Shown here piece by piece: positions 1 through 64,000 of a DNA stretch of 64,000 nt. Within the stretch, counting starts at the first letter, position 1. Each line of letters starts with the position of its first letter. The notes below the pieces were generated by a model. That model made no database searches. It was given only the letters and a program-made list of their open reading frames with translations, and had not been told where the DNA came from. The DNA lies in the NCBI RefSeq assembly GCF_014651675.1, contig NZ_BMXI01000006.1, forward strand, positions 124,001 to 188,000. The letters run 5' to 3'. The position numbers and the translations under genes are program-made. Origin of the DNA: Roseibacillus persicicus. Lineage in GTDB: Bacteria > Verrucomicrobiota > Verrucomicrobiia > Verrucomicrobiales > Akkermansiaceae.

Positions 1-1054
1 TCCGGGTTAGGCTCGAGAGGGTGAGCATCGCGAGAAGGACGGAAGTAGAGGGTTCGGGAATCGGGCTGATCTGGTAACCCATGTCGGAAAGAAAGGCGAG
101 GTCCAGCAGGGTGAGTTGGTCACGCTGCCCGACCTGAGGGGAACCGTTCATCACCGTTTGCCGTGTCTGTCCATCGAGGTATCCCGTGCTTTGGAGGCCG
201 GTCAAAATGTGAAAGCCATCGTCGTCCAAGACGCCTTCTCCCGTTCCCAACAATGCAGTTGCTTCTGGTCCGCTCCAGTTCTGGCCGCTGACGAAGTCGT
301 TCCAATTGTCACCGGTTCCATATCCCAGAATGTGGACCAACTCGTGAAGAGCCAAGCTATAGAGGTCGATCTTACCAGTCCCTACTGGAGTGGTGTGGTC
401 AAAGTGCCAATATGCATTGTTCTCTTCCCAAGACTCGCGTCCGGGTGAGGAATCGCCGGGTGAATCGTTGAACCACATGCTTCCCATCACGGGGCCGAAC
501 TCCAGGTTGTAGTTGGCCTCTACTCCTCCCAGGCTCGCTGCTCCGGTGAGTCGCTGAAGAGGGGCGCTGCTGCGACCGAACAAAGTGTTCATCTGGGACT
601 CAGCGCTGGCCATCGCGGCAGGCCATTCGGGGCCCAGGCCGCTTCCGCCAAGCTGAAGGGAGGGGACTCCAGGGGAAGCTTCCGCAAAGGTGAAAGCTCC
701 CATACTGTGTGCTCCGATATAGACAACAATTTCGTCACCCAACCCCACTGGGGAGACTGAGAGGTTCGTGGTTCCGGTTGAGGGATCCACCACAGAATAA
801 TTCGTCAGCATCTGCGTGGTAGTGGAGCCGCTGGTACCACTGACGAAGTTGGTAGCGATTGGAGAAAGTTGATTTTGGATGAGGGTCGACAGCTCGTCAG
901 CCGCAGCTTGGAGAGCTGCCTGCCCGGTCGACCCGTAGGGATTCGAAGAATTCGTGAAGTAGTCGTCGTGAGTGAAGTCCAGACGAATATCGAATCCAAA
1001 GGCAGTCGTGGAAGCGGCGATGGATGCCGCTGCGAGCGCTCTCTTATTTAACAT
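1..1054 (-). CDS. PEP-CTERM zinc metalloprotease (3' end cut by window edge)
   Basis: The reading frame is open from the ATG at 1054 to base 1, about 351 codons, and the last few C-terminal codons lie outside the window. The N-terminus is a short signal peptide (MLNKRALAAASIAATTA). At residues 237-241 there is HELVH followed by ILGYG, the HExxHxxG zinc signature of metzincin-like proteases, and a downstream DMGY resembles a Met-turn. The C-terminus has PIPEPS followed by a hydrophobic stretch, which is a PEP-CTERM sorting signal; the basic tail is off the window. The protein is probably exported and anchored or processed at the cell surface by exosortase. The protease substrate cannot be inferred. 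It is transcribed in the same direction as the MoxR/Bat operon upstream, 50 bp away, but its function gives no reason to place it in that operon. Confidence 0.85.
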   Translation of the reverse strand, partial: MLNKRALAAASIAASTTAFGFDIRLDFTHDDYFTNSSNPYGSTGQAALQAAADELSTLIQNQLSPIATNFVSGTSGSTTTQMLTNYSVVDPSTGTTNLSVSPVGLGDEIVVYIGAHSMGAFTFAEASPGVPSLQLGGSGLGPEWPAAMASAESQMNTLFGRSSAPLQRLTGAASLGGVEANYNLEFGPVMGSMWFNDSPGDSSPGRESWEENNAYWHFDHTTPVGTGKIDLYSLALHELVHILGYGTGDNWNDFVSGQNWSGPEATALLGTGEGVLDDDGFHILTGLQSTGYLDGQTRQTVMNGSPQVGQRDQLTLLDLAFLSDMGYQISPIPEPSTSVLLAMLTLSSLTR

Positions 1055-1104
1055 TCGTTGACTATTAGTGAGTCAAGGAGGTGATATCAAGTTTAATATA
1101 TGAA

Positions 1105-4100
1105 TTAAGCAGGTCTTTTGGTTGGCTCTTGAGGGTTTTTTGAGCAAAACGATTTCCAGTGCCTGGCAATCTCTTCCAAATTGAGCTCTTTACCTCCGGC
1201 TGAAAAAGCGTGGCGTTCCAGCTGTTGAATCTCACTACTGAGGTCCTTGGCCTGTTCGGCTGGGACATGTCCTTTGAGGTTTTTCAACCAGTGGAGCAAG
1301 CTCACCGCGGTCAAGGTGCTCGGCAAGGCCGGACCTCCCTCGACATCGGAGCCGGGACTCTGTTCGCTTTTGCGAGACCACTTCCAACCGAAGAAGGCGA
1401 TGAGCGCGAGAATGACCGCTGACAGCCAATACCAAAGAGGAGAGCTGGATGACTCTTCCAATTCCACCAATTCGTCCACGGGGATGAGGTCTACATCCTG
1501 ATACCGTTGGCGCAGGACTCCGTTTTCTTCGGCGAGTGACTTCATGGCGAAGGCGGTGAGGGTGGGAAAGGCAAATTGCTTGGGTGAATCGCCTTCGGGT
1601 TTCAGGGTCAGGCGATACTCGTGGGTCGATAGGGGTGCGCCGTCGTCTGTGTCTGTCGTCAGCTCTTCGACCTGAAGTTCACGGTCCTCGGTAGCGACGA
1701 CTTCAAAGCCTTTGGGCGGGAGATCGACTAATTCCTGCAACGACGCAACCAGCCCTTTGCCCGCAGTCTTTACCTCCAGGTTCCATTCGCCCTTTTCCTC
1801 CGCATTTCGTTCGTCGAGGGTCATGGTCACCTTGAGGTCTCGCACGGGGCGGGCGGTTGAGTCCGCGGTGGCGACGAGGGGGACGTTGGCCGAGCTGACC
1901 GGCAGCACCACGTGTCCGGAGGTGTCGAGAAAGTCCAAGTCAATTTTGAGGGGAGGGATGTTGTCGATTTGAGGGCCCTTCGCTTTCAGGAGAAAATAGG
2001 CGTATGGCGTGGTCCGCCATCCCAAGCGGGAAGAAGTGCGGGAGTCGATCTTGTCGGTGTGAAAAGTCAGCGAGACGACTTCGAAGTTTTCCTCCAAAGC
2101 GGTTCGGGCAGCCTTCTCGAATTTATCGCGATAGTCTTCGGTGGGGCGGCCGAAGTTGTATGAATACGAGACATTGTTCTGGTTCTGCAAGTAGCGTTGA
2201 AAGCCACCGGACTCTCTCTCGATCTCTTTGGTGTGGTGAAGGTTGACGAAGAGGCCAAAGGGTTCGGTGCCGACCTCGGCGGGCCCATCGAGGGTGGCGA
2301 TGAGTTCGATCTCGGTGACCAGATCCTTGTAGTAATCGTAGACTTCGGCCGCGCTTCCAATCTTCTCGTGCCGTCCCACGACATCGATTGCCGCTTGCAG
2401 GTAGCGGAACTTGAGATCCGGCGCGACGTTGGCCAGCCGATTGTTCAGCGTGGTCGCCAGCATGGCGTAGTGACGCTCGCGGATAGGTTCCGGAAGGGAG
2501 TCGAGGGCGCCTTTGATTTTTACAAATTCGGATTGCACCGGCATGTGATGGGCCTTCAACGCCTCCAGTAAAGGGGAACCCAAGGCCGCGTAAAACCAAG
2601 TTTCATACACCGCCGTGTTCTCCTCGCTCTTGTCCTCCATTGGCAAGGTCGCGGCGTAAAGTCTGGCCGCTTCCGCGAAGTCGTCCAAGGCCGTGCGCTT
2701 CGTGCTGGAGTGAGTCGCTTGGGGTTGGAGATTGGAAAGATAGTTGGACTCCTCGTAGACGATTGCGGCGAGTTGGGTGAGCAGTTGGGAGGACCCAATG
2801 TCGTTGCCCCAGGCCTTGGCCGTCACTTCGCGAGCCATCTCGTAGCCATCCAGGACCTGTTGGTGGAGCTCTTTGTCACGGCGCTTGGTGCCCGCAGCTT
2901 CCTGAACCTTGGGGTTCGGCCAGAGCGCGGCCAAGTTGATGCGCATTCTCTCAATCAGGGAGGCGATGACCTCGCTATCGAGAGCCTCGAGCTCGCCGAA
3001 CACTTTCTGCAAAGCCTCCAAACGCCAGACTTCTGCCTGGGAATGAACGGTGATGAAGGCGTTGGCGAATTCCTCATCGAATGCTTCATCAAGTTCCAGC
3101 TCGCGGACCTCGGTTACGAGGCCGGCAAGCTCCTTCAAATTGCGCTCTTGCTTCGAGCGGGTGAGAGGAATGGTCTCGGCATGATTGTTGTAGCCGTAGA
3201 AATAGGAGTAGCGGGAGCGATAGCGGTTGTTGAGGTTCGGATTGTGGTTCTCGGCCCAGACTGAGATCAGATTGCGGACAAGCTCTTTCGCGGTCTTGGG
3301 GCGGGACTCGGCTAGTTTCTCAATGAGAGGAAATGCTTTCTGATGTTCTTTGACCTTCAAGTAGAGACGTGGAATCTGCTCTAACAGTTGCTGGGCCACG
3401 GTCTCGTCGACTGCCGCAATCCACTTTTCGGAGGGAACCAGTTCCAGCAAGTCGCCGGTTGGAATGGGATTGGGACCCTTGCGGTCATTGTTGGCGTAGT
3501 AGTTCCGGGGGCCGTAGAAAACGTTCCCGTAGTTGTCGACTTGCATCTCTGGTCGGCTGGAGGTCGAGCGGTCGAATTGCAGGGTGACCTTGGCCTCTTG
3601 CAGCCAGTTGAGGGCGTAGATGGAAAAGATTTCTTCCCATTCAGAGAGGTCGATGCCCTTGGTCCCCAGAAGAGCCTCAGCCGCGCTTTTCTGCAGTTGG
3701 ATCTGCTGCTGGCGGATGCTGGCATCGCGAATCTGTTGCGATTGCGAGCCGAGGGTTCCGGCTGCGGCAAGAATCTCGAAGCCTTCCCCAGCTGGATCGG
3801 AGAAAGTCTCTTTCAGCCAGTTTTGACCGGTGCCCTCATCCAATTCAGGCACCAGAGAGAGCGCTCGATAGAGAGCTTCAAGCCGTTCGGGCATTTCCGC
3901 CTTCTTGAGGGACATGACTTCCAGTGAAAGCTCCCAAGCCAATGGGAGGTGGCTGGAGCCGAGAGCCTGGCGGTGCGCCTCGGCGTGATATCGCGAGAGA
4001 ATATTAAGTGCTTTGGTTTGTTCGAAGCTGCGCGCGGTGTCCAGGTCGGGAAGAAAATCAGAGGCCGCTTCCGTGAGGCCACCCTCGAGAAGAAGCTCGG

Positions 4101-4812
4101 AGGTGCGAAGTTGGGCGCTGGGGTCATCATTTCCAAAGTAGCGGGTTCCTTTTGCGAGAGTGGCGAGAAAGTTCGTCGGTGGATCCTCGGGCAGCAGCTT
4201 TGCCAAGGCTTGAATGGCCTGTTTGTCCGGCGCTTTTGGGGGGACATCGGCGAGGGCGAGGATGTCCGCGGTGCTGAAATAATTGGCCTGGTTGTGAGGA
4301 CGTGCCCCCATCGCCATTGCCTCGGGGCGGAGTATGACTGGGACGGGCTTGCCCAGTTCCTGAAGCAGTCGCAGGTAGGTTGCTGCCCCCAAGTCCTCGG
4401 GGAGGTTTTCCAAATAGCTTCTGACTTCATCCCAATTGCCCAGCACCACATTGCGGCGATACTCCTGGGCTTCTTGCTGGTATTTCTCGCGCAGCAGCTT
4501 CTGCTCATCTGGGGCTTCGGAAGGGGGAGCTGCTTTGGGCGGGCTGTCTTCCGGGTGACGGCTAAGGCTCTCTTCCTGAAGAATGCCCGAGGGACTCCGA
4601 TCGAACTTCAGCTTGCCCAGAATCTCTTTTCGAAAAGCTTCCGGCTCTTTTTGATTGCTGCTTGGGTTCGCGGCCGCAGCTTGGATTTGCGCTTGTTGAG
4701 CTTCTCCATTCGAATCGCCATGAAAGACGGGCATTTCGATGCGACTTTCGCCAATGGTGACTTGCCCGTTGAGGGTGGAGAGAAATAGAAGCGGAACCAG
4801 GGTGGATTTCAT
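1105..4812 (-). CDS. Giant BatD-like secreted/membrane protein with helical-repeat ectodomain
   Basis: This 1235-residue protein is the last gene of the MoxR/Bat-type operon. It has a signal peptide (residues 1-17), a long mostly helical and probably TPR-like ectodomain (about 90-880) with a Tyr/Asn-rich stretch, and then a beta-rich segment (about 940-1110). One membrane span (about 1125-1145, rich in Trp, Leu and Ile) is followed by a cytoplasmic helical tail of 90 residues. The beta segment, single span and helical tail match the layout of BatD (aerotolerance) proteins, but BatD is usually about half this length, so I read it as BatD with an added helical-repeat region. Assignment rests on layout and operon position, not on a clear motif. 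It would present a large periplasmic scaffold to the VWA proteins encoded upstream. Confidence 0.7.
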   Translation of the reverse strand: MKSTLVPLLFLSTLNGQVTIGESRIEMPVFHGDSNGEAQQAQIQAAAANPSSNQKEPEAFRKEILGKLKFDRSPSGILQEESLSRHPEDSPPKAAPPSEAPDEQKLLREKYQQEAQEYRRNVVLGNWDEVRSYLENLPEDLGAATYLRLLQELGKPVPVILRPEAMAMGARPHNQANYFSTADILALADVPPKAPDKQAIQALAKLLPEDPPTNFLATLAKGTRYFGNDDPSAQLRTSELLLEGGLTEAASDFLPDLDTARSFEQTKALNILSRYHAEAHRQALGSSHLPLAWELSLEVMSLKKAEMPERLEALYRALSLVPELDEGTGQNWLKETFSDPAGEGFEILAAAGTLGSQSQQIRDASIRQQQIQLQKSAAEALLGTKGIDLSEWEEIFSIYALNWLQEAKVTLQFDRSTSSRPEMQVDNYGNVFYGPRNYYANNDRKGPNPIPTGDLLELVPSEKWIAAVDETVAQQLLEQIPRLYLKVKEHQKAFPLIEKLAESRPKTAKELVRNLISVWAENHNPNLNNRYRSRYSYFYGYNNHAETIPLTRSKQERNLKELAGLVTEVRELELDEAFDEEFANAFITVHSQAEVWRLEALQKVFGELEALDSEVIASLIERMRINLAALWPNPKVQEAAGTKRRDKELHQQVLDGYEMAREVTAKAWGNDIGSSQLLTQLAAIVYEESNYLSNLQPQATHSSTKRTALDDFAEAARLYAATLPMEDKSEENTAVYETWFYAALGSPLLEALKAHHMPVQSEFVKIKGALDSLPEPIRERHYAMLATTLNNRLANVAPDLKFRYLQAAIDVVGRHEKIGSAAEVYDYYKDLVTEIELIATLDGPAEVGTEPFGLFVNLHHTKEIERESGGFQRYLQNQNNVSYSYNFGRPTEDYRDKFEKAARTALEENFEVVSLTFHTDKIDSRTSSRLGWRTTPYAYFLLKAKGPQIDNIPPLKIDLDFLDTSGHVVLPVSSANVPLVATADSTARPVRDLKVTMTLDERNAEEKGEWNLEVKTAGKGLVASLQELVDLPPKGFEVVATEDRELQVEELTTDTDDGAPLSTHEYRLTLKPEGDSPKQFAFPTLTAFAMKSLAEENGVLRQRYQDVDLIPVDELVELEESSSSPLWYWLSAVILALIAFFGWKWSRKSEQSPGSDVEGGPALPSTLTAVSLLHWLKNLKGHVPAEQAKDLSSEIQQLERHAFSAGGKELNLEEIARHWKSFCSKNPQEPTKRPA

Positions 4813-4847
4813 GGAAAAGAGAACAATAGGAAGTAGGTAAAGGTGGG

Positions 4848-5549
4848 TTAACTGCCGGAGCCGTCAGGGGGAGGTCCTGCTCCCGCACCACGAGCATCTT
4901 GTGGCTTTTTGCCAGGGTTGGAGCCGGGTTTCGATTTCGGGCGACCGCCCGAAGAGCATCCCTGTCATTGGTTGGGGATGGGGAGTCCGTAGAGCTCGGC
5001 CGGGTCCATGCGCGCGAGGCGAATGACGGCTTCCAAATCGTCAGCGGATGTTTTCGCCAAGGAGCGGTCGCTGGCGTTTTCCGCGAGTAACTTATACTCT
5101 TGGCGAGCGGCTTCGATTTCGGGTTCCCACATGGCGTCGGGCAGGCCTTCCAGTTTCATGAGATAGGTCATGTAGTAGCGGGCATTGGCCAGAGCGGCGC
5201 GGGTTTCGTCCCGCAAGCCGGGGTCGGCATCCGGATCGGTGTCGAGCACGAGCATCAGTTCGACGAGTTCATCGCGAGCTTCGGGGAGTTTGCTATTGAG
5301 CATCTTGGCCTTCGCGATTTCCAGTTCGAGCCGGCGGCCGAGAGTCACTTCTTCTTTGGGAAGTTTGCTCATGGCTTCCTCCCAGTTTTTGATTGCGGAG
5401 GCGTAGTCCTCTTCCTTGAGCGCGTTGTCGGCCTTGGCGATGAGGGACTGGGCATCATCGAGTTTGAGCTGATCTTGCCCGGGCCCGAAGTGCCAGGCCG
5501 CGAAGGCGAGAGGCACAAGGAGCCAGAGGGTGGTGAGGGCGATTTTCAT
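4848..5549 (-). CDS. BatC-like TPR protein, candidate selenoprotein (in-frame TGA at 4965-4967)
   Basis: The frame runs from the ATG at 5549. It encodes a signal anchor (LTTLWLLVPLAFAAW), then two or three TPR-like helical pairs (about residues 30-190), and meets TGA at codon 195. The same frame then continues for 38 codons to TAA (4848-4850), coding for a Gly/Pro/Lys/Ser-rich tail that begins QGCSSGG. If TGA is read as selenocysteine, the junction is U-Q-G-C (Sec195, Cys198), a UxxC redox-type motif. On the coding strand TTCGGGC-GGTC-GCCCGAA (4936-4953) forms a perfect hairpin beginning 12 nt after the TGA, as bacterial SECIS elements do. If the TGA stops translation, the product is 194 residues. 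BatC-like TPR proteins normally sit between the VWA pair and BatD, as here. Sec insertion is an inference. Confidence 0.6.
4936..4967 (-). promoter_or_regulatory. Candidate bacterial SECIS element after in-frame TGA
   Basis: Read on the minus strand, TGA (4967-4965) is followed by 11 nt, then a 7-bp perfect stem (TTCGGGC with GCCCGAA) closed by the tetraloop GGTC. The loop lies at +19 to +22 after the TGA. From memory this is the position of the GGUC in the E. coli fdhF SECIS loop, where SelB binds. The hairpin has no T-run after it, so it does not look like a terminator. A chance GC-rich palindrome in a Gly/Arg/Pro-coding stretch cannot be excluded. Confidence 0.5.
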
Positions 5550-5588
5550 GTTGGATTGGATCTTGGAGTTCTTGTCGAGTAGAGCGTC

Positions 5589-6542
5589 TCACGGAGACAA
5601 TTTTTTTCGATCAGTTAGGAGATAGAGAATGAGAGGTAAAGAAGCGAGCAGGAAAGAGGCCAGCGCGATGGCAAACAGCGCGTATTCGCGCAGGGTGAGT
5701 TGTTGTTTTTCGGCGGAGACTTTCAAGCTGCCGAGACTGCGGAGGGTGGCGGTGGGGACGTGCTTGAGGTTGCCATCGTGATACTCGCCCCCCAGACGAT
5801 TGGCGATCTCGCGCAGGGTGGAAACATCCTGTCGCGACTGGCGACCGTCGATGAGGGTGCCTTTCATCGGGTCGCCCACGCCTACGACCAGGGCTCCGCC
5901 CACTGAGGAGGGCATGCGCGGCATTCCGGAGGGGGGGACGGTGTCTCCATCGGAAATGAGAACCAGGGTGGCGCTGTCCGGTCGCCAGTCTTTCGCGATT
6001 TTGGCCGCTTCTTCCAAACCCGCGAAGAGGCGCGTTTTGCCGACCTCGAAGGCATACTGCATATTCAAGTCGTTGAGGATATTGAGCAGCACCTCGCGGT
6101 CGCGGGATTCTTTCACTACCGGCTTGGCTCCGCTATAGGTCGCGATGACGGTGAAGTGCATTTTCTCGTCCGAGACCCGTTCTAACAGCGAGCTGACGAG
6201 CGAGGAGGCCCGTCGGCTTCGTGAGTCTTTGCCCACTTCGCCCGCATCCTGGAGTCGCATGGAGGGCGAGACATCAAGGACGAGAAGGAGGTGCTCGCGT
6301 TCCTTGGGCTCGATGGACTTCATCTTGGAGCGGTGGGCCTTGGGTGGGAGGAGGAAAAGAGTCGTCAGGGCCCAGGCTAGGGCCGTGAGGGTCAGCACCC
6401 GAACCAAGGGGGCGACCACAAAGAGAGCGCGCGGAACTTGCGGCATCAGGGGCTGGACGAGTGCGACGCGCCGCGCGTGCACGAACTCGGCGACCACTAC
6501 GAGAATCGTAGTAGCGAGAGCGACGAGGATAGGCGTGGTCAT
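5589..6542 (-). CDS. VWA-domain membrane protein (BatB-like)
   Basis: 317 residues from the ATG at 6542, one base after the stop of the upstream VWA gene. N-terminal membrane segments (about residues 2-17 and 45-65) precede a von Willebrand A domain with the MIDAS motif DVSPS in LVLDVSPSMRLQD. A later SDGD supplies another metal-ligand turn. A C-terminal span (YALFAIALASFLLASLPLILYLL) is followed by a short basic tail. This layout of two spans, VWA, one span is that of BatA/BatB proteins, which form complexes with each other and are thought to be handled by the MoxR ATPase. The next gene downstream, 39 bp away, is the BatC-like TPR gene. The VWA ligand is unknown. Confidence 0.85.
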   Translation of the reverse strand: MTTPILVALATTILVVVAEFVHARRVALVQPLMPQVPRALFVVAPLVRVLTLTALAWALTTLFLLPPKAHRSKMKSIEPKEREHLLLVLDVSPSMRLQDAGEVGKDSRSRRASSLVSSLLERVSDEKMHFTVIATYSGAKPVVKESRDREVLLNILNDLNMQYAFEVGKTRLFAGLEEAAKIAKDWRPDSATLVLISDGDTVPPSGMPRMPSSVGGALVVGVGDPMKGTLIDGRQSRQDVSTLREIANRLGGEYHDGNLKHVPTATLRSLGSLKVSAEKQQLTLREYALFAIALASFLLASLPLILYLLTDRKKLSP

Positions 6543-6543
6543 C

Positions 6544-7458
6544 TTACCAAGGGTTGTAGCGCAGGCCAAAGAGGGTGAGGAGGTGCAGTCCGGTGACTGC
6601 GAAGCAGGCGAAAATGAAGGGCGTGAAGTTGTCGACGGGGTCGGGCGTCAGGCGCTTGATGCGGGACTGCTTCATGGTGTCGATTTGCTTGAAGACGGCA
6701 TCGAGGGCTGCGGGGTCTCCAGCCGAAAAATATTGCCCGCCGGTGATGGAGGCCATCACGGAGACCTCGGGCGGAGGACCGCCATCGGCCACGTGCACGC
6801 CGTAAAGGACGATGCCATTGTCCTTCAGCGAATTCGCGATTTCGACATCCTTGCCATTAGAGAGGTCAAAGGATTGGCCATCGGTGATGAGGAGGATCAT
6901 GCGGTCGCCTTCCTCGCGCGAGACCAGCACATCCTCGCAGGCGCGGACCGCTTTGCCTATCTCGGTGCCGCCGAACCAGCTGGGGAGTTTGGTGGGATGG
7001 AGAAAGGGCGGAGCGCACCGAAAAGCGGAAACATCAGTGGTGAGCGGGACCCAGTGCATGAAACTGTTTCCAAAAATCGTGAGCCCAAAGGAGTCGCCCT
7101 TGCGGTAGTCGATGAAGCCATTGACGGCCTCCATGGCGGCATCGAAGCGGTCACCATCACCGAAGGGTGCTGTCATGGAACCCGAGACATCGATGCAAAA
7201 TTGGATGTTGGTCATCTCGCGTTCGGAGCGGGGTTGCTCGAACTTGCGGGGACCGGCCAAGAGGACGATGGCGAGCGCGAGAAGGAAGGCGGGCAGGGTG
7301 CCGGCGAAATCTAACAGGAGCGTCAGCAGGCGGCGGCGTTTGTGGGGGTGATGGTCACTGGGGAGGGCGACGGCCTGACCCTTGTGGCGATACTGAAAGA
7401 CGAGAAGCCCAATGGGGATCGCGAGAAGTAGCAGAACAAATGGGTGGGCCAAAAGCAT
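6544..7458 (-). CDS. VWA-domain membrane protein (BatA-like)
   Basis: 304 residues. Two N-terminal hydrophobic spans (about 2-23 and 45-67) come before a VWA domain with the MIDAS motif DVSGS (IQFCIDVSGSMTAP), and a C-terminal span (FIFACFAVTGLHLLTLFGL) closes the protein. VWA proteins of this type sit in the inner membrane with the VWA domain outside the lipid core and bind partners through a divalent metal. The start lies 4 bp after the preceding stop and its own stop is one base from the next ATG, so translation is probably coupled. It pairs with the downstream BatB-like gene as the two VWA partners of the MoxR/Bat operon. Confidence 0.87.
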   Translation of the reverse strand: MLLAHPFVLLLLAIPIGLLVFQYRHKGQAVALPSDHHPHKRRRLLTLLLDFAGTLPAFLLALAIVLLAGPRKFEQPRSEREMTNIQFCIDVSGSMTAPFGDGDRFDAAMEAVNGFIDYRKGDSFGLTIFGNSFMHWVPLTTDVSAFRCAPPFLHPTKLPSWFGGTEIGKAVRACEDVLVSREEGDRMILLITDGQSFDLSNGKDVEIANSLKDNGIVLYGVHVADGGPPPEVSVMASITGGQYFSAGDPAALDAVFKQIDTMKQSRIKRLTPDPVDNFTPFIFACFAVTGLHLLTLFGLRYNPW

Positions 7459-7461
7459 GGG

Positions 7462-8241
7462 TCAGCTGCGGTAGGGGGTCAGGAGTTCTTGGATTTCTTC
7501 ATCGCTGACGGCGGAGTCACGGCTGTGCAGCCAGCGTTCCAGTTGCAGAAGAAGCGGGGAGGCTTCGGGATGTTTGCGCAGATGAGCCAGGGACTCGGAA
7601 GTCGGGAGGTTGGCGACTTCCGGCACTTTCTTCCGCCAATGTCCCAAAACCAGTCGTTCCAAACGGGCTCGTTCGTCGGTATTGAGTTCCTCTTGAGAAG
7701 CCTTTTTCAAAAGAGGTTCCAGCCGTTCGGCCAAAGTGGGTTCCGGGGTGATGGTTGCGGTAGAGTTTGCATTCTTGCGTCCCGCAAAAAGAACCCAAAC
7801 CAAACCCGAAACCCAAACAAGTCCAAGTACCCAAAGAAGAGCGCGGTAGCCACCCACCCGCGGGAGAGGCTTGGGCTGCAGTTCGGCGGGGCGGGGGAGG
7901 CCGGGTGGCAAGGCGGTGGTGATGGTGATTGGTACTTGGTGGGACGAGTGCCCGGATTCGCTTTGCGCTTCGCGTAGAAACTCTCCCAAGTTGTAATCTC
8001 CCGCATCGAGGCCCTGGACCTCGATGGTGTAGCGGAAGCCGTCTTGGGCCGGCTTCACCTCGACCATCCGCAGCATTAAGGGGATTTCTCGAGTGGTGCG
8101 CGGGACGGGTTCCAGCAAAGGGCCCTTCAAATACAGATCCTCTAACAGGAGCGGCAGGCCGACGCGTTGGGTGGGCGTTTCGCCTAACAGGTGGGTGGTG
8201 GCAAAGAGGAAAGCTAAGAATGCGAGGAGCCAGTTCTTCAT
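7462..8241 (-). CDS. BatD-like/DUF4381-like single-span membrane protein of the MoxR operon
   Basis: 259 residues: a cleavable signal peptide (MKNWLLAFLAFLFATTHLLG), an exported beta-type domain (about 25-135), one membrane span (ALLWVLGLVWVSGLVWVLFAG, about 140-160) and a C-terminal helical region of about 95 residues. Its ATG overlaps the end of the DUF58 gene by 4 bp and its stop is 3 bp before the VWA gene. In MoxR operons this slot, between DUF58 and the first VWA, is usually taken by a small membrane anchor (DUF4381) or a short BatD-type protein, and this sequence fits that role. I see no catalytic motif. Confidence 0.7.
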   Translation of the reverse strand: MKNWLLAFLAFLFATTHLLGETPTQRVGLPLLLEDLYLKGPLLEPVPRTTREIPLMLRMVEVKPAQDGFRYTIEVQGLDAGDYNLGEFLREAQSESGHSSHQVPITITTALPPGLPRPAELQPKPLPRVGGYRALLWVLGLVWVSGLVWVLFAGRKNANSTATITPEPTLAERLEPLLKKASQEELNTDERARLERLVLGHWRKKVPEVANLPTSESLAHLRKHPEASPLLLQLERWLHSRDSAVSDEEIQELLTPYRS

Positions 8242-9086
8242 CGCGAAAGCAGGTTGCGGGATTGGAGAAAGAGCCGGAGAGCGGCGAGAAAGGGTTGGTC
8301 CGTGCGGAGCAGAAAGTGGTCGATGGAGGCGCCTTGTAGGTCGGCGACGGCGTCTGCGGTGCTGGCGAATTGATGCTTTGCGGGGGCGGTCACCGTGCGG
8401 GCGCTTTCCGCATCGCGGGCGCGAAGGATTCCGGCTCCGGCCAAGCCGTCTTCCGCCGGGTCGCGGAGAAGGATGGTGACTAGATCGTGTCGGCCGTTGA
8501 CGAGCTTCAGCGCCGGAATCGCTTCCGGGTCGTGGAGGTCGGAAAGGACGAAGATGAGTGAGCGCTGCTTGAGGGAGGGATTGAGCGCGAGGAGCTTTTC
8601 ACCCAGCTGGGTCTTTTCCACAAAGTCAAAGTGGCGCAGTTGATGGAGCCAGAGGAGGAGGGTTTCGCGTGAGAGCGAAGGCGAGATCTTGAGGTCGCGC
8701 GAACCCGCCGCCATTAATCCCACTGGAGAAACCCGATCGAGACAGGCCAGGGCCAGGCCCCCGGCGATTTGCACTGCCAGTTGATACTTGGAGAGCTTGG
8801 TCGAGCTGAGGGTCATGGAGGCCGAGCTATCGACCACGAACCAGACCGGCAGTTGTTTAGGTGTTTCGTATTCCTTGATGTGCGGCACTCCCGTGCGGGC
8901 CGTGACCCGCCAGTCGATGGTCTTCACCGGGTCGCCGGGGACGTAGGGACGCGATTGCACGTATTCCAAGCCCGAACCGAGGAAAGGACTGCGATCGGTG
9001 CCGTAACTGAGGGAGTCGGCGAGCCGTTTGATAGCGATCACGAATTGCCGCGAGTCAAGGGGATCGGTCTGTTGCAGGGAGGGCAT
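8238..9086 (-). CDS. DUF58-family protein of the MoxR/Bat operon
   Basis: About 282 residues from the ATG at 9086; an upstream in-frame TTG at 9116 would add ten residues and looks less likely. It contains the DUF58 hallmark YVPGDPVKTIDWRVTART and, about 35 residues later, VWFVVDSSASM, a degenerate MIDAS-like turn at the start of the VWA-like fold that DUF58 resembles. DUF58 genes nearly always follow MoxR genes, and here the MoxR gene ends 64 bp upstream. The product is probably cytoplasmic and partners MoxR in maturing or remodelling the membrane VWA proteins. The 3' end overlaps the next gene by 4 bp. Confidence 0.9.
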   Translation of the reverse strand: MPSLQQTDPLDSRQFVIAIKRLADSLSYGTDRSPFLGSGLEYVQSRPYVPGDPVKTIDWRVTARTGVPHIKEYETPKQLPVWFVVDSSASMTLSSTKLSKYQLAVQIAGGLALACLDRVSPVGLMAAGSRDLKISPSLSRETLLLWLHQLRHFDFVEKTQLGEKLLALNPSLKQRSLIFVLSDLHDPEAIPALKLVNGRHDLVTILLRDPAEDGLAGAGILRARDAESARTVTAPAKHQFASTADAVADLQGASIDHFLLRTDQPFLAALRLFLQSRNLLSR

Positions 9087-9150
9087 GAACTGATTTTTTA
9101 CCACGAAGGCCACCAAAGACGCGAATCCCGGGCTTTCGTTTTTCGAAAAG

Positions 9151-10143
<993 letters not shown>

Positions 10144-10273
10144 AACTAAGGATAGAGAAACTTCCGCAATCAGCCGCAGCTCATAGGAAAGAGAACAGAA
10201 GGATCTCTAACTTTAATGTCGCAGGATGGGAAGCTTGTTTACGAAATGAACAAAACTGTCATTCGGCGGGCTC

Positions 10274-11635
10274 TTACTCAGGGACCTTCAGATGATGTCT
10301 TGCGGCAAATGCTTGTGCCGCCTCCGGGTCCTTTTCTTTCCAGCCGTAGAGGATGTCGACCATCAGGGCGTGGCGCTGGGGACTCGGGGAAAGGGTTTCC
10401 GCCCAGTCCGCCGCAGAGGATGGCTCGTGGGGCATAATGGTCTCGGCAAAAGAGAAAGTGGCCAGTTCCTTGAGATCGCCCGCGGGTTGTTCGCCGATCC
10501 ACTGCGCGGTCGCGCGGAAGTCGGATAGGGTCCAGTTTTCGATGGTGTTTCGGATCGCGTATTCTCGTGATTTGTTCGTGAGGTGTTTTGAGAAGAAGGG
10601 TAGCCAGGCCGCAGGGTCCCTTGGGTCGGACACTGTGATCTGGGTGGCGATGATTTCCCTCTCTTCCGCGCCGAGGTCAGAATTTACAAAGAGTGTCTCG
10701 CTTGCCTCGGGTCCTTCCGTTGCCAGAACCGTACCGAGCCGATTGTAGAGTTCACCTTGCAGGAGGAGATACCGGTAAGGTTCTCGAGAGTCTTGATTTG
10801 GTCCGACCTTTTTACTGAGTTCCCCGGCGATGAAATCGAGGAGGCTGAGTTTTCGCTCTTGCGAAGAGAGATCGAGCTCCCAGTTGGAAAAGAACTCCTC
10901 GATATCAGCTTCATTCATGGCTGCAAAGAGGGGAAGGGCTTGAGAGAAGTCCCGGGAGAATTCGTTCTCCAGAATACCAATCTGCACCGCCCGCAAGGCC
11001 TCTTCGGAAGCGAGGTCGGGGTTGTTCGTCAGCCACTCTTTTGCAGCCTGCGGGTCGAATGCGGTCCACTCGGTGAGCGCCATCATGATGAGTTCAGGGA
11101 ACTCGCCGTTCTCGTAGGCAGGGTATCTTAGTGCGAGCTTCGGCTTGAGGTCGCTCAGAAGCGCGAGGCCATCCTCGGGATACGATTGGATGAGAGTCGT
11201 CAAAATTGGTTCCATCACTTGGGGACGCTCGTCTTCAGTGAGTTCCTCGCTGTCCCAAAGGAGTTCGAAGAGCTGGATGAGCACGCTGGGATCTTGCTCA
11301 AAGAGATCGGAGAAAAAGGACATCAACTCCATTTCGAATTCGGGAGAAAAGTCGTTGGACGTCCGTGCTTGTTTGGCCAAGTGGAGAAGTTCTTTTGCGT
11401 AATCCTGAGCTGCGGTCTGCGCTATGGGACGCTGCGACTGTTCGTGGTCTCGAAGGCTCGTTCCTGAAAGGGATTTTGTCCGGCGGGTGCCATCGGTCGG
11501 GATGCCGAGAGCTCGTGCCTGCGTCATCAGTTGCGATTGGGTCTCTCGATCACGTGCAATTTGCCTCTCTTGGAGAAACAGCAACGGGGCGGTGGCCGCC
11601 ACAATTAGGACCGTGTAGAGGTGGGGCTTTTTCAT
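10274..11635 (-). CDS. Signal-anchored helical-repeat protein (paralogue 1)
   Basis: 453 residues with an N-terminal signal anchor (about residues 8-21) and an ectodomain made of short helical repeats rich in Trp, Ala, Leu and acidic residues (phrases such as AAKEWLTNNPDLASEEAL and ATAQWIGEQPAGDLKELA). This pattern of loosely TPR-like repeats with a conserved W(L/I) position is common in multicopy secreted proteins of Verrucomicrobiota, whose function is not known to me. The start ATG overlaps the stop of the upstream paralogue by 4 bp (ATGA), so the two are probably translated together. A third gene of similar design is at 35887-37269. Confidence 0.7.
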   Translation of the reverse strand: MKKPHLYTVLIVAATAPLLFLQERQIARDRETQSQLMTQARALGIPTDGTRRTKSLSGTSLRDHEQSQRPIAQTAAQDYAKELLHLAKQARTSNDFSPEFEMELMSFFSDLFEQDPSVLIQLFELLWDSEELTEDERPQVMEPILTTLIQSYPEDGLALLSDLKPKLALRYPAYENGEFPELIMMALTEWTAFDPQAAKEWLTNNPDLASEEALRAVQIGILENEFSRDFSQALPLFAAMNEADIEEFFSNWELDLSSQERKLSLLDFIAGELSKKVGPNQDSREPYRYLLLQGELYNRLGTVLATEGPEASETLFVNSDLGAEEREIIATQITVSDPRDPAAWLPFFSKHLTNKSREYAIRNTIENWTLSDFRATAQWIGEQPAGDLKELATFSFAETIMPHEPSSAADWAETLSPSPQRHALMVDILYGWKEKDPEAAQAFAARHHLKVPE

Positions 11636-12948
11636 GGCATGTCATCTTGCTGACCGCTCTCCCAGCGTTCTCGCAGGATGGGATCTTTGATTTTGGCGAT
11701 GAGGAGTTGGATAGCTGGGCCAGAGCTTTCCGCGCGGTTGGCGAGTTGGTCGGCGCCGTGGGTGAGAAAGCTGTCGATCAGCTCGTCGTCCGGGTATTGC
11801 TGGTACTCTTTCTCCAAAAGCGAAAGGGTGCGCGCCAAATCGGAGTCCTCGTGCTCCAGCCGAATCGCCAGGGTTTTGCCCATCACGCGGGCCTGATCCG
11901 CAGGGCTGTATCGGGCGATGAACTCGCGGGTGGACTGCAATTCGGTTTCTAGAGGAAGAGGTTCATACCATCTGCTGTTCTCGATGCGCTCGTTGATCGC
12001 AGCCAGGGCGATGGGAGCGACCTCGAACTGGGAGGATGCGATTGCATTGAGAAAGGTCTCGGTCCCTTCCAATTTGATTCCGGCCAGAATGCCACCCATA
12101 TGGTTCAAAACCTCGTATTGCTGCTCCTCGGGCAGCGCTTCCCGAATGAGTGTCGCCAACTCAGTAAATTCGGACTCTTTCTGAAGATCGAGAAAGGAGG
12201 AGGTGTTCGCAGAAAGCGTCTGCAGTCGAAGGTCGGGGGAGAGTGAGAGGAGGCGGCCCCGGGCGGACTGGGTATCGGATTGAAGGAGGGAGAAGAAGGC
12301 CGCACTTTCGAATTGAACTCGAGTCTGGTCATTCGCGGTCAAGGACTTGGGCTGAAGGGAACCGTCGGCAATGCGTGCATCCAACCAAGCGACTGCTTCC
12401 TTCGGCTCGCTGCTGGACCAAAGCGAAAAGATGTCATTGAGATGCCAGCTATAAAGGATGGCGTCATAGTGTGCTTGGGAAAAAGCTCGATTGAGAGCGG
12501 TTTCGGGAGCGACCTGGCCCAATCGGGTGATGACGTTTTCCACGAGGCTTTCGTAGTCATCGGCACTCAGGGGCAGGGTGGGGGCTCGGTCCAAGAGCTC
12601 ACAAAGTTCCTCCTCCGTAGCCTCGAGCAAGAGTTTGCGGAAGACGACGCTGGTTCGCATGTCGGACATTTCGCCTCGAGAATCTGCTTGGACGAGCTTG
12701 CGCAAATCTTCGTCGGAAAGCTGGAGAAAACCCGTCGTCCCGGCGGGCAGGACCGATGGCACCCGGACGGTTTTATTGCGGGATGAGTTCTGCGGTGAAC
12801 TCGGGGCCGAGGGGTGAAGCTCTTCGTGTTTCGCGATGGCCGCCTGCAAGTCGGCATTGCGAAGCTGAATTCCGTGCCGGTGATTCTGGCGAATGAAAAA
12901 GGCGAGGAGGTAAATTCCTAGCGCGAGAACCGGAAGGGCGAACTTCAT
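11632..12948 (-). CDS. Signal-anchored helical-repeat protein (paralogue 2)
   Basis: 438 residues. An N-terminal hydrophobic segment (FALPVLALGIYLLAFFI) is followed by a basic HRHGIQLR stretch and then an all-helical ectodomain with repeats like those of the downstream gene (for example EAVAWLDARIADGSLQPKSL and LDRAPTLPLSADDYESLV). It is first in a two-gene unit with the gene at 10274-11635 and overlaps it by 4 bp. The ATG at 12948 faces dnaA across an AT-rich intergenic region. No enzymatic motif is visible, and a scaffolding or envelope role is only a guess. Confidence 0.7.
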   Translation of the reverse strand: MKFALPVLALGIYLLAFFIRQNHRHGIQLRNADLQAAIAKHEELHPSAPSSPQNSSRNKTVRVPSVLPAGTTGFLQLSDEDLRKLVQADSRGEMSDMRTSVVFRKLLLEATEEELCELLDRAPTLPLSADDYESLVENVITRLGQVAPETALNRAFSQAHYDAILYSWHLNDIFSLWSSSEPKEAVAWLDARIADGSLQPKSLTANDQTRVQFESAAFFSLLQSDTQSARGRLLSLSPDLRLQTLSANTSSFLDLQKESEFTELATLIREALPEEQQYEVLNHMGGILAGIKLEGTETFLNAIASSQFEVAPIALAAINERIENSRWYEPLPLETELQSTREFIARYSPADQARVMGKTLAIRLEHEDSDLARTLSLLEKEYQQYPDDELIDSFLTHGADQLANRAESSGPAIQLLIAKIKDPILRERWESGQQDDMP

Positions 12949-13483
12949 GACTAGACCCAGATTGGGGAAGGGATGAGGCTCTGTCGAGAATAGGGATGGG
13001 TGTCCGTTGCAAGGAGCTCATTATTAGGTCCGTGACTTGTTGGAGTTGAGCCATTGACAAAGCCTTGAAAGTGGGGGGGTTAGGAAGGTTTTTAAAAAAG
13101 TGGTTGGGAAGTCGTGGCTGTTGAGATCTCTTAAATGGCCTTCCTTTTCTTCAGAGAGTTAGTATCTTTAAGTGGTTTTTAATGAGTTTATTGTGAACTA
13201 ATTTTACTTCTAAAATAGAAATGCAATTTTCGGCAAAGGTGACGAATCTGTGACATGATTATTTGCCCTCGTTAAATGATTCTGGAGTCAAGCCCGATGA
13301 AAATTTTGGTGTGGAACGCATGGTTTTAAGGGGAGAAAAAAGTTCCCCGCGAAAGACTGATTCTAACACTTGGCGAAGTTAGGAATTCTCTCCTAGAACT
13401 TCGGCCTCGTCAGCGACAACGAGAACGTGGTCAGCCTCAGTGGTAGCCTTGTTGTTGCTGGAGAGAGTCTTCTCAAAAATCCG
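12949..13483. other. AT-rich intergenic region upstream of dnaA, possible origin region
   Basis: Genes to the left run leftward and dnaA-dnaN run rightward, so transcription diverges from here, as expected around many bacterial origins. The section from about 13120 to 13330 is clearly more AT-rich than its surroundings. I could not find a convincing cluster of DnaA boxes (TTATCCACA or one mismatch), so the origin call rests only on position, gene direction and composition. Confidence 0.3.
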
Positions 13484-14968
13484 ATGCCTAGCCCAGAATT
13501 CCCCCCCAATGATTCATTCTCAAACGAAACTCCAAGTGACCTGCCTGAGTCAGGTCTTTCCTCCGAACGCGGTTCGGTAGTCGAACCGAAAAAGCTTTGG
13601 GCGCAGATTGCTCCCGAATTGAAGTCCTTGGTTCGTGAGAATGTCTTCGAGCGTTGGTTTGCGGACGCGAGGCTCGACCACGACGAAGATGGCACCTGGG
13701 TATTGACGGTTCCTAGCGACACTCACTGTCTCTGGATCGAAACGAATTTCATGCCCGAGCTTTGCGCCTCCCTGGGAACTGTTCTGGATCCCGCAGAGGC
13801 CGGCCAGGTCCGGGTGCGGGCGGAAGATGCCGTTCCTACTGTCGAGACCGATGAAGCGGAGGACAGTCAGCGGGGTGAGCGCGAGCTTTTCGCTGAAATC
13901 GCAACCAGCAGTGATGCTGACAGCAACCTGAAGCGCTTGGTCAAGCGGGCCCGTCTCAATCCCGCCAACACCTTTGACCGCTTCGTGGTGGGGAGTAGTA
14001 ACGAATTTGCGCATGCTGCTTGTTTGGCGGTCGCACAGGGGAAGGGGCAGGCCTACAACCCCCTTTTCATCCACGGAGGTTCGGGGATGGGAAAGACCCA
14101 CCTCGCACAGGCATTGGGTCAGGAGTTCATCCGCAACCGACCGAAGACCAAGGTGGTCTATTTGACCTGCGAGCAGTTCACCAACGAGTTCATCGACGCG
14201 GTGCAGAAGGGGAGCCTGACTCGTTTTCGTGCGAATTACCGTAAGGCGGAGGTCCTCATCGTCGACGATGTTCAGTTTCTCAAAGGGAAGGAAAAAACAG
14301 GTGATGAGTTCTTCCACACCTTCAACGCCCTCCTCGATCTTCAGGCCCAGATCATCCTGACCTCGGATCGGCCGGCTTGTGAGATTCAGAGCCTTGAATC
14401 TCGCCTTATGACTCGCTTTGAAAGCGGTCTGACAGTCGCTCTTGAGCCGCCTTCCCTGGAGATGCGGGTCGCCATTTTGCAGAAAAAAATGGAGGAGTGG
14501 AAAGCGAAGATTCCCCACGAGATTCTCGTTTTCATCGCGGAACGGGTTCGCAGCAGTGTCCGTCGTCTCGAAGGGGCCCTCGTGAGGGTTGCCACTTACT
14601 CCTCATTGGGGAGCGGAGACCTCTCCATCGCCCGGGCAGAGTCTTTGCTGAAGGACATTCTGCGCGAGGAATCCACGCGCAAGGTGACCATCGACTCAAT
14701 CCAGCGCGCGGTCGCCGACTACTTCGACCTGCGGGTTGCTGACATGACAGGACGGCGCCGACCCAAGAATATCGCCCATGCCCGGCAGGTTGCGATGTAT
14801 TTGAGCCGCGAATTGACGAAAAATTCTTTGATGGAGATTGGAGAGGCCTTCGGAGGGCGGGACCACGGAACCATCATTCACGCGGTCAAGAAGGTGAAGT
14901 CCCTTGTGGAATCCGAGGAAGAAACCCGGGAGGCCGTGGACCATTTGGCCGCTTGTCTCAATCGCTAG
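13484..14968 (+). CDS. dnaA: Chromosomal replication initiator protein DnaA
   Basis: 494 residues from the ATG at 13484; an in-frame GTG at 13427 would add 19 residues that look unlike DnaA. Domain I is KKLWAQIAPELKSLVRENVFERWF. An acidic linker follows, then the AAA+ domain with Walker A GGSGMGKTH (residues 198-206) and Walker B VLIVDDVQFL. The DnaA signature GGRDHGTIIHAV sits in the C-terminal DNA-binding domain IV. It opens the origin and loads the replisome. dnaN follows 99 bp downstream in the same direction, the classic order. Confidence 0.98.
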   Translation: MPSPEFPPNDSFSNETPSDLPESGLSSERGSVVEPKKLWAQIAPELKSLVRENVFERWFADARLDHDEDGTWVLTVPSDTHCLWIETNFMPELCASLGTVLDPAEAGQVRVRAEDAVPTVETDEAEDSQRGERELFAEIATSSDADSNLKRLVKRARLNPANTFDRFVVGSSNEFAHAACLAVAQGKGQAYNPLFIHGGSGMGKTHLAQALGQEFIRNRPKTKVVYLTCEQFTNEFIDAVQKGSLTRFRANYRKAEVLIVDDVQFLKGKEKTGDEFFHTFNALLDLQAQIILTSDRPACEIQSLESRLMTRFESGLTVALEPPSLEMRVAILQKKMEEWKAKIPHEILVFIAERVRSSVRRLEGALVRVATYSSLGSGDLSIARAESLLKDILREESTRKVTIDSIQRAVADYFDLRVADMTGRRRPKNIAHARQVAMYLSRELTKNSLMEIGEAFGGRDHGTIIHAVKKVKSLVESEEETREAVDHLAACLNR

Positions 14969-15067
14969 GACCCACTGATCCGCAAGACGCATCAGGTCAT
15001 AACCCGATGAGGGCTTGCAATGATTCGAACTTCTTAGAATTCTTAGGCAGCCTTCGGGTGTACCCTT

Positions 15068-16165
15068 ATGAAGTTTCGTATCGCAAAGGAAGCCTTTCTG
15101 GATGGTTTGCAGCAGGTCCAGCACGTGGTGAGCACGCGCACTACTCTGCCAATTCTCTCCAACGTCCTCATTGAGGCCAAAGACAATCAGCTCCGATTGA
15201 CTACAACCGACCTTGATGTCGGGGTCAGCGGGTCAGTCGAGGCCGAAGTGTTGAAGGAAGGCGCGACCACTTTACCGGCCAAGCGCTTGGTCAGCATTAT
15301 TCGCGAGCTTCCTTCTGCCGAAATCGAGATCTCCATCGATGCCAAGAATGTTGCCAACATCACGAGCGGGCCGAGTTTCTTCAAGATTATTGGACTCCCC
15401 AACGATGAGTTCCCTCCGCTTCCCGACTTCGACGATGCGAAGGAATACCGCATTCCGCAGATCATGTTCAAAGAGGGGCTGAAAAAGACTGCTTATGCGA
15501 TCTCAACCGATGAGACCCGGTATGTTCTCAACGGTATCTTCATTTCTTTCAAAGAGGGTAAGATGACTCTCGTCGCGACCGATGGACGTCGCCTGGCGAT
15601 GGTGGAAAACGAATTGGAATTCCCCGCCACCCACGAAACTGAAATCATCGTTCCCACCAAGGCCATCCAAGAGTTGGCACGTCTCACCAGCTTGGAAGGG
15701 GATGTCATTGTCAAACTCCAGTCCAATCAGATCTCCTTTGCGATTGGCGACAGCATCATCGTAAGCAAGCTCATTGAAGGAAATTATCCCAACTACCGAC
15801 AGGTGATTCCCGGAGAGAAAAAGGAGCGCTTGGACCTGAATCGCGAGTCCTTTTTCGAGACCGTCCGGCGGGTATCGCTTCTGTCATCGGAAAAGTCGAA
15901 TTCGGTGAAGTTGGTCTTCGGGCCCGACAACTTGGATGTGACCGCCAACTCGCCTGAAATTGGTGAGGCGAAAGAGTCCATGGCCGTTAAATACAGCGGT
16001 CCGACTTTCGCCATCGCTTTCAACCCCGACTTTCTCATGGCTCCACTCCGGAATCTGGAGGAGGAAGAACTTCATCTCGACCTGATTGATGAGATGAGCC
16101 CTGGTGTTTTGAGAGCTGCAGGCAACTTCCTTTACGTTCTCATGCCGATGCGGGTGACGAATTAA
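15068..16165 (+). CDS. dnaN: DNA polymerase III beta subunit (sliding clamp)
   Basis: 365 residues, the normal clamp length. It begins MKFRIAKEAFLDGLQQVQHVVSTR, continues with TTLPILSNVLIEA, and ends LYVLMPMRVTN, close to the usual MPMRL end that binds partner peptides. Three repeated clamp folds are expected: about 1-120, 125-245 and 246-365. It forms a ring around DNA that tethers polymerase III. It lies directly after dnaA and is followed by a rho-independent terminator. Confidence 0.98.
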   Translation: MKFRIAKEAFLDGLQQVQHVVSTRTTLPILSNVLIEAKDNQLRLTTTDLDVGVSGSVEAEVLKEGATTLPAKRLVSIIRELPSAEIEISIDAKNVANITSGPSFFKIIGLPNDEFPPLPDFDDAKEYRIPQIMFKEGLKKTAYAISTDETRYVLNGIFISFKEGKMTLVATDGRRLAMVENELEFPATHETEIIVPTKAIQELARLTSLEGDVIVKLQSNQISFAIGDSIIVSKLIEGNYPNYRQVIPGEKKERLDLNRESFFETVRRVSLLSSEKSNSVKLVFGPDNLDVTANSPEIGEAKESMAVKYSGPTFAIAFNPDFLMAPLRNLEEEELHLDLIDEMSPGVLRAAGNFLYVLMPMRVTN

Positions 16166-16196
16166 CTCTTCGAAAACGCAATTGGAACTGAACTTG

Positions 16197-16224
16197 AAAG
16201 GCCTCCTACGGGAGGTCTTTTTTT
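16197..16224 (+). terminator. Rho-independent terminator after dnaN
   Basis: A GGCCTCC arm, TACG loop and GGGAGGTC arm are followed directly by a run of seven T, 32 bp after the dnaN stop. Confidence 0.85.
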
Positions 16225-16921
16225 GGGGACCTGTGGCAAGGTCTGCGGGGCTCAAAAGATGGGGTTTCCTCTCGCTTGATTTTATATAAAATAAATCTAT
16301 CTGTCCCCGCGCCGAATGGTTGTAGCTAAAAGAGGATGGGGTGTTCGGGCTCAATTCCGCTCGATTACTGAAAATCAGAGGGTTCCCGCTCTTTTTGGTG
16401 TGTCAGTAATATATGTCTTTGTTGTCTTTTTGATTCGGTATCCTATTTTCGGGGGTCCGTTGATATTTTCGTTTATCGTTAGTCGCGATTGTAAAGATGT
16501 TTTTAATTACGTAATGTTAAGAAAAAGGTAGAAAAAGTTCGAGCTATCTGTATTTTTCCCACGCCTTCAACCGAGATGAAAAATTACTTGTTCCTCTTTT
16601 TCTTAATAGCAGCGAAAGCTCTCCTTATTTGGTTTGCGATTGTGCTGGTAGAGTCAGAGACCCTTGATACCTCCAGACCGCGACCCAGTATGAACGTGCA
16701 GAGGAGTTCTCATTGACTGATAGGGATTCTGGCCTGTTAGGTTAACAGGTTTGTATTGATACAACTAGTTTCCCCGCCCTTTCTTGGGCGTCTGTTAGAG
16801 ATGACTCGGTAGGACTGCTTTCCTCGTCGAGCCTCAGGACTCCATCATTGATTCAAGCAATCAAACGACCACCCGGCTATTGCCGCGGGGTGGATAGGAT
16901 TGCCGAAAACGTTTCTTACCT
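16225..16921. other. Orphan intergenic region of about 700 bp
   Basis: This stretch is AT-rich relative to the genes around it. It holds one doubtful small membrane ORF (16576-16716), a perfect 7-bp inverted repeat at 16733-16749 (CCTGTTA, spacer GGT, TAACAGG) and a second CTGTTAG at 16792-16798. A 71-codon frame at 16316-16531 has no recognisable features. No RNA family could be recognised by eye. Confidence 0.4.
16576..16716 (+). CDS. Possible small membrane protein (46 residues)
   Basis: The ATG at 16576 opens a frame coding for a single hydrophobic span (LFLFFLIAAKALLIWFAIVL) and a short hydrophilic tail. CCGAG lies just before the start but is a weak ribosome site. The AT-rich codon use differs from the neighbouring genes. 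It could be chance, or a newly arisen or transferred small gene. Confidence 0.25.
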   Translation: MKNYLFLFFLIAAKALLIWFAIVLVESETLDTSRPRPSMNVQRSSH

Positions 16922-17491
16922 TTAGGACAAGGATACTTGGAGGTCAGGGGACAGTTCCTCCAAGGCGTGGGCCAGATCCTCCGGGGAGGCGTTCTGAATC
17001 AGGGTGACTGAGGCGATGGTATGGAAGATCGCCTGGCCTGACTCGGGCGCAGGTTCCAGACGGGTTTCCATCTCGACAATGTTGGCGTTCTGGGAACGAA
17101 GAACGCGGGAAACTTCCGAGAGTATACCGGGACGGTCATTACCCAAAACATCGAGATGGTAGCTTGAGCGGACTTCGGAATCGTCGGCCGACGTTTCCTG
17201 AACGACGGAGATGCGCAAGTTGGCTGAAGAGAGGTTCTCCAAGGCGGTGGTGAGTCCTGCCGCGGCATCAGCAGGGCACGTCACCCGAACCAACCCTGCG
17301 AACTGGCCGGCCAATCGAGCCATCTGGGATTCCTGCCAACTGCCGCCGTGTTCGTTCACCGCGGATGCGAGGGAATCTACAATACCAGTCCGATCCGGAC
17401 CCAAAACCGTCAATACCAGCGTCTCTTGCATGCAGTAAACATGAACGACTTTCTTCCGTTCGTCCATGGAGGAAGAGACTTTCTCTTTCAT
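16922..17491 (-). CDS. Tandem ACT-domain protein (GcvR-like)
   Basis: 189 residues with two ACT domains. The first begins LVLTVLGPDRTGIVDSLASAVNEHGGSW (about 25-100) and the second SYHLDVLGNDRPGILSEVSRVLRSQNANI (about 105-185). The pair of xxGxDRPGI turns binds small ligands such as amino acids. The layout matches GcvR-type regulators of the glycine cleavage system, which act by binding other proteins and lack their own DNA-binding domain. The ATG at 17491 is used here, but MQETLV at 17431 is the start most homologues would suggest. It begins 9 bp after the gene upstream. The regulatory target is not shown by context, since no gcv genes are nearby. Confidence 0.8.
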   Translation of the reverse strand: MKEKVSSSMDERKKVVHVYCMQETLVLTVLGPDRTGIVDSLASAVNEHGGSWQESQMARLAGQFAGLVRVTCPADAAAGLTTALENLSSANLRISVVQETSADDSEVRSSYHLDVLGNDRPGILSEVSRVLRSQNANIVEMETRLEPAPESGQAIFHTIASVTLIQNASPEDLAHALEELSPDLQVSLS

Positions 17492-17499
17492 CCCGAGGC

Positions 17500-19080
17500 C
17501 TATCCCTCGGACAGGTAGGCGACCAAGTCTCGGATTTCGCGTTTGCTCAAGGTGCCCAGCACTGAGGGCATGGGAGAGATACTGGTAATTTTTGCGATAT
17601 CCTTGCGTTCAATTTTCAGCTTCTGGGTCGTGCCTTCCAGAAGAATTTCGAGGGAGTCAGCGGTCTGTAGGGTCGGAGTTCCTTTATGAAAGGTACCGTT
17701 GGTGAGTTCCACCACCATGTAACCGTAACCATTTCGGAGATCGTGATTGGGGGCGATGATGGCTCGTAGATTGTCTTTAGAACTTCTGCTAAAGAACGGC
17801 AGTATGATCTCACCCGTGTCGTCGAAGTCCTCGGTCGACGCCCAGTGGCTATGACAATTCAGACAGCCCGCTTTTTGGCTCACCAACACCAGAAGGCCCT
17901 CGTTCATATCCCCGCCCATGAGCAGTTCGGGAAAGGCGTCTTCCGGATGGGGGCCTTTCTTCGAGGGGGCAGTTAGTTTGGCAAAATTTCGGTGGGTATC
18001 TTCGCTAAAAGCATCGCCACGGAGCGCGAGGACTTCTTCAATTTCGAGCCAGAGCTCGGGATGCAAGGCGATGCTGCCCTGAGGTTCGTTGATGATTTCT
18101 TCCAAAAGACTGTCCGCGCTGTCTGTTTCCAGAGAGGCCAAGAAAAGAAGGGTTTTCTGGGCCATGGGAAGCGAGCCGATTCCCAGAGATTGGGAGAAGG
18201 GAAAGTCGAAGCCAAAGTCTCTGCGAATACTGGCGAGGGTGGCATCCGGGTTGTCGCGATACCAATTCTCCAAGACGGTGAACCAAACGTCGGGTTCTTG
18301 CGCCCCTTGAATCAGTTTCTCCCAATCCGCACCGTTGTTCATGAGCTCGAGGAGTGCCACGCCGCGGGTATGTGCATCCAGACCATTGTGGTAGAAGATG
18401 GAGGTCAGCTCGATGTCCGTGATAGGGTGTTCGATTCGCTTGCTGAGAACGAGGGCTTCCGTCAGGAAGTCGCCAGTAAAGCTGCTCTTCGGGGAGAGCA
18501 GAAATTTTCCCAGGCGTTGATCCATACTTGCAATCAATTCGGGTGAAAGTTCTTTGAAATACCTGAGCCGCTTCAGAGCCGTGGTTCGGAATTCGGACGG
18601 CGTTCTCTGGTCGGTTGCGTAGGCAAAAAGGCGTTCCGCCTCGGCGGCTCCCCCAAGTCTCGTATTGGCGGCAATAGCCACCTCCGAGCAAAGACGGTCG
18701 CTCGGAATCCAAGCAAGAGTTTGGGCCAAAGGGAGAAGTCCTTCTTCGACGACTGGGTCGTCTAGAATTCCCCGGCCTGCGGCTGCTCTCACCCGATGAC
18801 TGCCGGCCCGCAGAAAGAGGCAGACCGCAGGGTGGCCCCGGCGACCGAGTTCGGTCGCGGCCCCGACTTTGAGCGCCTCCAAGTCGTCGCCCAGAAGAGA
18901 AGCGAGCTGCTCGGGGGTGGCATTCTTCATGGCTTCAGCCAGCATTTCCTCATCGATTTCGACTTCTGGTCTCTCCGCTCGAATGTCAGCCAGCGTTTCT
19001 TCGTAATCAAAGTCCTCCGCTCCCAGCACAAAAAACGGGTAGATGCTAAATGCTGCTGAAAGTGATAGTATGATCTTCAT
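17500..19080 (-). CDS. Secreted HEAT-like repeat protein with C-terminal haem c (CxxCH) domain
   Basis: 526 residues from the ATG at 19080 (an upstream TTG at 19098 is less likely). A signal peptide (MKIILSLSAAFSIYPFFVLG) is followed by helical repeats of HEAT type (about 60-390). The C-terminal domain carries CLNCH at residues 406-410, the covalent haem c motif, and KREIRDLVAYL near the end, as in the Planctomycetes/Verrucomicrobia putative haem-binding domain (TIGR02603 type). It is probably a periplasmic electron carrier or haem-bearing subunit. A related domain ends the large protein at 22668-25412. The redox partner is unknown. Confidence 0.8.
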   Translation of the reverse strand: MKIILSLSAAFSIYPFFVLGAEDFDYEETLADIRAERPEVEIDEEMLAEAMKNATPEQLASLLGDDLEALKVGAATELGRRGHPAVCLFLRAGSHRVRAAAGRGILDDPVVEEGLLPLAQTLAWIPSDRLCSEVAIAANTRLGGAAEAERLFAYATDQRTPSEFRTTALKRLRYFKELSPELIASMDQRLGKFLLSPKSSFTGDFLTEALVLSKRIEHPITDIELTSIFYHNGLDAHTRGVALLELMNNGADWEKLIQGAQEPDVWFTVLENWYRDNPDATLASIRRDFGFDFPFSQSLGIGSLPMAQKTLLFLASLETDSADSLLEEIINEPQGSIALHPELWLEIEEVLALRGDAFSEDTHRNFAKLTAPSKKGPHPEDAFPELLMGGDMNEGLLVLVSQKAGCLNCHSHWASTEDFDDTGEIILPFFSRSSKDNLRAIIAPNHDLRNGYGYMVVELTNGTFHKGTPTLQTADSLEILLEGTTQKLKIERKDIAKITSISPMPSVLGTLSKREIRDLVAYLSEG

Positions 19081-19210
19081 AAGAAACAAAGGGCTCAAAG
19101 GATTAACGAAGCAGCCTAGGGAATTTGAAAAGATATGCCATCTATTTTGGCTGGATAGTCGTTCGAAACACTACAGCGCTTGAGCTAAGGCTTTGAAGGC
19201 CTTGCTTTCA

Positions 19211-19286
19211 GAAAGAAAAAGGCCGCAAAATTAGCGAAAGAGGGGAACCCATAAATGGGTGCCTCTGGTTTCGCTTCTTCGCGGCC
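19211..19286 (-). terminator. Long imperfect hairpin with T-tract after the dehydrogenase gene
   Basis: On the minus strand, arms GGCCGC/GCGGCC, GCGAAA/TTTCGC and GAGG/CCTC nest around an inner ACCCAT/ATGGGT hairpin, and the structure is followed by TTTTTCTTTC. It lies 22 bp past the stop of the gene at 19308-20534 and upstream of the gene starting at 19080. It works on paper as a terminator, but the multi-part stem is larger than needed. Confidence 0.65.
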
Positions 19287-19307
19287 TGGAGAGAGGGAGA
19301 GGGGAAG

Positions 19308-20534
19308 TTAGGCCGGAGTCAGGGCCTTGGCTTGCTCCATGGACAGGACCTTCATGGTCCAGGGAAGGCCGTGTTCGTTGAGGTCGGCCATGAAGGCGTC
19401 GGGATCGTGTTGTTCGATGTTCCAGACCCCGGGCTTGCGCCACTCGCCGGAAAGCATTTGCTTGGCCCCAATCATCGCGGGCACACCGGTGGTATAGGAA
19501 ATGGCCTGCGAGCCCACCTCGGCGAAGCACTCTTCGTGGTCGCAGATGTTATAGATATAGAGCGCGGTTTCTTTTCCTTCCTTATCGAGACCGGTCATGA
19601 TGTTTCCGATGCAAGTGCGTCCCTTGGTGCGTTCGCCCAAATCGCCGGGATTGGGGAGGACCGCTTTGAGGAATTGCAGCGGAATGATTTCCTGGCCGTT
19701 GTAGGTCACGGGATCGATTCGGGTCATGCCGACATTCTGCAAGACCTCGAGGTGTTTGAGGTAGTTGGGGGAGAAGCTCATCCAGAACTGGGCCCGCTTG
19801 ATGGTGGGGATGTGTTTCGCGATGGACTCGAGCTCTTCGTGATACATGCGATAGATCTCGTAGGTGCCGACTTCTTCGGGGCAAGTGAAGCTCTGGTGCT
19901 CCGACATGGCGGGCGTTTCCACAAACTCTCCATTTTCCCAGTGACGGCAGGGTGCGGTGACCTCACGAATGTTGATCTCGGGGTTGAAGTTGGTGGCGAA
20001 GGCGTGTCCGTGGTCGCCGCCATTGACGTCCACGATGTCGAGCGTGTGAATCTCAGAGAAGTGGTGCTTCAAGGCATAGGCCGTGAAAACTCCGGTGACC
20101 CCGGGATCGAATCCTGAGCCCAAGAGTGCGCTCAGGTCTTTTTCCACAAAGCGGTCTTGGTAAGCCCACTGGTGCGAGTATTCGAATTTGGCTTCATGGG
20201 GTGGTTCGTAGTTGGCGGTATCGAGGTAATCGACTCCTGCTGCAAGACAGGCGTCCATGAGGGGCAAGTCCTGATAGGGCAGGGCGACATTGAGCAGCAG
20301 GTCGGGCTTCAGTTCCTCGAGCAAGGCTGTGGTCTCCGCCACGTTGTCGGCGTCGATCTGACGGGTGGCGATGTCGCGGCCGGTGCGCTCTTTGACCGAA
20401 GTGGCGATGGCCTCGCATTTCGAGACTGTTCGGGAAGCCAGGGTGATGGTGCCGAAGGTCTCCGGAACCATCGCACACTTGTGCGCCACGACGTGACCAA
20501 CTCCACCGGCACCAATGATGAGAACGTGTTTCAT
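19308..20534 (-). CDS. Carboxynorspermidine/carboxyspermidine dehydrogenase (saccharopine dehydrogenase family)
   Basis: 408 residues from the ATG at 20534, where the Rossmann fold begins directly (MKHVLIIGAGGVGHVVAHKCA). The longer open frame upstream is not coding-like. Further matches to the carboxynorspermidine dehydrogenase family as I remember it are TLASRTVSKCEAI, YLDTANYEPP, LGSGFDPGVTGVFTAYA, VNGGDHGHAFATNFNPE and QAISYTTGVPAMIGA. The enzyme joins aspartate semialdehyde to a diamine with NADPH, giving a carboxylated polyamine for later decarboxylation to norspermidine or spermidine. No matching decarboxylase gene is in the window. A terminator-like hairpin follows. Confidence 0.88.
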   Translation of the reverse strand: MKHVLIIGAGGVGHVVAHKCAMVPETFGTITLASRTVSKCEAIATSVKERTGRDIATRQIDADNVAETTALLEELKPDLLLNVALPYQDLPLMDACLAAGVDYLDTANYEPPHEAKFEYSHQWAYQDRFVEKDLSALLGSGFDPGVTGVFTAYALKHHFSEIHTLDIVDVNGGDHGHAFATNFNPEINIREVTAPCRHWENGEFVETPAMSEHQSFTCPEEVGTYEIYRMYHEELESIAKHIPTIKRAQFWMSFSPNYLKHLEVLQNVGMTRIDPVTYNGQEIIPLQFLKAVLPNPGDLGERTKGRTCIGNIMTGLDKEGKETALYIYNICDHEECFAEVGSQAISYTTGVPAMIGAKQMLSGEWRKPGVWNIEQHDPDAFMADLNEHGLPWTMKVLSMEQAKALTPA

Positions 20535-20655
20535 GGCGCGAGAATCAAACGGCAAATGAAGGGAAGCAAGACCGATCAGCGGGAGGACAGACATTTTATT
20601 TCTTAGCCTGTCCCACGTCGCAGGGTCTTGCTTCCCGGTGTTTTTCTCCAGCTCT

Positions 20656-22080
20656 TTACCATTGGGCGAACCACTCACGGAAGACCGGCAGGCGCAGGCG
20701 GTAGCGGGCAATGTTGCCTTCATGGAGGCTGGAAAGAACGTTCTCCACCAGCTCCACAAAAGCCGCTTTGTTCTCCGGCGCGATTTCGCGAGTGCTTTGG
20801 TCGTTGATCCAGGCGATGGCGGCCTTCTTATCGAGGCCGTTGCCTACGATGAACTGCACATAGCGATGGACGTCCTGCCGATACCGCACATGCAGGGGAT
20901 CGGGGTCGCCGATGACCTGACGGATGGCGGAGTAGAGGTCGCAAGACTTTCGATAAGCTGCCACAAAGACGTCCCGCAAGTAGTCCACCCGCTGCAGCTC
21001 GTAGACCGCAAGGGTGGCTTGCAGATAATCCTCACGGGGAACCCCGACGAAAGACAAGGGGCACAGGTTGTAGAGCATCATGGGGATATTGGCCGCCAGA
21101 CGCGAAACCCGCTTGTTGACGTCGATGAAGGGTTGCAGATAGGGCAGATGGACCATCGCAAAGAAGGATTGCTCGAAGGGGTCGGAGATGGCGGAGGCCT
21201 TTTCCAAAAACCGTTCGAAGTTTTCCGCAATGCGGGGAGGGTCCAACAGGGGCTTGAAGGAGGTTCCGGTGACCCCAACGGGCTCGTGCCGCAGACGTCC
21301 GCTGGCTTCCTCATAGGGCAAGAGCGCTTCCGCCAAAGCGGCGTGAAGGTTGAAGAGGGTGTAACGATTGAAGCCAATCTCTTCCGACTGCTCGGCGAGA
21401 ATTTCGATTGCGGTCTTGTGATTGAGGATCATTTGCGCCTCCGCCAAAGACTTGCCATCGGCGCTCTCTCCCATCTCGAAGAGCCGTTGGGTCTCGAGAA
21501 TGGAATAGGTGTTGCCCTCCAGGCGACTGGAGTTCCAAGAGAGGTCGATGATGAGCCGGTCCATCACTTTGCGAAGATAGGTTCCCGCCGGATGGGCGGT
21601 CATCCCGACTCGACCCATCTTGGCCAATTCGGCCCGTAGCTCGACGGGAATGTATTCGGTGATGTTGGGCTGATAAGCCTTAAGAAACTGGTCATCATAG
21701 GGCGCTGGCTTTCGCTCGGCCACGGGACGCGTGACGGCTGCCCGCAGCTCCTTGGCGGCGGGGGAGAGCCAGTCTCCTTTCGGACTGTCGCGCTCGGGAA
21801 CACGATAGATTTCCTCGGGCTCGGCTAGAAACGAGTAGGGCTTGGGCTTCGAGACCGAACGGTGCTCTTCGACCAAGTGGTATCTGAAACCTCGGCCCGC
21901 GCCGGAGGTGGAGACGTCACCTTTCGCCACGAGTTCGTCGAGACGCCTTTGTAGGGTTCGCTTGGCAATGCCGCTCAGCTCCGGTTGCTCCAAAAGCTCA
22001 CGAATCGGCATCGCGCCACCACCTCGGGCCAAGACGTCCTTAATTTCGTTCTGCTGGGTCGATTTGGCATGATTACTCAT
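20656..22080 (-). CDS. Fic-domain protein with N-terminal winged helix
   Basis: 474 residues. Residues about 8-65 look like a winged-helix DNA-binding domain (IKDVLARGGGAMPIRELLEQ, then GIAKRTLQRRLDELVAKGDV). A SSRLEGN segment (about residue 180) fits the (S/T)xxxE(G/N) inhibitory helix of Fic proteins. The Fic core has QPFIDVNKRVSR at residue 316 onward, in place of HPFxxGNGRxxR. The catalytic histidine is therefore glutamine, so ordinary AMP transfer is doubtful, although this variant seems typical of the winged-helix Fic subfamily as I recall it. It may act mainly as a regulator. Three GGCACGAT sites lie just upstream (22105-22179). The TM2 gene precedes it. Confidence 0.85.
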   Translation of the reverse strand: MSNHAKSTQQNEIKDVLARGGGAMPIRELLEQPELSGIAKRTLQRRLDELVAKGDVSTSGAGRGFRYHLVEEHRSVSKPKPYSFLAEPEEIYRVPERDSPKGDWLSPAAKELRAAVTRPVAERKPAPYDDQFLKAYQPNITEYIPVELRAELAKMGRVGMTAHPAGTYLRKVMDRLIIDLSWNSSRLEGNTYSILETQRLFEMGESADGKSLAEAQMILNHKTAIEILAEQSEEIGFNRYTLFNLHAALAEALLPYEEASGRLRHEPVGVTGTSFKPLLDPPRIAENFERFLEKASAISDPFEQSFFAMVHLPYLQPFIDVNKRVSRLAANIPMMLYNLCPLSFVGVPREDYLQATLAVYELQRVDYLRDVFVAAYRKSCDLYSAIRQVIGDPDPLHVRYRQDVHRYVQFIVGNGLDKKAAIAWINDQSTREIAPENKAAFVELVENVLSSLHEGNIARYRLRLPVFREWFAQW

Positions 22081-22104
22081 GGTTTCGCGCCAATATTAGC
22101 CTTT

Positions 22105-22179
22105 ATCGTGCCGACTTCAAGCAGAAACAGCTATCGCAAAGGTAGCTTTGGCACGATTTTCCGACTTAACTGGCACGAT
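22105..22179. promoter_or_regulatory. Three GGCACGAT sites upstream of the Fic gene (candidate operator)
   Basis: GGCACGAT occurs at 22150-22157 and 22172-22179, and in the opposite direction (ATCGTGCC) at 22105-22112. CCGACTT follows two of the sites. The nearest copy is 25 bp upstream of the Fic ATG; the farthest is in the last codons of the TM2 gene. A winged-helix autoregulator binding here is an inference. Confidence 0.45.
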
Positions 22180-22561
22180 TCAATTCGTCAATCTTGCCAT
22201 TCAAGGTGCAGAAGTCGTAGGCCCAACCAATTCCGAAGAGTCCGCCGGTGAAAAGCCAGAGCAGTCCTGTTCCCCACTTGCCCAGATAGAAGCGATGAAC
22301 TCCAAAGAGACCGAGGAAGGTGAGCAGGATCCACGAAATGTCGTAATCGTAGCGTCCTTTGACATAACGATGGTCGGCAGCGCGGTCCATCGAGGGAATG
22401 AGAAAGAGGTCGACGATCCAACCGATCAGAAAGAGTCCGCCGGTGAGGAGCCAGATGACCCCGGTGATTGGGCGTCCGTAATAAAAACGGTGGGAGCCGG
22501 TGAATCCGAAAATCCAGAGCAGGTAGCCAATAGTCTTCGAGTGAGTGTCGTTCGTTTCCAT
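22166..22561 (-). CDS. Double TM2-domain membrane protein
   Basis: 131 residues in two similar halves. The first has KTIGYLLWIFGFTGSHRFYYGR and then GVIWLLTGGLFLIGWIVDLF; the second has WILLTFLGLFGVHRFYLGKWGTG and then LLWLFTGGLFGIGWAYDFC. Each half matches a TM2 domain, two membrane spans joined by the G(x)HRFYxG motif. TM2 proteins are widespread small membrane proteins of mostly unknown role. It is transcribed toward the Fic gene, 85 bp away, and could share its operon, but the repeated GGCACGAT sites between them suggest a separate promoter for Fic. Confidence 0.9.
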   Translation of the reverse strand: METNDTHSKTIGYLLWIFGFTGSHRFYYGRPITGVIWLLTGGLFLIGWIVDLFLIPSMDRAADHRYVKGRYDYDISWILLTFLGLFGVHRFYLGKWGTGLLWLFTGGLFGIGWAYDFCTLNGKIDELNRAS

Positions 22562-22667
22562 GCCAGCAGCTTAGGAGTGGAAGTTCACTCGTGCGATTGC
22601 AGGTTTCTGCCATTTTTGCACTGCCCTGAATTTGCTTGTTCATTATTTGCCGTAAAATGGCCTTCCG

Positions 22668-25412
22668 ATGTCCCGTTTACTTTCCCAGTCTCACTTTCAA
22701 CAAATGATCCGCTCTCTATTTTTCCTCTTCCCGGCCGTAGCTGTTGCTCAGACCGAAGTCGTCAAGAATGACGAGGCTAATGCCATCGGTCCCAATCTTC
22801 CTCCCCGCAAGGTCGAGGCAGAACTTTTTCAGGTTCCTGAGGGCTTCGAGGTGACGGTTTGGGCTTCCACTCCGCAACTGTTCAACCCGACCAATATTGA
22901 CATCGATGCCAAGGGGCGCATTTGGGCCTGTGAAGGAGTGCGCTACCGGAGTCATGTCAAGCGTCAGCCAGCGGGAGACCGGGTGGTGGTGATGAAAGAT
23001 ACTGATGGCGATGGAAAGGCGGATTCGTCCCACACCTTCGTGCAGGAAAAAGCTCTCATTGCGCCGCTGGGGATTGGGGTCTTCGACAACAAGGTCTTCG
23101 TCGCCCAACCGCCGGAATTGATTGTCTACACCGATGTGAACCGCAACCTGGTGTTCGATGAGGGCACTGATACCCGCGAGGTCATCTTGACGGGGTTCAA
23201 TGCGCGTAATCACGATCACTCGTTGCACTCGGTGACGATGGGGCCGGATGGGAAGTTCTACTTCAATGTGGGAAACTGCGGGGCGATCTTTAAGGACAAA
23301 GACGACCGCGAGTTTGTGATTGGCGGTCCTTATCGCGGCGGTGGGGGGCAGTATTTTGTGGAAAATGAAAAGCGTGGAGGCGAGAAGTCGGCCGACGGAC
23401 ATGTCTGGACCGCGGGCGCAACCTTCCGCATGAACGAAGATGGCTCCGAGGTGGAAGTCGTCGGGCATGGTTACCGCAATTCCTACGAGCAGACTCTGAC
23501 TTCCTTTGGGGACATGTTTCAGAACGACAATGATGATCCGCCGGCCTGTCGCGTTTCCTATATCTTGGAGTATGGCTGCGCGGGTTACTTTTCGCGGGAT
23601 GGTCGGCGCGGTTACCGCGCGGAAAAGCGTCCCAACCAGGAGCATTGGCGCAATCACTGGCGCCAGGACGATCCCGGCACGATGGATGCCGGCGATGTCT
23701 ATGGCGGAGGTTCGCCGACGGGAGTGGCCTTTTATGAAAACGGAGCCATGGGTGAGGATTTTGTAGGAACCCTTTTGGCGTGCGAGCCTGGCCGCAATGT
23801 CATCTTCAGCTATCAGCCCGAGCCTGAAAAAGGGACCTTCAAGCTGGATCGCTCGGATTTCATGACCTCCAACACCACGAACGAATTCTTGGGCAGTGAT
23901 TTCGTCGGGGGTACAAGAGGGAAGAAGCAGGATGAATTCGAAGACCATCTTCTCTTTCGCCCTTCTGATATCGCGGTCGGACCGGATGGCGCTCTCTATG
24001 TGTCGGATTGGTATGACGCCCGGGTTGGAGGGCATGGCGACTTGGATGATAGCTGCTCGGGAACGATCTACCGCATTGCTCCGAAAGGATTTACTCCTTC
24101 CGTTCCCCAGTTCGATGCCAGCACCATCGAGGGCGCTATCACTGCTCTGCGTTCACCGGCAGTGAACGTTCGTTACTTGGGTTACCGGGGATTGCAGGAG
24201 AAAGGTGAGGAGGCTTTGGCGGCGGTGAAAGAGCTGATTAAAACGGAGGAGAATCCCTTCGTGGCTGCTCGTGGAATCTGGCTCTTGCCTCAGTTGGGGG
24301 AGCAGGGAGTGGCTGTTTGCGAAGAGGTCTTGCAGGACGAGAATCCTCAAAACCGCATTGCCGCTTTGCGTGCATTGCTTCGTTCGGGACAGGATATTCT
24401 TCCACATGCAAAAGCACTCGCGGGCGATTCTGACCCCGGAGTTCGGCGCGATGTGGCGCTGGCGCTACGGGATTTGCCTGCGGCTCAAACCAAAGAAATT
24501 TTCGCCACCTTGGCCCAGCAAGTGGAGTTCACGGACAAGAACTCGGTGGAAGCCATCGGTCTTGGGGCTGCTTTGCAAGAGGACGAAATTTGGCAGCATC
24601 TCCGTCAAGAGATGGGGGCGACCGACCCCCTGAAATGGGATGAACGTTTCGCCAAATTGACCTGGCGCCTCTGGCCGGTGTCGGCGGTGGCGGATTTGAA
24701 AGCGCGCGCTCTCGCGACGGAGTTGACTCCCGAGGAGCGGGCCTTCGCGGTCGAGTCGATTGCGTTCATCGACCATACGGATTCCGTGGAAGCGATGCTG
24801 AGTCTCGCCGACCAGGGTTCACCCAGTCGGCGGGCGGCTATGGACTGGCTCTTTCGCAGGGGCACTGGGGAGTGGGCTAAATACGACGTTTTACCTGAGT
24901 TGAAGAAGCGGGGGATTTACGATCCCAACTCCATTACCGTGACCTCGGTAACAGTGCCTGCTCCACCCAAGAAGAATCAGTATTCAACAGCCGATGTTCT
25001 CGCTCTAACAGGAGATGCCGAAAAGGGAAAAGCCAAGGCCATGGGATGTGTGATGTGTCACCAGATCAACGGCGTCGGTGTGTCCTACGGTCCCAATCTG
25101 GCGGGGTGGGGGAAAGGGCAACCGCGTGAAGTGATCGCGCGCTCCATCGTGGAGCCCTCCTTCGATATTTCCCACGGATTCAAGGGCTCAATCGTCGAAA
25201 CCAAGAAGGGGGAGACCGTACACGGATTGGTCACCAGTCCGGGAAATCCCCTGATGATTGTTTCCACTGGTGGAGTGGAGCAGATGATTCCGAAGAAGAT
25301 GATCAAGTCCCAAAAAGACCTGAAGCGCTCACTCATGCTCTCCTCCGACCAACTCGGGCTGACTGCGCAGGACGTTGCCGACATCGTCGCGTTTTTGAAG
25401 GTCTACGAGTAA
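22668..25412 (+). CDS. PVC-type secreted dehydrogenase with HEAT-like repeats and haem c domain
   Basis: 914 residues, or 902 from the ATG at 22704, where a signal peptide (MIRSLFFLFPAVAVAQ) starts. The first half is a beta-propeller-like domain of the Planctomycetes/Verrucomicrobia membrane-bound dehydrogenase type (FEVTVWASTPQLFNPTNID, NHDHSLHSVTMGPDGK, DIAVGPDGALYVSDWYD). A region of HEAT-like repeats follows (about 480-720). The C-terminal domain carries CVMCH at residues 794-798, a covalent haem c site, and ends with DVADIVAFLKVYE. Such proteins probably oxidise sugars or alcohols in the periplasm and pass electrons to haem. The substrate is unknown. Confidence 0.88.
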   Translation: MSRLLSQSHFQQMIRSLFFLFPAVAVAQTEVVKNDEANAIGPNLPPRKVEAELFQVPEGFEVTVWASTPQLFNPTNIDIDAKGRIWACEGVRYRSHVKRQPAGDRVVVMKDTDGDGKADSSHTFVQEKALIAPLGIGVFDNKVFVAQPPELIVYTDVNRNLVFDEGTDTREVILTGFNARNHDHSLHSVTMGPDGKFYFNVGNCGAIFKDKDDREFVIGGPYRGGGGQYFVENEKRGGEKSADGHVWTAGATFRMNEDGSEVEVVGHGYRNSYEQTLTSFGDMFQNDNDDPPACRVSYILEYGCAGYFSRDGRRGYRAEKRPNQEHWRNHWRQDDPGTMDAGDVYGGGSPTGVAFYENGAMGEDFVGTLLACEPGRNVIFSYQPEPEKGTFKLDRSDFMTSNTTNEFLGSDFVGGTRGKKQDEFEDHLLFRPSDIAVGPDGALYVSDWYDARVGGHGDLDDSCSGTIYRIAPKGFTPSVPQFDASTIEGAITALRSPAVNVRYLGYRGLQEKGEEALAAVKELIKTEENPFVAARGIWLLPQLGEQGVAVCEEVLQDENPQNRIAALRALLRSGQDILPHAKALAGDSDPGVRRDVALALRDLPAAQTKEIFATLAQQVEFTDKNSVEAIGLGAALQEDEIWQHLRQEMGATDPLKWDERFAKLTWRLWPVSAVADLKARALATELTPEERAFAVESIAFIDHTDSVEAMLSLADQGSPSRRAAMDWLFRRGTGEWAKYDVLPELKKRGIYDPNSITVTSVTVPAPPKKNQYSTADVLALTGDAEKGKAKAMGCVMCHQINGVGVSYGPNLAGWGKGQPREVIARSIVEPSFDISHGFKGSIVETKKGETVHGLVTSPGNPLMIVSTGGVEQMIPKKMIKSQKDLKRSLMLSSDQLGLTAQDVADIVAFLKVYE

Positions 25413-25425
25413 CTGGGCTTTTCTG

Positions 25426-25866
25426 TTAGTGGTTTCGCAAGGGGTCGGGGCCATATCGATTCGGTCCCGATGTCCCTTGCAAGCAGCCACACTCAATGAG
25501 GAGCCAGAGGCTGCCAATGTAAGGGATCAACCAAACCAAAATCATTAAGCCTGATTTTCCTCGATCATGAAACCGTTTGGATAGGCCGGCAAAGTTAATC
25601 CAGATGATGGCAATTCCGAAAATCAAGCTGATGAGCTCCCCGCTAAGTGAAGCGAGGGGTGAGGAGGGCTCTGAGAACTCGGCGAGGATTGAATCCAAAG
25701 CCAGCAACACGATGAAAATGAGCAAGCAGCTGCCCACGGTGTAGAGCCAATATTGGCTCCGGCTGAAGCGGCCGCGAAAGCTAAGAAGCTTTTGGAGGAG
25801 AGTCGGTTCCGGGTAGTCCGGAGGTTTTAACTCCGCGCGCGGTGCTTGATAGGGGTTGTCGGACAT
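25426..25866 (-). CDS. DUF805-family membrane protein
   Basis: 146 residues with RFSRSQYWLYTVG near the start, three or four membrane spans and the conserved LSKRFHDRGKSGLMILV, then GPNRYGPDPL at the end, all features of DUF805. Function is unknown, and the protein is in the inner membrane. It is convergent with the large haem protein gene, its stop lying 13 bp from that gene's stop. Confidence 0.9.
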   Translation of the reverse strand: MSDNPYQAPRAELKPPDYPEPTLLQKLLSFRGRFSRSQYWLYTVGSCLLIFIVLLALDSILAEFSEPSSPLASLSGELISLIFGIAIIWINFAGLSKRFHDRGKSGLMILVWLIPYIGSLWLLIECGCLQGTSGPNRYGPDPLRNH

Positions 25867-25953
25867 GATTGGGATGAGCGTCGATTATCAGCAACAGGGC
25901 AAATTCTTGGCGACATTATATCTTGTTGCAATAGCTTCCTTCTTCTTAGAGAA

Positions 25954-26673
25954 ATGACTGTGGCCAGCAAACTCGATAATCGTCGCGAGATTGAACTGGC
26001 GGAAGGTGTCCATATTCATCTGCGGCCAGCGGGGCTTTTTCCCCGCCTGATGGCCCGGTTCATTGACGGCGCGATCTGGCTCTTGATCTTCATCGTGCTT
26101 TCTGTCGTGCTGAGTCTCTCGGGGTGGTTGATAGGAGATGAAGCTTCGCAGGGATTTTTAATGCTGTTGGCTTTTGTGATGGTGTGGTTTTATGACCCTT
26201 TCTTTGAAGCCAGCAAGGCCTCCGCCACGCCGGGAAAGATGGCGATGAAGTTGAAAGTGGTGCGGCGCTCGGGGGCTCCAGTGGGCTTTGCTTCGGGTTT
26301 TCTTCGCTGTCTCCTTTTTTGGATCGATTTTTTGCCTGCCTTGGGAACGGTGGGGATGGTGTCTATTCTCGCTTCCCGCAACTCCCAGCGCTTGGGTGAT
26401 ATGGTGGCCGATACTCTCGTCGTCTATCGCAGCCCGCCCCGGGTGCCGGAGGTGGAGTCGATCAATGCGCCGGCCGTTCGGCCCGGAGTTCTTTTGCAAC
26501 GGGAAGAGCAACTGGCCTTTATCGAGTTCGCGGATCGTCTGGATAGATTGAGTCCGGCCCGCCAAAACGAAATCACCGCCCCGCTGGCAGCCTTGGAAGC
26601 CGCGCGCAAGAGCCCCACGACCACCAGCTTCGCCCTCGGGGTGGCCCGCTGGCTTTCTCATCAGGAAAAATGA
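25954..26673 (+). CDS. RDD-family membrane protein (first gene of second MoxR operon)
   Basis: 239 residues from the ATG at 25954; the frame is open further upstream but that part overlaps the DUF805 gene and is not RDD-like. RLMARFIDGAIWLLIFIVLSVV carries the Arg and Asp-Gly of the RDD domain, and ATPGKMAMKLKVVRRSG plus NSQRLGDMVADTLVVYR are the other conserved blocks. There are about three membrane spans, then a soluble helical C-terminal region (190-239). RDD proteins often start MoxR-DUF4129 clusters. The stop overlaps the next ATG by 4 bp. Confidence 0.9.
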   Translation: MTVASKLDNRREIELAEGVHIHLRPAGLFPRLMARFIDGAIWLLIFIVLSVVLSLSGWLIGDEASQGFLMLLAFVMVWFYDPFFEASKASATPGKMAMKLKVVRRSGAPVGFASGFLRCLLFWIDFLPALGTVGMVSILASRNSQRLGDMVADTLVVYRSPPRVPEVESINAPAVRPGVLLQREEQLAFIEFADRLDRLSPARQNEITAPLAALEAARKSPTTTSFALGVARWLSHQEK

Positions 26674-27644
26674 TTTCGCGTAAACAATTTCAACAAATGA
26701 ATGAGGGGCGCTGGCTGGAAAGCGAGCGTCAGATCGCGAAGTTGGATGGTCGCGACAAGCTGACTCCGGAGGAAGCTCGCGAGATGCCGGCCAGCTTTCG
26801 CAAGGTGTGCCAGGACCTCGGTCTGGCTGGGGAGCGGCTTTATGGTTTGGCTCTTTCCAGTCGTCTCAACGGCTTGGTGATGGGGGGCTTCCGCCATTTG
26901 CATCGCAGCCGGGCGCGCTTTCAGCCGATCAGGTTTTTGACGCGAACTTTTCCTGGGGCCTTCAAGCACAACCTCGGTTTCTTTTGGGTCAGCGTGGTTC
27001 TCTTTTGGTTGCCATTCTTTTTGTTAGCCTTTTCGGGGCAATGGGGGTTGGTGTGGATTCAGTCCATTCTCGGGCCCGAAGGAATGCAAGGGATGGACGC
27101 GATGTATGGCAAGGACGGTGATGCCTTGGCTCACGGACGGGCGACGCATGGCAGTGACTTCATGATGTTCGGCCATTATGTGCAGAATAATGTGAGCATC
27201 GACTTCCGCACCTTTGCGGGAGGAATCTTCTATGGCATCGGCACGCTCTTTTTCACCATCTTCAATGGCTTGGCGATTGGGGCGGCGGCGGGCTATGTGC
27301 ACGAGACGGGTGACCCCATGAAATTCTGGACCTTCGTTTCAGGACACTCGGCGTTCGAGCTGGTGGGCTTGCACATCTCCTCCATGGCGGGGCTGCGCCT
27401 CGGATGGGGACTGATTCGCCCGGGGCAGCTCACCCGAATGGCGGCTTTGATTAAGAATGCCCAGGAGTCGCTCGTGCTGTTAGGCGGCGCTGCGGTGCTC
27501 ACTTTCTTCGCGGCCTTCATCGAAGGATTCTGGTCCGCCCATCCCAATCCGCCTGCGCTCAAATTTGGAGTCGGAATCTTCTTCTGGGTGCTCACGATTC
27601 TCTATCTGATGTCAGGTAGGAAGGAGTGGTATGAACGTCCGTGA
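26670..27644 (+). CDS. SpoIIM-family (DUF95) membrane protein
   Basis: 324 residues. A soluble N-terminal region (about 1-80) with RDKLTPEEAREMPASFRKVCQDLGLA precedes several membrane spans. ILGPEGMQGMDAMYGKDGD lies between spans, and NNVSIDFRTFAGGIFYGIGT and SGHSAFELVGLHISSMAG are conserved SpoIIM-type blocks. In spore formers SpoIIM works in the engulfment hydrolase complex; in non-spore-formers it sits beside RDD and MoxR genes and has no settled role. It overlaps both neighbours (4 bp upstream, 14 bp downstream). Confidence 0.88.
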   Translation: MISRKQFQQMNEGRWLESERQIAKLDGRDKLTPEEAREMPASFRKVCQDLGLAGERLYGLALSSRLNGLVMGGFRHLHRSRARFQPIRFLTRTFPGAFKHNLGFFWVSVVLFWLPFFLLAFSGQWGLVWIQSILGPEGMQGMDAMYGKDGDALAHGRATHGSDFMMFGHYVQNNVSIDFRTFAGGIFYGIGTLFFTIFNGLAIGAAAGYVHETGDPMKFWTFVSGHSAFELVGLHISSMAGLRLGWGLIRPGQLTRMAALIKNAQESLVLLGGAAVLTFFAAFIEGFWSAHPNPPALKFGVGIFFWVLTILYLMSGRKEWYERP

Positions 27645-29217
27645 CCTGACGATTGAACTGCGCCCACGCTCCAGCTGGGAGTCGGTAGACCTCGGCACCG
27701 CCTTGGCCAAGCGCTATTACCGGGATCTGTTCAAGATGGGCTTCAAGAGTTTCGGGCCCTTCTATGTGTTCGTGGCCATGCTGTGCTGGAAGTTGCCGTT
27801 CCTGCTTCCGCTTGTCATCTGGTGGTGCAAGCCGCTCATGGACCGCTTTTATCTCTACTACCTGAGTCGCCGTATCTTTGGGCAAGAGGTGTCGGTGAAG
27901 GAGACTTTGGGGGAGTGGAAAAGGCTGCTGTTTAAGGGCAGTTTTTCCCTGCTTACGTGGCGCAGATTTTCGTGGAGTCGGAGCCAATCGATGCCGGTGA
28001 TGGACCTCGAAGGCCTGGAGGGCAGTGCCCGTTCGCAGCGCTGCGGGGTCATCTCGCGGAACGGGGGAGGGCCGGCTTTTCTCATTACTGTGGGAGGGGT
28101 GCTGTTAGAAGCTCTTGGACTGCTTTCGATATTCGTGATGGCGCGGCTGTTCATCCCGCAGGGGCAAGAGATGAGCTGGGACGCGATGGTGGTGTGGTTC
28201 GGTCGCGGCGGGGCGGTGCAGACTCTGTTAGTGCTCTTCTTCGGGCTGGGCTACGGAATTTTGGTTATCTTGTTAGAGCCCTTCTATTTGGCGGGAGGCT
28301 TTGCGCTCTATCTCAATAGTCGGACGGGTCAGGAGGCTTGGGATGTGGAGCTTCGCTTCCGGGAGCTTGCTGCCCGAGTCTCGAAAACGCGCCTGACTTC
28401 CGAAATGGAATCAGATGCCGCGACGCCGGAACCGAGCGAGCCTGAGAAGCCAACCTCGGGGCCCCGCTTTCAGTTTGTAGGCTCGGACCGTTCTCTGGCC
28501 CTGGCGATATCGTTGGGGTTGTTGGCCTTGTTTAGCGCGCCGGAAGCGAGAGCGCAGGCCGATCCGCAAGTGGTGATTGAAGAGGTGCTTGCTGATGAGG
28601 CCTTTAAGAATCACATCGAAAAGTATCAGGAGTGGGTGCCGAACAAGAAAAAGGAGGAAAAGCCCGAGTCCGACCGGGGTCCCAATTGGGGCGGTGGGTC
28701 AGGAGCGCCAGGAGCCGCTGGGGCAGTGGACGGGATTTTCAAATTGATCGGAATTCTGGCCCTTTCTCTTCTGGTCGTTGCTTTGATTGTTCTGATCGTG
28801 AACCTCGTGAAGGGCCGGCGGATTAGTAACCTTCCGGAAGATAAGAACGGAAAGCGAAAGCGGGCCCTGCCCACCGTGGTGATGGGAATGGAGGTGACTC
28901 CCGAGTCTTTGCCCGATGACCTGTTAGGGCAGGCGCGACATCACTGGGCAAGCGGGGAGCCGCGATTGGCCTTGTCGCTGCTTTATCGGGGAGCATTGAC
29001 GAAGTTGATTACCGAGCAGGCAGTGGCCATCGAGAGCTCCGATACCGAGATGGAATGCCTGAACCAAGTGGAGAACGTGGCCCCCAATCTGCAAGCGAGA
29101 TACTTTCGACAACTTTCCAAGCAGTGGATGAAGATTGCTTACTCCAAGGAAGAGGTCGCTCCCGGTGACTTCGAGAATTTGTGCGCTAGTTGGCCGTTTG
29201 AAGGGAGGTCCATTTGA
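27631..29217 (+). CDS. DUF4129-domain membrane protein
   Basis: 528 residues with several N-terminal membrane spans (about 45-235), a long Pro/Glu-rich linker, a further span (LALAISLLGLLALF type, about residue 295), an extracytoplasmic region, a last span (about 375-395) and a cytoplasmic C-terminal domain with WASGEPRLALSLLYRGALTKL and SSDTEMECLNQV, the signature of DUF4129. AAGGAG lies 7 bp before the ATG at 27631. The gene starts 14 bp inside SpoIIM. DUF4129 proteins may be membrane receptors or transglutaminase-like partners in MoxR systems; no catalytic domain is present. Confidence 0.85.
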   Translation: MNVRDLTIELRPRSSWESVDLGTALAKRYYRDLFKMGFKSFGPFYVFVAMLCWKLPFLLPLVIWWCKPLMDRFYLYYLSRRIFGQEVSVKETLGEWKRLLFKGSFSLLTWRRFSWSRSQSMPVMDLEGLEGSARSQRCGVISRNGGGPAFLITVGGVLLEALGLLSIFVMARLFIPQGQEMSWDAMVVWFGRGGAVQTLLVLFFGLGYGILVILLEPFYLAGGFALYLNSRTGQEAWDVELRFRELAARVSKTRLTSEMESDAATPEPSEPEKPTSGPRFQFVGSDRSLALAISLGLLALFSAPEARAQADPQVVIEEVLADEAFKNHIEKYQEWVPNKKKEEKPESDRGPNWGGGSGAPGAAGAVDGIFKLIGILALSLLVVALIVLIVNLVKGRRISNLPEDKNGKRKRALPTVVMGMEVTPESLPDDLLGQARHHWASGEPRLALSLLYRGALTKLITEQAVAIESSDTEMECLNQVENVAPNLQARYFRQLSKQWMKIAYSKEEVAPGDFENLCASWPFEGRSI

Positions 29218-30365
29218 GGACTCTTCTATTCACCCTAAAGCGCGTCCTGCTCCTGCTGGTGACTGCCTTTCTGTTAGCAGGATGTGGCAAGTATGAAGAG
29301 CGTGAGCGGGAGGTTGGTTACAAGGGACTCGCGCGCATCAATCATCTCTTGGCCGCCGAGCGCATGGCCACGCAGATGGGTTTGAAAGCCTCCAGCTATG
29401 CGGGCGCACCGGTCTTGCCGCCACCCTATGGGACGGTGTTGGTGCTTCCCGCGGCGAGTCTGCAAAGTGAGGGGATCCTGGAGGAAATCTCCGATTGGGT
29501 CGACCAAGGGGGCAACCTCATCGTCTACCTGACTCTGCAAAATGAGGCCCGCGATATCTTTTCTGGCACGGCGCAGGAACCTCCCTTCCAAGCCTTTCTC
29601 GATTACTTCGCCCTCGACTTCGACAAGCAGCCCATGCGCATCATTTCCCGTGAGGAAGGAGAGTCCGGCAAGTCCGAGCGCGTGTGGGGGGAGAAGATTG
29701 AATGGGTCGATTTCGTTCGGGAGGACTCCTATCAGACCGACTACCACAGTCCCTACCTGCTGACCGATTTGGATTATGCAGAGGATGAGGCTTCGGCCTT
29801 CCAGTCCTATGACTACGGCTTGGGCCACCTCACCGTTTTGGGTTCGGCTGAATTGTTCACCAACAAGCATTTGGGAAAGGCCGAGCACGCCACCCTGCTC
29901 TGGGATATTTTAACAGTGGGGGAAGGGGACACGGTCTGGTTTGTTCATTCCACGCGGGTTTCGTTCTTCTCCCTTCTTTGGCGGCGCGCACCCGAGGCGC
30001 TCATTTTCTCTTTGGTGACTCTGGCCTTGTTAGTCTGGTGGGCGGCGAAGGGAGTGGGCCCGCGATTTGTGAGGGGAACCAATCCGTCGGCCAAGCTGGA
30101 CGAGCACCTGGAGGCCAGTGGGGCGTTTTTCCTCAAGCACAAGGCCGAAGGGGTGGTGGTGTCCCGTCTCCGGGAAAAACTCTTTCACCGCCTAGCCCGT
30201 GCAACCAACCAGCCTTTCAATGCCAGTCAGGAAGAGCTTCTCACCGCCGCCCGAGCGCAAGGGGTCTTGGCTGAAAGTGAAGTGACTGCCCTGACCTCTT
30301 CCACCACCAACAAGTCTCTCCTGTCTACTCTACAAACCCTTAAGACTCTCGATAAAAAATTATGA
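29214..30365 (+). CDS. DUF4350-domain lipoprotein
   Basis: 383 residues from a TTG start at 29214, supported by AAGGGAGG just upstream and by overlap with the preceding stop. The N-terminus has a lipobox (FLLAGC), so the protein is probably lipid anchored. Residues 60-110 (VLVLPAASLQSEGILEEISDWVDQGGNLIVYL, split over a strand-helix-strand pattern) match DUF4350, a glutamine-amidotransferase-like fold. A membrane span follows at about 255-275, and then a cytoplasmic helical tail. DUF4350 genes normally sit between DUF4129 and MoxR, as here. Having both a lipobox and a later span is slightly unusual. Confidence 0.85.
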   Translation: MRTLLFTLKRVLLLLVTAFLLAGCGKYEEREREVGYKGLARINHLLAAERMATQMGLKASSYAGAPVLPPPYGTVLVLPAASLQSEGILEEISDWVDQGGNLIVYLTLQNEARDIFSGTAQEPPFQAFLDYFALDFDKQPMRIISREEGESGKSERVWGEKIEWVDFVREDSYQTDYHSPYLLTDLDYAEDEASAFQSYDYGLGHLTVLGSAELFTNKHLGKAEHATLLWDILTVGEGDTVWFVHSTRVSFFSLLWRRAPEALIFSLVTLALLVWWAAKGVGPRFVRGTNPSAKLDEHLEASGAFFLKHKAEGVVVSRLREKLFHRLARATNQPFNASQEELLTAARAQGVLAESEVTALTSSTTNKSLLSTLQTLKTLDKKL

Positions 30366-31408
30366 GCTCCGACGATCCAACTTTTCCCCGTCCTGCTGAA
30401 TTGCCGCCGACGACCCCGTTAAGCGAAGTTCCTCCCTCGATGCCTGAGCTTCCGACTCCTGACCCGAGTTTTGCGATGCTGACTCAAATCCGTAAGCAGA
30501 TTGAGCGCGTTTTTGTGGGTCAGGAAAAGTTGGTGGAATACGTTTTGGTCGCTTTTGTGAGCGGGGGGCACGTCCTGATTGAAGGTCATCCCGGATTGGG
30601 AAAAACGCACCTCGTTCTTTCTCTGGCCGAGACCTTTCACGGGGTTTTCAAGCGGATTCAGTTCACCCCCGATCTAATGCCTTCCGATGTCACGGGGCAC
30701 AGCATTTTTGACATGGCGAAGCAGTCCTTTCAGGTCAAGCAGGGACCGGTCTTTACGAACTTGCTCTTGGCCGACGAGGTCAACCGCGCTCCGGCCAAGA
30801 CGCAATCCGCGCTGTTGGAGGTGATGCAGGAGCGGCAGGCGACCATTGATGGGGTGTCCTATCCTTTGCCCAAGCCATTCATGGTTCTAGCCACCCAGAA
30901 CCCAGTGGAGCAGGACGGCACTTATCCGTTGCCGGAGGCTCAGCTCGACCGATTCATGATGAAACTGTTAGTCGACGAGCCGGGGCTGGAAGACGAGATT
31001 CTAATTGCCACGCGAGCCACGCGTTCGGGGATGGAGTCCTTGGCACCGGAGCAGATCGATACGGTGTGTTCGCCGGAAGACATCGAGCAACTGCGCGAGA
31101 GCCTGACCAGCATCACGATTTCGCCCTCAGTGATTCGTTACGCGGTTCAACTCGTTCAGGCCACCCGCAGTTCGGAGATGACCTCCTACGGGGCCAGTCC
31201 GCGCGCCAGTATTTCCCTCGTGCAGGCCGCCAAAGGTTTCGCCATGCTACGCGAGCGTGATTACGTGGTCCCGGATGACGTGAAGGGTTGTGCCCTGCAG
31301 GTTCTTCGCCATCGCATTCGATTGACTCCCGAGGTCGCCATCTCGGGGCAGACGGTGGACGAAACTGTGGCCGCCATCATCAATTCGGTGGAAGCTCCCC
31401 GCCAATAA
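30362..31408 (+). CDS. MoxR-family AAA+ ATPase (RDD-DUF4129 operon)
   Basis: 348 residues. Walker A is GHPGLGKTH, Walker B is LLLADEVNRA, then VLATQNPVEQDGTYPLPEAQLDRFM and the sensor 2 region GASPRASISLVQAAKGFA. The N-terminus has a Pro/Thr-rich extension of about 35 residues. It is the ATPase of the second MoxR operon and differs in sequence from the MoxR at 9151-10143, so the two systems are separate lineages. Start and stop are coupled: the ATG overlaps the DUF4350 stop, and DUF58 begins 3 bp after this gene. Confidence 0.95.
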   Translation: MSSDDPTFPRPAELPPTTPLSEVPPSMPELPTPDPSFAMLTQIRKQIERVFVGQEKLVEYVLVAFVSGGHVLIEGHPGLGKTHLVLSLAETFHGVFKRIQFTPDLMPSDVTGHSIFDMAKQSFQVKQGPVFTNLLLADEVNRAPAKTQSALLEVMQERQATIDGVSYPLPKPFMVLATQNPVEQDGTYPLPEAQLDRFMMKLLVDEPGLEDEILIATRATRSGMESLAPEQIDTVCSPEDIEQLRESLTSITISPSVIRYAVQLVQATRSSEMTSYGASPRASISLVQAAKGFAMLRERDYVVPDDVKGCALQVLRHRIRLTPEVAISGQTVDETVAAIINSVEAPRQ

Positions 31409-31410
31409 GC

Positions 31411-32718
31411 ATGCGTCCCACCGTCCAGTTAGTCTCCCTCTCGGCCGCGCTCCTCGTGCTGGCCATTGTGGTGGTCTTTGTCAGCAGTCTGCAGATGGTT
31501 TTTCTCCTGTTGGCGGCTCTCTTTGGGTTCGTGGTTTTGCTGGATATCATCTTGCTTTCCCTTCAAGGGGAGGTGGCCTTTCGGCGCGACTTGCCCAGCC
31601 GCTTTGCGCTCAAACAAGAGACCGAGGTGCCCTACGTGCTCCAGAATCACGGCAAGGTCTCGCTGCGCTTGCGGTTCTTTGATGGCTTGCCCGAGGAGTG
31701 CTCCTACCAGTCGCTGCCTTTCATTTTGCCAAAGCTGGCCCCGAGGCAGCATGTGCAATCCAGTTATCGGGTCACTTTCCTCCATCGAGGAGATTTGCGT
31801 ATAGCGCCTAGTTATCTGGAGGTGCGATCCTTGCTGGGGCTCTGGTGGCGGAGTCGTCGGGTGGGTGAAGAGGCGATTGCCAAAGTCTATCCCAACTACG
31901 TTCCCGCGCTGAACTATGGGCTCCTGGCAACCGCCGACCGCGCCGAATTGATGGGCATTGTGAAGCCGCGCAATCGCGGGATGAGCAAAGAGTTCCATCA
32001 GCTGCGCGACTACAATGAGGCCGACAGCGTCTCGCAAGTGGACTGGAAGGCGACCTCGCGCTTCAACCGGCTGATTACCCGTGAGTATCAGGAGGAGCGG
32101 GACCAGACGATTCTTCTCGTGCCGGATTGCAGCATCCGCACCCGGGCCATTGATGGTGAACTGCCGATTCTGGATCATCTGCTCAACGCCGCCATTCTGC
32201 TATCCTACATTGCTCTCGGGCAGGGGGACAAGGTGGGGGTGTTGTCTTTCGGGGGAGAGGATCGTTATCTTTCTCCGGTCAAAGGGGCGCACGGCATGTC
32301 GCGCATTCTCGATCATCTTTACAACTATCAACCCACTCGCAGCTATGGTGATTATGCCGAGCTCACCACCCGGATTCTGCGCATGCAAACCAAGCGCTGT
32401 CTGGTGGTTGTGCTCACCAATCTGCGCACCGAAGATCAGTTTGGTTCCCTAGGTGCATTGCAATTGCTCACCAAGCAGCACCTCGTTCTGTTAGCCTCCG
32501 TGAGGGAGACTGCGGTGGAACGAGCACTCAGCGAGGAGCTGGAAACGGTGAAGGATGCCAGCCGCTATCTGGGCGCCTTGGCCTACGAGGAAGATATCGA
32601 GAAGCTGGTGGTGGAAGCACGCGGGAGGGGATTCAGCGCGGTGCACGAGTCCCTCAACAATTTTCCCATCGCCCTCGCCAATCAATTTCTGGATTTGCGG
32701 AATTCCGGACGCTTTTAG
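31411..32718 (+). CDS. DUF58-family membrane protein (second MoxR operon)
   Basis: 435 residues from the ATG at 31411. Two N-terminal spans (about 7-25 and 31-50) are followed by a beta-sandwich-like region and then the DUF58 core: YNEADSVSQVDWKATSRFNRLITREY, with QTILLVPDCSIRT in the VWA-like position. This longer, membrane-anchored DUF58 differs from the 282-residue soluble one in the Bat operon. It closes the second MoxR operon. A partner role with the MoxR gene just upstream follows from family knowledge. Confidence 0.92.
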   Translation: MRPTVQLVSLSAALLVLAIVVVFVSSLQMVFLLLAALFGFVVLLDIILLSLQGEVAFRRDLPSRFALKQETEVPYVLQNHGKVSLRLRFFDGLPEECSYQSLPFILPKLAPRQHVQSSYRVTFLHRGDLRIAPSYLEVRSLLGLWWRSRRVGEEAIAKVYPNYVPALNYGLLATADRAELMGIVKPRNRGMSKEFHQLRDYNEADSVSQVDWKATSRFNRLITREYQEERDQTILLVPDCSIRTRAIDGELPILDHLLNAAILLSYIALGQGDKVGVLSFGGEDRYLSPVKGAHGMSRILDHLYNYQPTRSYGDYAELTTRILRMQTKRCLVVVLTNLRTEDQFGSLGALQLLTKQHLVLLASVRETAVERALSEELETVKDASRYLGALAYEEDIEKLVVEARGRGFSAVHESLNNFPIALANQFLDLRNSGRF

Positions 32719-32776
32719 TGCTGTCATGGTCACCCTTGCGCTTGTCATCCCATAGGAAAAGGGGAATAACTCTTGG

Positions 32777-32968
32777 GTGAAGATTACCCTTAGCGTTCTC
32801 GCTCTCATGTTCTGTGCGGTCTCTTGCACTCCTGTTCACCAGCATCAGGCCGGCGGAGGTGCTTTCGACGACTCGCATGTCGGTCAAGCTCTCGACTCCA
32901 ATACTTCTTTGCCCGAGGATAGCATCGACGGTGCTCGCAGCTTTGAGGAATGGAGGGAGCGCGAATGA
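32777..32968 (+). CDS. Small lipoprotein
   Basis: 63 residues from a GTG start. The signal peptide ends in a lipobox, FCAVSC, and the rest is hydrophilic with His, Gly and acidic residues ([20 protein letters not shown]). Its TGA overlaps the ATG of the M29 peptidase gene in ATGA, so it is probably co-translated with it. Function unknown. Confidence 0.65.
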
Positions 32969-34068
32969 GAGATCCCCGCTTTACCGAACTGGCCCGTCAG
33001 CTGACGGCCTACTCCACTCAGTTGAAAAAAGGGGAGTCCGTTCTTCTCGACCTCTATGATGTCCCCGAGAGCTTTGCGATCGAACTGATTCGCGAGGCCC
33101 GTCGTCGCGGGGCTGATCCGCTGGTTCGTCTTCACAGCGCGGGCATTTCCCGCGAGCTTTTACTCGGCGCGAGCGAGACTCAGTATAAGACCATCGCCAA
33201 GCATCTCCTCAATGAGATGAAGGACATGGACGCCTACATCGCGGTGCGTGGTGCTCACAACATCGCCGAACAAAGCGATGTTCCCGCTGCCAAGATGGAA
33301 TTGGCCATGAGCCACATGCGCAAGGTCATTGACCATCGGGTGAAGAAGACCAAGTGGTGCGTTCTTCGCTGGCCCCATCCCGCAATGGCCCAGCAGGCAG
33401 GGATGAGCACGGAAGCTTTTGAGGACTTTTACTTCAAAGTCTGCCTCCTCGACTACAAGGCGCTCCTTCCCGCCATGAATGCGCTCAAGCGTCTGATGGA
33501 CAAGACGAGCGATGTCCAGCTCAAGGGCCCGGGAACGGACCTGACTTTTTCGATTAAAGACATCCCGGCCATCGTCTGCGGAGGAAATTACAACATTCCC
33601 GACGGTGAGGTTTTCACCGCTCCGGTTAAGAATTCGGTGGAAGGGGTTCTCTCTTATAACGCGCCGAGCATCTATCGCGGGATTCCTTTTGATGGGGTCA
33701 AGTTCGAGTTCTCCCAAGGCAAGATCGTGAAAGCGACCGCTGCGGGTGGCAAGACGAAGGAGCTCAACAAGATTCTCGATTCCGATCCTGGCGCTCGATA
33801 CATCGGGGAGTTTGCCCTCGGGTTCAATCCCGAGATCAAAGAACCCATGCGCGACATTTTGTTCGACGAAAAGATTGCGGGTTCCTTCCACTTCACCCCC
33901 GGGCAAGCTTACGAGGAAGCCGACAACGGCAACCGCTCGCAAGTTCACTGGGACCTCGTCAATATCCAGCGACCCGACTACGGCGGCGGCGAAGTGATCT
34001 TCGACGGCAAAGTCATCCGCAAGAACGGCAAGTTCCTGGCGAAGTCTCTGGCGAAATTGAATTGGTAG
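32965..34068 (+). CDS. M29-family aminopeptidase
   Basis: 367 residues from the ATG at 32965, which follows GGAGGGAG and overlaps the lipoprotein stop. It matches the thermophilic metalloprotease (M29) family: [15 protein letters not shown] and [10 protein letters not shown] hold the glutamate metal ligands, and GSFHFTPG with QVHWDLV supply the histidines and aspartate near the C-terminus. These are cytoplasmic dinuclear metal aminopeptidases that release N-terminal residues from short peptides. The length is close to the usual 370-410. Confidence 0.9.
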
Positions 34069-34144
34069 GTTTCCTTTGCTTGGACTTGGAACAACACGCG
34101 ACTTCTCCCTATTCAGCTCCACAAAACCGCGCTAGCCTCCGCGC

Positions 34145-34669
34145 GTGAAGCAAGGGAGCGCGGGGAGTTTTTATCTTATCGGAATCGGATTGATGCTGGC
34201 CCTCTCGGGGGCGGTCTTCACTTGGTTGTTAGGGGCGAGTTTTGGACGGGCGCGGGACATGGATCATTGGAAAGAGTCTCCCTGTCTGATTCTGGAATCC
34301 GAGATGCGCGAGCGCAAGATCGGCCCCGAGGTGCCGACTGACTACAGCTTCGGATTACTCTATGGCTACGAGTTCGATGATGAGCCTTATAGCTCCGAAC
34401 ATTTTGATTTGCGCGGGAATGCTTGGGTGAAAGATGCCACCCGAATCCAAGCTCTCATCAACAACTATCCGGCGGGCACGCAGCAGACCTGTTGGGTCAA
34501 TCCCGACAATCCTGAGCAGGCGGTGCTCAAGAAAGAGACCAAGGCTCCGGGCTACTCGATCTGGTTCCCGATCCTCTTCTTCGTAGGAGGGCTGGGAATT
34601 GTGGTGAAGGCGATCTGGAATCTCGTCCGCGCCAAAGCTACGGCTACCAAAAGCGAACAGCCCGGCTAG
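34145..34669 (+). CDS. DUF3592-type membrane protein
   Basis: 174 residues from a GTG start. One span near each end (about 8-30 and 140-160) brackets a soluble beta-rich domain with SPCLILESEM, YGYEFDDEPYSSEHFDL and QTCWVNPDNPEQAVLKK, the layout of DUF3592 proteins. The role is unknown. It is convergent with the MoeB-rhodanese gene, the two stops being 4 bp apart. Confidence 0.8.
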   Translation: MKQGSAGSFYLIGIGLMLALSGAVFTWLLGASFGRARDMDHWKESPCLILESEMRERKIGPEVPTDYSFGLLYGYEFDDEPYSSEHFDLRGNAWVKDATRIQALINNYPAGTQQTCWVNPDNPEQAVLKKETKAPGYSIWFPILFFVGGLGIVVKAIWNLVRAKATATKSEQPG

Positions 34670-34673
34670 CCGA

Positions 34674-35759
34674 CTACCAGGCGTCGATGCCGCCGGCCAA
34701 ATTGGTCAAGTCGTTGTAGCCGTTTTCCGCCAGAAACATGCAGGCCCGGGCAGAGCGCATGCCGGCTTTGCAGTGAATCACGAGCGGCTTGTCCTTGGGG
34801 ATTTCCGCCATGCGGGCGGGAATTTCCTGCAAAGGCAAAAAGTAGGAGCCCTCAATCGCGCGCTCCGCGTATTCCTCGGGCGTGCGGACGTCGAGAAGAA
34901 CGCCATCCCATCCTTGGGCTAACATTTCGCGGAATTCGTCAGGGGTGATTTCGGAGTAGGGCGCGTTCACGGGACAGCTATGCCCTTCGTGGCGGAGAGT
35001 TTCAAGACTGGGATTTTCGCCACAGAGGATGCAGTCGGGATTCTTGCGCAACTTGATGGTGCGGAAGGAGCTTCGTAAAGCGTCATAGCAGATGAGCTTG
35101 CCGTGGGGCGCTTCTCCGATTCCTAACAGCACCTTGAGCGCTTCCATGGCCTGGAGCGAACCAATGACCCCCGGCAAGGCTCCCAGCACACCAGCCTCCG
35201 CGCAATTGGGAACCGCATCGGCGGCGGGGGCGTCGGGCAGAAGGCAGCGGTAGCAGGGACCTTCGCGATGTGGGGCGAAAACGGTGACCTGACCGTCGAA
35301 CTGGAAGATGGACCCATAGATGAGCGGCTTTTTCAGAAAAAAGGCACAGTCATTGGTGAGGTAGCGGGTGGGGAAATTGTCCGAGCCATCGAGAATCAGG
35401 TCGTAGTCTTTTGCGAGGTCGAGGGCATTGGCAACCGTCAGGCGCTCGCGATGAAGGTCGATGCGCAGCTCGGGATTCAACTCCTGCAATCGCTTGGCCG
35501 CCGCCGTGACCTTGGCTTCCCCGACCTGACTTTCGCTGAAAAGAACCTGCCGCTGCAAGTTGGAGCGCTCGACAGTGTCCGGGTCGACCAAGCCGATTCT
35601 TCCCACTCCCGCTGCGGCCAAATAAAGAGCAGCCGGAGAGCCCAGTCCGCCGCAACCGATGATGAGCACCGAGGAGTCGAGCAAACGCTCTTGGCCTTCC
35701 TCTCCGACTTGGGGAAGCAGGGTGTGGCGGAGATAACGATCGTGCTGGGCAGAGGTCAT
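34674..35759 (-). CDS. MoeB/ThiF-type E1-like enzyme fused to rhodanese
   Basis: 361 residues. Residues 1-245 are a ThiF/MoeB adenylyltransferase: IIGCGGLGSPAALYLAAAGVGRIGLVD is the nucleotide-binding turn, RSNLQRQ and DGSDNFPTRY are conserved, and CYRCL plus CILCG supply the zinc-binding cysteines. Residues about 265-361 are a rhodanese domain with DGVLLDVRTPEEY and the active loop HCKAGMRSA. The enzyme adenylates the C-terminal Gly-Gly of a small sulfur carrier (MoaD or ThiS type) and hands over sulfur carried on the rhodanese cysteine. It may serve molybdopterin, thiamine or tRNA thiolation; context does not say which. Confidence 0.93.
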   Translation of the reverse strand: MTSAQHDRYLRHTLLPQVGEEGQERLLDSSVLIIGCGGLGSPAALYLAAAGVGRIGLVDPDTVERSNLQRQVLFSESQVGEAKVTAAAKRLQELNPELRIDLHRERLTVANALDLAKDYDLILDGSDNFPTRYLTNDCAFFLKKPLIYGSIFQFDGQVTVFAPHREGPCYRCLLPDAPAADAVPNCAEAGVLGALPGVIGSLQAMEALKVLLGIGEAPHGKLICYDALRSSFRTIKLRKNPDCILCGENPSLETLRHEGHSCPVNAPYSEITPDEFREMLAQGWDGVLLDVRTPEEYAERAIEGSYFLPLQEIPARMAEIPKDKPLVIHCKAGMRSARACMFLAENGYNDLTNLAGGIDAW

Positions 35760-35886
35760 GGGAAAGGCCGACTTGATACCAAAACGGGCGGCAAAACAAC
35801 CCCAGTTCTGAGTGCGCGCTCAGGTGGAAAATGTGGCCTGTTTTGGAATTGGCGAGAGGTCAGGAAATGGGCCATGATTCGATGGT

Positions 35887-37269
35887 ATGAAATCGTCGGG
35901 AATTGCAATCGCTGTCACCTTCGCCGCTCTGACCGGTGTGGGAGGTTTTTTCGTGGGTAAAGGAGCCGGATCTTCGGGGGGCGGCGATGAGGAGGCGAGC
36001 CTTCCCACCAAGTCCACGCTGAGTCAGACCACCTCGACCCAGAGCAACGGAGGCACCGGAACGGTGCAGCCGAATCTGCGGGGTTACGAACTCTCGAAGA
36101 ATCCCCGGCAAGGTTTGGAGACCCTTTTGGAAGAGCTGCGCCAGTCACCCATGGCTCAAATGGACTTCGAGGCGCTCTTTGGGATTTGGGATATGGTGCA
36201 GTATCTGGATGCCTATGAGCTCCAGAGTCTGATGGCGGAATTGGACGAAATGGGGGGCGGCCAGGAGATGTTGGCGGTGCGTATGATGTTGCTCAATCGA
36301 TGGGCCGCAAAGGATGGCCCGGCCGCGATGGAAAGTGTCTTTGAAGGAGAAAAGGGTATGATGCAGATGATTGGGGCGACGGGGGCGATGTTGGGCTGGA
36401 TGCGCTCCGAACCCGACCAAGCCTATGCGTGGTTCAAGGAAAACGGGGATCGCCTGGGTGGTAGTGCCATGGGGATGGGCAAGGAGCAAATCGAGGCCAT
36501 GTACTTTGCCAACATGGCGAAGACCGACTTCGATGGCACCATGGCCAAACTGGATGGCATGGAGTCCAAGACGCAAAAGGCGGTCATTCAGCAGCTGGCC
36601 CAGTCGGCGGGGATGGATCCCGAGCGGAGGTCAGAACTGTTGGATTATCTGAAGTCCAAAGACGATCCCGACCTCCTTCATGACGCCCGTCGCAGCATCG
36701 TTCAGCAGATGGCTTGGCAGGATCCCCAAGCCGCAATCGACTTTATCGAAAGTGAGAATCCCAGAGATGACCTTCGTGATGAATTGGTCGACAACGCCAC
36801 CTCTATGTGGTCGCACACTGACCCTGCTGGGGCTGTTGAGTGGCTCGGGGAGGAGCTCAAGGGGCAACCTGATGCTGGCGAGAAAATCTCCAGTTCTTTC
36901 GGCCAATGGGTCGGGCAGGATGAGGCCGAGGCCGCCCAATGGTTGGCGAGCCAGGGGGATGAGTTCAAAACGGATTCCGTCTTTCGCGATGCGGGTCACG
37001 GCTTAATCAACAGCGGCGAGTATGAACGTTCGGCCGAATGGTTTGAGCAAATCATCGACGATGACGACCGTCGGGTGAACTACGACCGCCTCTATCAATC
37101 CTGGAAGGAGGAGGACCAAGCGGCCGCTGACCAGTGGAAGACCCAATTGCCCGCTGAGGAAGCCGCGATGATTAGTCAAGAAAGCAGTGTCGGCGCAGCT
37201 GTTGGAGCCGTGATCGGTGCGTCGGTTGGCGAGGCGATGGAAGAAGTTCCTGCGGAAGAGGAGGAGTAG
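35887..37269 (+). CDS. Signal-anchored helical-repeat protein with Met/Gln-rich ectodomain
   Basis: 460 residues. An N-terminal hydrophobic segment (IAIAVTFAALTGVGGFFVG) is followed by a Gly/Ser/Thr-rich linker and a helical-repeat domain in which a motif like DPxxAxxWxxE recurs (DQAYAWFKENGDRLGG, EAEAAQWLASQGDEF, YERSAEWFEQIID). The C-terminus is a Gly/Ala stretch (GAAVGAVIGASVGEAM) with an acidic tail. It resembles the pair at 10274-12948, showing that this family is multicopy in the genome. Probably envelope-located, function unknown. The obg gene follows 49 bp downstream. Confidence 0.7.
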   Translation: MKSSGIAIAVTFAALTGVGGFFVGKGAGSSGGGDEEASLPTKSTLSQTTSTQSNGGTGTVQPNLRGYELSKNPRQGLETLLEELRQSPMAQMDFEALFGIWDMVQYLDAYELQSLMAELDEMGGGQEMLAVRMMLLNRWAAKDGPAAMESVFEGEKGMMQMIGATGAMLGWMRSEPDQAYAWFKENGDRLGGSAMGMGKEQIEAMYFANMAKTDFDGTMAKLDGMESKTQKAVIQQLAQSAGMDPERRSELLDYLKSKDDPDLLHDARRSIVQQMAWQDPQAAIDFIESENPRDDLRDELVDNATSMWSHTDPAGAVEWLGEELKGQPDAGEKISSSFGQWVGQDEAEAAQWLASQGDEFKTDSVFRDAGHGLINSGEYERSAEWFEQIIDDDDRRVNYDRLYQSWKEEDQAAADQWKTQLPAEEAAMISQESSVGAAVGAVIGASVGEAMEEVPAEEEE

Positions 37270-37318
37270 CGACTGAGATCGGATTTGCATCTCGGGCATT
37301 CTTGGCGCATGGAAGAGC

Positions 37319-38398
37319 ATGTTCGTTGACCGGATTCGTATTTTTGCCAAGGCTGGTGACGGGGGAAATGGCGCCATTTCCTTCCGCCGCGAGAAATTTG
37401 TCCCTGAGGGTGGCCCCGATGGGGGCGATGGAGCCGATGGGGGAGAAGTCGTTTTGGAGGTCAGCGAGCATGTTGATAACCTCAAGGCCTTTTCCTATAA
37501 CCCGAAGCTAGTCGCTCAGGATGGCGGCGCCGGACAGAAGTATAAGAAAAGCGGTAAACGTGGTCGTCCTGCGGTGGGTAAGGTCCCACCCGGAACCGTC
37601 GTCTACCGCACCTCCGCGCTGACCGTTAAAGAGGCGGTCGAGATGGAGCATGGCGAGGGAATCGATGTGGAACCCATTGCGGACCTCACCAATGCGGGAG
37701 ACCGAATCACTCTTTGCACCCCGGGCAAGGGAGGCCGCGGAAACTGGCACTTCCGCAGTGCTACCAATCAAACGCCCGAAGAACGCGAACTCGGCACCGA
37801 GGGCGAACAGGGAGTCTTTTTCCTCGAGCTGCGTCGCATTGCGGACGTGGGTTTGGTGGGCTTTCCCAATGCGGGCAAGTCGACTTTGGTGGGTGCTCTT
37901 TCCGCCAATAAGCCGAAGATTGGCTCTTATCCCTTTACCACTTTGACGCCTTCGGTCGGGGTGATTGAATTCCCGGGCTTCAAGCGCTGCACCATCGCCG
38001 ACATTCCCGGACTCATCGAAGGCGCGCATGAAAACCGCGGGCTGGGGCACGAATTCTTGCGCCACATTACCCGCTGTCATTTGTTGCTGTTCGTGGTCGA
38101 TATGTCGGGCTTGGAAGGGCGCGACCCGATCGAGGATTTGCAGATTCTACGCACCGAGATCAAGGAGTATGATGAGGAGTTGGCCAAATTCCCTTGGAAG
38201 ATTCTCGCCAACAAAATGGACTTGCCTGAGTCGGCCCAGAATTTGGAATACCTCAAGCAGCGCTTCCCCAAAATCGAAGTGATTCCGATTTCCGCGCAAG
38301 AAGGCGATGGCCTCGACGCGCTCAAAAAGCGTCTCTGCGAAGAGGTCGGCCAGCAGCCCAAGGACACCGTTGTAGCTAAACCTAAAGAAGAGGAATAA
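37319..38398 (+). CDS. obg: GTPase Obg (CgtA)
   Basis: 359 residues. The N-terminal Obg fold is glycine-rich (FVDRIRIFAKAGDGGNGAISF, GGPDGGDGADGGEVVLEV, KGGRGNWHFRSATNQTP). The G domain has G1 GFPNAGKST, the FTTLTP switch, DIPGLIEGA (G3), NKMD (G4) and SAQEGDGLDAL (G5). It is an essential GTPase that works in late assembly of the 50S ribosomal subunit and in stress signalling. No rplU-rpmA pair sits before it, unlike in many bacteria. Confidence 0.97.
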   Translation: MFVDRIRIFAKAGDGGNGAISFRREKFVPEGGPDGGDGADGGEVVLEVSEHVDNLKAFSYNPKLVAQDGGAGQKYKKSGKRGRPAVGKVPPGTVVYRTSALTVKEAVEMEHGEGIDVEPIADLTNAGDRITLCTPGKGGRGNWHFRSATNQTPEERELGTEGEQGVFFLELRRIADVGLVGFPNAGKSTLVGALSANKPKIGSYPFTTLTPSVGVIEFPGFKRCTIADIPGLIEGAHENRGLGHEFLRHITRCHLLLFVVDMSGLEGRDPIEDLQILRTEIKEYDEELAKFPWKILANKMDLPESAQNLEYLKQRFPKIEVIPISAQEGDGLDALKKRLCEEVGQQPKDTVVAKPKEEE

Positions 38399-38401
38399 GC
38401 G

Positions 38402-38788
38402 ATGAAGGTGCCGGTCTTTGTTTATGGCGCCTTGCGCCAGGGAGCATCGAACGCTTGGCGGATGGAACGCGCTTCCTTCGTCGGGAAAGCCACTGGCGCG
38501 GGGACTCTCGTTAAAGTGGACTGGTATCCCGGGCTGGTTCTGGGTGGAGATGCCCTCGTGCAGGGCGAAGTCTATCAGGTCGACGAACAGACTCTGCGCG
38601 AACTCGATGAGTTCGAGGGAATTGGAGTGGAGGACACTCGAAACGACGAATACCGCCGGGTAGAAGCCACCGTGCGTTTGGACGACGGCACGCTTCTGTC
38701 CTGTCAAATCTACGAGTGGCAACTCGGGGTGGAGGCCTATGAGGTGGTGGCCAATGGTGACTGGCTGACGGTCGCTGCCAGCCGTTAG
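38402..38788 (+). CDS. Gamma-glutamylcyclotransferase-like (AIG2) protein
   Basis: 128 residues. PVFVYGALRQGASN matches the YGxLR(x)G start of the GGCT/AIG2 fold, and LDEFEGIGVEDTRNDEYRRV carries the usual acidic residue used for catalysis. Members cyclise gamma-glutamyl peptides to 5-oxoproline, though many bacterial ones are untested. It starts 3 bp after obg and is probably its operon partner. Confidence 0.85.
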   Translation: MKVPVFVYGALRQGASNAWRMERASFVGKATGAGTLVKVDWYPGLVLGGDALVQGEVYQVDEQTLRELDEFEGIGVEDTRNDEYRRVEATVRLDDGTLLSCQIYEWQLGVEAYEVVANGDWLTVAASR

Positions 38789-38791
38789 GTC

Positions 38792-39541
38792 CTACGGGCT
38801 CTTTCGAACCACTTGGCCCTCCTGATAGAGCTCCTTGTTAGAGGCGTTGTATTCGGACTTGAGAGTGAGGCTGATTTGCGACAGGTCGACTAATCGCCAG
38901 GACTGGAATTGCCACTGGCCGTCTTTGCCATCGTGAGCAAATCCAATGAGAAGGTGGTGGCCATTTTTCAGGATTTTCGAGGTCTTGCTTCGCGGGGTGA
39001 AGTAGAAGGTGCGGAGACTGGATTCTTGCGAAGAGGCTTCGTAGAGCTTGGGATCCAGATAGTAGACCCGTCCCGTGGGCTCGTGGGTGAGCATCAGGTC
39101 CGGATAGCCGGAACGTTGGGCATTGCCTTCTTGGGTGAGTGGAATTTGGCAACGGAGGTCCGGATGGCTGTCTAACAGTTCCAACAAAGAGTCTTCGAAA
39201 AAGCGCGAAGCCTCGTTGATGCGCCGCAGACCGATGAGGGGGGAGGTGGGCTCGTTGAGCTTTTGCATCGTGGAATCGGCAGCCTGCGCAATGGCATCGA
39301 GCACAGGCTCGCAAACACTGTCCAGAGGAAGAACCCGTTGCCCGCTGGCCTGCTCGATTACCTGTGCGAAAGGCGAGGTGCCGGTTGGCAGCGGGGGCGT
39401 TTTTTTCTCTACCGGGGCGGGAGGAGCGACTTGTCGTTGCGCCTTCAGGTCTTGGTAAATCCGGCTATAGGCCAAAGAGTATCCCACCATCCCTCCGAAA
39501 AGGAGAGAGATGATTGCCAGGGCCACTGCTAACTTGCTCAT
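38792..39541 (-). CDS. Membrane-anchored protein with possible PD-(D/E)xK nuclease fold
   Basis: 249 residues with a single N-terminal span (about 5-25), a Pro-rich linker (40-53) and a C-terminal soluble domain. In the latter, a helix FFEDSLLELLDSHPDL is followed by GYPDLMLTH (Pro147-Asp148) and YYLDPKLYE (Asp163-Pro-Lys165), with HHLLIGFAHDG on a later strand. Asp followed at this spacing by D-x-K is the signature of PD-(D/E)xK nucleases. The anchor would place the domain outside the cytoplasm if it is a signal anchor. Identification is by pattern only; a non-catalytic domain is possible. It is convergent with the GGCT-like gene. Confidence 0.5.
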   Translation of the reverse strand: MSKLAVALAIISLLFGGMVGYSLAYSRIYQDLKAQRQVAPPAPVEKKTPPLPTGTSPFAQVIEQASGQRVLPLDSVCEPVLDAIAQAADSTMQKLNEPTSPLIGLRRINEASRFFEDSLLELLDSHPDLRCQIPLTQEGNAQRSGYPDLMLTHEPTGRVYYLDPKLYEASSQESSLRTFYFTPRSKTSKILKNGHHLLIGFAHDGKDGQWQFQSWRLVDLSQISLTLKSEYNASNKELYQEGQVVRKSP

Positions 39542-39620
39542 GGGTTGAAAAGCTAAAGGTTTCGCTTCTCGACCGCGAGGCTTTAGCTGGTCTTCAACTC
39601 GTCATCTCCCAGCCGCCAAC

Positions 39621-39720
39621 TGCGCCAATCCGACCGCCCACTGCGCGGATATTGGCGTCAATTTGTCGCAGCCGCTGGGGGCAGATTTCATTATCCCTTG
39701 ATAACTGGGGGGATTGGCGT
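39621..39720. promoter_or_regulatory. Three ATTGGCG copies upstream of clpB
   Basis: ATTGGCG(T) occurs at 39651-39658 and 39713-39720, and in reverse orientation (CGCCAAT) at 39623-39629, all within 140 bp of the clpB start. No CIRCE-type inverted repeat was found. They may be operator sites; this is only pattern evidence. Confidence 0.25.
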
Positions 39721-39757
39721 TCCTTGGACTTGGCTAGTGAACTGCAAATAAGAAGTT

Positions 39758-42334
39758 ATGGGATTAGATAAATTAACAGCAAAACTTCAGGAAGCGCTGC
39801 AACAGGCGCAACGAACAGCCTCCAAGTCGGCTCACCCCGAGTTGAAGAGCAATCACGTTCTTCTCGCCCTCCTCACTCAGGAAGGCGGAATCGTAGTGCC
39901 AATTTTAGAAAAAGCAGGCGTCGATGTCTCGCGCTTGAAAGCCTCCGTGGCTACCGCGCTCGACAAAGAGCCGCGCGTGCAAGGCTCCGGTAGTCAGCCG
40001 CAGATTAGCTACGGCTTGCGTAGTAGTTTGGACGCCGCGGACGAGGTTCGCGAAGCCATGGATGATGACTACCTCAGCGTCGAACACTTCTTGGCGGGCT
40101 CGCTCAAGTCGGACTCGCCGGCGGGAAAACTATTGAAAGAAGCGGGGCTCACCCAAGAAAACTTTGATGTCGCCTTGAAGGAGATTCGTGGCGCGCAGAA
40201 AGTAACTGACGACGACCCTGAGGGTAAATACGAGGCGCTGGAAAAATACGGCACCGACCTCACCGCCCGAGCCCGGGAAGGGAAGATCGACCCTGTGATT
40301 GGCCGCGACGAGGAAATCCGACGGGTGCTGCAGGTTCTCTCGCGCCGAACCAAGAACAACCCCGTGCTCATCGGAGAGCCTGGAGTCGGTAAGACCGCCA
40401 TCGTGGAAGGTCTCGCGCGGCGTATCGTCAGCGGCGACGTGCCGGATGGCATGAAGAACAAGCGGGTGGTTTCCCTCGACTTGGGAAGCATGTTGGCGGG
40501 GGCGAAGTATCGCGGTGAGTTCGAGGAGCGCCTCAAGGCTTTCCTCAAAGAGGTGACCTCCTCCAATGGGGAAATCATTCTCTTCATCGACGAGCTCCAC
40601 ACCATCGTGGGGGCCGGCGCCAGCGAAGGCGCGGTCGATGCCTCCAACCTTTTGAAACCTCAGCTTGCCCGGGGTGAACTCCGCACTATCGGAGCCACCA
40701 CCCTCGACGAGTATCGCAAGTATATCGAGAAAGATGCCGCCCTCGAGCGCCGCTTCCAGCCCGTGAAAGTGGGCGAGCCGAGTGCGGAGGATACCATCGC
40801 GATTTTGCGGGGACTGAAGGAGCGTTACGAGGTTCACCACGGAGTGCGCATTCAGGATGGTGCGATTGTCGCTGCTGCGACCCTGAGTGACCGCTACATC
40901 ACAGACCGATTTTTGCCAGACAAGGCAGTGGACTTAATTGATGAGGCCGCCAGCCGGCTCAAGATTGAGCTCGATTCCATGCCCACCGAGATTGACCAGA
41001 TTGAGCGTCAGATCATGCAGTTGGAGATGGAGCGACAGGCTCTCGCCAAAGAAACGGATTCGGCAAGCAAGGCTCGCCTCGAGAAAGTGGAAGCCGAGAT
41101 GGCGGACCTCAAAGAGGAGTCGTCTGGCCTGATGGCGCGGTGGCGCAATGAGAAGGAAGTGATCGACGCGGTGCGCGAGGTGCAGGAACGACTGGATACC
41201 TTGCGAACCGACATCGAGCAGGCACAACGAATAGGTGACCTCAGCCGAGCGTCCGAAATCATGTATGGTCAGATTCCGGATGCCGAAAAGGAACTGGAGG
41301 AAGCCAAGGAACGTCTCGCCGAATTGCAGGGAAGCTCTGGGCTTCTGAAAGAGGAGGTCACCGAAGAAGACATTGCCCGCGTGGTTGCCGCGTGGACGGG
41401 GATTCCGGTGAGCCGCCTGCAAGAAGGAGAACGTGCCAAGCTGGTCAAGATGGAGTCTCGCCTCGGCGAACGCGTCATAGGACAGCGGCAAGCGATTGAC
41501 GCGGTATCCAATGCCGTCCGTCGCGCTCGGGCTGGATTGCAGGATGAGAACCGGCCCATAGGTTCGTTTCTTTTCCTAGGGCCGACCGGGGTTGGTAAGA
41601 CTGAGCTCTCGAAGGCGCTAGCCGAGTTCCTCTTTGATGACGAGAACGCGATGGTGCGCATCGACATGTCGGAATACATGGAGAAGCACGCTGTCTCGCG
41701 CCTGATTGGAGCACCTCCGGGATACGTGGGCTACGAAGAGGGTGGGCAGCTCAGCGAGCACGTCCGTCGCAAGCCTTACTCGGTGGTTCTTTTCGATGAG
41801 ATTGAGAAGGCTCACCCCGACGTCTTCAACGTGCTTCTGCAGGTTCTCGACGATGGACGCATCACCGATGGCCAGGGCCGGACGGTGGACTTCCGCAATA
41901 CCGTGCTCATCATGACTTCCAATATCGGCAGCCAGTTCATCATGGACGAGAGCAATGCCGAGCAGCGGGAGGCCAAGGTGACCGAGGCCCTGCGTGCTCA
42001 CTTCCGCCCCGAGTTCCTCAACCGCATCGACGAGACCGTCATCTTCGACCGCCTCGAGCGCAGCGAGTTGACCACCATTGTGGACATTCAATTGGAGCGC
42101 GTGCGCAAGCGTTTGGCCAAGCAAGGACTGGGCTTGGCGCTTAGCGAGGAGGCCAAAGAGTATATCGGCAATCAAGGTTACGACCCGGTCTACGGAGCGC
42201 GGCCACTCAAGCGGGCGATTCAGAAGCATCTTCTGGACGAGTTGAGTCTGCAGGTGCTGGAAGGCAACTTCGTCCCTGGCGATGTCATCAAGGCCGATGT
42301 CGTTTCCGGCAAAGTGGTCTTCACAAAGGCATAA
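39758..42334 (+). CDS. clpB: ATP-dependent chaperone ClpB
   Basis: 858 residues, a full-length ClpB. The Clp N-domain is at 1-145. The first AAA+ domain has Walker A GEPGVGKT (206-213) and [17 protein letters not shown]. The coiled-coil middle domain (about 410-530) marks it as ClpB rather than ClpA/C. The second AAA+ domain has GPTGVGKT (608-615) and [25 protein letters not shown]. It unfolds and rescues aggregated proteins with DnaK. The 215-bp upstream region has three ATTGGCG copies; no CIRCE element is visible. A strong terminator follows. Confidence 0.98.
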
Positions 42335-42352
42335 TAGAATCAAATTCACCAG

Positions 42353-42393
42353 CCCCGGTAGGAACTTACGAACCTGCCGGGGTTTCTTTTTTT
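42353..42393 (+). terminator. Rho-independent terminator after clpB
   Basis: Arms CCCCGGTAGG and CCTGCCGGGG form a near-perfect ten-base stem, followed by a T-rich run starting GGTTTC and then seven T. It lies 18 bp past the clpB stop. Confidence 0.9.
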
Positions 42394-42427
42394 CGACAGA
42401 AGAGGGAAGGTCGCTTAGGATTCGGCT

Positions 42428-42700
42428 ATGCCTGCCAAGAAAAAGAAGAACAAGCCTCTGGTCGGCAATGCCTTGGTCAAAGAGGTGAACCGTCGCATTC
42501 GCTTGGCGCGGACCCAGTGGGATGCGCACAACAATGCCGCTTGTCGGCGGGAACGTCTCCGGGCCTTGAAGCTTTACGAAACTTTGAGCGAGGCGGAGAA
42601 AGAAAAAGTTCCTCAGACCCTACGCGTGTGGTTGCGCTACCGCAGTGAAAAATACTTCGGCGAAGGCCGGAATGGGAACGGTGCGAACTCGAAGGGGTAG
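42428..42700 (+). CDS. Small basic helical protein, unknown function
   Basis: 90 residues beginning MPAKKKKNKPLVGNALVKEVNRRIRLARTQW (basic N-terminus, two amphipathic helices), with YETLSEAEKEKVPQTLRVWLRYRSEKYFG at the end. It looks like a coding gene by codon use and by a good ATG, but I recognise no family. The positive charge suggests nucleic acid contact, which is only a guess. The repeat array begins 22 bp after the stop. Confidence 0.6.
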   Translation: MPAKKKKNKPLVGNALVKEVNRRIRLARTQWDAHNNAACRRERLRALKLYETLSEAEKEKVPQTLRVWLRYRSEKYFGEGRNGNGANSKG

Positions 42701-42721
42701 GCCACCTCACGAATTTTTCGA

Positions 42722-43371
42722 CGGTAGGGCTGTTTTGCCAAAACAGCTGCGAATGTTCGGGGAAGGTCCCCAGGCCTCCGGCCGTCGTCCGCGGGAGAAC
42801 CTTTCGAACATCCCGGAACTCTCGCGGTCCTTTTATCAAAAGGACCCTACCGGAGCATGGACATTCCTGTCCATGAGCAGAGCCCCGGGGTGTCAGAGCC
42901 TTCGTTGGAGACGGGTTCGGTTCGGACGGTTTGATGTGGACGGTTTGATGCGGACGGACCGTCCCAGGGACAGGAATGTCCCTGCTCCGTCGGTAGGGCT
43001 GTTTTGCCAAAACAGCCGCGAATGTTTGGGGAAGGTCCCCAGGCATCCGGCCGTCGTCCGCGAAAGAACCCTTCGAAGACTCTTGAACTCACGTGGTCCT
43101 TTTATCAAAAGGACGCTACGGGAGCATGGACATTCCTGTCCATGAGCAGAGCCCCGGGGTGTCAGAGCCTTCGTCGAGACGGATTCGGTGCGGACGGTTT
43201 GATGTGGACGGACCGTCTCAGGGACAGGAATGCCCCTGCTCCGTCGGTAGGGCTGTTGTGCCAAAACAGCCGCGAATGTTTGGGGAAGGTCCCCAGGCCT
43301 CCGGCCGTCGTCTGCGGGAGAACCCTTCGAAGGCCTCTGAACTCTCGCAGTCCTTTTGTCAAAAGGACCCT
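42722..43371. repeat. Palindrome-rich direct repeat array (2.5 units of 254-269 bp)
   Basis: Three tandem copies start at CGGTAGGGCTG: 42722-42990 (269 bp), 42991-43244 (254 bp) and a partial copy 43245-43371. Unit 1 has an extra 15-bp GGACGGTTTGATG duplication. Each unit holds several perfect hairpins: GGCTGTTTTG with its complement, GGTCCTTTT/AAAAGGACC, GGGACA..TGTCCC and GGGGA..TCCCC. It fills the gap between two converging genes. Long open frames in both strands come from the repeat and are not genes. This resembles REP/BIME-type extragenic palindromes, but with a large unit. Confidence 0.9.
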
Positions 43372-43374
43372 AAC

Positions 43375-44121
43375 TCAACAAAACTCCACCTCTCCCCAGC
43401 GAAGGGGCAGGTGCATGTTGACGGCTCCCTGCGGGCTCCAGACCCAGTTGTCCTCAGGGTGCTCTTGCTCCTCGGGGTTCAGGCTCTCAGCCAAGGGAGT
43501 GCCGTGGGGCGGAATACGAACATACTGGCCCTCGACGATTTCATGCTGCCACTGGACGCGTGAGTAATTGATTCGCCAGCGGTCCCCGCGCTGGGGCGGA
43601 GCGGCCCTTTCCTGATGATACTTGGCCAGTCCGGACCAAGGAATCGCGACTCGTGCCTCCCATCCCTGGTCCTCGCTGGTAGGGTTGTTGAGCTTGCCCC
43701 TGACGATCACCTCACGCTGCAATCCTGTGATATTGCAGCCTAGAATCGGGACTCCTCCTTCGCCGTAGGGCTTTGGCAATGAGAGCTCCCAAATCGTGCC
43801 CAGCGCGTTCATCTCGAACTCATAGTAGTTCAGGCCATCGCAATCGGGATCGATAAAAATCTCGATGTCGTTGTCGTGAAACATGACCTCATTCTGCTGG
43901 GTAATCGTGCCCCAGACATGGGGTTCCTCCATTTCAGCGAGGAAGTAGAAGAACTCATCGTCCCAAGCCATCTTGACCCGGGTGCGAAAGCGGGGCGCCA
44001 GTGCGGGGTCGCCGGTGATGTCGACGAAGTCCTCGCTCCAGGGAATGGTGGCCCAGTCCTGTTGGTTGTTCAGGCGCTGGCAGCGATAGTGGCGGCGGTG
44101 GGATTCGTTCCAGTGGTTCAT
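43375..44121 (-). CDS. CBM9-like carbohydrate-binding protein
   Basis: 248 residues without a signal peptide. It has the CBM9-like pattern found in sugar-binding domains: DEFFYFLAEMEEPHVWGT, NDIEIFIDPDCDGLNYYEFEMNALGTIWEL, then GWEARVAIPWSGL and WRINYSRVQW. The domain normally binds xylan or other sugars beside a catalytic module, but here it stands alone and appears cytoplasmic, so its ligand is open. The helicase gene is read from the same strand upstream, with 6 bp between them. Confidence 0.75.
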   Translation of the reverse strand: MNHWNESHRRHYRCQRLNNQQDWATIPWSEDFVDITGDPALAPRFRTRVKMAWDDEFFYFLAEMEEPHVWGTITQQNEVMFHDNDIEIFIDPDCDGLNYYEFEMNALGTIWELSLPKPYGEGGVPILGCNITGLQREVIVRGKLNNPTSEDQGWEARVAIPWSGLAKYHQERAAPPQRGDRWRINYSRVQWQHEIVEGQYVRIPPHGTPLAESLNPEEQEHPEDNWVWSPQGAVNMHLPLRWGEVEFC

Positions 44122-44127
44122 GGGCTG

Positions 44128-46689
44128 TTAGAATAGGGTGAGGTCTTCCAAGTGCAGGCTGTTTTCCTTCCGGTGAAAACGGAAGCGGACCATCGCCACG
44201 GGTTCAGATTCGTCATTGAGGAGAGACTGCTCGTAGTTCTCACCGTCCTGCCGCAGATGCTTCTTGTTGCGGGCTTCGGGGTCGAGTCTGAGATGGCGGA
44301 ATTCCTCGAAGAAGCCATCGAAGAGTTCATTCAGGCGGGGGACATTCCAGGCTTCCCCAGCGTCGTCAGTGGGCGCAATTTCGGCCACGGCATCCTCCAT
44401 CCGGTTGTCGGAAACTGCCTTGAGGAAGGTCCAGATTCGCTGATGGGCAGTCGGCAGCTTGGGGGCGGGTGGGGGAGTTTCGGCTTTCTTGCTTTCATCC
44501 GAGGTCGCCACCGGACCGTCCTTTAATGCCTGCCATTCGTCTAACAGCGAGGAGTCGGTGTTGCGTACGAGACTCTCCAGATGCTCCTCTGCAGCCTCGA
44601 GCTCCTCCGTTTTTTCGGCAGGGGGCACGGTCTGGGAAAGGACCTTGTAGACTTCAGAAAGATGCCGCAGCAGGATGGCCTCGGATTTCTCCAGCTTGTA
44701 GGTCTTAATGTAATCTTCGAAACTACTATAGGTCTCGTAGATTTCGCGTGCGATGGACTTGGGGCGAATGTTCTCGCTATCGAGATAGGGGTGGGTGGCA
44801 GCGTATTCGTTGAAGGTCTGATAGATAAAGTCTGAGCCGGGTTTGGGGTATTCGATTTTCTCCAACTCCTCCATGCGCTGGTCGTAGTTCAGCCCGTCCT
44901 CTTTCATCTCCGCCATGGCTTCGTCTTTGGCGATTTTGACTTGGGCCCGGAGTACTTGGTCGGGGTTCTCGAGGATGGATTCAATCAGCGAAAGCACGTT
45001 CAGGGCATGCTTGGGATCTTCCTTGTCGAGCTTGGGAATGGTGTCCAGCAGGTAGAGACCCAAGGCTTGGTTGAGGGAGAAGTCTTGTTGCAGATCGATA
45101 TTCAATCGCACCTTCTGGGGACCAGAGCGTTGCTCGGGTGGGATGATTTCCAGAATGTTCCCGCGCACCAGATTGAAGAAGAGTTTCCGCGCCGCAATGC
45201 GATGCTTCTTCTTTTTGGCCTCGGACTCGTGACTGCGGTTGATGATGTCGCGTAGGGCGAGGCAGCCGTCTTCGTGTTGGCGTGACAGGACGTGTAGGAT
45301 GAGGGACAGACTGACTTTGAAGGAGGATTGCAGGGGCTCGGGTTTTGAGTCCATCAGCTTGTTGTAGGTCGTGTCATCCCAATGCACGTAACCCCGGTCG
45401 GGCGGAGTCTTTTTGACGAACTTCTTTTTCTTGCCCGCATTGGCAGCAGCTTTGGCTTCCAGCTTGAGGTTTTCCACGACATGCTCGGGAGCTTGCGCAA
45501 CGACGTAGCCAATGTCGTCAAACCCCCGGCGACCGGCGCGGCCTGCGATTTGCTTGAAGTCGCGCACCGGCAGGATGCCAGTCCCTTTGCCATCGTATTT
45601 GCACAGCTGGGTAAAGACCACGGTGCGGATGGGCACATTGACCCCGACTCCAAGAGTGTCGGTTCCGCAGATCACTTTCAAGAGGCCACGCTGAGTGAGC
45701 TTTTCCACCAGGAGGCGATACTTTGGCAGCAGCCCCGCATGGTGAAGTCCCACTCCATGGCGAAGAAAGCGCGCCATCTCCTTGCCGTAGGGCGAGCGAA
45801 AGTCGCCATCCACCAGGGCGGCGCTAATTTCCTTTTTCTCCTCTTTGCTGCAGAAGTTCTGCGACAGGAGGCTCTGGGCCGTGCGGGCGGCGGCGAGTTG
45901 AGTGAAGTGGACCAGATAGATGGGGGCTCGATTGGCTTCCACCAGCTCCGCGATTCGTTCCTCCATGGTGGTGGTGGAGTATTCGAACTCGAGGGGGACG
46001 GGGCGCTGTTCGGATTGAATGAGAGCGGTGGGGGCGCCAGTGAGATCCTCGAGTTCCTTAATGAAAAACTCCGGGCTGCCGATGGTGGCCGACATCAGGA
46101 GGAAACGACTTTGGGGCAAGGTCAGCAAAGGGACCTGCCAGGCCCATCCGCGCGAATGATCGGAGTAGTAGTGGAACTCGTCGATGATGACATCGTGCAC
46201 TGGCGCAGTCTCGCCATCACGCAGGGCCATGTTGGCGAGGATCTCCGAGGTGCAGCAAATGATGGGGGCGTCGGGATTGACGGTGGCGTCTCCGGTGACG
46301 AGGCCGACGTTCTCGGGGCCGAAGGTTTTGCAGAGGGACAGAAATTTTTCGTTGGCCAGCGCCTTGATGGGCACGGTGTAGTAGCTGATGCGGCCCAGAC
46401 AAAGTCCCCGGTAGTGGAGGGCGGAGGCGACAAGCGATTTTCCCGATCCGGTGGGGGTATTGAGAATCACATTCTTGCCTTCGAAGAGCTCCAGAATGGC
46501 GTTCTCCTGGTGGTCGTAAGGCTCGATGCCGGATTCGATGAGGTAGTTGAGAAAGTTCTCCAACGCCTCTTCCGAGGTGATGGGGGAGTCAGGCTTGGTC
46601 AAGGCAGGCACGGGGGCAGTGTGAACATCTCGCGCGCAAGGTCCAACTTCGATCGGGGAAGTTTTTTGTCTAAAAGGCTCATTTTCCAT
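44128..46689 (-). CDS. Ski2-like DEAD/DEAH-box helicase with DUF3516-type C-terminal domain
   Basis: 853 residues. Walker A TPTGSGKS (78-85), DEFHYYSD (motif II), [10 protein letters not shown] (motif III), and a RecA2 part with [23 protein letters not shown] and [11 protein letters not shown] (motif VI), as in superfamily 2 Ski2-like helicases. The C-terminal half is helical and includes [27 protein letters not shown], the DUF3516 type. These enzymes unwind RNA or DNA with ATP; the substrate is not shown here. Its start lies 9 bp from the left repeat of the MITE-like element, so its promoter may lie in the element. Confidence 0.9.
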
Positions 46690-46697
46690 CTCGGACT

Positions 46698-47030
46698 TTC
46701 TCGGAGTGCGGACAGCTTGCTTTCGCTATGGAGTCGGATGAATTTTTCACGGACACTGTTCCCGTGACGGACAAAGCTTGCTTGTCCGGAGCAGGAAAGA
46801 CCTTCGATTTGCGGGACGGTTGCCCATCCTCAAGGCTCAGGGTGCTGAAGTATCAGTCGATGTTCGGCGGGAGAATGATACTACGCCGTTACTGGGCTTT
46901 ATCGCGAACTTCCTTCTCTTCTTCGAAGGGTAAAGGTGATCCGAGCAAGCAAGCTTTGCTCGTCCCGGGAACGTCCTCTAACAGAGTCTATCCACCGCAA
47001 AGCGGAAGCAAGCTGTCCGCACTCCGAGAA
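46698..47030. mobile_element. MITE-like element with 30-bp terminal inverted repeats
   Basis: The left arm at 46698-46727 and the right arm at 47001-47030 are inverse copies with one mismatch (25 identical bases, then one difference). Both hold GCGGACAGCTTGC on one strand. The element is 333 bp and carries no transposase. Inside are further palindromes, such as CGGACAA..TTGTCCG (about 46769-46790) and CGAGCAA..TTGCTCG (about 46940-46960). It sits in the intergenic space between two minus-strand genes. No clear target duplication was found at the edges. Confidence 0.75.
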
Positions 47031-47058
47031 GGCGTTAGAACTCTTTGGGGCTGTTCTT

Positions 47059-47592
47059 CTACAACTCCTCTTCCTCGCCGTCCCATTCGCCGTCTTCGTC
47101 GGGAATTGGTGGTAGCAAGTCTTCGCGGAGAAGGAGCATCTCGATGGAAAGGTCGGGAAGGACGTCGGTCTTTGTTTTCAGAAGCACGTTCGCGAGGGGG
47201 ACCAGACGATCCAATTCCGCGATTACGGCATGAACCATGGTCGCGATGATGTCGGCATCATACTTCTCTTTCTCGAACAAGTTGGTGATTCGAAAGACCA
47301 AGAGTTGGCGATCGAAATCATATTCGAAGCCGCCCAAGGTGAGCTGTTTGTTGGCGCGCATCACCAGCTCCAAAAAGGCTGTGAGGTGAGTCTCGGCGGG
47401 CTGAATCGGGGTCTCGCCGACGATGGCGAGGGCATTCAGGTTGGTAAAACTCTGCGCGAGCAGGTGAACGCGGGTGTGATGGGCCTCGAACTGGGTCTGC
47501 AAGACCTCGCGGCCTTCGATGACTTCGTGTTGCCAGCCATTCTGGCCGAAAGCATCGATAACGGAGTTGAACTGAATGGAGGGTGCGAGCAT
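47059..47592 (-). CDS. YbjN-domain protein
   Basis: 177 residues with a YbjN-like alpha/beta fold: VHLLAQSFTNLNALAIVGETPI, TAFLELVMRANKQLTLGGFEYDF and LLVFRITNLFEKEKYDADIIATMVHAVIAELDRLVP. The tail is acidic (DEDGEWDGEEEEL). Family members are small stress-related proteins thought to bind other proteins. It follows the gene at 47597-48244 in the same direction with 4 bp between. Confidence 0.8.
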   Translation of the reverse strand: MLAPSIQFNSVIDAFGQNGWQHEVIEGREVLQTQFEAHHTRVHLLAQSFTNLNALAIVGETPIQPAETHLTAFLELVMRANKQLTLGGFEYDFDRQLLVFRITNLFEKEKYDADIIATMVHAVIAELDRLVPLANVLLKTKTDVLPDLSIEMLLLREDLLPPIPDEDGEWDGEEEEL

Positions 47593-47596
47593 GGGC

Positions 47597-48244
47597 TCAG
47601 AAGGAAACCGAAGCGGTCTCGCTTGCGCTAGTCTTTTCTGTTCCGCGAGGGGCGATGATGTGGCTGATGACGGGGTTTTGGGCGTCTTTCAGCAAGCGGG
47701 CACGGGAGCGAAGCCCGACCTTAGCGTGAAAAGGAGGCTCCCAGGAGGGAGTAATGTCCGCGAGCTCGCTCTCGGTGAGAAAGCGGCGGAAGTCGGACTC
47801 GATTTGTTCGCGGTTGTTGTTCATGTCCTCTCCGAAGCGGAGATGAAAGACTGGTTCGGTGTAGCTGACGATCAGGTTGTTGTCTTCCACCGGGGTGCAA
47901 ACGAAGCGGGCGTCCGGGGTGGCGGTCTTTGAGAGGATGCGCAATGCCTCGTTTTTAATCGTAGCCGTATCTTTCTTGCCTTCAATGACCACGCAGGTCC
48001 CATACTTGAAGAGGACGAATGCGCGATTGTCTTTCACGTTCTTGGAGCAGAATTCAGCGAGTCGATTGTCGCTGCCGTAGTTTTTCGCTGAGGTCGTTTG
48101 AGAGCTTTTTTTCTTTCCGTAGTTTTCGGAATAGAAATGGGTGAGGCCAATTGCGACCAGGGGGATGAGAGCGGCCAGAGTGAGGCTTAAGCGCGCGCTG
48201 ATGCGATCAACATTCTCCGTGGGGAAGGAAGTTTTCTTAGTCAT
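47597..48244 (-). CDS. Single-span membrane protein, unknown function
   Basis: About 215 residues from the ATG at 48244 (MTKKTSFPTENVD); the frame is open upstream but starts there are weak. One N-terminal span (SLTLAALIPLVAIGL) precedes a soluble domain of about 165 residues with AFVLFKYGTCVVI and PDARFVCTPVEDNNLIVSYTEPVFHL. I recognise no family. It precedes the YbjN gene and probably shares its transcript. Confidence 0.55.
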   Translation of the reverse strand: MTKKTSFPTENVDRISARLSLTLAALIPLVAIGLTHFYSENYGKKKSSQTTSAKNYGSDNRLAEFCSKNVKDNRAFVLFKYGTCVVIEGKKDTATIKNEALRILSKTATPDARFVCTPVEDNNLIVSYTEPVFHLRFGEDMNNNREQIESDFRRFLTESELADITPSWEPPFHAKVGLRSRARLLKDAQNPVISHIIAPRGTEKTSASETASVSF

Positions 48245-48422
48245 GGATGTGAAGGAATAGGTGCGAGAACGCATCCCGTGAAGGCGGTCCCCACACACAA
48301 AAGTAGCTGTGCAAGAAATTACTTAAAGTTGTTTACAATTCAAGGTTTATTAACTAATGTTTCCTTGCTGCTACTTGTTTCTGTTCATGACATCACCCTT
48401 TTTAACCGTGCGTTCTCGGCAC

Positions 48423-49211
48423 ATGAAAGCGTCTGCTTTGGTGTTGGGGATAGCCTCCGCTGTGCCTGCTTTTTCCGTTGAAGTGGACACCGAGTTGTTG
48501 ATCCTGGTGGACACTACTCGCTCGATTGGTAATCGCGAATTCGACAATGTGATGGAGGGGATTGCTCGCTCGTTTGAGAGTGGGCCGGTGCTGGATGTGA
48601 TTGGCGATGGCGCAATTGGTTCAATCGCGGCTTCTCTGGTGTTTTGGTCAGGCAGCAATGAGCAGTTGACGGCAGTGTCCTGGCTGGAGGTGAGCGACTT
48701 GAGTTCCGCTGCCCAATTTGCTGCCGCAGTGCGTTCCGCTAGTCGTCCGTTCTCCGGTCAATCTGCAATTGGTTCGGCAATCGCCTATGGTGCGGGGCTC
48801 TTTGGGACTGAGACAGGTTCGTTGGCCAATGGATTTGAGTCGTCATTTCAAGCCATTTCTTTCTTCGGGGATGGTCAGGACAACAATACTCCCGGGCGTG
48901 GCAACCGTGAGGCTCGGATTCGAGATGCTCGTGATGGAGCGATCGCAGCCGGGGTTGATGAGGTTTCGGCGGTGCTGCTCAATACGAGAAATCCGCAGTT
49001 TCAATCTTACTATGAGGACAATGTTCTGGGCTCGAGCGGTGAGACTGTGCCGAGTCTCGCACTCGTTGATCCAGGTAATGTGGATCAAATCGCTCTGCAG
49101 CAGAGTTTGGCCAGTAGCCTCTCGGGCTCCTTGTCAGTCGTGCCGGAGCCCAGTGTGATTCTTTTTTGCGGAGTGTCGGGCTTCTTCTTTTTCAATCGGA
49201 GACGCTGTTAG
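48423..49211 (+). CDS. VWA-like (DUF1194) PEP-CTERM protein
   Basis: 262 residues from the ATG at 48423, with a signal peptide (MKASALVLGIASAVPAFS). The domain matches DUF1194, a VWA-like fold: ELLILVDTTRSIGNREFDNVMEGIARSFES with DTTRS in place of DxSxS, and ISFFGDGQDNN. The C-terminus VVPEPSVILFCGVSGFFFFNRRR is a PEP-CTERM signal, so the protein is sorted by exosortase. The binding partner is unknown. Its TAG stop falls within one of the over-represented CTGTTAG heptamers. Confidence 0.85.
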   Translation: MKASALVLGIASAVPAFSVEVDTELLILVDTTRSIGNREFDNVMEGIARSFESGPVLDVIGDGAIGSIAASLVFWSGSNEQLTAVSWLEVSDLSSAAQFAAAVRSASRPFSGQSAIGSAIAYGAGLFGTETGSLANGFESSFQAISFFGDGQDNNTPGRGNREARIRDARDGAIAAGVDEVSAVLLNTRNPQFQSYYEDNVLGSSGETVPSLALVDPGNVDQIALQQSLASSLSGSLSVVPEPSVILFCGVSGFFFFNRRRC

Positions 49212-49250
49212 GCGAGGTTCTGAATAAACGCACAAATTCATAAACCCAAT

Positions 49251-49967
49251 ATGAGAAAAGGAACAGCCCAGAAGATAGACGAAGGTCAGCTGACCCTCTT
49301 CACGCTCGATGACCCAAAGGATGCCGAAGAGGCCATTCCCGAAGGAGCCTATCGGGTGGTGGGGGATGAGGTCCTGGCTCAACGTCTGGATCCTGAATGT
49401 TGGGCGAAGGCCTTGGCGGGAGGGGGCCGAACCAAAGACTCGGCGCTGAGTCTCTACGCCAAGTTGCGGGCGGAAGCGTTGGCGGAAAATTTGAATTGGA
49501 AAGAGTCCAAAGCGCGTGCTTTGGAATTGAGAAAGCTGACAGCTGGAGCGCCGGAGTCTCACTTCCAGACTCGGATTGTCTGGCGAAAGCGTTTCTCCTT
49601 GATGTGGGACTTTCTGTTCTGGCAAATCTTGCTTTCAGTGAGTGGGGTCGGTCTGTTCCTGGCGCTTCTGGCGATGGGGCCCGATTCCCGCTGGTGGCCG
49701 GGCTTGTTGCCATTGGTCGTTGTCTCGGCCTTTCTCCAGCTTTCGCCGGTGTTGTTTTTTGCACTGGGAAAATTGATTGTGGGGCGGGTCAGTTACAGTC
49801 AGGCCTTGGGGCTCACCGCCGTTTGTCTGATTTCCTTGGGGGGGTATTTCGGAGTCCAGACCATGATGGGAAAGCAAGCCCCTAGCTGGCTGGTCGCGAC
49901 TATTGACAAGTCGGTTGAGATGGAGCCCGAGGAGGCCTCGCCGGAGCCTTACGACGAGGAGTTTTAG
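49251..49967 (+). CDS. Multi-span membrane protein, unknown function
   Basis: 238 residues. A soluble N-terminal part (1-115) with GQLTLFTLDDPKDAEEAIPEGAY resembles a response or DUF domain but I recognise no family. Three membrane spans follow (about 120-145, 155-180, 190-210), then an acidic tail rich in Glu, Pro and Asp. The gene follows the PEP-CTERM gene by 40 bp. Confidence 0.6.
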   Translation: MRKGTAQKIDEGQLTLFTLDDPKDAEEAIPEGAYRVVGDEVLAQRLDPECWAKALAGGGRTKDSALSLYAKLRAEALAENLNWKESKARALELRKLTAGAPESHFQTRIVWRKRFSLMWDFLFWQILLSVSGVGLFLALLAMGPDSRWWPGLLPLVVVSAFLQLSPVLFFALGKLIVGRVSYSQALGLTAVCLISLGGYFGVQTMMGKQAPSWLVATIDKSVEMEPEEASPEPYDEEF

Positions 49968-49981
49968 CCTGCGCGGCGTTT

Positions 49982-50446
49982 CTAGTCGCCGTCTTGAAAT
50001 CGTTCTTCCATTCTGCCTTCGATGGCAACGTCGAGGAGGCGAATTGATTCTTCACTCATCGGGGCAAGGGAGAGAACCGCGCCTCCGGTTTCCTCCTCGT
50101 TGAAGTGGAGGTAGAGGCGCTTGCCGACTACTTCGGCGTGGTGAAATTCTGACCATGACCAGAGCCGGAAGTTTGTAGCAGGTTTGAAAAAGGGGAAGAA
50201 CTCGACCCCGACTGGACTCAAGATGAGAAAGGCGTGTTTCGCACATCGATAGGCGAGCCAAAAGGAGCCGGCGGCAAGAAGGATTCCGGGAATCATGTGC
50301 CAATAGCGAACCGGCGAACCTGTTCCCCAGCGGGCCGTGGCATACAGGGTGGCGGTTAGACCAACGAAAATTGCTCCCGCCAGCGCAAAGCGCAGGGCTT
50401 GAGCCGAGCGCGTGAAGCGAATTTCCTTCTCGGGGTTAGAGACCAT
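49982..50446 (-). CDS. Small membrane protein with PH-like domain
   Basis: 154 residues: two spans (about 18-40 and 55-72) and then a soluble beta-rich domain with FLILSPVGVEFFPFFKPATNFRLWSWSEFHHAEVVGKRLYLHF, like the membrane-bound PH domains of small bacterial proteins. Function is unknown. It ends 15 bp from the convergent gene at 49251-49967 and begins one base after the trpC stop, so it is probably the tail of the trpC transcript. Confidence 0.55.
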   Translation of the reverse strand: MVSNPEKEIRFTRSAQALRFALAGAIFVGLTATLYATARWGTGSPVRYWHMIPGILLAAGSFWLAYRCAKHAFLILSPVGVEFFPFFKPATNFRLWSWSEFHHAEVVGKRLYLHFNEEETGGAVLSLAPMSEESIRLLDVAIEGRMEERFQDGD

Positions 50447-51250
50447 TTAGGCTGTTTCAGGTTCTTCCAGGGTGAGAGAGAGAAACTCTTGGATGGTGTC
50501 GGCAGGAATGTGGGAGCGCATCAGGGTTTCGCCTACGAGAATGGCATTTGCGCCATACTCCAGCACCTGCAGGGCGTCCTTGGCATCGCGAATTCCTGAT
50601 TCCGAGACCAGAATGACATCGTCGGGAGCTTCTTCGGCAAGTTGTTCGGTGGTCTTGAGGTCTGTCTGGAAGGTTTTCAGGTTCCGGTTATTGATTCCTA
50701 ACAGGTCAATGCGGTCCAGCTCCAGAGCGCGTTCCATCTCGGGGAGATTGTGAACTTCCACGAGGACATCCAGCTGGAGGCCGCGGGCGGTTTCGTAGAG
50801 CCTCACCAAGTCTTCCTGATTGAGGGCGGCGACGATGAGGAGGATGGCGTCGGCTCCGGAAATGATGGCTTCATGAATTTGAAGCTCGTGGATGGTGAAG
50901 TCTTTGCGAAGGAGGGGGCAGGTCGGCTTTTCCGCGATTCGGCTCAGATAGGCGAGGGAGCCCTGAAAGTATTTTTCATCTGTTAGAATGGACATGCAGG
51001 ATGCGCCACCATCGATGTAGCGGTCGGCTTGCCGGATAGGATCGAAGTCCGGATCGATCACTCCTGCGGAGGGGGAGGCCTTTTTGATTTCGGCAATCAC
51101 CCCCAGTTGATGGGGGCCTCTGTCCAATGCAGACCGGAAACCGCGAAAGTCGTTTCTTTGCAGGGCAGCGGCCTTCAAGAGGTCGGCTCGGGGGAGGAGG
51201 GCTTCCACCTCAGTTTGTTTGTGGGCGATGATTTCAGCGAGTTTGTCCAT
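50447..51250 (-). CDS. trpC: Indole-3-glycerol phosphate synthase
   Basis: 267 residues from the ATG at 51250 (a TTG at 51280 would add ten residues). VIAEIKKASPSAGVI, ASCMSILTDEKYFQGSL, PLLRKDFTIHELQIHEA, DAILLIVAALN, LLGINNRNLKTF and ILVSESGIRDAKD are the conserved blocks of the TIM-barrel synthase, with KxSPS, the LRKDF lysine and ESGI in the phosphate site. It closes the indole ring in tryptophan synthesis. No other trp genes are nearby. Confidence 0.97.
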   Translation of the reverse strand: MDKLAEIIAHKQTEVEALLPRADLLKAAALQRNDFRGFRSALDRGPHQLGVIAEIKKASPSAGVIDPDFDPIRQADRYIDGGASCMSILTDEKYFQGSLAYLSRIAEKPTCPLLRKDFTIHELQIHEAIISGADAILLIVAALNQEDLVRLYETARGLQLDVLVEVHNLPEMERALELDRIDLLGINNRNLKTFQTDLKTTEQLAEEAPDDVILVSESGIRDAKDALQVLEYGANAILVGETLMRSHIPADTIQEFLSLTLEEPETA

Positions 51251-51377
51251 ATCAAGCGGGTTGAAAGGGTTCTCTGACAAAGAGAGCGTCAGGTCGAGTG
51301 ACTTTTTGTCATTATGTGTGAGTTTTCTCTTGCGGGCCTCCGGAATTTTAGTATCGTCCGCGTCCGCGCAGGAAAAA

Positions 51378-51452
51378 GCGGGTGTAGCTCAGTGGTAGAG
51401 CGCGACCTTGCCAAGGTCGATGTCGTGAGTTCGAATCTCATCACCCGCTCCA
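51378..51452 (+). tRNA. tRNA-Gly (anticodon GCC)
   Basis: The cloverleaf is complete: acceptor GCGGGTG/CACCCGC, D arm GCTC/GAGC, anticodon arm CGACC/GGTCG with loop TTGCCAA giving anticodon GCC, T arm with TTCGAAT, discriminator T and an encoded CCA. Length 75 nt. Confidence 0.97.
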
Positions 51453-51682
51453 TTTTTCCTTCCTTTTTGCCCGAAAGGGCTGCGCTGGAAGAGGGCTAGA
51501 TTTTGGTTTGTTCGCTTTCCTTCCCAGGTTTTGAAATGCGTTTCTGATCCGGATTTTTCTCTGTTAGAGAAGGTTGTTAGATCTTGAAGCGATTGTGAAA
51601 AGTCCGTCGCCAAAGATCAGCCCCGAGAACTCACAGGGTGAATCCTCAGGGCCGCTGAATTGGAATCTTCGAGAATTCTAGG

Positions 51683-52882
51683 CTATCGCTTTGAGGTCTT
51701 GGCGCTGCGGAACACGGGCACCTTTTCCCACTCGAATTCATAGGAACCGAATTTGGACTTGATATCCTGTTGAGTGGCTGGGTCCAAGGCTTGGGTCGTG
51801 AAGAGGGGAAGAATTGGGCGACCATTGGGGTCTTTGCGGTAGTTTTCGTTCGCCTTCTCGACCTGCAGGAGGAAGCCAACCATACCGCCGGGGCGCTCTC
51901 CAATGGCGAGCTCCATCTCAATCTTCTGTCCCGCTCGCAGGTTGATCCAATCTCCGGCGATGAGGCGGGCGTTGGCCAAGGGGGAGTCCCATTCTCCGCT
52001 CTTCTTCTTTTTGTCCCAATCGCCTGCGATTCTTTGTTGGATACTTGGCCAGCAGGCATAGAGCCGGACTTTACCGTTGATGGTGACGCTCAGATAGTCG
52101 TCCGCAGCGCCAACGAATCGATATCTTCCGCTTTCTGGAACGATAACTGTTCCATTGTATTGAGCCATCCATCCGCTCGGTTTGATTTCTTCTTCCGCGC
52201 CAAAGTATCGGGGGCCCTCAGCGGCATTCGAGTAAGGAATGGCGAGATGGGTGAGAGATAGCTCAAAGGGTGCCCGAAAGTAATCGTTGAGCATCGAGTC
52301 CGGGAACTTTCTGTCATGAAGTTCGGTTATGATTTTAACATACTCATCGCCCCGGGAGATGGCAGCTTTGTCGGTAGGATAGTCAGTGTTAGGCGTTCCT
52401 CCCGCTCGCTGTTTGAAGTCGTAAAGACGGCCTGCAAGGGCGCTATCCAAGCTTCCTCTACTTCCGAATCCGGAGCCACTTCCCGGACCACTGCCGGTGC
52501 CGCCAAAGCCTGCTCCGAAGTCGTCACTAAAGCCGATATCCAAGGAGGGGACGGCCGGCGCTTCTTCGGGGACGGGAATGGAGACGGGCGCAGTGGTCAT
52601 CGCTGCGATGGAGCGTGATGACGCTGTGGGCGGTGCGCTGGGTTGGCGTGAGATGGATGGGAGAGTCGGCTTCGTGGGAGGTTGTGAGGTCTGAGTCTTT
52701 CCCCGGTAGGCAACGAGGTCGGGAGTGGTTAACTTCATGCTGGGAAGAATCCAAAAGAATAGCACTGAACCACAAAGAATAATAGCTAACAATGCGATGA
52801 GAAGTGAAGATATCACGGAGCGGAACCGCATCCGTTGAAGTTCCAAAGAGGCTTGTGGACTGAGTTCGACATGCATGCTCAT
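51683..52882 (-). CDS. Membrane-anchored PA14-like domain protein
   Basis: 399 residues. A span at about 20-45 (SSLLIALLAIILCGSVLFFWILP) is followed by a Pro/Ser/Thr-rich linker (60-120) and a Gly-rich low-complexity section (FGAGFGGTGSGPGSGSGFG). The main domain has GWMAQYNGTVIVPESGRYRFVGAADDYLSVTINGKV, the pattern of a PA14 carbohydrate-binding domain, then GDWINLRAGQKIEMELAIGERPGGMVGFLLQVEKA. It may bind cell-surface sugars. It lies alone between a tRNA and the YehS gene. Confidence 0.7.
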   Translation of the reverse strand: MSMHVELSPQASLELQRMRFRSVISSLLIALLAIILCGSVLFFWILPSMKLTTPDLVAYRGKTQTSQPPTKPTLPSISRQPSAPPTASSRSIAAMTTAPVSIPVPEEAPAVPSLDIGFSDDFGAGFGGTGSGPGSGSGFGSRGSLDSALAGRLYDFKQRAGGTPNTDYPTDKAAISRGDEYVKIITELHDRKFPDSMLNDYFRAPFELSLTHLAIPYSNAAEGPRYFGAEEEIKPSGWMAQYNGTVIVPESGRYRFVGAADDYLSVTINGKVRLYACWPSIQQRIAGDWDKKKKSGEWDSPLANARLIAGDWINLRAGQKIEMELAIGERPGGMVGFLLQVEKANENYRKDPNGRPILPLFTTQALDPATQQDIKSKFGSYEFEWEKVPVFRSAKTSKR

Positions 52883-53077
52883 GTCCTTGGTAACTATTGG
52901 GGGCGAATTCTATTAGTTGAAAAATGAATGTTTATTTATTTTTGCAAATGACCGCTAAACGGAGGCAAGGGAGAGCCAGATTCGAAGGGTGCTCGAATAG
53001 GAGAGGGCGAAAGATTCTTTCTAATTGTCTGTGCAAGGACACGGGTCTGGTCTTTCTCTTTTGCGAGACCACACCCT

Positions 53078-53557
53078 ATGACCAAAAACGACATCCTCCG
53101 CCGCTTGCGATATGCACTCCAAATCAATGATGGTCAAATGGCCGAAATTATCGGGCTCACTGGTGAAAAAGTGGAGGCGGCTCAAGTGTCGGCTTGGACG
53201 AAGGGGGAGACTGATAAGGGCTATGAAGAGCTGTCCGACCGGATGCTGTGTCGGTTTCTGGATGGGCTCATCATTCAGAAGCGGGGTCCTCGCCCCGACG
53301 GTTCAGTAGCGGCTCCGCTCGAGTTTCTTTCAAACAACGAAGTGCTGCGAAAGCTTCGTATCGCCTTCGAGTATCGAGACGAAGATATGAACAAGGTCTT
53401 TGAGCGGGTGGAATTCGTCGTTACCAAAGCTGAGCTGAGTTCCTTCTTTCGCAAAGAGGGCCATCGCAATTATCGCAAGTGCCCCGAGCAGGTGTTGCGG
53501 AAGTTTTTACAAGGGCTGAGCAAAGGAGTGGGGCAGCCCGAAGAGGAAAAATCCTGA
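53078..53557 (+). CDS. YehS-family (DUF1456) protein
   Basis: 159 residues in two similar halves: MTKNDILRRLRYALQINDGQMAEIIGL and then NNEVLRKLRIAFEYRDEDMNKVF. Each is followed by AQVSAWTKGETD or KAELSSFFRKEGHRNYRKCPEQVLRKFLQGL. This is the DUF1456 repeat of YehS, a small protein of unknown function. Good ATG start. Confidence 0.92.
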   Translation: MTKNDILRRLRYALQINDGQMAEIIGLTGEKVEAAQVSAWTKGETDKGYEELSDRMLCRFLDGLIIQKRGPRPDGSVAAPLEFLSNNEVLRKLRIAFEYRDEDMNKVFERVEFVVTKAELSSFFRKEGHRNYRKCPEQVLRKFLQGLSKGVGQPEEEKS

Positions 53558-53562
53558 CCGGT

Positions 53563-53811
53563 TTAGCCCTCTTGGTTGAGGCCTTCCTTGAGTTCTCTCA
53601 CTCCGACTGGATCCGCGAAGAGCATCACGTATCCACAGTCTTCGCAAACGCTGGCGTCAACCTTTGCCCGATGGATGCCCTTGAAGATCCATGCCTTGGG
53701 GAATTTGTAGGATTCCAGCGAGAGCGAATCTCGTCGACCGTCGCCAGGAGAATATTTGTCGACTGTGAGCGCTGTTAGAACGGTCTGGCTTTCGTCGCCA
53801 GGTGTTTCCAC
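53563..53811 (-). CDS. Small protein with one CxxC zinc-ribbon knuckle
   Basis: 82 residues from a weak GTG start. KAWIFKGIHRAKVDASVCEDCGYVMLFADPVGVRELKEG has CEDC followed by GYVMLFADP, as in zinc-ribbon proteins, but the usual first CxxC is missing. Either the true family needs only one knuckle or the 5' end has decayed. It is 19 bp after msrA in the same direction, likely the same transcript. The gene contains CTAACAG at 53772-53778, read on its own strand as GTT CTA ACA GCG. Confidence 0.55.
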   Translation of the reverse strand: METPGDESQTVLTALTVDKYSPGDGRRDSLSLESYKFPKAWIFKGIHRAKVDASVCEDCGYVMLFADPVGVRELKEGLNQEG

Positions 53812-53830
53812 TGTTGGAAAGAGAGACTTC

Positions 53831-54481
53831 TTACTTTTTCAGCTTCAGCTTCTCCAGTTTGGGCTTAATGACGTATTGGCAGTAGCCCGCATTCTTGTTC
53901 TGGAAGTAGTAGTCCTGGTGTTCTTCGGGAGCGAGATAGAATTTCTCAGCCTTGCGCACTTGGGTCACGATAGGCTTGTCGAACTGCTTCTGAGCATTGG
54001 CAAGAGAGGCTGTGATGACCGCTTTGTCTTCATCATTGTGATAGAAAATCGCGGAGGCGTATTGAGGGCCTTTGTCGTTCCCTTGTTGATCCTTGGAGGT
54101 GGGGTCGTGAGAGGCCCAGAACCATGCCAAGGCGTCGCCCAAGGAAAGCTTGTCGGGATCATAAACCACGCGAATGACTTCAATATGACCGGTTTGTTTC
54201 CCGCAGACCTCTTCGTATGTGGGGTCCGAAACGTGACCACCGGTGAAGCCGGAAACAACCGAGTGAACTCCTTCCAATTGCTGGAAAACGGCTTCCACAC
54301 ACCAGTAGCATCCTCCGCCGAGGGTGATCGTTTGAAAGCCTTCGGGGACCCCTTCTTTATCATCGATGCTGGCTTTCAGCTTCACGTTGGCTGGTGGGGC
54401 GGCAGCTTGGGTCTTGGGTTCACAGGAGGCGATGGAGAGAAGGGCGAGGGCCGCCAGAAATTGGGTGAAAATTGCTTTCAT
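53831..54481 (-). CDS. msrA: Peptide methionine sulfoxide reductase MsrA, lipoprotein
   Basis: 216 residues. A lipoprotein signal ends at LSIASC with the lipidated Cys at residue 20. The catalytic block is GGGCYWCVEAVFQQLEGV, with Cys58 as the sulfenic-acid cysteine, followed by TGGHVSDPTYEEVC and GHIEVIRVVYDP. It reduces methionine S-sulfoxide in proteins. Most MsrA enzymes are cytoplasmic; an envelope form would repair exported proteins. The C-terminal KPKLEKLKLKK end is basic. Confidence 0.93.
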   Translation of the reverse strand: MKAIFTQFLAALALLSIASCEPKTQAAAPPANVKLKASIDDKEGVPEGFQTITLGGGCYWCVEAVFQQLEGVHSVVSGFTGGHVSDPTYEEVCGKQTGHIEVIRVVYDPDKLSLGDALAWFWASHDPTSKDQQGNDKGPQYASAIFYHNDEDKAVITASLANAQKQFDKPIVTQVRKAEKFYLAPEEHQDYYFQNKNAGYCQYVIKPKLEKLKLKK

Positions 54482-54601
54482 TGTTCTACTGACGAAAAAT
54501 TACGACACATCTTCCGCAGGGAAAGTGATTTTTTGTCATGGAAGGGTGAATTGGAGCTGAATCTTCTTGAGCCCGTCGTCGTCATCGCAAAAGGAAGCGG
54601 G

Positions 54602-54895
54602 ATGGAAACAAGAGTGCTCTTGCCGGAAGGGGAAGCCCCGGCGACGATCAAGGAAGTGGTTTTGGCTCTGCAGGCGCAGAAGCTGTCGGTCCGCCATGAC
54701 AAGAAGAATTGGGGGGACTGGCTGGTATTTGAGGCGGCGGAGACTGTTGTTTCCATTGAATCGAACCGGGGATTGACCAGCTCGGCTACCATTGAGGAGG
54801 CCGAGGGGGAAGAGGACCTGAGTCTCGCAATCGTGGCAGCCTTTCGAAAGCTAGGCTGGGAAGGCGAGGATGAGGATGGGCGCTATCCGCTGTGA
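54602..54895 (+). CDS. Conserved small protein, unknown function
   Basis: 97 residues from the ATG at 54602; an in-frame TTG at 54551 after AAGGGTG would add 17 residues of coding-like sequence. It begins METRVLLPEGEAPATIKEVV and has WGDWLVFEAAETVVSIESNRGLTSSA and an acidic helix. No family is recognised. It is divergent from msrA, with a Wzz-like gene 90 bp downstream. Confidence 0.5.
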   Translation: METRVLLPEGEAPATIKEVVLALQAQKLSVRHDKKNWGDWLVFEAAETVVSIESNRGLTSSATIEEAEGEEDLSLAIVAAFRKLGWEGEDEDGRYPL

Positions 54896-54985
54896 AATTT
54901 TTCAATTTTCCATCAGCGATGACAAAGGGGTAGGTAAGGTATTTGAACCAACAGGTGTTCTCGCTTCGCTGGGAAAGTTGGAGCG

Positions 54986-55594
54986 ATGGACGCCAGAGTA
55001 AATCAATCGAGCAAAGGGTGGCGGACGGTCGCGCTGTTTTTTTTCCTAGCATTCCTTGGCGGGTTGCTGTGTTGGCAATTGCAGTCGGCTCGAGCGATGG
55101 AGCCGCAATATGAAAGCACGGCGGTATTGCGGCTGGCTTCACCTTTGATCGCGACTCCTGAACTTGGTTCGAGCTATATGGCCCGTGAGATGGAGGCCAT
55201 GGTTTCGGACTCCGTTCTGCAACCAGTCGTCGAGCGTTTGCGCTTGGCTGACGAGTGGTCGGTGACCGCCGAGCAAGCCGTGTTGTCTTTGCGGGAGCGG
55301 ACGGAGGTGACTTCATTAGGGAATGAAGAAGAGGTCTCCCGGGTAGCTCTCACCGTGCGCGCTCCCAATGCGGAACTCACGCGCGAAATCGCTGCGGAGT
55401 TGGCTTTTGAATATCAACAGCAGGGAAATTTGCGTGCTCAGGAAGACGCTGAGAGGTTTTTGAAAGCGTTGAACGAAAAAATTGCCGAGCAAGAAAAGCG
55501 AGTCGAGGAGAAGCGGAGAGCGCTGGATTCCCTAGAAAAAGCGACTGGCAGAAGGATGTGGGAGGCTCGCGATGGGGGCTCGATCAGGGGTTAA
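54986..55594 (+). CDS. Short Wzz-like chain-length determinant protein
   Basis: 202 residues. One N-terminal span (about 12-33) precedes YESTAVLRLASPLIATPE and a region of long coiled coil (AERFLKALNEKIAEQEKRVEEKRRALDSLEKA, about 155-188). This matches the first half of Wzz/BY-kinase periplasmic proteins, which set polysaccharide chain length. The second membrane span and any kinase domain are absent, so the protein looks truncated or is a stand-alone variant. No polysaccharide genes are next to it; sucA follows. Confidence 0.6.
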   Translation: MDARVNQSSKGWRTVALFFFLAFLGGLLCWQLQSARAMEPQYESTAVLRLASPLIATPELGSSYMAREMEAMVSDSVLQPVVERLRLADEWSVTAEQAVLSLRERTEVTSLGNEEEVSRVALTVRAPNAELTREIAAELAFEYQQQGNLRAQEDAERFLKALNEKIAEQEKRVEEKRRALDSLEKATGRRMWEARDGGSIRG

Positions 55595-55724
55595 AAGTGG
55601 GGTCTGGAAATTGCAGTCGTAGAAGTTTACGAGCGTGATTGACTAAAACGCTTGCGGCCCTTACCTATACGCCGCTTCCGGCGGGCATCAGTTCGCTGGA
55701 TAAGAAGACTTCTTCCACCCAAAC

Positions 55725-58526
55725 ATGAGTTCCTCTGTATCGGCGCGACTGAACGCCAATCTCTTAGACGAGAATTACGAGCGCTGGCTTGCCGATCCTC
55801 GTTCGGTAGACGGCACTTGGGCCGCATTTTTCGAAGGTTTTGAACTTGGAGTCGTGCAAGCGAAGCCCAAGGGCCAAGCCGAGCCCGCCAAGTCCGCTCC
55901 CGCAACTGATTCCGGCGCCGCCACTGTTGGTGCGGGGCTGACGGGCGATCATAATCTCAACTTTCTCGGACGTGTAGTCAGTCTGGTATATAATTACCGG
56001 ACTCTCGGGCACACCCAGGCTCATATCAATCCATTGGAAGAGGTTGCTCCGGTCAACCCCCGTTTGGAGTTGGACCGTTTTGGATTTACGGAAGAGGAGT
56101 TGGACCGGCCGACCGCTACCCAATTTTTCCGTAAAGGGGAGGAAATGACCCTTCGTGAGATGGTGGCCCTCTTGAAGGAGACCTACTCGGGCTCGATTGG
56201 CTTCGAGTTCATGCACATCCACAACACCGAGGTTCGCAACTGGATCCGCGAGCGCGTCGAGCATCGCAACGAGCGTGAGGGTATGGATGAGGAGCAGCAG
56301 GCGCAGGCTTTGCGCTGGCTTTTCGAGGCAGAGATCTTCGAGCAGTTCGTTGGCAAGCGATTTCTTGGAGAGAAAAGATTTTCCCTGGAAGGGGGAGAGG
56401 GCGTGATGGTCCTCCTCAATCGAGTTTTGCAACTTTGCCCCTCGCTCGGGGTGAAGGAGATCGAGATGGGTATGGCCCACCGTGGTCGCCTCAACGTGCT
56501 GGCCAACTTTGTGAGGAAGAGCATTCGCACTCTTCTCTATGAGTTCACTCCCAACTACGTCCCGGATCTGGTCGCTGGTGATGGCGATGTGAAGTATCAC
56601 TTGGGTTACGAGAGCATGCGGGAGGTCAAGGATGGCAAAGTCAGGGTCAATCTTGCGGCCAATCCCAGTCACTTGGAGGCTGTCAACGCGGTCGTCGAGG
56701 GGAAAGCCCGGGCGCGCCAGCGCGTCATCGGTGATGATGGGGTCAAGACGGATCGCAAACAAGTTCTGCCGCTTCTTCTCCATGGAGACGCCGCTTTCGC
56801 TGGTCAAGGTTCCGTCGCGGAGGTGCTCAACCTTTCCCAGCTACCAGGCTACCGCACTGGTGGCACGATCCATCTCATCATCAACAATCAAATCGGCTTC
56901 ACCACCATGCCTGCGGATGCCCGTTCATCGAGCTACGCGACGGATGTGGCCAAAATGATTGAGGCACCAATTCTGCACGTCAATGGCGAGAAGCCGGAGG
57001 AACTCTGGTGGGCCGCGCAGTTCGCGATCGAGTTCCGCCAGCAGTGGGGACGTGACATCGTGATCGACATGTATTGCTATCGTCGCCAAGGCCACAACGA
57101 GACCGATCAAGCTGCCTTCACCCAGCCACACATTTATCGTAAGCTCGATGAGCGCAAGACTGCGGGCCAACTCTATCGAGAGGAACTCGCCGCGTCCAAG
57201 GTGGTGAACAAGGATAAGGCTGACGAACTTCACGCCAAGATTTGGGCTCGTCTCGAGGCTGGTTATGAAGACATGCGCCGTCTCGAAGAAGAAGGGGAGC
57301 GCACGGTCTTTAGCGGTTCGACCGCAGTGGAGCAGGAAGCTTACAAGCACGACACAGTCATCACCGGAGTAGGCGAAGACAAGCTCCGCAAGGTGGGCAA
57401 CGCTTTAACCGACATCCCGGTCGACTTTAGCTTGCACCCCACTCTGAAGAAGCGATTTGTCCCACGCCGTGCTCAGGCCATGGCCGAAGGACAAGGGATT
57501 GACTGGGCCTTGGCTGAGGCTCTGGCCTTTGGAACCTTGCTTTTGGACGGGTATCCCGTGCGTCTATCCGGTCAGGATTGCCGCCGGGGAACCTTCAGTC
57601 AGCGCCACGCGGTTTTCTACGACCACAACACCAGAGAGCGCTACACTCCCTTGAAGAATATTGATGGGAACCAGGCGAAGTTCTGCGTTTACAATAGTCT
57701 CTTGTCGGAGGCAGCTGTGCTCGGCTTTGACTACGGTTACTCTCTGGGATGTGAGAACATGCTGATTCTGTGGGAAGCTCAGTTTGGTGACTTTGGCAAC
57801 GGAGCCCAAGTCATCATCGACCAGTTCATTGCTTCCGCTGAATCCAAGTGGCAGACCCCAACCGATTTGGTAATGCTCTTGCCTCACGGTTACGAGGGTA
57901 TGGGGCCGGAGCACTCTAGCGCACGTTTGGAACGCTTCCTGCAACTGTGTGCGGAGAAGAACATGGTCGTCGGCAACTTCACTACCCCTGCGCAATATTT
58001 CCACGCTTTGAGAAGGCAGAAGTTGCGAAGCTTCCGCAAGCCTTTGATCCTGATGACTCCCAAGAGTCTCCTGACCAAGCCCGAGGCAGTATCCAGCTTG
58101 GCAGAACTGGCCGAAGGCACCTCGTTCCATGAGGTCATTGGCGATTCCGAGATGGAGGCCAAGGCCGCCGAGGTCGAGCGTATCATTTTCTGTTCAGGAA
58201 AGGTCTATTACGACCTCATCGAATATCGCGCGGCGAATGGAATCGACAATGCCGCGATCGTTCGGGTGGAGCAAATCTACCCTTATGACGAGGAGTCCAT
58301 CCTGAATGCGACCAAGGCCTACACCAACAACTCCAAGTATGTCTGGTGTCAGGAAGAGCCTCTCAATATGGGAGCCTGGACCTTTATCGGGCCTCGTCTG
58401 GAAGATACTTTCGATCATCGCATCCGTTACGCGGGTCGCGACCGTGCCTCGAGCCCCGCCGCCGGCTCCAAGGCTATGCATAAGCGCGAGCAAGCAATGC
58501 TCGTGGAGGAGGCTTTCCAAGTTTAA
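55725..58526 (+). CDS. sucA: 2-oxoglutarate dehydrogenase E1 component
   Basis: 933 residues, normal for E1o. It begins with the E1o N-terminal block (LNANLLDENYERWLADPRSVDGTWAAFFEGF), then HRGRLNVLANF, and HGDAAFAGQGSVAEVLNL for thiamine diphosphate. NNQIGFTT, MYCYRRQGHNETDQAAFTQP and LPHGYEGMGPEHSSARLERFLQL are further conserved blocks. It decarboxylates 2-oxoglutarate with thiamine diphosphate and passes the succinyl group to E2. sucB follows 12 bp later. No E3 (lpd) lies in the window. Confidence 0.98.
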   Translation: MSSSVSARLNANLLDENYERWLADPRSVDGTWAAFFEGFELGVVQAKPKGQAEPAKSAPATDSGAATVGAGLTGDHNLNFLGRVVSLVYNYRTLGHTQAHINPLEEVAPVNPRLELDRFGFTEEELDRPTATQFFRKGEEMTLREMVALLKETYSGSIGFEFMHIHNTEVRNWIRERVEHRNEREGMDEEQQAQALRWLFEAEIFEQFVGKRFLGEKRFSLEGGEGVMVLLNRVLQLCPSLGVKEIEMGMAHRGRLNVLANFVRKSIRTLLYEFTPNYVPDLVAGDGDVKYHLGYESMREVKDGKVRVNLAANPSHLEAVNAVVEGKARARQRVIGDDGVKTDRKQVLPLLLHGDAAFAGQGSVAEVLNLSQLPGYRTGGTIHLIINNQIGFTTMPADARSSSYATDVAKMIEAPILHVNGEKPEELWWAAQFAIEFRQQWGRDIVIDMYCYRRQGHNETDQAAFTQPHIYRKLDERKTAGQLYREELAASKVVNKDKADELHAKIWARLEAGYEDMRRLEEEGERTVFSGSTAVEQEAYKHDTVITGVGEDKLRKVGNALTDIPVDFSLHPTLKKRFVPRRAQAMAEGQGIDWALAEALAFGTLLLDGYPVRLSGQDCRRGTFSQRHAVFYDHNTRERYTPLKNIDGNQAKFCVYNSLLSEAAVLGFDYGYSLGCENMLILWEAQFGDFGNGAQVIIDQFIASAESKWQTPTDLVMLLPHGYEGMGPEHSSARLERFLQLCAEKNMVVGNFTTPAQYFHALRRQKLRSFRKPLILMTPKSLLTKPEAVSSLAELAEGTSFHEVIGDSEMEAKAAEVERIIFCSGKVYYDLIEYRAANGIDNAAIVRVEQIYPYDEESILNATKAYTNNSKYVWCQEEPLNMGAWTFIGPRLEDTFDHRIRYAGRDRASSPAAGSKAMHKREQAMLVEEAFQV

Positions 58527-58538
58527 CGAATCAATCAG

Positions 58539-59987
58539 ATGGCAGAGGAAGTGAAAATACCGCCCTTCGGCGAGTCGATTACCACCGCAAATGTTTCCCG
58601 TTGGCATGTGTCCGACGGAGACTTCGTAAAAAAAGGGGACACCTTGGTTTCATTGGAAACGGACAAGGTCTCCCAAGATTTGGATGCGGATGCGGATGGA
58701 GTGATTAAAATTCTCGTCGAAGAGGATGAAGAGGTGGAAGTCGGGGCTGTAATCGCCGAGATTGATACCACTGCCAACGCATCGGGCTCCTCCAGTAGTG
58801 GGGCCGAGGCTGCGCCTTCCGAGGCAGGTGGCGAGGCAGGCTCTGCGGAGGCTGGCTCAGGCGAAGTCCATGACATCAAGATTCCTCCCTTCGGCGAGTC
58901 GATTGCTACTGCCAGCCTCGCGGCTTGGAAGGTTCAGTCCGGCGATTTTGTCGAGAAAGGGGACACTTTGATTTCTCTCGAGAGCGACAAGGTCTCCCAA
59001 GATCTCGAAGCTGATTACTCTGGTTTGATCGAGATTTTAGTGGAAGAGGGTGAAGAGGTTGAGATTGGCACAGTCATCGCACGATTGACTGAAGGAGCCG
59101 GTGGTTCCTCTGCTTCCGCTCCCTCCCAGCCTGCAAAGACCGAAGCCCAGCCTGCGGAGGCGGCTCCCGAAAAGGCGAAGACTGCTCTGGCCTCGGCTGC
59201 GGCCGAAACCGCTCGAATCAAACCCAGTTTGAGTACTTCTGCTCCTCCTTCCAATTCTTCCCCGGCTTCTTCGGCCGGAGTGCAGGAAGGACGAAGCACT
59301 CGGAAAAAGATGAGCATGCTGCGTCGCAAGATTGCCCAGCACCTTGTCAATGCCCAGCAAACAGCCGCGATTCTTTCGACCTTCAACGAGGTGGATATGA
59401 GCGCGATTATGAAGCTGCGCAAAGAGGTGCAGGAAGAGTTCGTCTCGAAGCACGGAGTCAAGTTGGGCTTCATGTCTCTTTTCACCAAGGCAGTGGTGCA
59501 TGCTCTGAAGGAGACTCCCGGTATTCGCTCCTTTATCGATGGGAATGAGATTATCGAGAACGATTTCTACGATATCGGAGTTGCAGTTGGAACGGACAAG
59601 GGGCTGGTTGTGCCGGTCATCCGTGATTGTGATCAGAAGAGTTTCGCCGATATCGAAAAGGCCATTGCGGAAGCGGCAGGCAAAGCCAAGGACGGCACGA
59701 TGCAAATCGAGGATTTGCAGGGCGGCGTCTTCACCATCTCCAACGGAGGAGTTTACGGTTCATTGTTGAGCACTCCGATTCTGAATCCCCCTCAGAGTGG
59801 TATTCTCGGAATGCACACCATCCAGCAGCGGCCTGTTGCGGTTGATGGTAAGGTGGAGATTCGTCCCATGATGTATCTCGCCCTCAGCTACGACCACCGC
59901 ATTGTCGATGGTAAGGAAGCGGTGACCTTCCTCATCAGCATCAAGAATAGCTTGGAAAATCCAGCGCGCTTGTTGTTGGAGTGTTAA
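58539..59987 (+). CDS. sucB: 2-oxoglutarate dehydrogenase E2 component (two lipoyl domains)
   Basis: 482 residues. Two lipoyl domains follow each other: residues about 3-75 with the lipoyl Lys43 in [10 protein letters not shown], and about 110-185 with Lys151 in [10 protein letters not shown]. They are highly alike (KIPPFGESI start in both). A Pro/Ala/Ser-rich linker follows, then the catalytic domain from [33 protein letters not shown] to [16 protein letters not shown]. No peripheral subunit-binding domain is visible between linker and core. Typical SucB has one lipoyl domain and one binding domain. It transfers succinyl to CoA. Confidence 0.95.
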
Positions 59988-59996
59988 TTTAAAAAT

Positions 59997-60028
59997 AGCA
60001 GGGCGGCTACGCGCCGCCCTGTTGCTTT
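59997..60028 (+). terminator. Hairpin after sucB
   Basis: Arms GCAGGGCGGC and GCCGCCCTGTTGC around a TACGC loop, then CTTTAG. A strong stem with a weak T-tract, 10 bp after the sucB stop; the better terminator follows at 60063. Confidence 0.6.
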
Positions 60029-60062
60029 AGTCCGAGAGGCGTTTGCCTTCGGGAAGTTAGGA

Positions 60063-60089
60063 CAGCGGCAATGGCCGCTGTTTTTTTTT
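60063..60089 (+). terminator. Rho-independent terminator of the sucAB operon
   Basis: CAGCGGC, loop AATG, GCCGCTG and then nine T in a row. Confidence 0.9.
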
Positions 60090-60211
60090 CTCCCTGTGTG
60101 TTTGCAGAAAAGAGCGTGCGCTCTTCGCCTAACTCGAGGCAAAAAAACCGGGCCACGAATGACCCTGTGTTTCAATTTCTGTTGGGACCGCGAAGCGGGA
60201 GGATGTTCCGG

Positions 60212-61063
60212 CTAGTGGTTGGGATGACTCAGCGCAGCTTCTTGCTTGGCGAGAAGCTTCTTCTGGTAACGACCCTGTACGATGTCGGTCAGGACGAGGA
60301 CTGCGATCACGAAGTAGAAAGTAGTCTTGGTCATCGGCACGATCTCGTTCCCGGCGATGTGCAGGTGGGAGAGGTGACCGCCTTCGGTTATCAGCATCAC
60401 ACCGACGATGAAGAGAACGAAGAGACCGAGGACCTCATACATCCGGTTTTTCTGCAGGAAGGATGCGACTTTGTCGGCGAGCCAAATCATGAGAATACCG
60501 CTGATGACAATGGCGATAATGATGAGACTGATGCGCTGTTCGCCACTGTCTTCATCCTTGGCTAGAGCCATGGCTGAGAGAATGGAGTCGAAGGAGAAGA
60601 TGACGTTCATCGCTACGATCAGGGAGACAGTCTTGGCCACCGAGGCTGGCTTGTGGTCGCCATGCCCAATCTGATGCTCGCCGATCATGTGGAAAATCTC
60701 TTTCACCGCAGTGTAGAGAATGAAGGCTCCACCCACGAGGACGATGATGGCATGGAGATTAAACTCGCCATCGACAATGCTGGAAATGGTTCCTGTACTT
60801 TCGGCGCCATGGAAATTCTTCGGTTCCATCTCGCTGCCAAACTGAAGGTGGAAGAGCGGATCTTTGAAGTTCTCGACCAAGGCCACCACGATAAAAAGTA
60901 AAGCGATGCGAAAGCCCACCGCGAGGCCGATGCCCAAGCGGCGGACGTAGGCCTGCTTTTCCGGAGCCACCCTTTTCGACTCGAGCGAAATATAAAGGAG
61001 GTTGTCGAAGCCGAGAACAGCCTGCAGCAAGATGAGCAGAAAGAGGGTAATCACGTATTCCAT
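60212..61063 (-). CDS. TerC-family integral membrane protein
   Basis: 283 residues with about seven membrane spans. LLQAVLGFDNLLYISLESKRV, AVGFRIALLFIVVALVENF and IVAMNVIFSFDSILSAMALAKDE hold the conserved acidic residues of the TerC fold, which resembles metal exporters such as MntP and Alx. These proteins are linked to tellurite resistance and manganese export. The gene is alone and convergent with sucAB. I saw no yybP-ykoY riboswitch upstream. Confidence 0.9.
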   Translation of the reverse strand: MEYVITLFLLILLQAVLGFDNLLYISLESKRVAPEKQAYVRRLGIGLAVGFRIALLFIVVALVENFKDPLFHLQFGSEMEPKNFHGAESTGTISSIVDGEFNLHAIIVLVGGAFILYTAVKEIFHMIGEHQIGHGDHKPASVAKTVSLIVAMNVIFSFDSILSAMALAKDEDSGEQRISLIIIAIVISGILMIWLADKVASFLQKNRMYEVLGLFVLFIVGVMLITEGGHLSHLHIAGNEIVPMTKTTFYFVIAVLVLTDIVQGRYQKKLLAKQEAALSHPNH

Positions 61064-61183
61064 ATCGTCAGCCTAGGAAAAAGCCGCCACTAGGCAAGCG
61101 GGGGGATTGACTGTCTTGTCAGACAAAAGTTCAGCCGGCGGGCGTTGATCCTTTGTCGAAGGTCCTCTTTCTCTTAACTTCCG

Positions 61184-61864
61184 ATGATGACTCTTTTTCC
61201 CAAATCCCGTTCCTCGCGTTTGCGGGTGACCCTTCTTGCTATGGTTGCCATGTCCTTGCTTCTTTGGAATTGCGGTTGGGCGGTGGCGGCAAAGGTGACC
61301 TATCAACCCGTGGAGGGAGATGTTTTGTTCCAGTCCCTGCCGAGTGGTCCCGGGTTGGATGTGATCGACGCGATCGAAGGTTCCACCGAGTGTCCCTTCT
61401 CTCACTGCGGGGTGGTGGTGAAGAAGAACGGCGAGTGGTTTGTCCTCGAGGCGATGGTTCCAACCGTGCAGGAGGTTCCTTACGGTCGTTGGATCCAGCG
61501 AGGGAAGGGACGATTTGCCGCTTATCGACTAAAGGAGGCTCGACGGCTGATGATTCCGGCTTGGATCAAGGAGATGAGGAACCAGATGGGGTTGCCCTAC
61601 GACTTTCGCTACCGGATGAGTGATGAGGAAATCTACTGTTCAGAGCTCCCCTTCGATGCTTGGAAAAAGTTGACTGGAGAGAATATGGGTAAGGTGGTGA
61701 AGCTGGGCGACCTGAAGTGGGAAAAGTATCGCAAGGTCATTCAGGAGATTGAGGGAACGACCGAGATCCCTCTGGAGCGGGAAATGATTACGCCGAGAGA
61801 CTTGGCAGGAGCAGAGCAGCTGGAGCTGGTGCTCGAGAACGGTCTTTCCCAAGGAGGGAAGTAG
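61184..61864 (+). CDS. YiiX-type permuted papain-fold protein
   Basis: 226 residues with a signal peptide (LLAMVAMSLLLWNCGWAVAA). GDVLFQSLPSG, PFSHCGVVVKKNGEWFVLEA (His74) and EIYCSELPFDAW (Cys152) form the His-Cys pair of the permuted NlpC/P60-like (YiiX) fold. These enzymes cleave amides or thioesters, possibly in the cell wall or on lipids. The protein is exported, or a lipoprotein if the Cys30 before GWAVAA is lipidated. Confidence 0.87.
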   Translation: MMTLFPKSRSSRLRVTLLAMVAMSLLLWNCGWAVAAKVTYQPVEGDVLFQSLPSGPGLDVIDAIEGSTECPFSHCGVVVKKNGEWFVLEAMVPTVQEVPYGRWIQRGKGRFAAYRLKEARRLMIPAWIKEMRNQMGLPYDFRYRMSDEEIYCSELPFDAWKKLTGENMGKVVKLGDLKWEKYRKVIQEIEGTTEIPLEREMITPRDLAGAEQLELVLENGLSQGGK

Positions 61865-61930
61865 AGTCGAAAAGGATCGACAGGCATCACAGTTGCCAAT
61901 TGTGGAACGGTTGTGTAAAGGCTCCTCTCT

Positions 61931-62557
61931 ATGAGCGAAAAGCCGAAGATGTCTGCCATTCTGCTTCTGGGAGCACCAGGAGCAGGGAAGGGAACGCTGG
62001 GAAAAACTTTGGGGGCGATCCCGCGGTTCTTTCACTGTGCTTGTGGAGATGTCTTCCGTTCCTTGGATACCCGGACCCGTATTGGGCAGGAGTTCGTGCG
62101 CTATTCCTCAAGTGGCGAACTTGTGCCAGATGAGTTGACCGTGGAATTGTGGCGCACCCAGATGCGCAACTGGGCTGATACCCACGTTTACAAGCCCGAC
62201 ATTGATTTACTGATTTTGGACGGCATTCCCCGCAATGTTAGGCAAGCTGAGATTATGGAGGAAAGTCTCATCATCCATCAGGTGATTCATCTCTCTTGTC
62301 CCGAGCGCTCCGAGCTGGCTCGCCGGATGCGGAAGCGGGCTTTGAAAGAAAACCGCTATGACGACGCAAATGATGCCGTCATTGAGCAACGAATCCGCAC
62401 TTACGAGGAAGAGACAAAGCCGATTCTAGAGTTTTACGGTCCCAAGATGGTGGCTGATATTGACGCGACTGGCACGCCGGTGAAGGTGCTCTACGATGTC
62501 ATCGAGCGATTGATGCAGTTGCAAATTTACAAGGATATGGCAGGCAAGAAGGCCTAG
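61931..62557 (+). CDS. Adenylate kinase-like nucleoside monophosphate kinase
   Basis: 208 residues. The P-loop GAPGAGKGTLGKTLG is typical of adenylate kinase, then GDVFRSLDTRT, GELVPDELTVELWRTQM and LILDGIPRNVRQAEIM. The LID is short (RMRKRALKENRYDDAND). The CACGD block and short lid differ from Adk of most bacteria, so the substrate could be AMP or another nucleotide. It lies 67 bp after the YiiX-like gene and 9 bp before fmt. Confidence 0.88.
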   Translation: MSEKPKMSAILLLGAPGAGKGTLGKTLGAIPRFFHCACGDVFRSLDTRTRIGQEFVRYSSSGELVPDELTVELWRTQMRNWADTHVYKPDIDLLILDGIPRNVRQAEIMEESLIIHQVIHLSCPERSELARRMRKRALKENRYDDANDAVIEQRIRTYEEETKPILEFYGPKMVADIDATGTPVKVLYDVIERLMQLQIYKDMAGKKA

Positions 62558-62566
62558 TCCGCTACT

Positions 62567-63502
62567 ATGAACATCGTATTTCTTGGCACAGGGGAGATTG
62601 CCATCCCAACTTTTCGCGCGCTTCTGGAGTCCGAGCATCGGGTTGCGGCCTTGGTGACCCAGCCGGATAAACCGGTCGGTCGTCGTTCGGAGCCACAGCC
62701 TCCTGCAATCAAGGTGATCGCCCAAGAGGCTGGAATTCCTGTTCTGCAGCCCGAGCGAATCAAAAGTCCCGAGGCTTTGGCAGAGTTGGCTGCTTTATCA
62801 GCGGAGGTGATGGTGGTGATGGCTTATGGTCAGATCCTGCCCCAAAAGCTCATCGAGATGCCGAGCAAGGCGATCATCAATTTGCATGCTTCACTGCTGC
62901 CAAAATATCGTGGGGCAAGTTGTATCCAGTCAGCCATTCTCAATGATGATGCTGAGACGGGATGGACTGTGATGCATGTCGTGAAGGCGCTCGATGCCGG
63001 CGATATCATTGAAGCCCGTCCGATGGCGATTGCAAAAGACGAGACCGGAGAAAGTTTGCACGACCGCTTGGCGGAAGCTGGGCCGGAATCTTTGCTGTCC
63101 GCTTTGGAGGAGATTGCGTCTGGTTCTGATCGTCGGACTCCCCAAGATGAGAAGCTCACTTGTTATGCTCCGAAGCTTGAGCGTGAGGATGGTCGTCTTG
63201 ACTGGTCGCGCCCGGCCGCAGAAATTGAGCGCCAGATTCGAGCCTTTCACACCTGGCCCGGCACCTTCACAACTTTTGTCGATGGGAAAAGAAAGGAGAA
63301 GCGGCTGAAGGTTTTTCCTCAAGTTCAACTCAGCAAGGAGTCCGGGCAGCCGGGGGCCGTTCAGGTCGATTCGGAAAGCCACGAGGTTCGCGTAGCCTGC
63401 GGCGCAGGCTCCTTGGTTTTAGGTGAAGTTCAGCCCGAGGGAGCCAAGCGGATGTCAGCGCAAGAGTTCCTGCGAGGCAATGCGGTGGACCAGTTGGGTT
63501 AG
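62567..63502 (+). CDS. fmt: Methionyl-tRNA formyltransferase
   Basis: 311 residues. IVFLGTGEIAIPTFRALL, VTQPDKPVGRR, MVVMAYGQILPQKLIEMP, NLHASLLPKYRGASCIQSAIL and EAETGWTVMHV type blocks match Fmt; the formyl site Asn-His-Ser/Leu-Leu-Pro is NLHASLLPKYRG. The RGAAPI loop is RGASCI. The C-terminal domain LDWSRPAAEIERQIRAFHTWPGTFT is the tRNA-binding OB-like domain. It formylates the initiator tRNA. Its stop is 8 bp from the convergent trmD. Confidence 0.95.
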   Translation: MNIVFLGTGEIAIPTFRALLESEHRVAALVTQPDKPVGRRSEPQPPAIKVIAQEAGIPVLQPERIKSPEALAELAALSAEVMVVMAYGQILPQKLIEMPSKAIINLHASLLPKYRGASCIQSAILNDDAETGWTVMHVVKALDAGDIIEARPMAIAKDETGESLHDRLAEAGPESLLSALEEIASGSDRRTPQDEKLTCYAPKLEREDGRLDWSRPAAEIERQIRAFHTWPGTFTTFVDGKRKEKRLKVFPQVQLSKESGQPGAVQVDSESHEVRVACGAGSLVLGEVQPEGAKRMSAQEFLRGNAVDQLG

Positions 63503-63509
63503 CCCAAGA

Positions 63510-64000
63510 TTAGTCTAACAGGTCCGGGCGGTTCTCGCGCGTGCGCTGGAGAGCTTGTGCCTTTTTCCATTCATCGATTTTCGCGTGATGGCCGGAAAGC
63601 AGGACTTCCGGGACCTTAAGGCCACGGAATTCGATGGGTTTGGTGTAGGCGGGAGCTTCCAGCATGTTCGGGTCCGAAAAGGATTCGTCCTCAGGTGAGC
63701 GGGCGTCGCCCAGAGCGCCGGGGAGAAGTCGAATGATGCTGTCGCAGAGAACGGCAGCCGCGAGGGCGCCGTTGGTGAGCACGTAGTCGCCAATCGAAAG
63801 TTCCAGATCGACCAGCTCCGTAATCACCCGGTGGTCCACTCCCTCATAGTGCCCGCAGATGAGGATGAGATGGTCTTCGCTTGAGAGTTCGCGCACCGTG
63901 GCTTGTTTGAGAACTTGGCCCTGGGGAGTGAGAAGGATGACTTTCGAGCTTTCTGTTCGCAGCTCTTCGATGGCGGCAAAGAGAGGTTCGGGTTTGAGCA
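63510..64000 (-). CDS. trmD: tRNA (guanine-N1)-methyltransferase TrmD, 5' end outside window
   Basis: The frame is open from the window edge to a TAA at 63510, 163 codons of the C-terminal part. LKPEPLFAAIEEL, ILICGHYEGVDHRV and ELSIGDYVLTNGALAAAVLCDSIIRLLPGALG form the knotted SPOUT site that binds S-adenosylmethionine. YTKPIEFRGLKVPEVLLSGHHAKIDEWK is the C-terminal signature. It methylates G37 of tRNAs. The rest of the gene lies to the right. Confidence 0.97.
   Translation of the reverse strand, partial: LKPEPLFAAIEELRTESSKVILLTPQGQVLKQATVRELSSEDHLILICGHYEGVDHRVITELVDLELSIGDYVLTNGALAAAVLCDSIIRLLPGALGDARSPEDESFSDPNMLEAPAYTKPIEFRGLKVPEVLLSGHHAKIDEWKKAQALQRTRENRPDLLD

Follow-up and report, generated by a model that had tools for sequence, protein, structure and literature searches.

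The question raised by this locus of Roseibacillus persicicus is whether an in-frame TGA in a BatC-like TPR gene ends the protein or is read as selenocysteine (Sec). The window, that is the whole 64,000-nt stretch of contig NZ_BMXI01000006.1 analysed here, carries on its minus strand an ORF that starts with the ATG at 5549 and comprises 194 codons up to the TGA at 4967-4965. The original prediction held that the same frame runs on for 38 codons to a TAA, and direct inspection of the sequence bears this out, with 38 in-frame sense codons leading to the TAA at 4850-4848. Without readthrough the next ATG (4812) lies 152 nt away, and with readthrough 35 nt, as had been predicted; the remaining junctions of the operon measure 34, -4, 3, -26 and 39 nt. 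Only the 64 nt given earlier for the gap after MoxR did not stand, as this gap shrinks to 34 nt when the DUF58 gene is taken to begin at its upstream TTG.

We contend, with high confidence in the decoding of the TGA as Sec, that the gene product is a 233-residue selenoprotein rather than a 194-residue protein, and that the TGA of the BatC-like protein is very probably read as Sec in dozens of species from two phyla. The coding nature of the tail, the equivalence of Sec and Cys, a conserved and covarying SECIS and the presence of the Sec machinery are strongly supported by computation. The features of the locus are listed in the table.

Table. Features of the BatC-like locus and its operon, with positions in the window
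Feature	Positions	Strand	Evidence
BatC-like TPR protein, codons 1-194 (N-terminal membrane anchor, probable, and TPR solenoid)	4968..5549	minus	ORF, AlphaFold2, Foldseek
Predicted hydrophobic helix at the N-terminus (residues 2-21), a probable signal anchor	5487..5546	minus	MKIALTTLWLLVPLAFAAWHF in sequence, model helix; topology inferred
UGA codon very probably read as selenocysteine, residue 195	4965..4967	minus	TGA/Cys in aligned members, Sec machinery
C-terminal tail QGCSSGGRP...DGSGS, residues 196-233, very probably Sec-dependent	4851..4964	minus	homologues, pN/pS, pLDDT ~50
SECIS-like hairpin, 7-bp stem and GGUC tetraloop	4936..4953	minus	recoding, covariation, fdhF comparison
True stop codon TAA	4848..4850	minus	read in sequence
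MoxR-type AAA+ ATPase (AAA_3, AAA_lid_2)	9151..10143	minus	domain match
DUF58 protein	8238..9116	minus	domain match
259-aa protein without family match, with homologues in synteny at most loci	7462..8241	minus	
VWA protein, BatA-like	6544..7458	minus	family/domain match
VWA protein, BatB-like	5589..6569	minus	family/domain match
1235-aa protein with no matching family; its place downstream of the selenoprotein gene is conserved	1105..4812	minus	73/80 loci

Homologues were drawn from a search of relatives, an order-wide profile search that found the family in 73/387 genomes, and a scan of named genomes, for which the best 80 of 156 relatives were taken. A deep sister clade with a different tail was set aside, as were homologues from a different family within the order, where the match stops short of the Sec site. 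The analysis reveals one family spanning Verrucomicrobiota and Planctomycetota, and the residue at the TGA, which the original prediction had named as the point to examine, is Cys in some members and TGA in the remainder. Among 141 classified copies (duplicates included), 107 have a TGA at the same place followed by the conserved tail and 34 have Cys, which corresponds to 61 distinct Sec tails and 22 distinct Cys tails. Rubritalea profundi (L093) is among the species with the TGA form, and Luteolibacter and Haloferula include species with the Cys form. Every aligned full-length member of the U/C clade carries one or the other, the Sec/Cys column belongs to the 19 that do not vary in 40 diverse members, and the tail of the Cys forms is continuous and free of TGA. 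Sequencing error as the source of the TGA was dropped because the same codon recurs in many independent assemblies. A near-identical copy of the Akkermansiaceae type on a contig filed as Rhodobiaceae (Alphaproteobacteria; L078) probably reflects a binning error.

The tail follows the pattern UxGC...DxRGAGxGPPxDGxGS, with its C-terminal DxRGAGxGPPxDGxGS conserved, and the U-Q-G-C motif that had been predicted from reading the TGA as Sec recurs in the homologues as UxGC. This motif is present in 53/61 distinct Sec tails, one of which reads UxGCU (L107/L159); seven others have UxGTU (L136, L137, L142, L143, L144, L149 and L151) and one has UxGU (L152/L175). There are accordingly two-Sec members, in which two in-frame UGAs lie 2-3 codons apart. 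In nearly all of these a single GGUC hairpin is placed relative to the second UGA, at +22 or +25, with L137 irregular. In 14 pairs of TGA-form genes the pN/pS of the tail ranged from 0.02 to 0.37 and that of the core from 0.12 to 0.49, and within each pair the value of the tail was below that of the core or about equal to it. The tail is coding sequence under purifying selection, as strong as that on the core or stronger.

Eleven nt past the TGA begins a perfect 7-bp stem (TTCGGGC/GCCCGAA) with GGUC as its loop, at 4943-4946 of the minus strand, so that spacer, stem and loop are all as the original prediction described them. The loop begins 19 nt past the TGA and occupies +22 to +25 counted from the U of the UGA; comparison with the E. 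coli K-12 fdhF sequence, where the GGUC of the known SECIS also lies at +22, confirmed the likeness in spacing that the original prediction had named. Of the window's 2055 TGA triplets, this is the sole case in which a stem longer than 5 bp carries GGUC as its loop at +18..+34. When the tail of the window was recoded synonymously with its amino acids kept, a GGUC hairpin with a stem of at least 6 bp arose with P = 0.00015. Rfam gave no SECIS match at the UGA region, and the 53-nt stretch shows no unusual stability when only its fold is considered (z = -0.25), which means that generic folding energy would miss the hairpin. The original prediction had proposed a bacterial SECIS check of 4936-4967, and a hairpin of the bacterial type proved to be present, conserved and covarying. 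GGUC occurs downstream of the TGA in 65/65 distinct TGA-form sequences, and in 61 of the 65 it caps a perfect stem of 4 bp or longer as a tetraloop, mostly at +22, +25 or +31, whereas synonymous recoding with the codon usage of each gene itself leads one to expect 1.6. Stem pairs 2-5 are kept in 44, 43, 43 and 39 of 45 distinct hairpins, where shuffled controls averaged 21-25 and never exceeded 34, and the stems covary with many G-C to C-G exchanges.

Decoding by this route calls for the Sec machinery, for which the genome of R. persicicus (5.28 Mb, 97.5% complete) was searched piecewise. All the components that the original prediction had asked after are present in this same genome: selA (459 bits), selB (324 bits, above the cut-off), a Sec-type selD (374 bits) whose frame likewise holds a TGA (CAGUASK), and a tRNA-Sec with anticodon TCA. 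The hairpin downstream of this selD, itself a Sec gene (C13:136723-137652, L018), is apparently not of the GGUC type.

The form of the gene also tracks selA across genomes. In the order set, selA was found in 34/37 TGA-form genomes and 0/13 Cys-form genomes (Fisher 1.6e-9); of the three TGA-form genomes without a full match, two are 59% and 53% complete and the third contains a selA fragment only. For the set of named genomes, which is largely planctomycete, selA was found in 28/29 TGA-form versus 3/14 Cys-form genomes (7e-7), and the TGA-form genome without a full selA there (L105) appears to be the same genome as the selA-fragment case. The core tree requires at least 5 exchanges between Sec and Cys, 2 of them forced by strongly supported branches. 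Phylogenetic independence of the correlation comes down to 2 supported independent pairs (1.7 in the same direction, 0 opposite). Since the correlation largely reflects shared ancestry, with just these 2 pairs, we regard it as supporting rather than decisive. Three genomes of the window's genus (G001-G003) have selA and lack a homologue of the BatC-like gene, which implies that other selenoproteins exist there.

Termination is the default reading of TGA, and the unremarkable bare fold would fit an ordinary stop followed by an untranslated leader or a decayed coding sequence. Such an account is extremely improbable given that the tail is conserved over two phyla at low pN/pS and that no full-length U/C-clade homologue was seen to end at the TGA position with its tail lost; for the family it is contradicted by the Cys-form homologues, in which translation passes across the site. 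Translation past the TGA could also be achieved by a near-cognate tRNA (Trp or other), giving a protein of two lengths and no Sec. Readthrough of UGA by Trp-tRNA is known in bacteria and two product lengths could be useful, but the residue opposite the TGA in the 34 non-TGA copies is always Cys and never Trp, the GGUC hairpin is confined to TGA forms (0/22 Cys forms have it), and the TGA forms track selA, all of which makes this route very unlikely.

A further alternative accepts the selenoprotein and differs in what its tail does, namely binding of a metal (Cu or Zn, for example) that the VWA/MoxR complex would receive or guard, with CxxCxSGxC as the sulphur version of the site. We consider this a serious rival because the Cys forms are rich in Cys: 3-6 Cys fall within the first 12 tail residues in 22/22 of them, compared with at most one in Sec forms, and the tails are rich in Gly and Lys. 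Loss of Sec is accompanied by added cysteines, CxxCxSGxC standing in place of UxGCxSGG (Cys loci such as L026, L030, L106, L128 and L134). Against metal binding, the Sec forms keep just the U and one C in 53/61 cases, which are few ligands for a stable metal site, and UxxC spacing is typical of redox selenoproteins (PMC13188914). On this evidence metal binding is a possibility we hold to be rather unlikely, and a redox role of the UxxC tail, as suggested by the motif, is plausible and modestly favoured.

The setting of the tail may be described from the structural model and from synteny. In the AlphaFold2 model residues 2-186 are all-helical, with pLDDT mostly >90, and comprise a helix (2-21), which is a probable membrane anchor judging by sequence and model, and a TPR solenoid up to residue 186, followed by a flexible tail of pLDDT about 50. 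Foldseek places the model next to TPR domains and BamD, with 0.004 as the best E, and Pfam and NCBIfam gave TPR/BamD-type matches below threshold only. The TPR fold expected of a BatC is thus seen in the model and its neighbours, and the MoxR and VWA genes expected beside a BatC are co-encoded in the window and in most loci with enough flank. In most of these loci the order is MoxR, DUF58, the 259-aa protein, two VWA genes, the BatC-like gene and a gene for a protein of ~1235 aa, and the MoxR/DUF58/VWA synteny is common to Sec and Cys forms. The label BatC-like is a provisional one, based solely on synteny and the predicted TPR fold. In some marine Akkermansiaceae (L080, 3986-5940) an insertion of ~2 kb separates the selenoprotein gene from the second VWA gene; judged by eye, it holds an opposite-strand hydrolase-like ORF and a 212-aa flavin-reductase-like ORF. 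The original prediction took the link between MoxR/Bat operons and stress resistance as established; where oxidative stress is concerned, the functional link is weak: deletion of all bat genes in Leptospira biflexa produced no oxidative-stress phenotype (PMC3557215), and an oxidative-stress role for Bat is for that reason insecure.

We propose that SelB would bind the GGUC hairpin and deliver Sec-tRNA(Sec) to the UGA at 4967-4965, whereupon the ribosome would place selenocysteine at residue 195 and continue through the flexible tail; where insertion failed, the protein would terminate after the TPR domain. The N-terminal helix would hold the protein in the membrane, and both the TPR solenoid and the UxxC tail probably face the periplasm. 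A reversible selenenylsulfide would most likely form there between the selenolate and the Cys located three positions further along, a pair that could reduce or sense oxidised partners of the co-encoded MoxR/DUF58/VWA complex. Membrane anchoring, periplasmic exposure, the UxxC redox pair and the partnership with MoxR and VWA are what we infer. Lineages without the Sec machinery have Cys at the site together with further cysteines in the tail. In a broader sense, we lean towards an uncatalogued, widespread family of exported TPR scaffolds in which one or two Sec residues form a selenium-dependent redox arm of the MoxR/VWA (Bat) system, a little-understood complex of the AAA+ chaperone-like kind, and in whose two-Sec members one hairpin would serve two UGAs.

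The BatC-like TPR selenoproteins are very probably a new family of bacterial selenoproteins. The statement that no selenoprotein of this family had been described agrees with what was found: an inventory from May 2026 that covers 119 families and subfamilies of prokaryotic selenoproteins, those of Haft and Tolstoy (2025) among them, lists nothing under TPR or Bat (PMC13188914), NCBIfam (June 2026) has no model above cut-off for the BatC-like protein, and literature text searches returned no TPR/Bat selenoprotein, with a prior mention possible among planctomycete candidates (PMC4807772). The family would add the TPR solenoid, a fold outside this inventory, and combines a spread over two phyla with repeated exchange of Sec and Cys. 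Since standard annotation would end these proteins at residue 194, databases probably lack the putative redox tail. The family would give the MoxR/Bat system, of unsettled biochemical role, a concrete chemical handle, and the pattern of exchange (one Sec and one Cys versus 3-6 Cys) could be exploited as a natural experiment on the benefit of selenium.

Several known systems resemble parts of this arrangement. E. coli formate dehydrogenase H (fdhF) shares the GGUC loop at +22 and a dependence on selA/B/C/D, which is expected for the BatC-like selenoprotein. It is however an unrelated protein with its Sec in a Mo active site, whereas the Sec of the BatC-like protein would lie in a flexible C-terminal tail after the TPR domain. 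The E. coli SECIS stem has a bulged U, which is not evident in the hairpin of the window. The eukaryotic proteins SELENOK and SELENOS span the membrane once, carry Sec close to the end of a flexible tail rich in Gly and Pro, and act near an AAA+ ATPase. This likeness is an analogy only, as they use a eukaryotic 3' UTR SECIS, unlike the BatC-like gene, and we know of no sequence relation between them and the BatC-like selenoprotein. BatC of the Bat (Bacteroides aerotolerance)/MoxR system is likewise a TPR protein encoded with a MoxR AAA+ ATPase, a DUF58 protein and two VWA proteins; compared with it, the protein of the window is distinguished by its Sec/Cys tail and by the 1235-aa gene without Pfam match that lies downstream.
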